Below, piece by piece: positions 1 through 35,137 of a DNA stretch of 35,137 bases. The DNA comes from Candidatus Berkelbacteria bacterium CG_4_10_14_0_2_um_filter_35_9_33_12. GTDB lineage: Bacteria > Patescibacteriota > UBA1384 > GWA2-35-9. The notes under the pieces are model-generated. The model was not told where the DNA came from. It was given only the letters and a program-made list of their open reading frames with translations, and did not search any database. The number at the start of each line of letters is the position of its first letter. Position 1 is the first letter of the stretch. Location of the stretch: NCBI GenBank assembly GCA_002793435.1, contig PFQF01000028.1:1-35137 (forward strand), read 5' to 3'. A program made the translations under genes and the position numbers.

Positions 1-105
1 AAACAATATCAAAATATTAAATTCTAAATTCCAAACTGTTTATTATTTTGTATTTTGATATTAGATATTGTTTAGAGTTTAGATATTAGGATTTAGAGTT
101 TGATA
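1..105. repeat. AT-rich palindromic intergenic repeat, copy 1 (left end cut by window)
   Basis: Downstream flank of recF. It is built from the words AAATTCTAAATTCC, CAATATCAAAAT, ATTGTTTAGA and ATTAGGATTTAG, which recur as forward and reverse-complement halves in copies at about 1122-1260, 4907-5040 and 15246-15372. The two halves can pair imperfectly, giving a long hairpin around a central CAAACTGTTT-like core. It is non-coding. Similarity was judged by eye. Confidence 0.75.
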
Positions 106-1115
106 ATTTCTCCTTCAATCTCTTGCTCCTCTATCGAACTCAAAATCACCTGTCCGTTTTTAGTTGTGTCTAAAACCAACTTCTGATTATCTTTGTCTAA
201 TTCTGAAAAAATATCGTCTAAAAGTAAAATGACCAATTTATTCTTAATTTGGCTTTCAAGCAACTCTTTCTCAGCTAACTTTAAAAAAATTATAGCCGTT
301 TTTTGTTGCCCTCGAGAGCCAAAATTAGCCAAATTTTTACCCTTAAAATTGATCAAAAGGTCATCATGGTGTGATCCGATAGTTGTATGATTATATTTAA
401 TGTCTATTTTTCTCTGTTGACTCAAAGTTTCCTGATTAATTAATGTTAATTTGGGGACGATTTTTAGCGATCTAAAATCGCTCTTACCCAATCCAATAAT
501 TCGTTGGTAATTTTCTTGAAGAAGCTTAAAAAATTCAACTCTTTTTTGATTAATTTTTCTATTTAAGATGACTAATTGTTCGTCCCAAATATCTAATAAA
601 TTTTCATTTAAGCGATTGACTGAAATTAAAAAGAGTTGCCGGTTGCGTTGTTTAATGACTCTATTATATTCAACTAAATCTTTTAGATAAATCTTGGAAT
701 ATTGGCAAATTGCCGAGTTAATAAATTTTCTCCGATAACTAGGGCTACCTAATAAAATATTTAGATCATCTTCCCAAAAAAGAACAGTTGGTATTTCTCC
801 AATTAGTTTAGAAACTGGAACCTTATTTTTATTTATCGAAACAGTTTTTTTATCAGAAAAATTAACAAAAATCTCTTTTTTATCACCATCATTATTTTCA
901 AAACTAGATTTTAAATTAAAATATTCGTTCTCATTATTAATCAAATATTTTTCTCTTTTAACCCGAAAACTTTTAAAGATTGATGAATATCGAATTGCTT
1001 CTAATAAATTACTTTTTCCTGACCCGTTTTTACCAATTATTTGAGTCTTTTCTGAAAATTTAAAACTCTTTTTTTTAAAAGACCTGAAATTTTCTAAAGT
1101 AATTTTATTTAACAT
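93..1115 (-). CDS. recF: DNA replication and repair protein RecF
   Basis: RecF is an ABC-type ATPase that binds gapped DNA and, with RecO and RecR, helps load RecA at stalled forks. At 340 residues it is slightly shorter than the usual 360-370. The N-terminus reads KITLENFRSF, typical of RecF. A Walker A (GKNGSGKS) lies at residues 28-35. Near the C-terminus come an ABC signature-like GSRGQQK and a Walker B ending in LLLDDIFSELD. The ATG start is in the expected place relative to the first beta strand. It follows dnaN on the same strand but is separated from it by about 150 bp of palindromic repeat, so it may have its own promoter. The order dnaA-dnaN-recF is the conserved origin arrangement. 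Confidence 0.96.
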   Translation of the reverse strand: MLNKITLENFRSFKKKSFKFSEKTQIIGKNGSGKSNLLEAIRYSSIFKSFRVKREKYLINNENEYFNLKSSFENNDGDKKEIFVNFSDKKTVSINKNKVPVSKLIGEIPTVLFWEDDLNILLGSPSYRRKFINSAICQYSKIYLKDLVEYNRVIKQRNRQLFLISVNRLNENLLDIWDEQLVILNRKINQKRVEFFKLLQENYQRIIGLGKSDFRSLKIVPKLTLINQETLSQQRKIDIKYNHTTIGSHHDDLLINFKGKNLANFGSRGQQKTAIIFLKLAEKELLESQIKNKLVILLLDDIFSELDKDNQKLVLDTTKNGQVILSSIEEQEIEGEIIKL

Positions 1116-1121
1116 AAATAT

Positions 1122-1260
1122 GAGTTAAATCCTAAATCCTAATTTCTAAACTCTAAACAATATCTAATATCAAAATACAAAATATTAAACAGTTTGAAAT
1201 TTAGAATTTAATATTTTGAATTTGTTTAGATATTAGATATTAGGATTTAGGATTTAAATT
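1122..1260. repeat. AT-rich palindromic intergenic repeat, copy 2
   Basis: Fills the recF-dnaN gap. The left half (AAATCCTAAATCCTAA, then CTAAACAATATCTAATATC) is close to the reverse complement of the right half (GATATTAGGATTTAGG and similar), so the element is one long imperfect inverted repeat of about 139 bp. It closely matches the copy at 4907-5040. Confidence 0.8.
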
Positions 1261-1264
1261 TGTA

Positions 1265-2374
1265 TTATTCTTCCTTCTCTTCCACTTTAAGTGGCATAAC
1301 AATATAGATAAAGTTATTTATTTCACTCGAACCTATCTTAACTGGACTCGACGGACCATTAAGTAAAAGTGTAATTTTTTGACAATTAATTTTATCTAAT
1401 AGTTCTAAAATAAATTTAACATTAAAAGTAATTCTCACATCTTCTCCATTAATTTCAGTATTGACTTTAGAAATATTTTCCCCGAATTGGTCGGAACGAG
1501 CAATAATGGTTAAATTTTTGTCTTTAATTTTAAAAACTACATTCCCTGAATTATCTCGGCTGAACGATTGTGCTAGTTTTAAACTGTCAATTAATTCTTT
1601 TTTTTCAATTGTAATATCGGTCTTAAAACTACTCGGAATAATTTCTTTATACTCGGGAAAATTACCTGAAATTAATTTCGAAATAATTGTCGTTTTAGGA
1701 TCGTTTATTTCAATTTGATTTGATGAAATATTTAACTCAATCTTGGAATCATCTTTAGTAAAAATTTTAACTAATTCTAAGACAGTTGTTGCTGGAATTA
1801 ATATTTCCACTTCATCATCAACCCCAATATCGGTTAAAGTAATTTCTGCTAATCTATAACTATCTGTCCCGACTAAAGTTAATTGATTATGTATTATTTT
1901 CAAATAAACGCCAGTTAATACCGGTCTGGTTTCGTCAATAGCGCAAGCAAAAACAACTTTTTCTAAAGCGGAAAAAAATTCATTTTTATCTAATTTTATT
2001 TTTAAACCATCTTCACTACCTGGGATTGGTGGAAAATCATTGACTGAGAGTGTGTTTAATGAAGCATTGTTTTTTTCAGAAATAAGATTAAATTTAGTCC
2101 CATCTAATTCTAAAGAAATATTATTATCTTTATTTAACGAAACAAATTCATACATTAAACGAGCCGGAACGGTTAATTTGCCACTATTTTTTACATTCGC
2201 TCCAATTTTTGTAACAACCGCCATCTCTAAATTGGTACTAGAAAGAATTAATTTTCCGTTACTAGCTTCGATCAAAACATTATTCAAAATCGGTAAAATT
2301 GTATTTCTACCCGTAACTCGTGAAATTATCGCTAATCCGCTCACTAAATTTTCAGATAAACATATAGCTTTCAT
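1265..2374 (-). CDS. dnaN: DNA polymerase III beta subunit (sliding clamp)
   Basis: DnaN forms the ring-shaped dimer that tethers the replicative polymerase to DNA. The 369-residue length is normal for three clamp domains. Recognisable features include the N-terminal LSRVTGR-type segment (here IISRVTGRNTILPILNNVLIEA), the GTDSYRLA motif around residue 170, and a C-terminal YIVMPLKV, the usual end of the clamp (MPMR/MPLK). The ATG start gives a standard N-terminus. It sits downstream of dnaA on the same strand, across a 292-bp gap that holds DnaA boxes. A candidate -10 (TATAGA) lies some 60 bases upstream, so it is not leaderless. Confidence 0.97.
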   Translation of the reverse strand: MKAICLSENLVSGLAIISRVTGRNTILPILNNVLIEASNGKLILSSTNLEMAVVTKIGANVKNSGKLTVPARLMYEFVSLNKDNNISLELDGTKFNLISEKNNASLNTLSVNDFPPIPGSEDGLKIKLDKNEFFSALEKVVFACAIDETRPVLTGVYLKIIHNQLTLVGTDSYRLAEITLTDIGVDDEVEILIPATTVLELVKIFTKDDSKIELNISSNQIEINDPKTTIISKLISGNFPEYKEIIPSSFKTDITIEKKELIDSLKLAQSFSRDNSGNVVFKIKDKNLTIIARSDQFGENISKVNTEINGEDVRITFNVKFILELLDKINCQKITLLLNGPSSPVKIGSSEINNFIYIVMPLKVEEKEE

Positions 2375-2666
2375 TTTTTAGTTTTGTTTAAAGATTTAGA
2401 AATTAGTTATGGTTTAGTAGTTAGTATCTATACTTACAGTCTAATAACTTATTCTCTTTTCTTTATTATTAACTTCTTTTTAAATAATTAGTAGTAATAG
2501 TAAAGGTTGTGAATATGTGGACTGAACCATAATTTTGGGTGTGTATAAATACCATTTATGTGTGATTATATATGTTTGTAAATATGTTGATAACTAATTT
2601 AAAATTTAAAAATTAAAAATTAAAAACATTATTCACAAGTTATTAACAAGTTATACACAACTTTAA
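2375..2666. other. Probable oriC element between dnaN and dnaA (AT-rich unwinding region plus DnaA boxes)
   Basis: This non-coding gap holds an AT-only stretch (about 2596-2628) directly followed by three 11-bp direct repeats at 2629-2639, 2640-2650 and 2651-2661. They begin TTATTCACA, TTATTAACA and TTATACACA; the first and third match the DnaA box TTATNCACA and the second has one mismatch. An inverted perfect box (TGTGTATAA) lies at 2540-2548. Helically phased boxes next to an AT-rich segment resemble an origin-unwinding region. In Bacillus the unwinding site also lies between dnaA and dnaN. Box matches are seen; origin function is inferred. Confidence 0.65.
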
Positions 2667-4001
2667 TTATATTATGCTCAGTTTCTGTTCTATTTCTTCA
2701 ATCTGTTTCATTAATTCAATATCTTCATTAACTTTTTTAGCAATTAATTTTTCACCGTGCATAATTGTAGTATGGTCTTTCCCGCCTAATATAGCTCCAA
2801 TCTTTGGATAAGACATTTTGGTTCTTTTTTTTAAAATAAACATACAGATTTGGCGGGGTAAAACTAAATTATGCGTTCTTCTTTTTGATATTAATTCATC
2901 TTTGGTAATTCCGTAATAGAGTGAAACCACCTCAATTAATTTTTCAGGGGTTTCACCTTTATTGTCGGAAATTAAATCTTTTAATGATTGTTTGGTTGAT
3001 TCGAGCGAGATTTCAATTCCTAATAATTTAGCATCCGTCACAACTTTTGTTAAAGCACCTTCTAATTCACGTATATTTTTGGTTATATATCTTGCAATAT
3101 ACTCCAAAACTTCTGTTTCTATTTTCTTTTTTATAACACTGGCTTTGATTTCTAAAACTGCCATTCTGGTTTCAAAATCAGGTTGAGATATATCAACAAT
3201 CATACCCCATGCCAAGCGAGATGAAATTCGTTCCTCCAGATCAGGAATAGCTTTTGGTACTCTGTCAGAAGTCATCACAATTTGGTGATTGGTTTGATGG
3301 AGTGAATTAAAAGTGTGAAAAAATTCTTCTTGAGTGCCTTCTTTCTTCGATAAAAACTGAATATCGTCAATTAAAAAAATATCGGTTTGGCGATATTTTC
3401 GCTTAAATTCATCCATCTTTTTAGCTTTAATAGCGTTTATATATTCATTAGCAAAATGTTCACAGGAAACATAGAGAATTTTCGCTTCCGGCTTATTTTT
3501 TTTAATTGCATTACCAATTGCTTGGAGCAAATGGGTTTTGCCCAAACCAACTCCACCATAGATAAACAGTGGATTATGCTCTAAGCCAGGATTTTCTGCT
3601 ACCGCTTGACTAGTTGCATAAGCGAGACGATTTGATTGACCAATAACAAAAGTTTCAAAAACATAATTGGGATTTAAATTATGTTTTGGCTTGACAGAAG
3701 CATAATTATTATTTTGTGTACCTATTGAAAATAACAATCTTTCATTACTTGGTTTTTTGTTATTAATCACAAATTCAACACTTTTGATATCGTTTAAGTA
3801 TTTACGGAGTGTTTTAACAATTATTGAGTGATATTTTTTGTCTAGCCAAGTTTTAACAAAAGTACTCGGGACCGACACGATTACATGGCAATTTTTGTAG
3901 TTAGTCAGTTTGGTATCTTTGATCCAAGTTTTAAAATTGGCTTTGGATAAAGTAACTTCAAGTTCACCTAAAGTATTTTGCCATATTTCTTCTAAGTTCA
4001 T
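2667..4001 (-). CDS. dnaA: Chromosomal replication initiator DnaA
   Basis: DnaA binds origin boxes, oligomerises with ATP and opens the origin. From the ATG at 4001 it is 444 residues. Domain I starts MNLEEIWQNTLGELE. The AAA+ domain has Walker A GGVGLGKT at 149-156 and Walker B FLIDDIQF at about 209-216. The domain IV helix-turn-helix carries the DnaA signature DHTTIMHG near residue 409. A GTG at 4019 would add six residues (MLILFH), but the ATG at 4001 gives the conserved N-terminus. Upstream on this strand a TATTAT lies five bases before the ATG, so a leaderless or near-leaderless message is possible but weaker than the cases listed elsewhere. DnaA boxes flank the gene, so autoregulation is likely. 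Confidence 0.97.
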   Translation of the reverse strand: MNLEEIWQNTLGELEVTLSKANFKTWIKDTKLTNYKNCHVIVSVPSTFVKTWLDKKYHSIIVKTLRKYLNDIKSVEFVINNKKPSNERLLFSIGTQNNNYASVKPKHNLNPNYVFETFVIGQSNRLAYATSQAVAENPGLEHNPLFIYGGVGLGKTHLLQAIGNAIKKNKPEAKILYVSCEHFANEYINAIKAKKMDEFKRKYRQTDIFLIDDIQFLSKKEGTQEEFFHTFNSLHQTNHQIVMTSDRVPKAIPDLEERISSRLAWGMIVDISQPDFETRMAVLEIKASVIKKKIETEVLEYIARYITKNIRELEGALTKVVTDAKLLGIEISLESTKQSLKDLISDNKGETPEKLIEVVSLYYGITKDELISKRRTHNLVLPRQICMFILKKRTKMSYPKIGAILGGKDHTTIMHGEKLIAKKVNEDIELMKQIEEIEQKLSII

Positions 4002-4019
4002 ATGAAATAATATTAACAC

Positions 4020-4183
4020 ACACGAACTACTTTACAAGTTATCCACAGATTTGTCAAAGATTGTGGAAATCAACCCGTTGCGGGTCTGTGGATAGTGCTG
4101 TGGAGAACTTTCGGTTAATTACCAATTTTAAATAACAAATTTTAATTTAATATCAAATGATTAAATTTCAAATTAATATAATA
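4020..4183. other. DnaA-box cluster upstream of dnaA (possible second half of oriC)
   Basis: The dnaA-rpmH divergent gap contains a perfect box TTATCCACA at 4039-4047 and inverted near-matches at about 4062-4070 (TGTGGAAAT), 4087-4095 (TGTGGATAG) and 4099-4107 (TGTGGAGAA). Together with the boxes beyond dnaA this gives a bipartite layout like that of Bacillus. It may also repress dnaA transcription. Box matches are seen; function is inferred. Confidence 0.6.
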
Positions 4184-4212
4184 TTGACCAACACAACTTA
4201 ATAAGCTATAGT
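4184..4212 (+). promoter_or_regulatory. rpmH promoter, leaderless geometry
   Basis: TTGACC (4184-4189), a 17-base spacer and TATAGT (4207-4212). The ATG of rpmH at 4219 starts exactly where transcription would begin, six bases after the -10. No Shine-Dalgarno sequence is present. Confidence 0.75.
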
Positions 4213-4218
4213 ATGTTT

Positions 4219-4356
4219 ATGCCTAAAAGAACTTACAAACCTAAAAAAAGAGTCACTAAAAGAGAGCACGGTTTTATGAAACGTATGGCGACTAAAGCTG
4301 GTCGCAATGTATTAAAACGCCGTCGAGCTAAGGGAAGAAAGCAGTTAAGTCGCTAA
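4219..4356 (+). CDS. rpmH: Large ribosomal subunit protein bL34
   Basis: The 45-residue product begins [14 protein letters not shown] and continues [20 protein letters not shown], the bL34 signature (HGF, M.T..GR.VL..RR.KGR). It is a very basic protein buried in the 50S subunit. A second in-frame ATG at 4213 would add MF, but the start at 4219 matches the family and coincides with the predicted transcription start. It is the first gene of the rpmH-rnpA-yidD-yidC cluster, diverging from dnaA as in most bacteria. rnpA begins one base after its stop. Confidence 0.95.
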
Positions 4357-4357
4357 T

Positions 4358-4693
4358 ATGTTAGCTAAAAACAACCGACTTAGAGATAAAAAAAAGATCT
4401 CTTACATTTTCAAAAAAGGCAAACGAACCAATGGCTCGTTCTTTTCACTTGTTTATCTACCGTCGGGTGAAAATAATTTTAAAGCAGTTTTTTTGATTGC
4501 TAAAAAAGTCTCCCAAAAAGCTACTCGGCGCAACCGAATACGGAGGCTATTATCTGAATCGGTGCGCTTAATTCAAAAAGAAAAAAACTTGCCCAAGATT
4601 AATTTAGTTGTTCGGGTTTTGTTCGACCCAAAAGATGTCAAGTTGGATAATATAAAAAAGGATTTTGAAAAATGTTTCGAAAAATTATCCTGA
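4358..4693 (+). CDS. rnpA: Ribonuclease P protein component
   Basis: RnpA is the protein cofactor of RNase P, which trims tRNA 5' ends. The 111-residue product has the expected N-terminal NRLRDKKKISYIFKKGKR, a central beta sheet, and the RNA-binding RNR motif (KATRRNRIRRLLSE) around residues 53-66. The start lies immediately after the rpmH stop and the end overlaps yidD by 22 bases, so rpmH, rnpA and yidD are surely co-transcribed and translationally coupled. The C-terminus ends FEKCFEKLS, typical length for the family. Confidence 0.96.
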   Translation: MLAKNNRLRDKKKISYIFKKGKRTNGSFFSLVYLPSGENNFKAVFLIAKKVSQKATRRNRIRRLLSESVRLIQKEKNLPKINLVVRVLFDPKDVKLDNIKKDFEKCFEKLS

Positions 4694-4905
4694 AATTCAT
4701 CGGTTTTTACCAAAAAACTTTATCCCCCGATAAAGGTTATTTCAAAAAATATTTTCCTGCTGGCTATTGTCCATTTACTCCTCATTGTTCTGACTATTGC
4801 TATCAAGCAGTTGAAAAATATGGTAGTCTAAAAGGACTGGCAAAATGTGCCGGGCGTGTTGTTCGTTGTCACCCGTGGACGAAAGGTGGAAAAGACCCAG
4901 TCTAA
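4672..4905 (+). CDS. yidD: Membrane protein insertion efficiency factor YidD
   Basis: This 77-residue protein has the YidD pattern: an N-terminal amphipathic helix (FRKIILKFIGFYQKTLSP), then YCPFTPHCSDYCYQAVEKYG with conserved cysteines, then GRVVRCHPWTKGGKDPV. YidD lies at the inner face of the membrane and aids YidC/Sec insertion. Its start is inside rnpA in another frame, as is common for this pair. A palindromic repeat separates it from yidC. Confidence 0.95.
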   Translation: MFRKIILKFIGFYQKTLSPDKGYFKKYFPAGYCPFTPHCSDYCYQAVEKYGSLKGLAKCAGRVVRCHPWTKGGKDPV

Positions 4906-4906
4906 T

Positions 4907-5040
4907 AAATTCTAAATCCTAAATCCTAATATCTAAACTCTAAACAATATCTAATATCAAAATACAAAATAATAAACAGTTTGGAATTTAGAATTTAATA
5001 TTTTGATATTGTTTAGAAATTAGGATTTAGGATTTATGAT
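4907..5040. repeat. AT-rich palindromic intergenic repeat, copy 3
   Basis: Lies between yidD and yidC. It starts CTAAATCCTAAATCCTAATA and ends ATTAGGATTTAGGATTTA, reverse complements of each other, around a core AAACAGTTTGGAATTTAG. It is near-identical to copy 2 over most of its length. The yidC start codon follows within about ten bases. Confidence 0.8.
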
Positions 5041-5049
5041 TTTAAAAAA

Positions 5050-5862
5050 ATGAAATATTTTCTAAAAATTGTATTATACAATCCCCTCTATAACCTTTTA
5101 ATTGGTTTAACCTTGATAATACCCGGTCATTCGGTCGGCTGGGCAATTATTATTATTACCATATTAATTCGTTTATTTTTATTAATCCCCTCTTCGAAAT
5201 CAATCCATCAGCAAAAAAAGATTCAAGAAATTCAACCTCAACTTCAAAAACTGAAAGAGGAGTATAAAGACGATCAAAAAAAATTGACTCAAAAAACTCT
5301 AGCTCTCTATAAAAAATATAAAATCAATCCTATTGGTTCATGCTTACCGCTTTTAATTCAAGTGCCGATTTTAATTATTCTTTATCAAGTTTTTATTCGT
5401 GGATTATCAACTGCCAGTTTTAATAGTCTCTATCCATTTATTTCCCAGCCCGAGAGTCTGAACACTATTTTTTTTGGTTTAGATTTAACCAAACCTGATT
5501 TATGGGTTTTGCCGATTTTAGCCGGAGTATCGCAATTTTTCCAATCTTGGCAACTGCAACCCAAAGTAAAAAATCAATCCGTTGCTAACGATCCGAGCAC
5601 TATGATGATGAAGCAGATGATGCATGTTTTCCCGGTGATAACAGTTTTGATCAGCCGATCGTTGCCTTCTGCTCTACCAATCTATTGGGTGGTTTCTACC
5701 CTGTTTTCAATCATTCAACAGCAATCAATTTTATCTAAAAAAACCAAAGAGATTACAAGCAATGTTGTGGTTGAAATGGATGGAAATAAAGAGGTTAAAA
5801 AAGAGAGCGAAACATTCAAATCTAAAAAAGGCACTACAATAACTATCCGAAAAAAATCCTAA
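5050..5862 (+). CDS. yidC: Membrane protein insertase YidC/Oxa1
   Basis: YidC inserts and folds membrane proteins. The 270-residue product is the short form without the large periplasmic domain of proteobacterial YidC. Features run: a first hydrophobic segment (about 8-25), a second (about 30-48) with the conserved Arg after ILI, a charged cytoplasmic coiled-coil hairpin (IQEIQPQLQKLKEEYKDDQKK, about 60-80), the NPIGSCLPLLIQVPILIILYQVF membrane segment, and two or three later helices including PSALPIYWVVSTLFSIIQQ. The C-terminus is Lys-rich, as expected for ribosome contact. It completes the rpmH-rnpA-yidD-yidC order. A Jag/KhpB gene, which often follows, is absent here. Confidence 0.94.
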   Translation: MKYFLKIVLYNPLYNLLIGLTLIIPGHSVGWAIIIITILIRLFLLIPSSKSIHQQKKIQEIQPQLQKLKEEYKDDQKKLTQKTLALYKKYKINPIGSCLPLLIQVPILIILYQVFIRGLSTASFNSLYPFISQPESLNTIFFGLDLTKPDLWVLPILAGVSQFFQSWQLQPKVKNQSVANDPSTMMMKQMMHVFPVITVLISRSLPSALPIYWVVSTLFSIIQQQSILSKKTKEITSNVVVEMDGNKEVKKESETFKSKKGTTITIRKKS

Positions 5863-5889
5863 ACGCTGGACGCTAAATCCTAAACGCTA

Positions 5890-5895
5890 TATAAT
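5890..5895 (+). promoter_or_regulatory. -10 box of the 5902 gene, leaderless geometry
   Basis: TATAAT ends six bases before the ATG at 5902. The preceding 30 bases are a fragment of the CTAAATCC-type repeat (two copies of CTAAACGCT/CTAAATCC), so the repeat may have supplied the promoter. No convincing -35 was found. Confidence 0.55.
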
Positions 5896-5901
5896 ATAAA
5901 T

Positions 5902-6210
5902 ATGCAAGGAGAGGAAACACAAAACCCGGTTAAGGATCAATTAAAGTCGATACCCACCTCGGAGGTGACCGAAGGGCTCCTACGAGGTGAAAAAAACGGT
6001 ATTTCTGACGGACCTTATACACTCGATGAATTAATGGGTGAAGAATTTCGCCCTAAAGAAATAGAATCTCCTGATTCTAAACCTAAATCCCTAAATTCCT
6101 CCATTCCTAAACCCTTGCCGTCAAAACACCTAGATTCTCTAAGGCAAAACACCGGTATTCCGACAAGACCGCTAACTATCGGATCAAAAAAAATTGATAT
6201 TTCCCCTTAA
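5902..6210 (+). CDS. Uncharacterised hydrophilic protein, 102 residues
   Basis: I do not recognise this protein. It is acidic at the N-terminus, has a segment SDGPYTLDELMGEEFRP (about 35-51), and then becomes a Pro/Ser/Lys-rich, probably disordered tail (residues 55-102). The DNA under residues 53-68 contains CTAAACCTAAATCCCTAAA, which resembles the repeat family of this genome, so part of the tail may be repeat-derived. There are no membrane segments or cysteines. It occupies the place after yidC where jag often lies, but no KH or R3H motif is visible. It has its own -10 box and is followed by a strong terminator. Confidence 0.65.
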   Translation: MQGEETQNPVKDQLKSIPTSEVTEGLLRGEKNGISDGPYTLDELMGEEFRPKEIESPDSKPKSLNSSIPKPLPSKHLDSLRQNTGIPTRPLTIGSKKIDISP

Positions 6211-6232
6211 CCTACTTGACCTACCCAACCTG
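6209..6232. repeat. Short ACCTAC-type repeat
   Basis: AACCTACTTGACCTACCCAA-like run just after the 5902 gene. The same pyrimidine-rich word family recurs at about 6951-6987, 8489-8520, 9861-9897 (as the complement), 10238-10277 (inside a coding frame), 10461-10477 and 11691-11722, so it is clustered in a 5.5-kb region. Confidence 0.55.
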
Positions 6233-6242
6233 CTCTTATTAG

Positions 6243-6272
6243 AAAAACCCCCCTGCGAATGCGGGGGTTTTT
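6243..6272. terminator. Bidirectional rho-independent terminator
   Basis: AAAAACCCCC pairs with GGGGGTTTTT around a small GC-GAAT-GC top. It has T runs on both strands, so it can end the 5902 gene (plus) and the convergent NYN gene (minus). Confidence 0.85.
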
Positions 6273-6287
6273 GTATTTGATAAAGCA

Positions 6288-6884
6288 TTAAAACGATCGT
6301 TGCTTTTTTCTCAATCGTCTTGAAGGTTGTTGATTTTCATTTTTTCTATGATTTGTGTGTCGTTTCTTGCCGGTCGGACCGATTCTTTTTTTTCTTGACA
6401 AGATATCTTCGGCAATAAATGGTCTTAATTCTCTTAGGTCAATTAATTTAAAGCCATTACCGAAATAATCGTGATTCAAAACTTCCTTAATTGCATAAAC
6501 TTCAATCTTTTTTTGATGATCTTGATGAGCGTGATTAAGATTGTCAAAATACCCACCATCACCTGCAATAAGCACAATTGTGTCAACATCATCTCGGTTA
6601 GAAAAGTATTCAATTTCTTCCTGAAGAAGATAATCAATATCCTGATCAATGTATTGACCGCAAATAACTTTCAAATGGTACTTGCGTTTTAGTTTACGGT
6701 GAAAACAACGGATTGAATTAGAGTGGGGTAATTTGCAAAAAATAGTTTTTGCGACAACTCTTCGTTCCGTTGTCAATATATTTATCAGTTTTAAGTAATC
6801 AACCCGAATTGCCATAATCCGTGCTATATTGTAAAAATTCGGACCATCAATCAAAATAACAATCCTTTCTCTCGAGTCTTCCAC
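6288..6884 (-). CDS. NYN-domain (PIN-like, LabA/DUF88 type) putative ribonuclease
   Basis: The 198-residue product has the NYN-domain pattern of metal-binding acidic residues: VILIDGPNFYNIA at about 9-21 (first Asp) and DTIVLIAGDGGYFDNLNHA at about 100-118 (Asp-x-Asp-like AGDGGYF). NYN domains are PIN-like nucleases, usually acting on RNA. The last 40 residues are strongly basic (RKKRIGPTGKKRHTNHRK), suiting nucleic-acid binding. The start is a GTG: a Shine-Dalgarno GAGGTG lies seven bases before it on the minus strand. Its promoter faces away from the RNase J-like gene, so the two form a divergent pair of RNA-processing genes. The substrate is unknown. Confidence 0.82.
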   Translation of the reverse strand: MEDSRERIVILIDGPNFYNIARIMAIRVDYLKLINILTTERRVVAKTIFCKLPHSNSIRCFHRKLKRKYHLKVICGQYIDQDIDYLLQEEIEYFSNRDDVDTIVLIAGDGGYFDNLNHAHQDHQKKIEVYAIKEVLNHDYFGNGFKLIDLRELRPFIAEDILSRKKRIGPTGKKRHTNHRKNENQQPSRRLRKKQRSF

Positions 6885-6916
6885 ACAGACACCTCACTTT
6901 CAAAGAACTTAACCTA

Positions 6917-6944
6917 AGTATAGACGAATTATTGTATTAGTCAA
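6917..6944 (-). promoter_or_regulatory. Promoter of the NYN gene
   Basis: On the minus strand TTGACT (6944-6939), 16-base spacer, TATACT (6922-6917). The start codon is about 32 bases further on, behind a GAGGTG ribosome binding site. Confidence 0.65.
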
Positions 6945-6950
6945 TATCTT

Positions 6951-6987
6951 TTACCTATAAAACCTATCTAACTTATCAAGCCTATTT
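6951..6987. repeat. Short ACCTAT-type repeat
   Basis: ACCTATAAAACCTATCTAAC and following CTTATCAAGCCTATT, a member of the ACCTAC-like word family, located between the two divergent promoters. Confidence 0.5.
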
Positions 6988-7000
6988 TTGGTGTTTTTAT

Positions 7001-7030
7001 CTTGACAGAAGTCAAGAACTATGCTAAACT
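7001..7030 (+). promoter_or_regulatory. Promoter of the RNase J-like gene with a palindrome over the -35
   Basis: TTGACA (7002-7007), 17-base spacer, TAAACT (7025-7030) with an extended TG just before it. The -35 is embedded in a perfect inverted repeat CTTGAC-AGAA-GTCAAG (7001-7016), which could be an operator or a folded leader element. The ATG is about 55 bases downstream of the predicted start, behind AAAGGA. Confidence 0.65.
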
Positions 7031-7090
7031 CTACTCAATCGCACTTGTACATTGTAGTCAACACTTTTGCCACGAAAGGATGTGGTTTAG

Positions 7091-8428
7091 ATGGCAAAGC
7101 AAGGGCTTTTCACAAGCCGAGACAAAACTCGACTTGGGAAAGCAGTCGCAAAACTAGAAAAAAGAAAAAATATTGATATAAAAATTATCCCGCTTGGCGG
7201 ACAGTCAGCAATTGGTGTACAGAATTGCTGGTTGATAATTTACAAAAACATTCAAATATTACTTGATTGTGGTCGAAAGATCGCCAATTTGAGAAACTAC
7301 AATATAGGAGAAATTCCTAATCATTTCAATCCTGATTATTCAAAAATTGATTTTTCAAAACCATTATATGTCATTTTATCCCACGGGCATCTTGACCATA
7401 TTTTAGGTTTAGTTAAGCTAGTTCAGCTTTGTAAAGAGTGTAATTGTCAGGTAGCTATCTATGGCGCTGAAAAGACAATCAAGGTTGCCAAAAGGGTATT
7501 GCGTGTCAACAAACTTATCGAGCTGGAAACATTTGTTTATGATTTTATAGAATTTAATACCAATAGTTATTTTCAAGTCGCTGAGATTATGATTGAATCT
7601 TTTGAAGTTTTTCACTCAATCCCCGGTTCGGTTGGCTTGGTCTTAACAATTGAAGGTAAAAAAATAGTTTATCTGACTGACTTCAAGTATTGCCGTGATT
7701 CTGATCCACAAATCCCGCAAACCTCTCGTAGGTTTCAGAAAATTGGTAAACAGAATATCGACACATTGATTGTGGATGTGACTGGTATCATTAAAAACGG
7801 GTGGGTTAGTCCCGTCTCGTTGGTCACTCATCAATTTAGAGAAATATTTGAAGACAAGAACAATGCTGAAAAAAGAATTTTCATTACCACTTTTGCATCC
7901 GATATTCAAACCATCGGAGAAATTGCTGATCTAGCAAATGTGGTTGGTGGTCGACTAGTTGAGTTTGATGGTGCCACAATGAAATTCTTTGCTGAAGACA
8001 TTGAACTAGAGAATCAAGATCAATATACAAATCCGCCAGTTATCTTTGTAACCGGTTCTCAAGGTGAAAAAGGGTCCAGTCTTGGCAAAATTGCCAAGGA
8101 TGACCATTTCATTTTTGAGTTAGATGATAATGACCTGGTAGTTTTTACTTCTACTACCCTTGGACAAAATGCTTTGCAAGTGGAGGCGATGATTGCTAGC
8201 CTAGAACAGCAAGGTGCCAGTGTGCTTATTGCCCGGCACGAGTCCGGGCATGGCGCCAGAAAAGATATAATCCAAGCAGTTCTCGATTTTCTGCCAGATG
8301 TGGTGATCCCTTGCCATGCTGGTCGAGCCAATCGGGCAAAGCTAAAAGAAATAATCGAAAAAGACGAATTTCTTTCTTCTCGAGTCACGGCTTTGTTGCT
8401 CGAAGACGGAGATTCGTATCAGATGTAG
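7091..8428 (+). CDS. rnj: RNase J-like metallo-beta-lactamase/beta-CASP ribonuclease
   Basis: RNase J enzymes are zinc-dependent exo/endoribonucleases. The 445-residue product has HGHLDH at 98-103 (metal ligands), HSIPGS at 175-180, the metal Asp in YLTDFKY (Asp197), a beta-CASP core with TTFASDIQ at about 266-273, TGSQGE at 321-326, ESGHGARKD (His387) and PCHAGR (His409). It is about 100 residues shorter than typical RNase J; the C-terminal dimerisation domain is missing. HSIPDS of classic enzymes is HSIPGS here and PxHGE is PCHAGR, so it is a divergent member. The gene has its own promoter and terminator, diverges from a NYN nuclease and precedes the hairpin-rich locus. Nuclease class is confident; substrate and polarity are not. 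Confidence 0.85.
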   Translation: MAKQGLFTSRDKTRLGKAVAKLEKRKNIDIKIIPLGGQSAIGVQNCWLIIYKNIQILLDCGRKIANLRNYNIGEIPNHFNPDYSKIDFSKPLYVILSHGHLDHILGLVKLVQLCKECNCQVAIYGAEKTIKVAKRVLRVNKLIELETFVYDFIEFNTNSYFQVAEIMIESFEVFHSIPGSVGLVLTIEGKKIVYLTDFKYCRDSDPQIPQTSRRFQKIGKQNIDTLIVDVTGIIKNGWVSPVSLVTHQFREIFEDKNNAEKRIFITTFASDIQTIGEIADLANVVGGRLVEFDGATMKFFAEDIELENQDQYTNPPVIFVTGSQGEKGSSLGKIAKDDHFIFELDDNDLVVFTSTTLGQNALQVEAMIASLEQQGASVLIARHESGHGARKDIIQAVLDFLPDVVIPCHAGRANRAKLKEIIEKDEFLSSRVTALLLEDGDSYQM

Positions 8429-8434
8429 CAATAT

Positions 8435-8475
8435 CCCGCCCAGCGTACCGAAAGGTACAAACGGCGGGTTTTATT
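8435..8475 (+). terminator. Rho-independent terminator after the RNase J-like gene
   Basis: CCCGCC (8435-8440) pairs with GGCGGG (8463-8468), with an inner GTACC-GAAA-GGTAC stem, followed by TTTTATTATTTG. Confidence 0.88.
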
Positions 8476-8488
8476 ATTTGTTTTTATT

Positions 8489-8520
8489 GCCTATATAACC
8501 TATAAAACTTATCTTACCTA
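8489..8520. repeat. Short ACCTAT-type repeat
   Basis: CCTATATAACCTATAAAACT followed by TATCTTACCTA, directly abutting the -35 of the next transcription unit. Confidence 0.5.
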
Positions 8521-8549
8521 TTGACAATCCCAACAATATATGCTATGCT
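8521..8549 (+). promoter_or_regulatory. Promoter of the hairpin-rich locus
   Basis: Consensus TTGACA (8521-8526), 17-base spacer, TATGCT (8544-8549) with extended TG. The predicted leader is about 145 bases, AT-rich, and ends in AAGGAG seven bases before the ATG at 8700. Confidence 0.7.
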
Positions 8550-8699
8550 ATCAGCACAATCGTTCGTTGACATAGAAATCTTTTTATCAATTTCTGAAAA
8601 ATATAATATCTCTAATCTAAAACCGTAATCATTCGGTCAGGGAAATATATTATAAAAGAAATTTGGTAATTAGAAATACAAAAAAAGAAGGAGAAAAAA

Positions 8700-9566
8700 A
8701 TGGGAAAGAACATCCCAATACGTCGGCATGAGGCTGGCGGACAGAGAGAAAAAAAGGATGATCAGCACCCACTAAGAGACGGGCAGGCTGATGTCCTTGT
8801 TACGGTAGTCGGTACGCACGGCAGTGAGCGTGCGTACGCAGAGGTAGCACAGATTATCTCCTCGAATATCGAGGAGCTGGACGAAGGCATGAAGGTTTTC
8901 GTCCAGGATACGGTTGCCGAACGAATGGTTCGCGACCGAAAAGGGCAATGGGGCCCCGGATCACAAATGGTGGTCCGGGTATCCCGGAATACGAGTGAGA
9001 AGTTCTCCCAAAAGTGGCCCCTTTGGGGATTCTTTTGGGACATGTACCACACGGACAATGTCCGAGTGGTACCCCGTGACCCCGACGATGTCGTCGAGGA
9101 GCAAAATGCCTCGTCGATCGAGAGTCTTGAGAAAGAAATACTCGATCTTGTTGAGCGCAAAGAAGCGCTCAATGTTAACGACACCTGTCTCGAGCAGAAG
9201 ACGCTCGAGGCTGTCTGTGCTCTCGAGTTGCTCTTGTCCGAGGAGGATATGGGTAAAATCGATGAGCGAGAATGGGCGGCAAAGATCGCGTTGACTTCGC
9301 TAAAGAAGTCAATCGCGATACTGGAGCGTCCTGGAGAATTCCAGTCGGGTGTCAAGGACCGATGTGGGTCCTTGGTCGAGCGCCTCCGGGCGTCGATCAA
9401 GAAGATGCCACCGCCCACTCGAAAGAATGGCAACGGCTCCTCCCCGAGTGGGGAGGAGGGTCACCTAACGGTGACCATTGCTGACATCGTCGGCAATCTG
9501 GAGCTGAACCCCGCCCAGGACAACCCCGACGATGTCGTCGAGGAGCCGGAAGCCATTCCGGCATAA
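8700..9566 (+). CDS. Unrecognised 288-residue protein encoded by a GC-rich, hairpin-tiled gene
   Basis: I do not recognise this protein. The frame has a good AAGGAG site and protein-like composition: a basic/polar N-terminus (1-28), a putative alpha/beta core DVLVTVVGTHGSERAYAEVA (31-50), an aromatic patch (106-116), a long helical, acidic region (137-210) and a Pro/Gly-rich linker (236-255). The octapeptide-like PDDVVEE occurs twice (128-134 and 276-282), from a 24-base DNA repeat at 9079-9102 and 9523-9546. The HGSE at 40-43 faintly recalls the HxxE zinc pair of aspartoacylase-type deacylases, but the rest does not confirm it. GC is about 55% by sampled lines, against about a third in neighbours, and the DNA is packed with perfect hairpins. 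Other frames are also long and open here, so the coding call rests on the ribosome binding site and residue pattern. Confidence 0.65.
   Translation: MGKNIPIRRHEAGGQREKKDDQHPLRDGQADVLVTVVGTHGSERAYAEVAQIISSNIEELDEGMKVFVQDTVAERMVRDRKGQWGPGSQMVVRVSRNTSEKFSQKWPLWGFFWDMYHTDNVRVVPRDPDDVVEEQNASSIESLEKEILDLVERKEALNVNDTCLEQKTLEAVCALELLLSEEDMGKIDEREWAAKIALTSLKKSIAILERPGEFQSGVKDRCGSLVERLRASIKKMPPPTRKNGNGSSPSGEEGHLTVTIADIVGNLELNPAQDNPDDVVEEPEAIPA
8812..9562. other. Tiled array of about nineteen short hairpins inside the 8700-9566 frame
   Basis: Arms (bp)/loop (nt): 8812-8837 9/8; 8858-8876 7/5; 8877-8906 9/12; 8918-8932 5/5; 8955-8979 9/7 with one G.U; 9006-9040 9 outer plus CCCC/GGGG inside; 9044-9072 7+5 with one A.A mismatch and 3-nt loop; 9083-9096 5/4; 9116-9147 7/18; 9151-9172 8/6; 9189-9209 7/7; 9285-9319 8/6 extended by 6 across a bulge; 9320-9345 6/14; 9353-9374 8/6; 9381-9392 4/4; 9437-9458 9/4; 9459-9476 7/4; 9477-9497 9/3 with one G.U; 9545-9562 7/4. 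Several abut exactly (8876/8877, 9319/9320, 9458/9459, 9476/9477). Confidence 0.9.
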
Positions 9567-9802
9567 CACTTCCCCCTGTTCTAGGCACCCCGCATTCGTT
9601 GGGCAGGGGTAGAAGGGAGGTGATGGGCTTTGAAGAAGCCTGGTCATCTGGAATTTTGGGGCGCTGGGGTGCCCGTTGAAGACTTAAAGGGAAGCCATCC
9701 CCAGTTCCGGCTTCCCGAACCCCTTTCCTGGTAGGGGATGCGTAAAAATTAACCGGGAGGAGAGAGCGACCAGGAATGGCTCTCTCCTCCCATCCATTTA
9801 CA
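9567..9802 (+). other. Structured GC-rich 3' region of the hairpin locus
   Basis: Hairpins continue after the stop codon: CCCCTG/CAGGGG (9573-9609), GGGCTT/AAGCCT (9625-9641) inside GATG/CATC (9622-9648), GGGCGC/GTGCCC (9659-9674, one G.U), GGGAAGCC/GGCTTCCC (9689-9716), CCCCT/AGGGG (9720-9737) and a perfect 13-bp GGGAGGAGAGAGC stem with an 11-base loop (9755-9791). It does not show the landmarks of RNase P RNA, tmRNA or SRP RNA. It could be a non-coding RNA, a structured untranslated region, or house the small gene at 9630. Confidence 0.6.
9630..9734 (+). CDS. Possible small protein, 34 residues, behind an ideal ribosome binding site
   Basis: GGAGGTGAT at 9616-9624 is complementary to the canonical 16S rRNA 3' tail over nine bases, far stronger than any other site in the window. 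A TTG start follows nine bases after GGAGG and opens a 34-codon frame beginning MKKPGHLEFWGAG and ending LPEPLSW, with plausible protein composition. It would be co-transcribed with the 8700 gene. The site is partly inside a GATG/CATC stem, so translation may be controlled by folding. An overlapping ATG frame at 9623 (17 codons) is too close to the site. I do not recognise the product. Confidence 0.45.
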   Translation: MKKPGHLEFWGAGVPVEDLKGSHPQFRLPEPLSW

Positions 9803-9834
9803 AACCTGTCAGCAATGCGCTGAGCGGGTTTTTT
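9803..9834 (+). terminator. Rho-independent terminator ending the hairpin locus
   Basis: AACCTGTCAGC pairs with GCTGAGCGGGTT (two G.U pairs and one bulged A) around a five-base loop, followed by a T run (TTTTTT). Confidence 0.85.
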
Positions 9835-9860
9835 CTTGTCAAAAAACGAGAGAGAGTAGG

Positions 9861-9903
9861 AAAAGTAGGTTTGGTAGGTAACTTAGGTCAAGTAGGTTAT
9901 AAT
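9861..9903 (+). promoter_or_regulatory. AGTAGGT-type repeat ending in a -10 box, leaderless geometry
   Basis: AAGTAGGTTTGGTAGGTAAC and AAGTAGGTT are the complement of the ACCTAC word family. The run ends in TATAAT (9898-9903), six bases before the ATG at 9910. A repeat copy therefore appears to be fused to the promoter of the four-helix gene. Confidence 0.6.
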
Positions 9904-9909
9904 ACTAAT

Positions 9910-10466
9910 ATGTCTTTGCGGTATGAAAACTTAATAATTTACAAACAAGCTGTTATTATCTTTTCTTTGATCTAAATGATTATTTTTGTAAAACCTATCT
10001 TAAGGACTATGCTGAAAAGCGAACCGTTGAACAGATGCAACAAGCGTCAAGAAGCGGAAAACAAAACATAGTTGAAGGTATCTCAGAGATTAGTACAAGT
10101 TTACAGATAAATTTAGTGGCTGTTTCAAAAGCATCTTACCTAGAGTTTCTTGAAGATTATAAAGACTATTTGAGCAGAAACAGATTTAAAGTTTGGGACA
10201 AAAATGACCCTAGTTTATCTGTAATTAGGTTTTCTTCTACTACCTACCAGACCTACCTAACCTACAAAATCCTACCCATTTCTATCAAAAAACTTCTTAC
10301 TCAACCAGAGTCTTTTTGTAACTTAATGATAACTTTATTGAATCAAGAAACTTATATTATGTTGGATAAGTTTGTCAAAACACTTGAGAGCCAGTTTATT
10401 AAAACTGGCGGTTATGGAGAAAACCTGACCAAAAAAAGACTTGATTTTCGGAGAAAAAAGCAGTAG
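9910..10466 (+). pseudogene. Four-helix-bundle suffix protein, frameshifted
   Basis: The first frame, from ATG 9910, encodes MSLRYENLIIYKQAVIIF and stops at 9973-9975. The next frame, readable from about 9966, continues FDLNDYFCKTYLKDYAEKRT, then QMQQASRSGKQNIVEG from 10029 on, to the stop at 10466. Joined, they match the pattern of the four-helix-bundle/S23-like family (YENLIIYKQA..., RSGKQNIVEG, LEDYKDYL) common in Patescibacteria. The break lies in a TCTTTTCTTT run, where a four-base duplication would explain it. The 3' part is intact, so this may be recent decay, an assembly error, or internal initiation at 10035. Residues TTYQTYLTY (10238-10265) come from an in-frame ACCTAC repeat. Family function is unknown. 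Confidence 0.7.
10238..10277. repeat. ACCTAC-type repeat inside a coding frame
   Basis: CTACTACCTACCAGACCTAC followed by CTAACCTACAAAATCCTACC lies in frame within the four-helix gene and encodes a Thr/Tyr-rich stretch. The same word family occurs between genes at 6209, 6951, 8489, 9861, 10461 and 11691. Confidence 0.6.
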
Positions 10467-10478
10467 GTTGGGTAGGAT

Positions 10479-11669
10479 ATGTTAATCAAAACCATTCTAG
10501 CGATCGAGACTTCGTGCGACGAAACTTCGGCATCAGTACTTCAGGTTAACCCCAGAGGTGAACCGAGAGCTAATTTAAAGGTTAAGGTGCTTTCATCTGT
10601 GGTTTACTCGCAGGTATTGACACATCGAAAAACTCAAGGGGTAGTGCCTGAAGTAGCGGCTCGGGAGCATTCGGTTAAGATTATACCAGTAATAAAAAAG
10701 GCACTTTTGGATGCTCAAATAGTTCTAAAACAATCAAGCTTGAGCCGAAAAGAGTTTATTTCAAAGCATATTGATTACATAGCGGTAACCACTAATCCCG
10801 GTCTTTTTGGCTCATTAATGGTTGGGGTTGAAACAGCTAAAACTCTTTCTTACTTGTACAATAAACCAATTATACCTGTAAACCACATTCATGGGCATTT
10901 AGCATCAGTTTTAACCGAGAAGTTAACCAGTCAAACTGGTTTAGATAAAAAAGCGCAAAAAGTACTATTTCCGATGATTACTCTGACGGTCTCTGGTGGG
11001 CATACCAATCTGGTTTTATCTAAAAAATTAGGCGATTATCAGATTGTTGGGAAAACGCTGGACGACGCCGCCGGTGAAGCGTTTGACAAAATTGCTAAAA
11101 TGCTCGATCTTGATTACCCTGGTGGGGTGGAAGTTGCCAGAATAGCTGACCAGTACCAACAAGAAGTAGTAAGTAGTAAGTATTATGTATTAAGCGAAGA
11201 CAAAAGAATACCCCATAATATTAGCCCCATAATACATAATACAGACTTTAACTTTCCTCGTCCTGTGCTCCACTCTCACGATTTCAATTTCTCTTTCTCT
11301 GGCTTGAAGACAGCTGTCTATTACCAACTCCGAAAAATGGATAAGCGTTGCATAAAAATTATGCAAGGATATATCTGCTACGAGGCACAAAAAGCGATTG
11401 TGGAGGTGTTGGTTGCCAAGACCCTGAAAGCGGCTGAAAAGTATCAAGTTAAAACGGTTGGTTTGGCTGGCGGAGTTGCCAGCAATTTTTTCTTGAGGAA
11501 GAAACTAAAATTTAAAATTAAAAATTTAAAATTAAAAATTGCCCTTTCAGTAGCTCCGAAAGAATTATGCACGGATAACGCTACAATGATCGCTCTGTCA
11601 GCGGGAATAGATTTGTATTTAGGGAGAAACATTAAATCGTGGGAGAGGGTGGTAGCGAGTAGTAACTAA
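10479..11669 (+). CDS. tsaD: tRNA N6-adenosine threonylcarbamoyltransferase TsaD, with repeat-derived insertions
   Basis: TsaD transfers the threonylcarbamoyl group to A37 of ANN-decoding tRNAs. The sequence starts MLIKTILAIETSCDETSASVL, has the metal ligands in NHIHGHLAS (HxxxH), SGGHTNL, GKTLDDAAGEAFDK, DFNFSFSGLKTAV, GGVASN and LCTDNATMIA, so it is complete. At 396 residues it is about 50 longer than most. The excess includes about residues 228-254, encoded by an inserted element with a perfect 13-bp inverted repeat (11180-11192 and 11230-11242), and a Lys-rich LKFKIKNLKLK stretch from an AT-rich repeat (11507-11536). Both lie away from the catalytic motifs, so the enzyme is probably active. 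Confidence 0.95.
   Translation: MLIKTILAIETSCDETSASVLQVNPRGEPRANLKVKVLSSVVYSQVLTHRKTQGVVPEVAAREHSVKIIPVIKKALLDAQIVLKQSSLSRKEFISKHIDYIAVTTNPGLFGSLMVGVETAKTLSYLYNKPIIPVNHIHGHLASVLTEKLTSQTGLDKKAQKVLFPMITLTVSGGHTNLVLSKKLGDYQIVGKTLDDAAGEAFDKIAKMLDLDYPGGVEVARIADQYQQEVVSSKYYVLSEDKRIPHNISPIIHNTDFNFPRPVLHSHDFNFSFSGLKTAVYYQLRKMDKRCIKIMQGYICYEAQKAIVEVLVAKTLKAAEKYQVKTVGLAGGVASNFFLRKKLKFKIKNLKLKIALSVAPKELCTDNATMIALSAGIDLYLGRNIKSWERVVASSN
11175..11245. repeat. Palindromic insertion element inside tsaD
   Basis: GTATTATGTATTA (11180-11192) and TAATACATAATAC (11230-11242) are perfect 13-bp inverted repeats separated by 37 bases. The segment is in frame and lies just before the conserved FPRP...DFNFSFSGLKTA motif, where other TsaD proteins have a short loop. 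Confidence 0.75.
11507..11536. repeat. 30-bp AT repeat inside tsaD, identical to one in valS
   Basis: A 30-base run beginning AAAATTTAAAATTAAAAATT is identical to 13094-13123 in valS and is read in the same codon phase in both genes, giving LKFKIKNLKL. A relative lies in the origin region at about 2596-2625. Confidence 0.85.
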
Positions 11670-11690
11670 GCAAGAATAATTCATTTCAAA

Positions 11691-11722
11691 ACCTTGCCTA
11701 TCTAACCTATATGACCTATAAT
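11691..11722 (+). promoter_or_regulatory. ACCTAT repeat containing a candidate valS -10 box
   Basis: ACCTTGCCTATCTAACCTAT and ATGACCTATAATC lie upstream of valS. TATAAT at 11717-11722 could be its -10, giving a leader of about 40 bases. No clear -35. Confidence 0.4.
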
Positions 11723-11765
11723 CAAGACGGGTATAAAGGAATGTAGGAATCTAGAGATAAAGAAA

Positions 11766-13934
11766 ATGGACAAGCAATACAATTTTAAAGAAAACGAGGA
11801 GAAGCTCTATAAAGAGTGGGCAAAAAAAGATGTGTGGAAGCCAAAGGGCGAGGGCAAGCCGTTCGTGATGGTGATTCCTCCACCAAATGTAACTGGCTCA
11901 CTCCATATGGGGCATGCTTTAAACACAACTTGCCAAGATATTTTAGCCCGTTATTATCGTCAAAAAGGACGACCGGTCAAGTGGGTGGTTGGGACTGATC
12001 ATGCCGGGATTGCGACGCAAACTAAGGTTGAAAAAGCGCTCCTCAAAAAAGGCATCAAAAAAAACGAGATCTCAAAAGAAGAATTTCTAAAACATATTTG
12101 GTTATGGAAAGAAGAGTATGGCAACCAAATTATTCATCAACTTCAACGATTGGGAGCAAGTTGCGATTGGTCAAAAATTTACTTTACAATGGACAATGAT
12201 TATCAAGAGGCGGTTAAAACTGCTTTCAAGCATTTCTACGATCAAGGGTTGATTTATCAAGCCGACCGTGTTGTCAACTGGTGTACTCGCTGTCAGACAT
12301 CGCTGTCGGATTTGGAGGTTGAGTATCGAAAGGAAAATACGAAGCTATATTATTTTAAATACGATAAAGATTTTCCGATTGTGATTGCTACCACTCGTCC
12401 GGAAACAAAATTGGGAGACAGCGCTGTTGCAGTTAACCCAAAAGATAAAAGATATAAAAAATATATTGGGCAAACAATCAGTGCCGATTTTGTTGGACAA
12501 AAATTAAATTTAAAAATTATTGCCGACCCGATGGTGGATATGAAGTTTGGTACTGGCGCTTTAGGTGTAACCCCAGCACATTCGTTGGCGGATGCTGAAT
12601 TGGCTGAAAAATATAGTCTCAAATCGATTCAAGTTATTGATAGATTCGGAAAAATTGTAAGCAATTTTTCCGAAGGTTTAAAGGTACGAAAATTTAAAGG
12701 TTTAAGGGCGATAGAAGCTAGAGAAAAGATTATTGAAGAGTTGGAGAAGAAAGGATTGATTGAAAAAATCGAGGATATCAAACACAACATATCTATTTGT
12801 TATCGGTGCGAGAGAGAGATTGAACCGATGACATCGAAACAATGGTTTGTTTCGATGAAACCCGAAACCCGAAATCCGAAATCCGAAACAATATCAAAAT
12901 CTAAAATTCAAAATAAATCATTACGAGAATTAGGGATGGAAGCGGTTAAGTCGGGAAAGGTTCAATTTGTGCCGAAAAAGTGGGAAAAGGTTTATCTGAA
13001 TTGGATGGAAAATGTTAAAGACTGGTGTATTTCAAGACAGCTTGTTTGGGGACACCGTATGCCCGTTTTCATTAAAAAACAAGCTACGAATTTAAAATTT
13101 AAAATTAAAAATTTAAAATTAAACGATAAAGACATCTATGTTGGGGACAATCCGCCTGAGGGGTTTGAACAAGTTGACGATGTTCTCGATACTTGGTTTT
13201 CTTCGGCGTTATGGTCGTTTGCGACTTTGGGCTACCCAAAAAAATTGGATAAAAAATATTATCCGACAACGGTACTTTCGACCGCAAGAGATATTATCCA
13301 TCTTTGGGTTTCTAGAATGATTTTTTCGTCACTAGATTTAACCGGCGAAATCCCGTTTGAAAAAGTTTATATCCACCCAACAATTTATAATCAAGAAGGC
13401 AAACGGATGTCAAAATCACTTGGAACTGGGCTAGACCCGATTGAATTAATCGATAAATATGGCGCTGACGCTGTTCGTTTTGGTTTAACGCTTTTAAATA
13501 CTGGAGTTCAAGATATCAAATTTAGTGAAGTTCACATTTTAGCGGGGAGGAAATTTGCCAATAAACTATGGAATATAGCTCGATTTATAGAGATGAATGA
13601 GATGAATCGGAAATTTTTAATTTCTAATTTTCAATTTTCATTAAATTTTCAAAACCCAATTTACAATCTATATTTTAATAAAGTCGATAAACTGGAAACA
13701 GAGACAGAGAGGGATTTGGAGCAGTTTCGGTTTGGGCAAGCTTTGGAAAGAATTTACCACTTTATTTGGCATGATTTTGCCGATAAAATGATTGAAGAAA
13801 CAAAGCAAGACGAAAGTGATGAAAAAATGGTATTTTTGCAAACGGTGTTTTCTCGCCTACTTAATTTAGTTGAACCATTTATGCCGTTTGTGGCTAGTAA
13901 GCTAAAATCCGAAACCCGAATACCGAAATTCTAA
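11766..13934 (+). CDS. valS: Valyl-tRNA synthetase with repeat insertions and a truncated C-terminus
   Basis: ValRS charges tRNA-Val. The class I HIGH motif is PPNVTGSLHMGHALN (about 38-52) and the KMSKS motif is GKRMSKSLGTG (about 546-556). The editing domain (TTRPETKLGDSAVAVNP) and DWCISRQLVWGHRMP are intact. AT-rich repeats are inserted in frame at about 367-387 (PETRNPKSETISKSKIQN), 442-453 (LKFKIKNLKLN) and about 617-640. At 722 residues it ends LVEPFMPFVASKL followed by repeat-encoded KSETRIPKF and a stop, right where the anticodon-binding domain normally continues (EPFMPFVTEEIWQ). The end of that domain and the C-terminal coiled-coil arm are missing. As an essential gene it must still work unless another copy exists. 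Confidence 0.93.
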   Translation: MDKQYNFKENEEKLYKEWAKKDVWKPKGEGKPFVMVIPPPNVTGSLHMGHALNTTCQDILARYYRQKGRPVKWVVGTDHAGIATQTKVEKALLKKGIKKNEISKEEFLKHIWLWKEEYGNQIIHQLQRLGASCDWSKIYFTMDNDYQEAVKTAFKHFYDQGLIYQADRVVNWCTRCQTSLSDLEVEYRKENTKLYYFKYDKDFPIVIATTRPETKLGDSAVAVNPKDKRYKKYIGQTISADFVGQKLNLKIIADPMVDMKFGTGALGVTPAHSLADAELAEKYSLKSIQVIDRFGKIVSNFSEGLKVRKFKGLRAIEAREKIIEELEKKGLIEKIEDIKHNISICYRCEREIEPMTSKQWFVSMKPETRNPKSETISKSKIQNKSLRELGMEAVKSGKVQFVPKKWEKVYLNWMENVKDWCISRQLVWGHRMPVFIKKQATNLKFKIKNLKLNDKDIYVGDNPPEGFEQVDDVLDTWFSSALWSFATLGYPKKLDKKYYPTTVLSTARDIIHLWVSRMIFSSLDLTGEIPFEKVYIHPTIYNQEGKRMSKSLGTGLDPIELIDKYGADAVRFGLTLLNTGVQDIKFSEVHILAGRKFANKLWNIARFIEMNEMNRKFLISNFQFSLNFQNPIYNLYFNKVDKLETETERDLEQFRFGQALERIYHFIWHDFADKMIEETKQDESDEKMVFLQTVFSRLLNLVEPFMPFVASKLKSETRIPKF
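12857..12927. repeat. AT-rich repeat inserted in frame in valS
   Basis: CCCGAAACCCGAAATCCGAA then ACAATATCAAAATCTAAAAT resembles the intergenic palindromic family (ACAATATCAAAAT, CTAAAAT). It separates KQWFVSMK from LGMEAVKSGKVQFVP, which are close together in other ValRS proteins. Confidence 0.7.
13094..13123. repeat. 30-bp AT repeat inside valS, identical to one in tsaD
   Basis: Identical to 11507-11536 and in the same codon phase; lies between GHRMPVFIKKQ and DKDIYVGDNPPE. Confidence 0.85.
13608..13680. repeat. Third AT-rich insertion in valS
   Basis: GGAAATTTTTAATTTCTAAT followed by TTTCAATTTTCATTAAATTT is a low-complexity segment of the same kind, encoding a Phe/Asn/Leu/Ile-rich stretch in place of the usual helix containing the WIL motif. 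Borders are approximate. Confidence 0.55.
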
Positions 13935-13970
13935 ACAAATTCAAATATTAAAATTATAAATTACAAACTG
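13902..13970. repeat. AT-rich repeat that ends the valS frame
   Basis: AAAATCCGAAACCCGAATAC then CGAAATTCTAAACAAATTCAAA matches the palindromic repeat family and contains the valS stop codon (13932-13934). Confidence 0.75.
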
Positions 13971-13973
13971 AAT

Positions 13974-14038
13974 GTCATCCCAGACTCGATCGGGGATCCA
14001 TAAATAATAGTCTAGATTCCCGCTTTTGTGGGAATGAC
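13974..14038. repeat. 65-bp GTCATCCC/GGGAATGAC palindromic element
   Basis: GTCATCCC (13974-13981) pairs with GGGAATGAC (14030-14038), with an inner GGGGATC/GATTCCC stem. This GC-richer dispersed palindrome differs from the AT-rich family. It abuts the AT repeat at the end of valS and lies just before the murE-like start. Confidence 0.75.
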
Positions 14039-14057
14039 AATCGTAACAATAATTTTT

Positions 14058-15263
14058 ATGCAAAAAATTAAAAATATTTACCATCTTTTACGGGCGGTTG
14101 TTGCCAATTTTCGCTATGGATTTCCGACCAGAAAATTATTAACAGTTGCGGTAACCGGCACGAACGGTAAAACTTCAACTGTCAATTTTATTGGTCAGAC
14201 GCTCGACCTTTTAGGTGAAAAAACGGCTTGGATTACGACGATTGATTTTAAGGTCGCTGATAAAACTTGGCAAAATAAAACCAAGATGACAGCACTTGAC
14301 CCGATGCAATTTCAAAAAATTGCCAAAGATGCGGTTAAGGCGGGTTGTAAGTATTTTATTTTTGAAGCCACCTCCCACGCTATTGATCAAAAACGGATTT
14401 GGGGAACGCATATCAATGTTGTAGTGCTAACTAATGTGACTCGGGATCATTTGGATTATCATAAAACATTTAAAAATTATCTAAAAACTAAGCTCAAAAT
14501 ATTTAAACGCAAGACTAAAGCGGTGATAAATTTAGACGATGAAAACAGCAAAAAATTTATTAAGAAATGTCGCAAAATTATTACTTATTCAATCAAAAAT
14601 CCTAAAGCGGATCTAAATTTAAAAAATTGTGAAATTAAGAACGATCAATTATTGGGCGAATTTAATCAATCCAATTTATTGGCTTCGCTTGGCGTTTTAA
14701 TCAGTTTGGGTTTTGACAAAAAAGTAATTGAGAAAAATATTTCTAAACTTAAAAATATTCGGGGAAGAATGGAATTAATTGAATGCGGGCAAAATTTCAA
14801 GGTGGTGATTGATTACGCTCATACGCCGGACGCTTTTAAAAAATTGTATAGAGCTCTATTGCCATTGAAGAAAAATAAAATCATTCATGTTTTTGGTGCC
14901 ACTGGCGCTCGGGATAAGGGTAAAAGACCAATATTAGCCAAAATCGCTTCGCAATTTGCGGACAAAATAATTTTGACTAACGAAGATCCGTATCACGAAA
15001 AACCGGCACAAATTATCAACGAAATAGCGATAGGAATTCCCAAAATATTTACTGATTTTGAAATAATCATTGATCGAAAACGAGCGATTAAAAAAGCTGT
15101 TCAAGTGGCTAAAAAAGACGATATTGTACTAATTACTGGCAAAGGGCACGAGGAAATTATGGCAGTTTCGGATGGAACGAAAAAAGGCTTTATGTTGGTG
15201 GAGTTTGATGAGAGAGAAATAGTGCGAAATACAATACAAAAAATTCTAAATACCAAATCCTAA
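14058..15263 (+). CDS. murE: MurE-like UDP-MurNAc-tripeptide ligase lacking the N-terminal domain
   Basis: Mur ligases add amino acids to the peptidoglycan stem peptide using ATP. From ATG 14058 the product is 401 residues; a start at 14028 would lie in the palindromic element and is rejected. The P-loop TGTNGKT is at 33-39, then EATSHAIDQKRIWG, TNVTRDHLDYH, GRMELIECG, DYAHTPDAF and TGKGHEEI, all in MurE order. Only about 30 residues precede the P-loop against about 100 in full MurE, so the usual UDP-sugar binding domain is missing. The amino-acid selecting motif is NEDPYHEKP rather than the DNPR of DAP-adding enzymes, so the third residue cannot be assigned. The next gene is FemAB-like, which fits a cell-wall module. 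Confidence 0.85.
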   Translation: MQKIKNIYHLLRAVVANFRYGFPTRKLLTVAVTGTNGKTSTVNFIGQTLDLLGEKTAWITTIDFKVADKTWQNKTKMTALDPMQFQKIAKDAVKAGCKYFIFEATSHAIDQKRIWGTHINVVVLTNVTRDHLDYHKTFKNYLKTKLKIFKRKTKAVINLDDENSKKFIKKCRKIITYSIKNPKADLNLKNCEIKNDQLLGEFNQSNLLASLGVLISLGFDKKVIEKNISKLKNIRGRMELIECGQNFKVVIDYAHTPDAFKKLYRALLPLKKNKIIHVFGATGARDKGKRPILAKIASQFADKIILTNEDPYHEKPAQIINEIAIGIPKIFTDFEIIIDRKRAIKKAVQVAKKDDIVLITGKGHEEIMAVSDGTKKGFMLVEFDEREIVRNTIQKILNTKS

Positions 15264-15372
15264 ACACTAAACAAATTCAAAATATTAAATTCTAAATTCC
15301 AAACGGTTTGTTATTTGGTATTTTGGATTTAGATATTGTTTAGAGTTTAGAAATTAGAGATTAGGATTTATT
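15246..15372. repeat. AT-rich palindromic intergenic repeat, copy 4
   Basis: Between the murE-like and femAB-like genes. It shares CAAAATATTAAATTCTAAAT with copy 1 and ends ATTAGGATTTA; the core is CAAACGGTTTG. It overlaps the last codons of the murE-like gene. Confidence 0.8.
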
Positions 15373-15386
15373 TATCAAATTTTAAA

Positions 15387-16292
15387 ATGAATTTTTTGAG
15401 ATCCATTTATTGGCAAAAGTTTCAACAAAAGTACGGACGCAATGTCAGCCGTTTTGACGACTTAAATACTATCTATTTTCCATTGAAAAAAGGTTTGTGT
15501 TGGGGGTTGGTGTCGGCATTTGAGGAAAAAGATCGAGCTAAAATTAAAACTATTATCAAAAATGCTCGAGAAAATAAAGCCATATATTTAAAGTTTGAAC
15601 CGACCGAAGATTTTGATTGGGGGAAAACAGATTATAAAATTGTTCCGTCAAAAGATATTCATCCGTTACAGACACTAGTTTTGGATTTGATAAAATCTGA
15701 AGCTGAATTGATTGTCTCGATGAAACAAAAAACTCGCTATAATATTCGCTTAGCCAGTAAAAAAGGAGTTAAAATTGTTAAAAATCCGGATCAAGGGGTG
15801 GAAATATTTTATCACTTAGTCAAAGAAACTGAAGCGAGAGATAAAGCCAAATTTCATAACTTGAAATATTATCAAACTATGTATGCGGTTTTGCACAATC
15901 AATATCATCGGCTCGATGTTTATTTAGCCAAATTTGAAAACAACTATTTAGCCGGAGCGATTATCTATCACGATTTTGAAAACAAGACCAGCTACTACTT
16001 GCATGGCGCTTCATCAGATCAAATGAAAAATTTAATGGCGCCTTATTTATTACAGTGGCAGATAATTAAAGATTGCCGAGAAGCAAGTCAAAAAAAGTAC
16101 GATTTTTTCGGTATAAAAACAGCCACGACCGACCGATTAATGGCGGACGAAAAACATTCTTGGTATGGGATCACCAAGTTTAAACTTGGTTTTGCGCCCA
16201 AAGGTAAATTGATTAATTATTCTAAAGCGAAAGATTTGATCCTTAAGCCATTTTGGTATAAAATTTATACAGTCTACCAAAAAATAAGATAG
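15387..16292 (+). CDS. FemAB/FemX-like peptidoglycan aminoacyltransferase
   Basis: FemABX proteins use aminoacyl-tRNA to add residues to the peptidoglycan stem peptide. The 301-residue product carries family motifs: PLQTLVLDLIKSEAELIVSM, KTRYNIRLASKKGV (about 113-126), ETEARDKAKFH, SYYLHGASSD and HSWYGITKFKLGFAPKG near the C-terminus, which resembles the GAT-type fold end. The length suits one catalytic unit without the coiled-coil arm of FemA. It lies downstream of the MurE-like gene across a repeat, so both may act on the same precursor. Which amino acid it adds cannot be told. Confidence 0.85.
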   Translation: MNFLRSIYWQKFQQKYGRNVSRFDDLNTIYFPLKKGLCWGLVSAFEEKDRAKIKTIIKNARENKAIYLKFEPTEDFDWGKTDYKIVPSKDIHPLQTLVLDLIKSEAELIVSMKQKTRYNIRLASKKGVKIVKNPDQGVEIFYHLVKETEARDKAKFHNLKYYQTMYAVLHNQYHRLDVYLAKFENNYLAGAIIYHDFENKTSYYLHGASSDQMKNLMAPYLLQWQIIKDCREASQKKYDFFGIKTATTDRLMADEKHSWYGITKFKLGFAPKGKLINYSKAKDLILKPFWYKIYTVYQKIR

Positions 16293-16297
16293 AAATT

Positions 16298-16855
16298 TTG
16301 CTCGAAAAAAGAGAATCAAAATTAAAGGTTTTGATATTGGTCTTAGCGATAGGGCTATTTTTTTATTGGCACACCAGTTTGCCGAGTCGGGGAAAAGGAG
16401 AGTATCAAATTGTCTTTCCAACCAATATTTACACTGAAACCACCAACGATCAAGCCGTCAAAGATTTTTTAGCCAAAACATCGGGGCTAAAAGAGTTATT
16501 TGATAAAGCGCTCGAATATTATGGGGATGAAAAATATTTAGAAGCGGGTGTGATTTTAGAAAGGATTGTTAGTGAAAATAAAACTTTTCGGGATGGATAT
16601 TATTTTTTGGCTGAAACCTATTTAAAGCTGAGCGAAAATGACAATGATAAAAAAAACGCAATGACACGGCAAATTGACGAGACAAAATATGAAATCCAAT
16701 TTAATTATTTAGACAAAGCTGAAATTGTGCTTCGCAAAGCGTTACAAATTGATCCAATTGATAGCAAAATTTATCAACTTTTAGGTGATGTGATGGAGAA
16801 AAAAGGTAATGCGACTCAGGCTGGAGAGTATCGGAAGAAAGGAGAAAAATTCTAA
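16298..16855 (+). CDS. Membrane-anchored TPR protein
   Basis: The 185-residue product has one N-terminal membrane segment (KVLILVLAIGLFFYW, about 9-23) and then soluble helices with two or three TPR-like units: ALEYYGDEKYLEAGVILERI, DGYYFLAETYLKL, and AEIVLRKALQIDPIDSKIYQLLGDV. The only start near the upstream stop is a TTG five bases after the femAB-like gene, so it is probably translationally coupled to that gene. A TPR protein anchored outside the membrane may scaffold envelope enzymes; no specific partner is visible. Confidence 0.75.
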   Translation: MLEKRESKLKVLILVLAIGLFFYWHTSLPSRGKGEYQIVFPTNIYTETTNDQAVKDFLAKTSGLKELFDKALEYYGDEKYLEAGVILERIVSENKTFRDGYYFLAETYLKLSENDNDKKNAMTRQIDETKYEIQFNYLDKAEIVLRKALQIDPIDSKIYQLLGDVMEKKGNATQAGEYRKKGEKF

Positions 16856-16904
16856 ATTTGATTATTAATTATGAAATCTTAATTCTTAATTATTTTGAAA
16901 TTTG

Positions 16905-16913
16905 TGTTATAAT
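16905..16913 (+). promoter_or_regulatory. Extended -10 of hsp20, leaderless geometry
   Basis: TG-T-TATAAT (TATAAT at 16908-16913), six bases before the ATG at 16920. No Shine-Dalgarno site lies upstream. Confidence 0.7.
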
Positions 16914-16919
16914 ATCACT

Positions 16920-17303
16920 ATGAGCAATAAAGTCGATGACAACTGGATGACAAGTGATCCAATTAGCGAGGAGGTGTTGGAGGGTCAGTTGGCATTGGAT
17001 GTTTATCAAACTGAAGATGATGTAATTATCAAAGCACCGTTAGCCGGCGTGGAAGCAGATGATTTAGAAATTGGTTTGACTGACGACGTGGTGACGATTA
17101 AAGGACATCGGAAAGTCGATCAAGAAATTTCTCAAGAGAACTATTTTGCGCAGGAATGCTATTGGGGACATTTTTCACGCACTTATTTATTGCCGATAAA
17201 AGTTGATTCGGATGAAGGCAAAGCGGAAATAAAAAACGGTATCTTAATTATCACCTTGCCAAAGCTTGAGAAGACCAAGACGAGGTACATCAAAGTTAGT
17301 TAA
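16920..17303 (+). CDS. Small heat-shock protein (Hsp20/alpha-crystallin family)
   Basis: The 127-residue product is an alpha-crystallin-domain chaperone that binds unfolding proteins without ATP. Family features include LALDVYQTEDDVIIKAPLAGV, DDLEIGLTDDVVTIKGHRK, CYWGHFSRTYLLP and the C-terminal GILIITLPK. The start at ATG 16920 is supported by the -10 box six bases before it; a TTG at 16902 would add six residues and overlap the promoter. It has a short N-terminal arm and lacks a clear C-terminal IxI motif (KTRYIKV). Confidence 0.92.
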   Translation: MSNKVDDNWMTSDPISEEVLEGQLALDVYQTEDDVIIKAPLAGVEADDLEIGLTDDVVTIKGHRKVDQEISQENYFAQECYWGHFSRTYLLPIKVDSDEGKAEIKNGILIITLPKLEKTKTRYIKVS

Positions 17304-17330
17304 TAGTTTTAAGTTATTAGTTATTTTTTT

Positions 17331-17900
17331 ATGTTTCGACCTTATCACACTAACGTTGTTCAATATGTATTGAGCTATACTTATGCATTAGCTCGCTGGA
17401 TTATTTGGTTAGTTGTGGGATTGGTGCTAGTGCACATTTTTATAGCGACAATTTTTATTGTTGACGGACCATCGATGGATCCAAATTTAGCGACTAATGA
17501 TTTTATGCTGGTTAATAAAATTGCTTATTTAACTTCAAATCCAAATCGAGGCGATATTGTGGTCTTAAAATTTCCCGGCGATCCAGATAAAAGAAAGTTT
17601 GTTAAACGAGTAATCGGGCTACCGGGCGAAACAGTTGAGGTCAGGAAGGGTAAAATTTATATTAACTCCCAACTATTGCTCGAGTCATATCTTGACTCCG
17701 ATATGAATAGCGGTCAAGATCAAAAAGTGTTTTTGGGTGAAGATGAATATTTTACTTGCGGGGATAATCGTCCTAATTCTAACGATTCCCGTTTTTTTGG
17801 ACCTGTGCCAAAGAACTATTTAATCGGCAGAACTCGTTTTATTTTCTTACCAATCAGCCGTTTTGGATTTAAAACAAATGAGGATTATAATATAAATTAG
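17331..17900 (+). CDS. lepB: Signal peptidase I
   Basis: LepB removes signal peptides from secreted proteins at the outer face of the membrane. The 189-residue product has one N-terminal membrane segment (about 23-44), then box B VDGPSMDPNL with the nucleophile Ser48, then FVKRVIGLPGE with the general base Lys92, and the C-terminal box GDNRPNSNDSRFFGPV. All catalytic elements are present and the length is normal for the compact Gram-positive-like form. The T4SS-type pilins a few kilobases away are possible clients. Confidence 0.95.
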   Translation: MFRPYHTNVVQYVLSYTYALARWIIWLVVGLVLVHIFIATIFIVDGPSMDPNLATNDFMLVNKIAYLTSNPNRGDIVVLKFPGDPDKRKFVKRVIGLPGETVEVRKGKIYINSQLLLESYLDSDMNSGQDQKVFLGEDEYFTCGDNRPNSNDSRFFGPVPKNYLIGRTRFIFLPISRFGFKTNEDYNIN

Positions 17901-17919
17901 CAAATAGTTAGAGTGGCGT

Positions 17920-17948
17920 TTGACTTCTTTGAAGGTTCGTGATAGTCT
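17920..17948 (+). promoter_or_regulatory. rpsO-pnp promoter
   Basis: TTGACT (17920-17925), 17-base spacer, TAGTCT (17943-17948). The leader before rpsO is about 30 bases, without a strong ribosome binding site. Confidence 0.6.
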
Positions 17949-17984
17949 AATTAAAGTTATAAATTATAAATTGCTATTTTTTTT

Positions 17985-18338
17985 ATGGCAAAGACAACTA
18001 ATAAAAAAACGGTAAAATCAAAAAACTTAACTAAAAAAACAACGGTTAAGAAAATTGCTAAACCAAAAAAAGTTAAGACAAAAATTAAAGCCAAGGATTT
18101 AATTAAGAAGTATCAAGCTCATAAAAATGATACTGGTTCGACTGAAGTCCAAGTCGTCAATCTATCGGAAAAGATTGAGTATTTAGCTAAGCATTTAAAG
18201 AAACATGGTAAAGATTACGACTCAAAGAGGGGGCTTTTGATGATGGTCGGGAAAAGGCGCAGATTACTAAATTACTTAAAACAAAAAGAAATTGAAAAAT
18301 ATCAAAAACTAATTGAAGAACTAGGGCTTAGAAAATGA
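17985..18338 (+). CDS. rpsO: Small ribosomal subunit protein uS15 with a Lys-rich N-terminal extension
   Basis: uS15 binds 16S rRNA early in 30S assembly. The core from about residue 37 (AKDLIKKYQAHKNDTGSTEVQV, then LSEKIEYLAKHLKKHGKDY, and KRRRLLNYLKQKE) matches the 89-residue family. The first 35 residues are an extra Lys/Thr-rich tail, giving 117 in total. The stop overlaps the pnp start by four bases (ATGA), the classic rpsO-pnp operon. Confidence 0.95.
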   Translation: MAKTTNKKTVKSKNLTKKTTVKKIAKPKKVKTKIKAKDLIKKYQAHKNDTGSTEVQVVNLSEKIEYLAKHLKKHGKDYDSKRGLLMMVGKRRRLLNYLKQKEIEKYQKLIEELGLRK

Positions 18339-20470
18339 TTAAAAAAGTTAAAAGCGTTAAAACAAAATTTGGGGATAACAATTTAATCCTTGAAACTGGC
18401 AAAATTGCCAATTTGGCGACGGCTTCCGTAGTTGCAACTTGGGGAGAAACAGTTGTTCTTTCGACAGTTACCGTTAATCTTGAAACGAATGATGATATCA
18501 ATTATTTACCCTTGCAAGTTGAATATGAAGAGCGGTTCTATGCGACTGGTAAAATTTCTGGTTCTCATTTTATTAAGCGAGAAGGCAAACCATCCGATAA
18601 AGCGGTTTTATCGGCACGCCAAATTGACCGACCGATTCGTCCCCTTTTCCCTAAATCCTTAAGAAATGAGATTCAAATTGTAGTCACGGTCTTATCTTAC
18701 GACGGGATTCACAATACAGCGGTTTTGGGTACGATTGCGACTTCGGCGGCTTTAATGCAAACCAGTTTGCCGTTTGAAGGACCAATCGGTTCGGCAAGAG
18801 TGGCAAAAATTGATGGTAAAATAGTTGTTTGTCCAGATGATAGTCAGGTTGCCAATTGTGATATGGATATTTTAGTTGCGGCTACACGAGATAGAATAAT
18901 GATGCTTGAGATTGAAGGAAAAGAAGCGAATGAAAAAGAGGTAGTTGAGGGTATTAAATTAGCCCATAGTGAAATTAAAAAAATTCTTGATATTCAAACT
19001 CAACTGGAGAAAAAAGCCGAATTTATTCTCGAAACCAAAGATGAATTAATCGAAATGGAAAAAGAGATTAAAGATTTTCTTGGCAAAAAATTGGAAGCGG
19101 TGATGACAGAAAAAGACAAGAACAAGAGAGAAGTCAAACTGAACGAGTTTGAACAATCAGTATTGGACAATTTTGAAGGCAATTATAAACAAATTAATTT
19201 AAAAGAAAGTTTTTCAAAATTAGTTGAGAAAGAGATTAGAAAGACAATTTTGACAAAGGGGGTTCGACCGGATGGCAGAAAATTGGACGAAATTCGACCG
19301 ATCGATATTGAGGTTGGTTTACTGCCTCGGACACATGGTTCGGGTCTTTTCAGTCGTGGGCAAACACAATCATTGTCAATCGTAACTTTGGGAGCGCCGG
19401 GAGATGAACAGACAATCGAAACAATGGAAGAGGAAGGAACAAAGCGCTATATGCATCACTACAATTTTCCACCTTTTTCAACTGGCGAAATTAGACAAAT
19501 GCGATCGACTTCACGCAGGGAAATCGGACACGGCGTCTTAGCGGAAAAAGCACTTATTCCAGTTTTGCCGAGCAAGCAAAATTTTCCTTACACAATTCGG
19601 GTTGTAAGCGAGATCATGGCGTCGAACGGTTCGTCTTCAATGGCGGCGACCTGTGGTTCGACTTTAGCATTATTGGATGCTGGCGTGCCTTTGTCTAAAC
19701 CAGTGGCTGGAATTGCGATTGGTTTAATTACTCCAGAAGATTTTAAGGCTAAGCCAGGTGACGATTTTATTATTTTGACTGATATTGCTGGAATTGAAGA
19801 TTTTGCTGGCGATATGGATTTCAAAGTCGCTGGGACAAAGGACGGGATTACAGCCGTTCAAATGGATACAAAATTAAAAGGCTTAACTTATCCAATTATT
19901 GAAAAAGCTTTTAAAGCGGCTAAGAAAGCCCGTCTCGAACTGATCGAGAAGATTAAAGCTGTTATTCCGAACCATCGAAGCGAATTAAGCCCATACGCAC
20001 CTCGGATTGAAAAAATGATTATCGACCCAACCCGAATCGCTGAATTAATCGGACCGGGGGGAAAAACTATTCGCAAAATTGTCGAGGATGCCGGAGGTAA
20101 AGAAATGATTTCAATCGATATTGATGATAGCGGTTTGGTAATGATCACATCTAACTCACCAAAAGCAAGTCAATATGCTAAAACAACGATTGAAAATTTG
20201 CTTAAAACAGTTGAAGTCGGTGAAATTTACGAGGTTGTAATTAGCGATATTCTTAAAGATCGTAATAGTGGCGTCGAGATTGGTGCAATTGCTGATGTTT
20301 TGCCCGGCAAATCTGGTATGATCCATATTTCGGAGATTGCTAATTTTAGAGTTCCGAGCGTCTCTTCGCAACTAAGAATTGGACAAACAGTTAAAGTTAA
20401 AGTTGTGGGTGTGGATAAAGAACGAGGCAGAATCGCTCTTTCGATTAAACAGGTAGCAGAAAAAGTTTAG
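18335..20470 (+). CDS. pnp: Polyribonucleotide nucleotidyltransferase (PNPase)
   Basis: PNPase degrades RNA 3' to 5' by phosphorolysis. At 711 residues it has the full set: a first RNase PH domain (about 1-210) with FKREGKPSDKAVLSARQIDRPIRPLFP-type sequence, a linker helical domain, a second RNase PH domain (about 300-540) with RSTSRREIGHG and SNGSSSMAA, a KH domain (IAELIGPGGKTIRKI, about 565) and a C-terminal S1 domain (about 625-707, ending ALSIKQVAEKV). It is translationally coupled to rpsO. With the RNase J-like and NYN genes it gives this window three RNA-decay enzymes. Confidence 0.97.
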   Translation: MIKKVKSVKTKFGDNNLILETGKIANLATASVVATWGETVVLSTVTVNLETNDDINYLPLQVEYEERFYATGKISGSHFIKREGKPSDKAVLSARQIDRPIRPLFPKSLRNEIQIVVTVLSYDGIHNTAVLGTIATSAALMQTSLPFEGPIGSARVAKIDGKIVVCPDDSQVANCDMDILVAATRDRIMMLEIEGKEANEKEVVEGIKLAHSEIKKILDIQTQLEKKAEFILETKDELIEMEKEIKDFLGKKLEAVMTEKDKNKREVKLNEFEQSVLDNFEGNYKQINLKESFSKLVEKEIRKTILTKGVRPDGRKLDEIRPIDIEVGLLPRTHGSGLFSRGQTQSLSIVTLGAPGDEQTIETMEEEGTKRYMHHYNFPPFSTGEIRQMRSTSRREIGHGVLAEKALIPVLPSKQNFPYTIRVVSEIMASNGSSSMAATCGSTLALLDAGVPLSKPVAGIAIGLITPEDFKAKPGDDFIILTDIAGIEDFAGDMDFKVAGTKDGITAVQMDTKLKGLTYPIIEKAFKAAKKARLELIEKIKAVIPNHRSELSPYAPRIEKMIIDPTRIAELIGPGGKTIRKIVEDAGGKEMISIDIDDSGLVMITSNSPKASQYAKTTIENLLKTVEVGEIYEVVISDILKDRNSGVEIGAIADVLPGKSGMIHISEIANFRVPSVSSQLRIGQTVKVKVVGVDKERGRIALSIKQVAEKV

Positions 20471-20530
20471 AATCTCGAATCTCGAATTTTGAATTTTGAT
20501 ATTGTAATTATTAGATATTCTATATTCAGT
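20471..20530. repeat. Degenerate AT-rich repeat after pnp
   Basis: AATCTCGAATCTCGAATTTT then GATATTGTAATTATTAGATA shares words with the palindromic family but lacks a clear second arm. It lies between the pnp stop and the pilin promoter region. Confidence 0.45.
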
Positions 20531-20637
20531 AATCTAGATTATAAATTATATAATTTGGTTATTGACATTGTAAAAACAAAACTAGTAGTGTATGATACGA
20601 GCAAGTATTTAAATAATAACTTCTATAAGGAGGAAGT

Positions 20638-20991
20638 GTGGAAAAGATTTACACATTAGTGAATCAAGCGTTAGTGGCTTATTCGCCACCGGGATCAGGT
20701 TTTGATAGTCCTGTGCCATCAGGTTCAAGTATTGACACGGGTAGAAAGTTTAAAGATCTACCAACCACAATTGCGACTCTGTTTAACTTTATTATTGGAG
20801 TGGCGGCGGTAGTTTTTGTTATTCTGTTAATGGTCGGTGGTATTACCTATTTAACTGGTGCTGGAAACGAGGAGCAAGTTAATAAATCCAAGAAGTTGAT
20901 GATCGATTCAATAATCGGCTTAGTAGTCGTTTTGGCGGCGTGGGCAATCGGTACCTATGTCCTCAACGCCTTTGGTTATTCAGTTAGTTAA
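20638..20991 (+). CDS. T4SS-type pilin-like protein, paralogue 1
   Basis: The 117-residue, two-helix membrane protein resembles the Mbov_0395/T4SS pilin family found in many Patescibacteria. It has an N-terminal segment with QALVAYSPPG, a soluble stretch, membrane helix 1 (about 45-70, FNFIIGVAAVVFVILLMVGGI), a conserved turn TYLTGAGNEEQVNKSKKLM, and membrane helix 2 (about 85-110) ending AWAIGTYVLNAFGY. The start is a GTG behind a strong AAGGAGG at 20627-20633. A TTGACA with a suboptimally spaced TATGAT lies upstream. Two paralogues follow in the same direction. Confidence 0.8.
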   Translation: MEKIYTLVNQALVAYSPPGSGFDSPVPSGSSIDTGRKFKDLPTTIATLFNFIIGVAAVVFVILLMVGGITYLTGAGNEEQVNKSKKLMIDSIIGLVVVLAAWAIGTYVLNAFGYSVS

Positions 20992-21023
20992 AAATAATTG
21001 ATAAAAATTAAATAAGCTTGTTT

Positions 21024-21434
21024 ATGCTACTCAAGTTGTTGAACATGTTTTTGGTAGATCACGCTTTGGCGATTAGTGTGTTGCCGACCAAACCACCAGA
21101 AGGAGTCCCCGATTTGTTTGGAGGGGGTGAAAAAGAAGGGGGGGTGAGTACGGCTGGCGATAATCTTGCCGATATTATTAGTTTTATTTTTGATTTTGTT
21201 ATAGCAATTTCAGGAGGAATTTTCGTAATAATGTTTCTTATCGGTGGGGTAACTTATTTAACCGGCGCTGGTAACGACGAACAAACTAGTAAAGGCAAAA
21301 AGATGTTAATTGATGCGGTTGTAGGTATTTTTATCGTATTAGTTGCCTGGGGAATCGGGACTTATGTTATTAATGTATTTAAAACCACAAATACAAATAC
21401 AAAACCATCAGGACCATTATGGACATGGACATAA
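21024..21434 (+). CDS. T4SS-type pilin-like protein, paralogue 2
   Basis: About 136 residues from ATG 21024 (a TTG at 21018 would add two). It shares with its neighbours the core GGVTYLTGAGNDEQTSKGKK, an IDAVVGIFIVLVAWGIGTYV helix, and an N-terminal signal-like segment LNMFLVDHALA. It ends in a short Thr/Asn-rich tail (TTNTNTKPSGP) absent from the others. Its end overlaps the next gene by 16 bases, so the two are coupled. It is likely a membrane subunit or pilin of a secretion or pilus-like structure; function is by family only. Confidence 0.8.
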   Translation: MLLKLLNMFLVDHALAISVLPTKPPEGVPDLFGGGEKEGGVSTAGDNLADIISFIFDFVIAISGGIFVIMFLIGGVTYLTGAGNDEQTSKGKKMLIDAVVGIFIVLVAWGIGTYVINVFKTTNTNTKPSGPLWTWT

Positions 21435-21787
21435 TTAATTTATTCTTAATTGATAAAGCGTTGGCTTTTAACGATTACAATGTTTTTCCCAACCGACCGG
21501 AAAATGTGCCGAGTAAATTTTCGGGATCTGGCGGGGTAAACAATGCCAGCGGTAATCTAGCTAAGATCATTGAATTTATTTTCAATTTTGTAATTGCTAT
21601 TGCTGGAGCAATATTTGTCATTATGCTACTAATCGGTGGAATTACTTATTTGGTTGGCGCTGGTAATGAAGAACAGATTGGCAAGGGAAAGAAAATGATG
21701 ATTGATGCCATAATCGGAATTTTTATTGTGCTTGCTTCTTGGGCAATCGGTACCTATATTCTTAACGCTTTTGGATATAGATCTTAA
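21419..21787 (+). CDS. T4SS-type pilin-like protein, paralogue 3
   Basis: The 122-residue product is the closest relative of paralogue 2: signal-like LFLIDKALAF, then ASGNLAKIIEFIFNFVIAIA, GGITYLVGAGNEEQIGKGKK and WAIGTYILNAFGYRS. It begins inside the previous gene. Three tandem copies with divergent N-terminal halves and conserved C-terminal halves suggest duplication followed by specialisation of the exposed part. Confidence 0.8.
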   Translation: MDMDIINLFLIDKALAFNDYNVFPNRPENVPSKFSGSGGVNNASGNLAKIIEFIFNFVIAIAGAIFVIMLLIGGITYLVGAGNEEQIGKGKKMMIDAIIGIFIVLASWAIGTYILNAFGYRS

Positions 21788-21884
21788 AGAAAATCTAAAA
21801 TCCTAAATCTAAAACTGTTTAGAGAATTTGAAAATTTGAATTTATTATTTGTTTAGAATTTCGTACTTCGGATTTTGGATTTAA
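21788..21884. repeat. AT-rich palindromic repeat, copy 5 (right of the pilins)
   Basis: Contains a 34-base run (21811-21844, AAAACTGTTTAGAGAATTTG and on) identical to 23482-23515 on the other side of pilB, in the same orientation. It ends CGGATTTTGGATTTA. Confidence 0.8.
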
Positions 21885-21889
21885 TGTAC

Positions 21890-23428
21890 TCATTGCATTG
21901 TCACTCTTCTTACTTCTGCTTCGCTTGTCAGACCGAGCTTGACTTTTTTCATCCCGTCTTCAAACATAGTTCTCATTCCAATTTGTTTAGCTTTAGTTTG
22001 GAATTCTTCCAGTGTTGCTTTTCTGACGATTAAATCATTGAATTCTTTGGTGGGCTTAAGAGCTTCGATGATTGGTAATCTTCCTTTATAGCCAGTTCCT
22101 CCACAGTTTTTACACTGTGGTTTTTTGGTGTCATTATTTTGACAAACTATACAGATTTTTCTAACCAATCTTTGGGCGATAATTAAATTAATTGAACCAG
22201 CCAGTAAATAAGGAGCGGCGTTCATATTTAACAGTCTTGGAATTGCCGCCGCCGCCGTATTAGTATGCAATGTTGAAAAAACTAAATGCCCAGTGATTGA
22301 AGCGTGAAGAGCAATATCGGCAGTATCATTATCTCGGATTTCACCGACCATTATGATATCTGGATCTTGTCGGACGACCGATCTTAGAGCAGAAGCAAAT
22401 GTGTAATTGGCGGCTAGATTAACTTGAGTTTGATCAATGCCTTTGATGCGGTACTCAATCGGATCTTCAATCGTAATAATTTTGACTTCTGGTTTATTCA
22501 ATTTATTCAAGATTGAATAGAGAGTAGTCGTTTTCCCAGAACCAGTTGGACCAGTATTTAAAATCAAGCCATTCGGAGCCAGTATCGCTTCATTAATTAA
22601 CTTCATTGCTTCCGGGTTAAAACCTAATTCATCGAGATTTAATAGCCGTGTATCTTCGAGTAAAATTCTCATTACAACCGCTTCTCCATATGCAGTTGGT
22701 AAAACAGAAACACGAACATCAATTGTGTGCTGACCGACTTTTTTTTCAAAACGCCCGTCTTGAGGTTGGTTAGAGATGTCGAGTTTCAAGCGGGATAAAT
22801 TTTTTACTCTCGCCAAAACAGCTTTGTACTGAATATTGGTAATGTCGCTGATATCTCTTAAGACGCCATCTAAACGATAGCGAAGACGAACTGATCCATT
22901 GGCTGGCTCAATGTGAATGTCGGAAGCATCGAGATTGACGGCGCCAGCTAAAATCAAATCGATCATTTCAGTCGTCGAAACTTTAGTAATTTGGCTGGAA
23001 ATATCTTCTAATGTGTGAACAACATTTGCCCAGTCGCTCATTTCTTTGAGTTTGGCTTTTTCTGCTTTGTTAATGCGATTTTTTTCAATTTTATCAAAGA
23101 GGTTTAAACAGTATTCAAATGAAGTTTGGCTACACAATGCTTTTTTGAAGCCAATTTTGAGTAAGCCTCCTTTTTGTCTGAGAAAATTTTCTTGAGTATC
23201 ATTGAGTAAATTTGGGGTGGTGCACCAAACTGTGCTACCAACTTTCATATAAGGCGCAATTTGATTAATTTTAGCTTCATCTTTTGTAAACAATGATAAA
23301 ACATGATCGGCTATCTGATAATTGATCAGATTAACATATTGAACACCAAAATTGCGTGCCAAGGTTTGGGTAATGTTCTCTTCTTGCGAACGTTTGATTG
23401 ATGATAGCTGACCAGAAATATCTTGCAT
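21890..23428 (-). CDS. pilB: GspE/PilB-type secretion ATPase
   Basis: PilB-family ATPases power assembly of type IV pili and related machines from the cytoplasm. The 512-residue product has an N-terminal GspE-like domain, the N2 domain with ASDIHIEP (about 168-175) and RYRLDGVL, Walker A GPTGSGKT at 293-300, Asp box EDPIEY, Walker B DIIMVGEIRD at 357-366, and a four-Cys zinc site CIVC...CKNC around 429-450. It is complete. It lies on the opposite strand to the three pilin-like genes and is bracketed by near-identical repeats. No PilC, PilT or PilQ gene is in the window. Confidence 0.93.
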   Translation of the reverse strand: MQDISGQLSSIKRSQEENITQTLARNFGVQYVNLINYQIADHVLSLFTKDEAKINQIAPYMKVGSTVWCTTPNLLNDTQENFLRQKGGLLKIGFKKALCSQTSFEYCLNLFDKIEKNRINKAEKAKLKEMSDWANVVHTLEDISSQITKVSTTEMIDLILAGAVNLDASDIHIEPANGSVRLRYRLDGVLRDISDITNIQYKAVLARVKNLSRLKLDISNQPQDGRFEKKVGQHTIDVRVSVLPTAYGEAVVMRILLEDTRLLNLDELGFNPEAMKLINEAILAPNGLILNTGPTGSGKTTTLYSILNKLNKPEVKIITIEDPIEYRIKGIDQTQVNLAANYTFASALRSVVRQDPDIIMVGEIRDNDTADIALHASITGHLVFSTLHTNTAAAAIPRLLNMNAAPYLLAGSINLIIAQRLVRKICIVCQNNDTKKPQCKNCGGTGYKGRLPIIEALKPTKEFNDLIVRKATLEEFQTKAKQIGMRTMFEDGMKKVKLGLTSEAEVRRVTMQ

Positions 23429-23434
23429 ATAGAT

Positions 23435-23440
23435 ATTATA
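23435..23440 (-). promoter_or_regulatory. -10 box of pilB, leaderless geometry
   Basis: On the minus strand TATAAT (23440-23435) with extended TG, six bases before the ATG at 23428. The 28-bp palindrome begins at the next base upstream. Confidence 0.7.
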
Positions 23441-23468
23441 GCATTAAATCAATTAATTGATTTAATGC
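23441..23468. promoter_or_regulatory. Perfect 28-bp palindrome at the pilB promoter
   Basis: GCATTAAATCAATT followed directly by its reverse complement, with no spacer. It touches the pilB -10 box and covers the space up to its -35. Such a site would suit a dimeric repressor or activator. It may also be the end of a repeat element. Confidence 0.6.
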
Positions 23469-23563
23469 AAATCCTAAATTTAAAACTGTTTAGAGAATTT
23501 GAAAATTTGAATTTAGATATTGTTTCGGATTTAGAAATTCGTGCTTCGGATTTTAGGATTTAT
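23469..23563. repeat. AT-rich palindromic repeat, copy 6 (between pilB and ftsK)
   Basis: Near-identical to the copy at 21788-21884, including the 34-base identical run (23482-23515). It ends CGGATTTTAGGATTTA. Confidence 0.8.
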
Positions 23564-23574
23564 CAAATGCGTTA

Positions 23575-23583
23575 TGTTATAAT
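23575..23583 (+). promoter_or_regulatory. Extended -10 of ftsK
   Basis: TG-T-TATAAT (TATAAT at 23578-23583); the predicted start is about 23 bases before the ATG at 23613. Confidence 0.55.
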
Positions 23584-23612
23584 ATATTCAAAGATTAAAT
23601 AGCGTTTTGTGT

Positions 23613-25787
23613 ATGGCAAGAAAAAGAAAATATACTAAGCATAACGACAAAAGTTGGGTGAAAAAATTTGATTGGACGATTGATCCTCAAACTGGTCGGG
23701 AAATATTTGCGATCATCTTTTTTATCGTTGGAATTTTATCAGCCTTAGCACTTTTCAATCTGGGTGGTGAGTTTAGCAATTCGACCATCGAATTGATGAT
23801 TAGCCTTTTTGGAATTTCAGGATTTATTGTGCCTTTGATTTTTGTGGCTCTGGGGATCTATTTTTGGAATGAAAAAGAAGCCGGTATTAAAATTCTACAA
23901 ATTTTTGGTTTGGTAGCACTATTTATATTTTTACCGAGCTTATTTCTTACGAAGGGTGGATCAATCGGGATTAGTTTTTCTGAGTATTTTTTGAGTCTCT
24001 TTGGTGAAATTGGCGGTTACTTAATTTTAGTTGGCTTGAACATTATTTGTTTAGTTTTAGCAACCGGAAAAAGATTGAAACAAATAATGGCTTGGATTTT
24101 TAATCGAGGCGGTGGTGATAAAAAACCAGAAAAAGAAGCTCGAGTCTCTGTTTTTGAAACAGTTTGGCAAAAAATATCGAAAAAAAATGGTGACGGAAAA
24201 GTGCCAGTCGTTAGAATAGTCGGGGATGGAAATCAAGTTAAAAATTCATTCGATGGTGCTTGGACTTTTCCGACAACGGATATTTTGCAGACTTCAAATA
24301 CTAAAGCTTCTGCCGGAAATATCCAAAAGAATGTTGAGATAATCCAAAAGTCGCTCAAAGACTTTAGTATTTCGGTGACGATGGGCGATGTCAATATTGG
24401 TCCAACCGTTACTCAATATACATTTAAACCCCACGATGGAGTTAAGCTTAATCAGATTACCGCAAGAAGCAATGATCTATCTTTAGCATTGGCGGCTCAC
24501 CCGATTCGTGTTGAAGCACCAATTCCTGGCAAAGCGGCAGTTGGGGTTGAGGTTCCGAATAAAGTTTCAGCGGTAGTTACGCTACGGGAGATACTTGAGT
24601 CTAAAGAGTATTCAGAGAGTAAAAGTGGTGGCACAATTCCATTGGGAAGAGATGTTGCCGGCATACCAATTGTGGTTGATTTGCACAAAATGCCCCACCT
24701 TTTAATTGCTGGGGCGACCGGTTCAGGAAAGTCGGTCTGTATCAACTCGATCATTTTAGCGCTTTTGTATCAAAATTCACCTAACGATATGAAACTGATT
24801 TTAGTCGATCCAAAAAGAGTTGAATTTTCGATGTATAACGAAATACCTCATTTACTTTGTCCAGTTATTACTGAACCGGACAAAACAGTTAATGCGCTTA
24901 AGTGGGCTGTTAATGAAATGGAAAAAAGATACCATATATTATCAGAAAATCATAAGCGAAATATTGTTGAGTACAATCAATCGGGTCCAGCTCAAAAAAT
25001 GCCCTATATAGTGGTTATAATTGACGAATTGGCTGATTTAATGGTTCAATCGGCAAACGAAGTTGAAGTGGCAATTGTGCGGATTGCTCAAATGGCACGA
25101 GCGGTTGGAATCCATTTAATTGTGGCAACTCAACGACCGTCAGTTAATGTCATCACAGGTTTAATTAAAGCTAACATTACCAGTCGGATTGGGTTTGCGG
25201 TGGCTAGCCAAGTTGATTCTAGGACGATTCTTGACCAAGCCGGTTCGGAAAAATTGTTAGGCAACGGGGATATGTTATTTATGTCGAACGAATTTGGCAA
25301 ACCCAAAAGAATTCAAGGTGTCTTTGTGGGTGAAAAAGACATTCACAATATTACCGATTTTATGCGTAGCCAGGGGCAATCAAGCTATGTCGAAGATATT
25401 ATTAATTACCGCACACCGTCTAAATACGGTAGTACGCCGAGTGGCGTTGATATTGACGATGAACTTTACGGAGAGGCAAAAAATATTGTCATTCAAGCTA
25501 ATAAAGCATCAGCTTCACTTTTGCAGAGACGGTTGCGAATTGGTTATGCTCGAGCAGCCAGACTGCTTGACATACTTGAAGAAAATGGTATTGTTGGACA
25601 ACAGGCAGGTTCTAAGCCAAGAGATGTTATCGCCACGACCGAAAGAGTCGTCCGTGAACCGACCTCAACGACTAATTACTCTTCTCAGCCACCAATTCGT
25701 TCTCAAATACAACCGGCTCCTGTGAGCGAAGAGCCAATAATAAATCAAGACCACAATGTTCAAAACCAAAGCCATCCCGACCAATAG
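23613..25787 (+). CDS. ftsK: DNA translocase FtsK/SpoIIIE
   Basis: FtsK pumps chromosomal DNA across the closing septum. From ATG 23613 it is 724 residues (a TTG at 23607 would add two). It has four N-terminal membrane helices (about 31-51, 64-86, 94-112, 134-151), a short linker, the alpha domain, the motor with Walker A GATGSGKS at about 367-374 and Walker B VVIIDELADLM, and a C-terminal gamma winged helix (ASASLLQRRLRIGYARAARLLD). It is followed by a Pro/Gln-rich tail. The gamma domain suggests that it reads KOPS-like sequences. The end overlaps the RodZ-like gene by 32 bases. Confidence 0.95.
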   Translation: MARKRKYTKHNDKSWVKKFDWTIDPQTGREIFAIIFFIVGILSALALFNLGGEFSNSTIELMISLFGISGFIVPLIFVALGIYFWNEKEAGIKILQIFGLVALFIFLPSLFLTKGGSIGISFSEYFLSLFGEIGGYLILVGLNIICLVLATGKRLKQIMAWIFNRGGGDKKPEKEARVSVFETVWQKISKKNGDGKVPVVRIVGDGNQVKNSFDGAWTFPTTDILQTSNTKASAGNIQKNVEIIQKSLKDFSISVTMGDVNIGPTVTQYTFKPHDGVKLNQITARSNDLSLALAAHPIRVEAPIPGKAAVGVEVPNKVSAVVTLREILESKEYSESKSGGTIPLGRDVAGIPIVVDLHKMPHLLIAGATGSGKSVCINSIILALLYQNSPNDMKLILVDPKRVEFSMYNEIPHLLCPVITEPDKTVNALKWAVNEMEKRYHILSENHKRNIVEYNQSGPAQKMPYIVVIIDELADLMVQSANEVEVAIVRIAQMARAVGIHLIVATQRPSVNVITGLIKANITSRIGFAVASQVDSRTILDQAGSEKLLGNGDMLFMSNEFGKPKRIQGVFVGEKDIHNITDFMRSQGQSSYVEDIINYRTPSKYGSTPSGVDIDDELYGEAKNIVIQANKASASLLQRRLRIGYARAARLLDILEENGIVGQQAGSKPRDVIATTERVVREPTSTTNYSSQPPIRSQIQPAPVSEEPIINQDHNVQNQSHPDQ

Positions 25788-26442
25788 TAAATTAGGTAAA
25801 TTGCTCTACTTGACACGGAGTAAAAAAAAGTTGTCTCTTTCAGATATTGAAGAAAAAACCAATATTCGAAAAAAATATTTAATCGCTCTTGAAAATGGCG
25901 ATTTTTCTGTTTTCCCTGGCAAAGTTTATGCGTTAGGGTTTTGTAAAAAATATTGTGATATTCTTGGCTTGAAACATAATCGAGTTAATCAAATTTTTGA
26001 AAGTGAATTTGCGCTCAAAGAAGATAAAGAAGTTTTTTTTCAGGAAAAAATTGGAACAGCATTTATTTCAGTCACGCCCAAAACTTTTTTGCTAGTGCTG
26101 GGAATTTTAGCGATATTGTTATTGTTGGGATATTTTTATTATCAAATCAACTTGATCTCCGCTCCGCCAAAACTGGAAATTATCAATCCATCAACTGAAA
26201 TTACCACCGACGAAAGTAAAATTATCCTTACTGGAGTGGCAGATATTGATGCCAATTTAAAAATTGATAATCAAGCTATCAATCTAGATAGTTCGGGCAG
26301 TTTTACTCAGGAGATTAGTTTGAAAGAAGGTCTAAATAATATCGAAATTGTCGCTACTAATCGTTTTGATAAAAAGACAACTAAAAATATTAAAGTTCTT
26401 AAAAAAGAGAGCTTAGAAACAACTACCACTACCACAATCTAA
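25756..26442 (+). CDS. RodZ-like membrane protein with Cro/C1-type helix-turn-helix
   Basis: The 228-residue product has a cytoplasmic helix-turn-helix of the RodZ type (about 12-75: LGKLLYLTRSKKKLSLSDIE, then TNIRKKYLIALENGDFS and YALGFCKKYCDILGL), one membrane helix (about 113-132) and an outer beta-rich domain with the pattern of a glucodextranase-like/PASTA-like fold (LTGVADIDANLKIDNQAINL). RodZ links MreB to the elongation machinery. The gene begins inside ftsK, so the two are coupled. It ends in a poly-Thr tail. No mreB is in the window. Confidence 0.82.
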   Translation: MFKTKAIPTNSKLGKLLYLTRSKKKLSLSDIEEKTNIRKKYLIALENGDFSVFPGKVYALGFCKKYCDILGLKHNRVNQIFESEFALKEDKEVFFQEKIGTAFISVTPKTFLLVLGILAILLLLGYFYYQINLISAPPKLEIINPSTEITTDESKIILTGVADIDANLKIDNQAINLDSSGSFTQEISLKEGLNNIEIVATNRFDKKTTKNIKVLKKESLETTTTTTI

Positions 26443-26453
26443 TTAAGCATTAA

Positions 26454-26478
26454 GATCCAGCCTACTGACAGGCAGATC
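26454..26478. repeat. Small inverted repeat after the RodZ-like gene
   Basis: GATC-CA-GCCT, loop ACTGAC, AGGC-A-GATC. No T run follows, so it is not a standard terminator. Confidence 0.4.
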
Positions 26479-26518
26479 AAAATTAAGAAATAAATTATAC
26501 ATTAAAAATTATTACAAA

Positions 26519-26547
26519 TTGGTTATAAACCATTGGACAAATATAAT
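26519..26547 (+). promoter_or_regulatory. recA promoter candidate
   Basis: TTGGTT (26519-26524), 17-base spacer, TATAAT (26542-26547). The leader is about 50 bases. No LexA-type operator (GAAC-N4-GTTC or CTG-N10-CAG) was seen. Confidence 0.55.
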
Positions 26548-26602
26548 AATGTGTTATTGTGGTATTGTAAGACTTAATAATAATCACTTACAAAGAAAAA
26601 TT

Positions 26603-27595
26603 ATGAAAAAAACTAAAGTTAATCCAACATCGCTGAAAGCGGCTTTGGCGCAGATCGAAAAAGATTTTGGCGAAGGTGCCATTATGAAATATGGCGAAAT
26701 GGATAAATTAAAAGTGAGTGTTATTTCTTCTGGTTCGCTCTCAGTGGATTTGGCGCTGGGCGTTGGAGGTTTGCCAAGAGGCAGAATTGTTGAAATTTAT
26801 GGACCGGAAAGTTCCGGGAAAACAACCTTAGCTCTGACGACCGTTGCCCAAGCACAAAAAGAGGGTGGTTTGGGCGCTTTTATTGATGCTGAACACGCTC
26901 TTGATCCAGAGTATGCTAAAAATATTGGCGTTAATGTTGACGAACTATTGATATCGCAACCGGATTCAGGCGAACAAGCGTTAGAAATATGTGAAACCTT
27001 AGTTCGTTCCAATGCGTTAGATGTGATTGTCATCGATTCGGTTGCCGCCCTAGTTCCAAAAGCTGAGCTCGAGGGTGATATGGGTGATTCGCATATGGGT
27101 TTGCAAGCCAGATTAATGAGCCAGGCGTTGAGAAAATTGACAGCGGTGGTCAGCAAATCAAAAACGATTGTGATTTTTATCAATCAAATCCGAATGAAAA
27201 TTGGAGTTGTGTTTGGCAACCCGGAGACCACGACTGGGGGCATGGCGTTAAAATTCTATTCATCAATTCGAATTGAGATCCGGAAAATCGAATCGCTAAA
27301 AGTCGGCGATGAATTTATTGGTAATCGAGTTCGGGCTAAAGTGGTTAAAAATAAGGTTGCTCCGCCCTTTAAATCGGCAGAATTTGATATTATGTACGGG
27401 AAGGGCGTTTCAAAAGAAGGCGAAATTTTAGATATGGGCGTAGCCAATGAAGTAGTCATTAAAAGCGGTGCGTGGTATAATTATGGAGAAGAGAAAATTG
27501 GACAAGGCAAAGATTCAGCCCGGCAGTTTTTAACCGATCATCCGGATATAATGAATGAGATATTTGAAGTGATAAAGAAAAAGGTGAAGAAGTAA
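26603..27595 (+). CDS. recA: Recombinase RecA
   Basis: RecA forms filaments on single-stranded DNA and drives strand exchange. From ATG 26603 it is 330 residues, with Walker A GPESSGKT at 67-74, the DNA-binding loop L1 region ([20 protein letters not shown]), loop L2 ([20 protein letters not shown]), and the C-terminal [17 protein letters not shown]. The C-terminal acidic tail of longer RecA proteins is replaced by a short basic end (KKKVKK). An upstream extended frame from 26519 covers the promoter and is not used. The RecF gene at the other end of the window belongs to the same repair route. Confidence 0.97.
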
Positions 27596-27658
27596 ATTAC
27601 CAATTACAAATTTTAAATTGCGTTTCTGTAAATTATTGAGGGGGTAATTATTAACATT

Positions 27659-29980
27659 TTGTGGCTTAGGGATGTGTCTCGTCGAGATATTGCCGAGGTT
27701 GGAGGGAAGGGCGCAAATCTAGGGGAATTGATTAGTGCTGGTATTCCGGTACCAAATGGTTTTGTAGTAACTTCAAGCGCTTATCGACAATTTTTGAAGG
27801 ATAACAATTTAGTTCCAAAAATAAAGAAAATATTATCCGATTTAGATGTCGAAAAATCCGATATTTTGAGTAAAAAAGCTTTGGAAATTCAAAAACTGAT
27901 ATTATCTGGGAAAATGTCGGATATTTTGGTAAGTGAAATCAAGGATGCTTACGAAGCGTTAGTGGTTCGATCAGCTTCAAAATTAGTCGCCATTCGTTCC
28001 TCGGCAACAGCGGAAGATTTACCGAGCGCATCCTTTGCTGGTCAGCAAAAAACTTTTTTAAATGTAACTGGAGCAGAACAAGTAGTGGTAAATGTGCAAA
28101 AAGCATTTGCATCACTTTTCGAGGCTAGAGCTATCTATTATAGGTCAATAAACCATTTTGATCATTTTCAGGTGGCACTGGCTTCGCCGGTCCAGCAAAT
28201 GGTACAAGCTGATAAATCGGGTATATTATTTACCGTCAACCCACTAACTAGCAATGAGGATGAATTGGTGATTGAGGCTGGGTTAGGGTTGGGTGAAACG
28301 ATTGTGTCGGGCTCGGTCAATCCAGATCAATATATCATTGATAAAGCCTCGTTCAGAATTAAAGATCAACATATTGCCAAACAAGCTTGGAAAATGGTTT
28401 ATGATTTAGCGACGGGGAAAAATGTTCATCTCAACTTGACTGTGGCTGAACAAACGACTCAAAAGATCAGCAATGAAGAAATTTTGCAACTCGCTCGATT
28501 GGGATTAAAAATTGAAAATTATTATCGTTTTCCACAGGATACTGAATGGGCAATTCAATCGGGACGGTTATTTTTTGTTCAATCTCGTACGATTACGACA
28601 TTAAAAAAAAGCGTTCAACCAAAATCGGATGTTGGAATTCCTGAAAATACCAAAATCAGCTCGGGTGAACCATTATTAAAGGGTATTCCAGCTTCGATCG
28701 GAACTGTAACTGGTAAAGTAAAAATTATTCATTCTCCGGCAGAAAATAACGATATCCAAGTTGGCGATATTTTGGTCGCCGAGATGACCAATCCGTCTTT
28801 CGTGCCAGCGATGAAAAGAGCGACTGCGATTGTGACGGATAGCGGGGGTATGACTTCGCACGCCGCCATTGTTTCAAGAGAATTAGGCAAACCGGCAGTG
28901 GTTGGTACGGGTCAAGCGACCCATCAGTTAAAAGATGGCGAGGAAATCACGGTTGATGGCGCAAGAGGTTATATTTATCGTGGAAAAATTGAGAGCCAAA
29001 CTATTATTGATGAGCATATTGTTGAATCGCAAATCTCAACGCCCAACGACATTTCGATTTTGCGAGATGTGGTGCCAGTTACCGGAACAATAGTTTATCT
29101 CAATTTAGCTGAGCCGGCTGGTGCTAAAGAAGCCAGTAAATTACCGGTCGATGGAGTCGGATTACTAAGGGCGGAGTTTATGATTGCTGAAGTTGGCATC
29201 CATCCCCAAGCTTTGATTGCTCAGAAAAAAGAAGAGGAGTTTGTAAAATCTTTGACACAAGGAATTTTCGATTTTGCGAGTGCATTTAAGCCGAGACCGG
29301 TCATTTACCGAACGACCGATTTTAAAACTAATGAATACAGTGGACTAACGGGTGGGGAAAAATTTGAGCCTAAAGAAGAGAACCCAATGATTGGTTTTCG
29401 AGGTGCTAATCGTTATGTGACCAATCCGGAAGTATTTAAACTTGAAATTGAAGCCTTGAAACGAGTCCGTGAAAAATTTAATTTAAAAAATGTGCATATT
29501 ATGATTCCGTTTGTCCGTACGGTTGATGAGTTAAATAAAACACTTGAAATAATGAAGGAAAATGGGCTGGAACGATCGAAAGATTTAAAAATTTGGATTA
29601 TGGTTGAGGTGCCTTCGACAGTGCTTTTGATTGATAAGTTTTGCCAATGTGAAATTGATGGTGTCTCTATTGGCACGAACGATTTGACTCAGCTGATTTT
29701 AGGTGTTGACCGGGATAATGAAAAATTATCCTATCAATATGATGAACGAGATCCAGCTGTTTTAATGGCGATAGCGAGAGTAATTAATGTATGTAAACTT
29801 TATCACAAAACTATCTCAATTTGCGGTAATGCGGCTTCTACCTACCCAGAAATTGTTGATTTTATGGTTCGCCACGGTGCTACTTCAGTCTCGGTTTCGG
29901 CTGATGTGGCGATTCAGACCAAAAAACTTATTGCTTCAATCGAAAAAAAGATCTTATTAGAACATCAGTGCGGAGCTTGA
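27659..29980 (+). CDS. ppsA: Phosphoenolpyruvate synthase (pyruvate, water dikinase)
   Basis: PpsA makes PEP from pyruvate and ATP, feeding gluconeogenesis, or runs in reverse. The 773-residue product has the N-terminal ATP-grasp (VGGKGANLGELISAGIPVPNGF, RSSATAEDLPSASFAGQQ), the swivelling phosphohistidine domain with GGMTSHAAIV (His401), and the C-terminal TIM barrel with VEVPSTVLLIDKF, SIGTNDLTQLILGVDRDN and the catalytic CGNAAS (Cys722). It is complete. The start is uncertain: GAGGGGGT lies at 27638-27645, and the first usual start is a TTG at 27659, with ATT codons in frame just before it; no ATG is available. In small-genome bacteria this enzyme often joins incomplete glycolysis. Confidence 0.93.
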   Translation: MWLRDVSRRDIAEVGGKGANLGELISAGIPVPNGFVVTSSAYRQFLKDNNLVPKIKKILSDLDVEKSDILSKKALEIQKLILSGKMSDILVSEIKDAYEALVVRSASKLVAIRSSATAEDLPSASFAGQQKTFLNVTGAEQVVVNVQKAFASLFEARAIYYRSINHFDHFQVALASPVQQMVQADKSGILFTVNPLTSNEDELVIEAGLGLGETIVSGSVNPDQYIIDKASFRIKDQHIAKQAWKMVYDLATGKNVHLNLTVAEQTTQKISNEEILQLARLGLKIENYYRFPQDTEWAIQSGRLFFVQSRTITTLKKSVQPKSDVGIPENTKISSGEPLLKGIPASIGTVTGKVKIIHSPAENNDIQVGDILVAEMTNPSFVPAMKRATAIVTDSGGMTSHAAIVSRELGKPAVVGTGQATHQLKDGEEITVDGARGYIYRGKIESQTIIDEHIVESQISTPNDISILRDVVPVTGTIVYLNLAEPAGAKEASKLPVDGVGLLRAEFMIAEVGIHPQALIAQKKEEEFVKSLTQGIFDFASAFKPRPVIYRTTDFKTNEYSGLTGGEKFEPKEENPMIGFRGANRYVTNPEVFKLEIEALKRVREKFNLKNVHIMIPFVRTVDELNKTLEIMKENGLERSKDLKIWIMVEVPSTVLLIDKFCQCEIDGVSIGTNDLTQLILGVDRDNEKLSYQYDERDPAVLMAIARVINVCKLYHKTISICGNAASTYPEIVDFMVRHGATSVSVSADVAIQTKKLIASIEKKILLEHQCGA

Positions 29981-30013
29981 GATATATCGGTAACATCCGT
30001 TACATCAGTTGAA

Positions 30014-31171
30014 ATGGTTTCTTGTCCAGCGTATACTGTGTGCGTGGAACCGTTAGCATCAATAATCAGACCTAAATATTTGTCCGAATTCATTGGACAA
30101 TCTCATTTAGTTGGAGTAGGAAAACCTCTTCGAATTGCTTCAGAAAACCAACATTTATTCTCATTTATTTTATGGGGACCTCCGGGGGTTGGTAAAACTA
30201 CTTTAGCCAGAATATATGCGAATGCGTTGAATGTAAAGTATTTTGAGCTTTCGGCTGTTTCTTCTGGGAAAGAAGATATTAGAAAAATCGTTAGATTTCT
30301 AACCAAAGAAAACGAAGCCAAACTATTATTTTTAGATGAAATACATCGCTTTAGCAAAGCGCAACAGGATTTTTTATTGCCATTTGTTGAATCAGGTGAG
30401 ATTACATTGGTTGGAGCAACGACAGAAAATCCCAGTTTTGAAATTATAGCACCTTTGCTTTCTAGATGCCGAGTGTTTATTTTAAACCAACTTCAACCTA
30501 AAGAAATGGAAAAAATAATTGAACGAACTGAACTAAAAATTGGAGCTGACGCAATAGATTGGTTAATTACTATGGCGGACGGCGATGCTAGACAAGCAAT
30601 TTCAATGTTAGAAAATACAAACAAATTATACGGTAAAATTACAGTTGAGAATTTAAAAAACACACTTCAATCTAAGCTGTTACGTTATGATAAAAAAGGC
30701 GAAGAACATTATAATCTTATTTCTGCGTTTATAAAATCAATGAGAGCTAATCAGCCGGATGCAACACTTTATTATTTAGCTAGGATGATTGGCGCAGGCG
30801 AAGACCCAAAATTTATTGCTAGACGAATGGTAATTTTTGCCAGCGAAGATATTGGTTTAGTGCAACCAACTGCGTTAGTGGTTGCGAACGAAATTTTTAG
30901 AGCAGTTGAGACTGTTGGATATCCAGAATGCGCTATCAATTTAGCGCATGGGGCAGTCTATTTATCTCAAGCTAAAAAAGACCGGTCAGTTTATAATGGT
31001 TTACGACAAGCACAGGCAGACTCAAATAAATATGGAAATTTATCAATACCACTAAAGTTACGCAATGCTCCGACAAAATTAATGAAAGAGCTTGAATACG
31101 GAAAAGATTATCAAAAATATAGTCAAGAAGATTTATTGCCAGATGAATTAAAGGGAAGAAAGTATTTATAG
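30014..31171 (+). CDS. rarA: Replication-associated recombination protein A (RarA/MgsA)
   Basis: RarA is a AAA+ ATPase related to the clamp loader that acts at stalled forks. The 385-residue product has RPKYLSEFIGQSHLVG, Walker A GPPGVGKT at 55-62, Walker B LLFLDEIHRF at 104-113, GATTENPSFE (sensor 1 region), LLSRCRVF, GDARQAISMLE (sensor 2) and the C-terminal RarA domain (GAGEDPKFIARRMVIFASEDIG). It is complete and of usual length. The ATG start places a short Cys-containing leader (MVSCPAYTVC) before the conserved part; a slightly later start is possible. It follows ppsA after 33 bases. Confidence 0.94.
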   Translation: MVSCPAYTVCVEPLASIIRPKYLSEFIGQSHLVGVGKPLRIASENQHLFSFILWGPPGVGKTTLARIYANALNVKYFELSAVSSGKEDIRKIVRFLTKENEAKLLFLDEIHRFSKAQQDFLLPFVESGEITLVGATTENPSFEIIAPLLSRCRVFILNQLQPKEMEKIIERTELKIGADAIDWLITMADGDARQAISMLENTNKLYGKITVENLKNTLQSKLLRYDKKGEEHYNLISAFIKSMRANQPDATLYYLARMIGAGEDPKFIARRMVIFASEDIGLVQPTALVVANEIFRAVETVGYPECAINLAHGAVYLSQAKKDRSVYNGLRQAQADSNKYGNLSIPLKLRNAPTKLMKELEYGKDYQKYSQEDLLPDELKGRKYL

Positions 31172-31194
31172 GGAATAATTTTGTTCTTAATAGC

Positions 31195-31284
31195 TGGCGG
31201 TGGGACAGAGATTCGAACTCTGGGTGTTCTTTCGAACACACACGCTTTCCAGGCGTGCGCACTAGTCCACTATGCGATCCCACC
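31195..31284 (-). tRNA. tRNA-Ser(GGA)
   Basis: On the minus strand the acceptor stem GGTGGGA pairs with TCCCACC, followed by discriminator G and an encoded CCA. The anticodon stem-loop CACGC-CTGGAAA-GCGTG gives anticodon GGA (UCC/UCU). A long variable arm (TGTTC-GAAA-GAACA) and a T arm CAGAG-TTCGAAT-CTCTG complete a class II serine tRNA of 90 bases. It lies antisense between two plus-strand genes. Confidence 0.96.
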
Positions 31285-31295
31285 CTACCAGATTA

Positions 31296-31304
31296 TGGTA
31301 TAAT
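31296..31304 (+). promoter_or_regulatory. Extended -10 of the SDR gene
   Basis: TG-G-TATAAT (TATAAT at 31299-31304). The leader is about 54 bases and ends in AGGAGG three to four bases before the ATG at 31365. Confidence 0.55.
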
Positions 31305-31364
31305 AAAGTCAGATATTATTCAATAAAATTCTAGATTATAAATTATTAATTATTAGGAGGAATA

Positions 31365-32195
31365 ATGGAAAATTCTTATCAAAAATTAGAAAATAGTAAA
31401 TTGCTCGACTTGACTGGTAAAACAGCGATTGTGACCGGTGGGGCGATGGGGATTGGCAGAGGGATAGTTGAGAGATTGGCTGAGGCGGGGGCAAATGTGG
31501 TGATCGCTGATTTTGATCTTGAATCTGCCAACAAAACCGTCGAAGAACTAACCGCTAAACGTTATTCGCTGTACGCTGTCAAAGCTGATGTTTCAAGCGA
31601 AGAAGATGTGCAAAATATGGTCAAATCAACCGTTGAAAAGTTTGGTAGTGTTGATATTTTGGTCAATAATGCCGGTATTTATCCATCCGTGCCACTTTCC
31701 AAAATGGCTAAAGAAGATTTTGAAAAAGTGATTGCGGTTAATTTGCGGGGCGTATTTTTGTGCGTTGAAGAAGTCAGCGATCAAATGATTACGCAGGGAA
31801 AAAGTGGAAAGATTATCAACATTACATCTATTGACGCCTTGCATCCTTCGATGATTGGACTGTCAGCCTACGATGCTAGCAAACACGGTGTTTGGGGTTT
31901 TACCAAAAATGTAGCGTTAGAACTGGCGGAGCATAAAATTTGGGTTAACGCAGTTGCGCCGGGGGGGATTGCCACCCCGGGCGTGGCAAAAATGAACCAA
32001 CCCAAAGAGGGTCAAGCACCAGCGCCTCAAGTAAATCAAGAAGAAATGATTAAAGCCTTTATGGCAAAAATTCCGATGCATCGTTTTGGTGAAAGTGATG
32101 AAATCGGCAAAGTGGTATTGTTCTTAGCCAGCGATATGTCTAGCTTTATGACTGGCTCGCAAATCGTGGTTGACGGTGGAGCGTTGTTGAGTTAA
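31365..32195 (+). CDS. Short-chain dehydrogenase/reductase (SDR)
   Basis: The 276-residue product is a classical SDR. It has TGGAMGIGRGI (cofactor loop, about 24-34), an acidic residue ending beta-2 (VVIADFD), which favours NAD over NADP, NNAG (about 100-103), the active-site Ser in NITSIDA, YDASK (Tyr and Lys of the catalytic pair), NAVAPGGIATPG, and the C-terminal GSQIVVDGGALLS. The closest types are 3-oxoacyl-ACP reductase-like or sugar/polyol dehydrogenases; no fatty-acid genes are nearby, so the substrate is open. It has a clear AGGAGG ribosome binding site, unlike the leaderless genes. Confidence 0.88.
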   Translation: MENSYQKLENSKLLDLTGKTAIVTGGAMGIGRGIVERLAEAGANVVIADFDLESANKTVEELTAKRYSLYAVKADVSSEEDVQNMVKSTVEKFGSVDILVNNAGIYPSVPLSKMAKEDFEKVIAVNLRGVFLCVEEVSDQMITQGKSGKIINITSIDALHPSMIGLSAYDASKHGVWGFTKNVALELAEHKIWVNAVAPGGIATPGVAKMNQPKEGQAPAPQVNQEEMIKAFMAKIPMHRFGESDEIGKVVLFLASDMSSFMTGSQIVVDGGALLS

Positions 32196-32327
32196 CTTTT
32201 TATAAAGTTCATCAAGTTTATAAAGTTTTATTAAAGTTTCCATTTTTAATGTTTAATAAATTATCAAGGATCAATTTATTCTTAAATCCAAAACCTTAAA
32301 TCATAAATATATATAGAAAGGAGTTTT

Positions 32328-32738
32328 ATGAACATTATTGAAAATGTAATCATGATAACTCTGGGGTTGATTGCTTTTATTGTAATTAATTTATTCATAA
32401 TAAAAATATTAAAAAATAATTGTAGAAGTCTTTCTATCGAAATTTCTACGAATAATGCGTTATTAATATCACTAATCACAACCCTGCAAATTGTTATTAT
32501 TATGGGAATCGCATCGTTTATTACGCCTATTAATATGTACGTAATTATTATTTATAGTATAGTTTTCATTTTCGGAATTTTTTATTTATTACTACATAAA
32601 TTTACAAGGTTAAATTTTAAACAAATATTAAGAATTGCATTTGCAATAGGCATCTCAATGTTTTTAATATTTTTCTTTTTTGCAATGATTGGACTATTTA
32701 TAGCATTTTATTTTGCATCAAAATCGGGCTCAATATAA
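32328..32738 (+). CDS. Unrecognised membrane protein, four predicted helices
   Basis: The 136-residue, very hydrophobic product has predicted membrane helices at about 5-27, 45-65, 69-90 and 100-130, with short charged connections (KNNCRSLSIE, HKFTRLNFKQ). It has an AAAGGAG ribosome binding site and an ATG. I do not recognise a family. The codons are unusually AT-rich even for this genome. It lies upstream of the metallothionein-like gene on the same strand, but a shared transcript is not certain. Confidence 0.65.
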   Translation: MNIIENVIMITLGLIAFIVINLFIIKILKNNCRSLSIEISTNNALLISLITTLQIVIIMGIASFITPINMYVIIIYSIVFIFGIFYLLLHKFTRLNFKQILRIAFAIGISMFLIFFFFAMIGLFIAFYFASKSGSI

Positions 32739-32813
32739 TACAATTCCAAGTATCATTAAGTTGTCAATTATCAAATTCCAAACATTAAAATATTTATTAA
32801 TAAAGGAGGAATA

Positions 32814-32939
32814 ATGGAAGATCAAAAGTGTGAGTGTGGAGCAGAGCTTTGTGAGGACTGCAAATGTTCTTGCAATGAGGAAGTTTGTAAGAAGTGTTGC
32901 AAATGTGATGAAGATTGTGACTGCGGTTGTAAAAAATAA
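32814..32939 (+). CDS. Metallothionein-like Cys-rich peptide, 41 residues
   Basis: The product begins MEDQKCECGAELCEDCKCSC and has 13 cysteines in 41 residues (positions 6, 8, 13, 16, 18, 20, 25, 28, 29, 31, 35, 37, 39), in CxC and CxxC spacings, with many Asp, Glu and Lys and no aromatic residues. This is what a small metal-thiolate protein looks like, so binding of Cu(I), Zn or Cd is the likely role. The ribosome binding site AAAGGAGG lies five to six bases before the ATG. A large terminator follows. A copper-type P-ATPase lies 1.1 kb away on the other strand, which supports a metal-handling role. It may instead be a small zinc-ribbon-like protein. Confidence 0.75.
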   Translation: MEDQKCECGAELCEDCKCSCNEEVCKKCCKCDEDCDCGCKK

Positions 32940-32988
32940 ATTAGTTTCAAAATTTTCTTTTTAATTTCAACGTTTGCAAAACATATTC

Positions 32989-33070
32989 AAACTGACTAAG
33001 TGTTTTTTGTGTATCATAAAACATTCTGGTATTCTGGTGAATATCAGAATGTTGTTAGTCAGTTTTTTCA
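32989..33070 (+). terminator. Large two-part terminator after the Cys-rich gene
   Basis: Outer arms AAACTGACTAA (32989-32999) and TTAGTCAGTTT (33055-33065), inner arms ACATTCTG (33021-33028) and CAGAATGT (33045-33052), then a run of T. It is longer than usual, so some regulatory folding is possible. Confidence 0.75.
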
Positions 33071-33113
33071 GTATTAATTTAACTGCGTAGGTTCAAACAC
33101 ATCGTGGACACTC

Positions 33114-33134
33114 TACCCTAATAATGATAGGGTA
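33114..33134 (+). other. Small hairpin before the DUF5674 gene
   Basis: TACCCTA-ATAATGA-TAGGGTA, 7-bp arms and a 7-base loop. An AGAAAGGAG site lies 14 bases after it but opens only a nine-codon frame. The rest of the 33071-33197 gap shows nothing I can name. Confidence 0.45.
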
Positions 33135-33194
33135 ATAGATTAACTTAGAAAGGAGTGCTATTTCAATCAATTGGTTTTTATTAATTCTTGTTTA

Positions 33195-33203
33195 TGCTAT
33201 ATT
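33195..33203 (+). promoter_or_regulatory. Extended -10 of the DUF5674 gene, leaderless geometry
   Basis: TG-C-TATATT (TATATT at 33198-33203), six bases before the ATG at 33210. No ribosome binding site lies upstream of that ATG. Confidence 0.6.
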
Positions 33204-33209
33204 TTAAGT

Positions 33210-33557
33210 ATGAAAATAGTTAAAGATGAAATATTCCTTGACGAGCTCAAAACAATGTCAAAAAATATGTTTGGCAATTTAGTCAAAGCGGTTGTTGATA
33301 TTGAGAAAAAAATAATGGCGGTTAACGCAGAGCTTCACAGTGATGAAGAACAAATACTTTTAGAAAACGGTTCCACGCAAAATAATCTATGGGGAATTAA
33401 CCTATATCCGGAAAAATTTGGCACAGATAACTTTGTTGAGTTTGACTCAATGATAAACTTGCGTCCTTCGCAAAATAATCGCACTCGAGGTGTTGACGAT
33501 CCAAGAGTCCAAGATTTGATTAAGAACATAGTTGATAAATTGACAATAAATGAGTAA
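33210..33557 (+). CDS. DUF5674 family protein
   Basis: The 115-residue product has the pattern of the DUF5674 family as I recall it: FGNLVKAVVDIEKKIMAVNAELHSDEEQ-type sequence (about 21-48), then ENGSTQNNLWGINLYPEKFG, FVEFDSMINLRPSQNNRTRGV and a short helical end. The function is unknown. The start at ATG 33210 is supported by a -10 box six bases before it; the longer frame from 33171 would run through the promoter. The next gene overlaps by eight bases, so the two form a coupled pair, an arrangement seen for toxin-antitoxin and other two-part modules, though nothing here proves that. Confidence 0.8.
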   Translation: MKIVKDEIFLDELKTMSKNMFGNLVKAVVDIEKKIMAVNAELHSDEEQILLENGSTQNNLWGINLYPEKFGTDNFVEFDSMINLRPSQNNRTRGVDDPRVQDLIKNIVDKLTINE

Positions 33558-33876
33558 TATTTATCATAAAAAATTGGCTATTGGGCGTTGGCAAAAAATG
33601 AGTTTTTTTGAGCAAATGGCAAATATCGGAAGTGAAGTGGAGAGATCAGCTAATTGGAAAGAAAAAGACAAATACAATTTTGAGCTTGCAGTTGAGCGAG
33701 CGCTGGAATTAATGGATCAAACCATTAACGACAAGAAAAATAAAAAACGATTAAGAGAACTCTGCCGTTTACGAGAAGTATTTGTTGATTGGCGATTTGA
33801 AAATAATTATAAGTCTTCATTACAAAACTGGCGCAGTTATTTTTACCCGTTTATTATCGCCCACAGAGCTCAATAA
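33550..33876 (+). CDS. Conserved hypothetical partner of the DUF5674 protein
   Basis: The 108-residue product has the pattern GRWQKMSFFEQMANIGSEVERS (about 12-33), a helical AVERALELMDQTI, LRELCRLREVFVDW and a C-terminal YFYPFIIAHRAQ. I recall this pattern as a widespread hypothetical family in Patescibacteria and other bacteria, often next to DUF5674. It is helical and mixed in charge. Its start overlaps the DUF5674 stop. No catalytic motif is evident. Confidence 0.7.
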   Translation: MSNIYHKKLAIGRWQKMSFFEQMANIGSEVERSANWKEKDKYNFELAVERALELMDQTINDKKNKKRLRELCRLREVFVDWRFENNYKSSLQNWRSYFYPFIIAHRAQ

Positions 33877-33910
33877 AAAAATTTCCCATATCGTCTGGAA
33901 CATGGGCTCT

Positions 33911-34021
33911 CTACGCCCCATTTTCAAACCAAACAACTACTCGCAAATTTGGTTTTAGCTTTAAACTATCCCGAATAGATTTTGGGATCGTGAGCTGACA
34001 TTTTCGGGTAATATTAGTTGT
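33911..34021 (-). pseudogene. AbrB/MazE-type antitoxin remnant
   Basis: The minus strand reads TTNITRKCQLTIPKSIRDSL, then KLKPNLRVVVWFENGA and a TAG stop (33913-33911). This is the AbrB/SpoVT swapped-hairpin pattern (QLTIPKxIRDxLxLKPxxxVVV). No start codon is in frame: a TAA lies two codons upstream of the readable part. The frame is therefore a decayed fragment of a DNA-binding antitoxin, lying right after the DUF5674 pair on the opposite strand. Confidence 0.65.
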
Positions 34022-34071
34022 ATATTACAGGGTGTTATTACTATATTAAGTATTACTTATTTTATCAAGTT

Positions 34072-35137
34072 TTAATGATATCGCTTCATCAGCAACGAGT
34101 TAGAGACAACGCTGACCGATGAAAACGCCATCGCTCCGGCGGCGATCATTGGATTTAAAAGTAATCCAGTTAGTGGGTAAAGAACTCCAGCGGCGATTGG
34201 AATGCCGACAATATTATAAAAAAACGCCCAAAAAAGATTTTGCTTGATTTTTTTGAGTGTGTAGGCGGACAAACGGATCGCTTCCACCACATCGCCAACA
34301 TCGTTTCTCATCAGCACAATCTCGCCGGTTTCAAGAGCAATGTCGGAACCGGATCGCATCGCAATACCAAGATCGGCTTGGGCGATCGCCGGTGCGTCGT
34401 TAACACCATCTCCGACAAATGCCACTGCCAACTTTTGGTTGGAATTTCTAATTTCTAATTTCGAATTTCTAAACAAATCTAAATTACTAAAATTCAAATC
34501 ATCCAATTTTTTTTGTTTAGGATTTAGAGTTTCGAATTTAGAGTTTGTCTGTAACTGCTTGATAATATTGGCTTTTTCGCTGGGCAAGATTTGAGCAAAG
34601 ACCAAATCAATGCCGAGTTTTTTGGCTACCGCATTACCGACCCGCTGGTTATCGCCGGTGATTATAGCAGTTTTTATACCCATACTATGTAATTTTTTAA
34701 TTGCTGGTTTTGAACTATTTTTAACAACATCAGCAACCGCAATTAAGGCGATGACTTCTCCATCGTATGCAACCATCATTACCGTCTTTCCCATTTCTTC
34801 CAGCTCAACCATTTGCTTTTCGGCATTATTGATAATTTTTTTATCCAGTAATAATTTGCGTGTTCCAACAATTAATTGCTTATTGTCGTAATAGCCAATC
34901 ACTCCACCACCGGGAACCGAATCAAACTTTTCAATTTTATGCAATTTAATTTTTTTGTCTTTAGCACTATTAACAATGGCGCTCGCCAACGGATGCTCGG
35001 AGTTTTTTTCAAGCGACGCCGCCAATTGCAACGCTTTATCTTTATTTTTGATATTTTTATTCGAAATTAGAATTATATCGGTCAATTTTGGTTCGCCAAT
35101 TGTTAGTGTGCCGGTCTTGTCAAAAACTACCATCGTA
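34072..35137 (-). CDS. copA: Copper-type P1B ATPase, C-terminal part, with a repeat insertion (cut by window edge)
   Basis: P1B ATPases export heavy metals. The visible 355 or so residues begin within the phosphorylation motif DKTGTLT; the N-terminal membrane and metal-binding part lies beyond position 35137. Then come SEHPLA, PGGGV (nucleotide-binding domain), TGDN, VGDGVNDAPA (hinge) and two C-terminal helices with YN...P and MAFSSVSVVSNSLL. The YN and MxxSS residues are typical of Cu(I) pumps. Between KANIIKQLQ and LAVAFVGDG about 39 residues (34432-34548) are encoded by an AT-rich repeat; other P-ATPases have only a few residues there. It fits with the nearby Cys-rich peptide. Confidence 0.92.
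   Translation of the reverse strand, partial: TMVVFDKTGTLTIGEPKLTDIILISNKNIKNKDKALQLAASLEKNSEHPLASAIVNSAKDKKIKLHKIEKFDSVPGGGVIGYYDNKQLIVGTRKLLLDKKIINNAEKQMVELEEMGKTVMMVAYDGEVIALIAVADVVKNSSKPAIKKLHSMGIKTAIITGDNQRVGNAVAKKLGIDLVFAQILPSEKANIIKQLQTNSKFETLNPKQKKLDDLNFSNLDLFRNSKLEIRNSNQKLAVAFVGDGVNDAPAIAQADLGIAMRSGSDIALETGEIVLMRNDVGDVVEAIRLSAYTLKKIKQNLFWAFFYNIVGIPIAAGVLYPLTGLLLNPMIAAGAMAFSSVSVVSNSLLMKRYH
34432..34548. repeat. AT-rich palindromic repeat inserted in frame in copA
   Basis: AATTTCTAATTTCTAATTTC, CTAAACAAATCTAAATTACT and TTTAGGATTTAGAGTTTCGA are the same words as in the intergenic copies. The segment has no stop in the copA frame and would encode an Asn/Lys/Leu-rich loop in the P-domain. 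Confidence 0.8.

What the first reader, a model, noticed from the sequence alone, without database searches (positions are those of the whole stretch)
8521..9834. A GC-rich transcription unit tiled end to end with perfect local hairpins
Between its own promoter (8521) and terminator (9834) this locus has about 25 short hairpins, many with perfect 7-13 bp arms and loops of 3-12 bases. Ten such perfect hairpins fall inside the 288-codon frame alone; a rough count (about 870 positions, ten loop sizes, one in 4^7) expects about half of one. Several hairpins abut with no base between them (8876/8877, 9319/9320, 9458/9459, 9476/9477), and two have nested stems. No other gene in the window looks like this. 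GC is about 55% against about a third around it. It could be a large ornate RNA, an mRNA selected for local folding (as in single-stranded RNA phage genomes), or an acquired element. I know no described system that matches.
Basis: partly seen in the sequence, partly recalled or inferred. Interest (0 to 1): 0.88.

Follow-up and report, generated by a model that had tools for sequence, protein, structure and literature searches.

The report
Gene whose mRNA is hairpin-tiled
A translated but family-less gene in a tiny ultrasmall bacterium has messenger RNA that folds into about 26 back-to-back hairpins, the most extreme of 511 genes tested in its genome, and in every relative where it could be checked it sits beside a short RNase J-like enzyme, which suggests that selection shapes the RNA itself, perhaps to resist or to meet RNA-cutting enzymes.

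Summary
The 288-codon frame at 8700-9566 holds 10 perfect hairpins of 7 bp or more, against 0.8 in codon-preserving shuffles. Its local folding energy lies 12-13 SD below those shuffles. It ranks first of 511 ORFs in its genome; no Rfam, Pfam, PHROG or PADLOC family matches.

It is a translated mRNA, not a free-standing ornate RNA. It has an open Shine-Dalgarno region and an unstructured leader. The sister species (Berkelbacteria GWA2_35_9) keeps the frame with dN/dS 0.12. The folding excess is larger on the sense strand, through G-U pairs, which points to RNA rather than DNA.

New here: the gene lies next to a short RNase J-like gene of a distinct subfamily. Among 55 class genomes both occur in the same four. 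In all three where the junction is readable the enzyme is followed by a GC-rich orphan ORF with its own strong promoter. Two other GC-rich orphan units rank second and third for folding in this genome.

Best reading: a strongly transcribed orphan mRNA selected for generic dense local folding, probably nuclease resistance, linked to a dedicated RNase J paralogue. RNA-level selection is well supported; the purpose is inferred.

The parts
7002..7030 (+). promoter of the short RNase J-like gene, TTGACA-17-TAAACT with ATGC before the -10
   Evidence: same site in G001 (C17:1878-1906)
7091..8428 (+). short RNase J-like gene (445 aa; metallo-beta-lactamase + beta-CASP, no C-terminal domain), the neighbour conserved with the hairpin mRNA
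   Evidence: Pfam RNase_J_b_CASP 3.6e-15; distinct subfamily; HGHLDH and downstream histidines kept
8434..8476 (+). terminator-like hairpin closing the RNase J-like gene
   Evidence: sequence
8521..8549 (+). promoter of the hairpin unit, TTGACA-17-TATGCT with ATGC extension
   Evidence: one of 4 such sites in the genome
8550..8699 (+). A+T-rich, unstructured 5' leader
   Evidence: local MFE z 0.08, -0.089 kcal/mol per base
8688..8693 (+). Shine-Dalgarno AAGGAG, 6 bases before ATG
   Evidence: sequence
8700..9566 (+). 288-codon frame tiled with 26 local hairpins
   Evidence: dN/dS 0.12 on the 80 codons shared with G001
8858..8906 (+). two abutting perfect hairpins (8 bp, loop 3; 9 bp, loop 12)
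9437..9500 (+). three abutting hairpins; GGTCACC-TAAC-GGTGACC identical in G001; the third has one T-A to C-G compensatory pair
9079..9102 (+). 24-base exact direct repeat, copy 1 (encodes PDDVVEE, folds as a hairpin)
9523..9546 (+). 24-base exact direct repeat, copy 2, same frame; one mismatched pair here is a matched pair in G001
9567..9750 (+). 3' untranslated segment, mostly absent in G001 (9578-9745)
9755..9791 (+). 13-bp perfect hairpin, arms identical in G001
9803..9834 (+). intrinsic terminator

Best explanation
A strongly transcribed, monocistronic, translated orphan gene whose mRNA has been selected, at RNA level, for dense generic local folding through the whole coding sequence. The likeliest purpose is nuclease resistance: the A+T-rich leader leaves ribosomes free to load, while the hairpin-tiled body and 3' hairpins hinder endonucleases and exonucleases (RNase J from the 5' end, PNPase from the 3' end). 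The gene travels with a short RNase J-like paralogue under the same kind of promoter, so the two probably work together: either the enzyme is the dedicated decay or processing enzyme of this mRNA, or both products serve one pathway. Shown: structure beyond codon and composition controls, translation-type constraint, sense-strand excess, co-occurrence with the enzyme. Inferred: strong transcription (from promoter sequence only), resistance to decay, and the functional link to the enzyme.
For: Codon-shuffle z about -12 and rank 1 of 511 ORFs; tiled end to end. Translated: SD, frame kept, a 9-base in-frame indel, substitutions by codon position 5/3/21, dN/dS 0.12. dS 0.44 against 0.81-1.06 in three neighbouring genes (the RNase J-like gene is also low, 0.49), as expected if silent sites are constrained. 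RNA rather than DNA: sense minus antisense energy -44.5 against -15.4 +/- 9.4 in shuffles (0 of 120), 24 against 13 G-U pairs; no asymmetry with DNA parameters (z -0.2). Generic folding: G001 keeps foldedness (z -4.8 in 243 nt) without keeping particular pairs better than chance. Relatives in G032 and G050 are also GC-rich (63.5%, 57.3%) and strongly folded per base, -0.41 and -0.32 kcal/mol. Partner: short RNase J subfamily scores 688-741 bits against at most 202 for every other RNase J in 380 phylum genomes. Enzyme subfamily and GC-rich gene are found in the same 4 of 55 class genomes. Wider class: L040 and L052 GC-rich units rank 2 and 3; over 30 loci with this promoter type, first genes are more folded and more GC-rich than neighbouring ORFs (p 0.0005 and 0.002).
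Against: No expression or half-life data. Protein similarity to the G050/G032 genes is weak (pairwise blastp 7.5e-5 to G050; a profile of G032+G050 does not find the target, E 8), so homology rests mainly on position and shared character. Codon-controlled excess there is modest (z -3.3, -2.7), and G050 and L040 show no sense-strand asymmetry. The ribosomal protein gene rplS, presumably highly expressed, shows no such structure. Control ORFs also show a GC-linked excess (r -0.46). In G001 the 5' two thirds of the gene lie beyond a contig end and its RNase J-like gene is cut short.
Confidence: 0.5

Rival explanations
1. Enzyme-RNA regulatory module: the hairpin-rich transcript is a substrate, decoy or feedback sensor of the adjacent RNase J-like enzyme, and the protein is secondary.
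For: Same 4 of 55 genomes carry both; same promoter type on both genes in the window; in G032 and G050 the -35 box lies in the right arm of the enzyme gene's terminator repeat.
Against: Protein constraint is normal (dN/dS 0.12); only modest structure excess in G032/G050; no conserved RNA motif found.
Confidence: 0.2
2. A large structured RNA with a fixed architecture (ornate-RNA type) in which the frame is incidental.
For: Density and perfection of the hairpins.
Against: Frame, SD and dN/dS 0.12; no Rfam match even at E<=1 apart from two chance hits far below their thresholds; pair retention equals the random null; the sister lacks about 170 bases of the 3' part.
Confidence: 0.06
3. DNA-level origin: imperfect palindromes perfected by template switching, or single-stranded DNA structure selected in a highly transcribed gene to limit transcription-linked mutation.
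For: Both strands are far below shuffles, z -12.8 and -9.7 with RNA energies, -12.3 and -11.8 with DNA energies; linked to strong promoters; the second idea is published (Hoede et al. 2006, seen only as a reference in PMC6544989).
Against: Excess is larger on the sense strand through G-U pairs, 0 of 120 shuffles; the L052 unit, the G001 fragment and G032 lean the same way (1 of 40 each).
Confidence: 0.12
4. Hairpins tune translation speed, for example pausing for co-translational folding or targeting.
For: Structure sits in the coding region and not in the leader.
Against: Spread evenly over the frame instead of at domain borders; the 3' untranslated part is folded too (z -4.3); hairpins are not conserved in place.
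Confidence: 0.1
5. Recently acquired GC-rich gene or mobile element with no special structure.
For: GC far above the genome; no Pfam, PHROG, PADLOC or PDB relative.
Against: Structure exceeds shuffles of its own codons; same locus in G001; GC-rich in every relative beside the same enzyme; no phage or plasmid match.
Confidence: 0.02

Closest known systems
Selection for local secondary structure in bacterial coding sequences (Katz and Burge 2003; Gebert et al. 2019, PMC6544989)
   Same: Same test (codons shuffled with protein and codon usage fixed) and same sign: more local folding than the shuffles.
   Different: There it is a tendency spread over many genes; here one gene stands 11 SD from its genome and is tiled with near-perfect hairpins, together with high GC and an RNase J-like neighbour.
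Single-stranded RNA phage genomes with folded coding regions
   Same: Dense local hairpins inside translated RNA (general knowledge).
   Different: DNA-encoded cellular gene with sigma-70-type promoter and terminator; no phage family matches.
Large ornate RNAs GOLLD, ROOL, OLE (PMC12286853)
   Same: Long, heavily folded bacterial transcript.
   Different: Translated, no Rfam match, no fixed architecture between sister species.
RNase J (beta-CASP ribonuclease), for the neighbour gene
   Same: The neighbour has both catalytic domains and the metal-binding motifs.
   Different: About 450 aa, without the C-terminal part of the canonical 560-700 aa enzyme, which the genome also encodes (G000:C4).

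Membership tests
Coding sequence under selection for local RNA structure | Folding energy below codon-preserving shuffles | tested here: met
   z about -12
Coding sequence under selection for local RNA structure | Frame is translated and constrained | tested here: met
   dN/dS 0.12 on 80 codons, in-frame indel; full-length pair not available
Coding sequence under selection for local RNA structure | Sense-strand (RNA) rather than DNA effect | tested here: met
   0 of 120 shuffles reach the sense minus antisense difference
Coding sequence under selection for local RNA structure | Stems conserved by compensatory change | tested here: inconclusive
   one double change and one G-U in 80 pairs; retention 0.85 against 0.856 expected
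Large ornate RNA (OLE, GOLLD, ROOL) | Match to the family covariance model | tested here: not met
Large ornate RNA (OLE, GOLLD, ROOL) | Conserved architecture across relatives | tested here: not met
   3' part differs in G001; only the last third of the coding region could be compared
Single-stranded RNA phage genome | Phage coat or replicase genes | tested here: not met
RNase J (neighbour gene) | Metallo-beta-lactamase and beta-CASP domains with metal-binding motifs | tested here: met
RNase J (neighbour gene) | C-terminal domain of the canonical bacterial enzyme | tested here: not met
   445-450 aa against 560-700 aa
Known anti-phage defence system | Match to a PADLOC model | tested here: not met

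The most novel reading that the evidence does not exclude
A two-gene module of Patescibacteria in which a dedicated short RNase J-like enzyme and a strongly transcribed hairpin-tiled mRNA act on each other (the transcript being the enzyme's substrate, decoy or sensor), the extreme case of a wider class of GC-rich orphan mRNAs whose bodies are selected as structure.
Probability: 0.2. Interest if true: 0.85.

Novelty: new variant of a known kind. Interest (0 to 1): 0.66.

Why it matters
Selection on the folding of coding sequences is usually a weak statistical tendency. Here a single gene shows it so strongly that all three codon positions are paired about equally (0.66, 0.62, 0.63), so RNA folding may be shaping the protein as well, which would help explain why such genes look like orphans. 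The link to an RNase J paralogue and to other GC-rich orphan units offers a testable handle on how these reduced bacteria keep selected mRNAs alive.

Tried and rejected
Several scripts hit the time limit or a bug and were rerun (partly, 40, 85). Protein searches in viral contigs, phages and plasmids found nothing; the genome-contig scan gave only the G001 contig. AlphaFold2 on the three-sequence alignment gave mean pLDDT 37.8, only helices at about 138-231, so no fold search was made. First suspicion that the G050 hit (E 0.017) was chance was dropped after seeing the RNase J-like gene beside it. Compensatory evolution was tested and is inconclusive. Chance, composition and codon usage were rejected by shuffles. 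The idea that the promoter motif is special to hairpin genes was weakened: the motif is a general strong sigma-70-type site of the class, many sites in 39 of 55 genomes against few in the reversed control, although genes behind it are on average more folded. Literature searches found no description of this arrangement.

Full report
What is there. The unit runs from a sigma-70-type promoter (TTGACA-17-TATGCT, 8521-8549) through a 150-base leader, a Shine-Dalgarno AAGGAG and a 288-codon frame (8700-9566) to a terminator near 9834. An exhaustive scan finds 11 perfect hairpins with arms of at least 7 between 8812 and 9562, several abutting, and the local fold has 26 hairpin loops in the frame with 63% of bases paired.

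Is it more than chance? Yes. Against shuffles that keep the protein and the exact codons, perfect hairpins number 10 against 0.82 (maximum 3 in 100), local folding energy is -388.9 against -262.6 kcal/mol (z -12.5), and dinucleotide shuffles agree. Every 120-base stretch is below its own codon shuffles. Over the whole genome, fetched in pieces, the frame ranks first of 511 ORFs, 11 SD from the mean; a simple hairpin count in 750-base windows tells the same story. The leader is not structured (z 0.08).

Translated mRNA or structural RNA? The sister genome G001 (Berkelbacteria bacterium GW2011_GWA2_35_9) carries the last 80 codons at a contig end, in the same place before the same downstream genes. 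Differences fall 5/3/21 on codon positions with a 9-base in-frame indel; dN/dS is 0.12, like its neighbours, while dS is 0.44 against 0.81-1.06 in tsaD, the four-helix gene and yidC. So the protein is constrained, and silent sites seem to be constrained further, although the RNase J-like gene also has low dS (0.49), so a regional effect is possible. G001's fragment is itself well folded for its codons (z -4.8) and ranks third of 600 ORFs there. But the particular pairs are not kept better than random substitutions would keep them (0.85 against 0.856; one compensatory pair, one G-U). That fits selection for folding in general, not for one architecture. No Rfam family matches.

RNA or DNA? With RNA energies the sense strand exceeds the antisense by 44.5 kcal/mol where shuffles give 15.4 +/- 9.4 (0 of 120), with 24 against 13 G-U pairs. 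With DNA energies no asymmetry is left. This favours the transcript as the object of selection. It is not universal: the L040 gene and the G050 relative show no asymmetry.

The neighbour. The upstream gene 7091-8428 is a 445-aa RNase J-like enzyme without the canonical C-terminal part; the genome has a separate canonical RNase J behind a DHH-type gene. A profile of the short form scores 688-741 bits on three genomes and at most 202 on any other RNase J in 380 phylum genomes. In G032 and G050, of another family, the short enzyme is again followed on the same strand by a GC-rich orphan frame (242 aa, 63.5% GC; 262 aa, 57.3%) with a TTGACA-17-ATGC-type promoter whose -35 box is part of the enzyme gene's terminator repeat. 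Among 55 class genomes the enzyme and the gene are found in the same four. Sequence similarity of the GC-rich proteins is weak, so homology rests mainly on position and shared character; G001's own junction is not readable.

A wider class. In this genome the second and third most folded frames are also GC-rich orphan units: L040 (G000:C23:555-1151, 61-63% GC; distant relatives in up to seven other class genomes) and L052:16771-17295 (G000:C36, conserved in G001 as L069). Of only four sites in G000 that match the promoter with ATGC before the -10, one drives the target, one the short RNase J, one the L040 gene and one lies before the operon with canonical RNase J. Across 30 loci of the class with this promoter, the first gene is more folded for its codons and more GC-rich than neighbouring ORFs (p 0.0005 and 0.002), with a general GC-linked trend among control ORFs as a caveat.

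Explanation. I read the locus as a strongly transcribed, translated orphan gene whose coding RNA is selected for dense local folding, most likely to slow nucleases while leaving the ribosome site open, and working together with its RNase J-like neighbour. The first half is supported by tests; the purpose and the link are inference. Rivals are an enzyme-RNA regulatory module (0.2), DNA-level palindromes (0.12), translation pacing (0.1), an ornate RNA (0.06) and simple acquisition (0.02).

Known and new. Codon-controlled folding of coding regions is described as a common tendency (Gebert et al. 2019, PMC6544989, citing Katz and Burge 2003). What I did not find described is a single gene this extreme, its pairing with a short RNase J subfamily, or the set of GC-rich folded orphan units in Patescibacteria (the library holds open-licence papers only).

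Noticed in passing
window 9913-10466 (insertion 9959-9963): The four-helix-bundle-type gene downstream (182 aa in G001) has a 5-base insertion in the window that breaks its first part; only 143 codons from 10035 stay open.
   Followed up: partly
window 9856-9901 and 10241-10265: TAGGTAGGT-like repeats surround and enter that gene as inverted copies; similar stretches occur on other contigs of both genomes.
   Followed up: no
L052:16550-17490 (G000:C36) and L069:1-790 (G001:C10): GC-rich unit before rplS with two small frames, one a Cys-rich zinc-ribbon-like peptide (VRCxxYGHKPxSxSCVRTQRNGGKKxCxxCP), many hairpins and a CCCTCCCTC..GAGGGAGGG hairpin; third most folded in G000; no Rfam match for L069 and no Pfam match for its second frame.
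   Followed up: partly
L040:367-1320 (G000:C23:367-1320): Orphan gene of about 61-63% GC in a 31% GC genome, nested 5' hairpins, same promoter type; distant relatives in up to seven other class genomes.
   Followed up: partly
L096:6940-7160 (G001:C23): Short GC-rich structured transcript with near-consensus promoter, GGAGGAGGACCGG hairpin and terminator, no Rfam match: candidate small RNA.
   Followed up: no
L021:17240-18364 (G000:C4) and L106:4040-5221 (G001:C11): A+T-rich gene divergent from the DHH/RNase J operon is also strongly folded for its codons in both species (ranks 5 and 2).
   Followed up: no
L076:1-830 (G001:C17): G001's short RNase J-like gene stops at residue 332 and unrelated sequence follows to the contig end: rearrangement or assembly join.
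   Followed up: partly
window 9617-9677: GGGAGGTGATG followed by an 18-codon frame (MGFEEAWSSGILGRWGAR) in the 3' part that is absent from G001.
   Followed up: no
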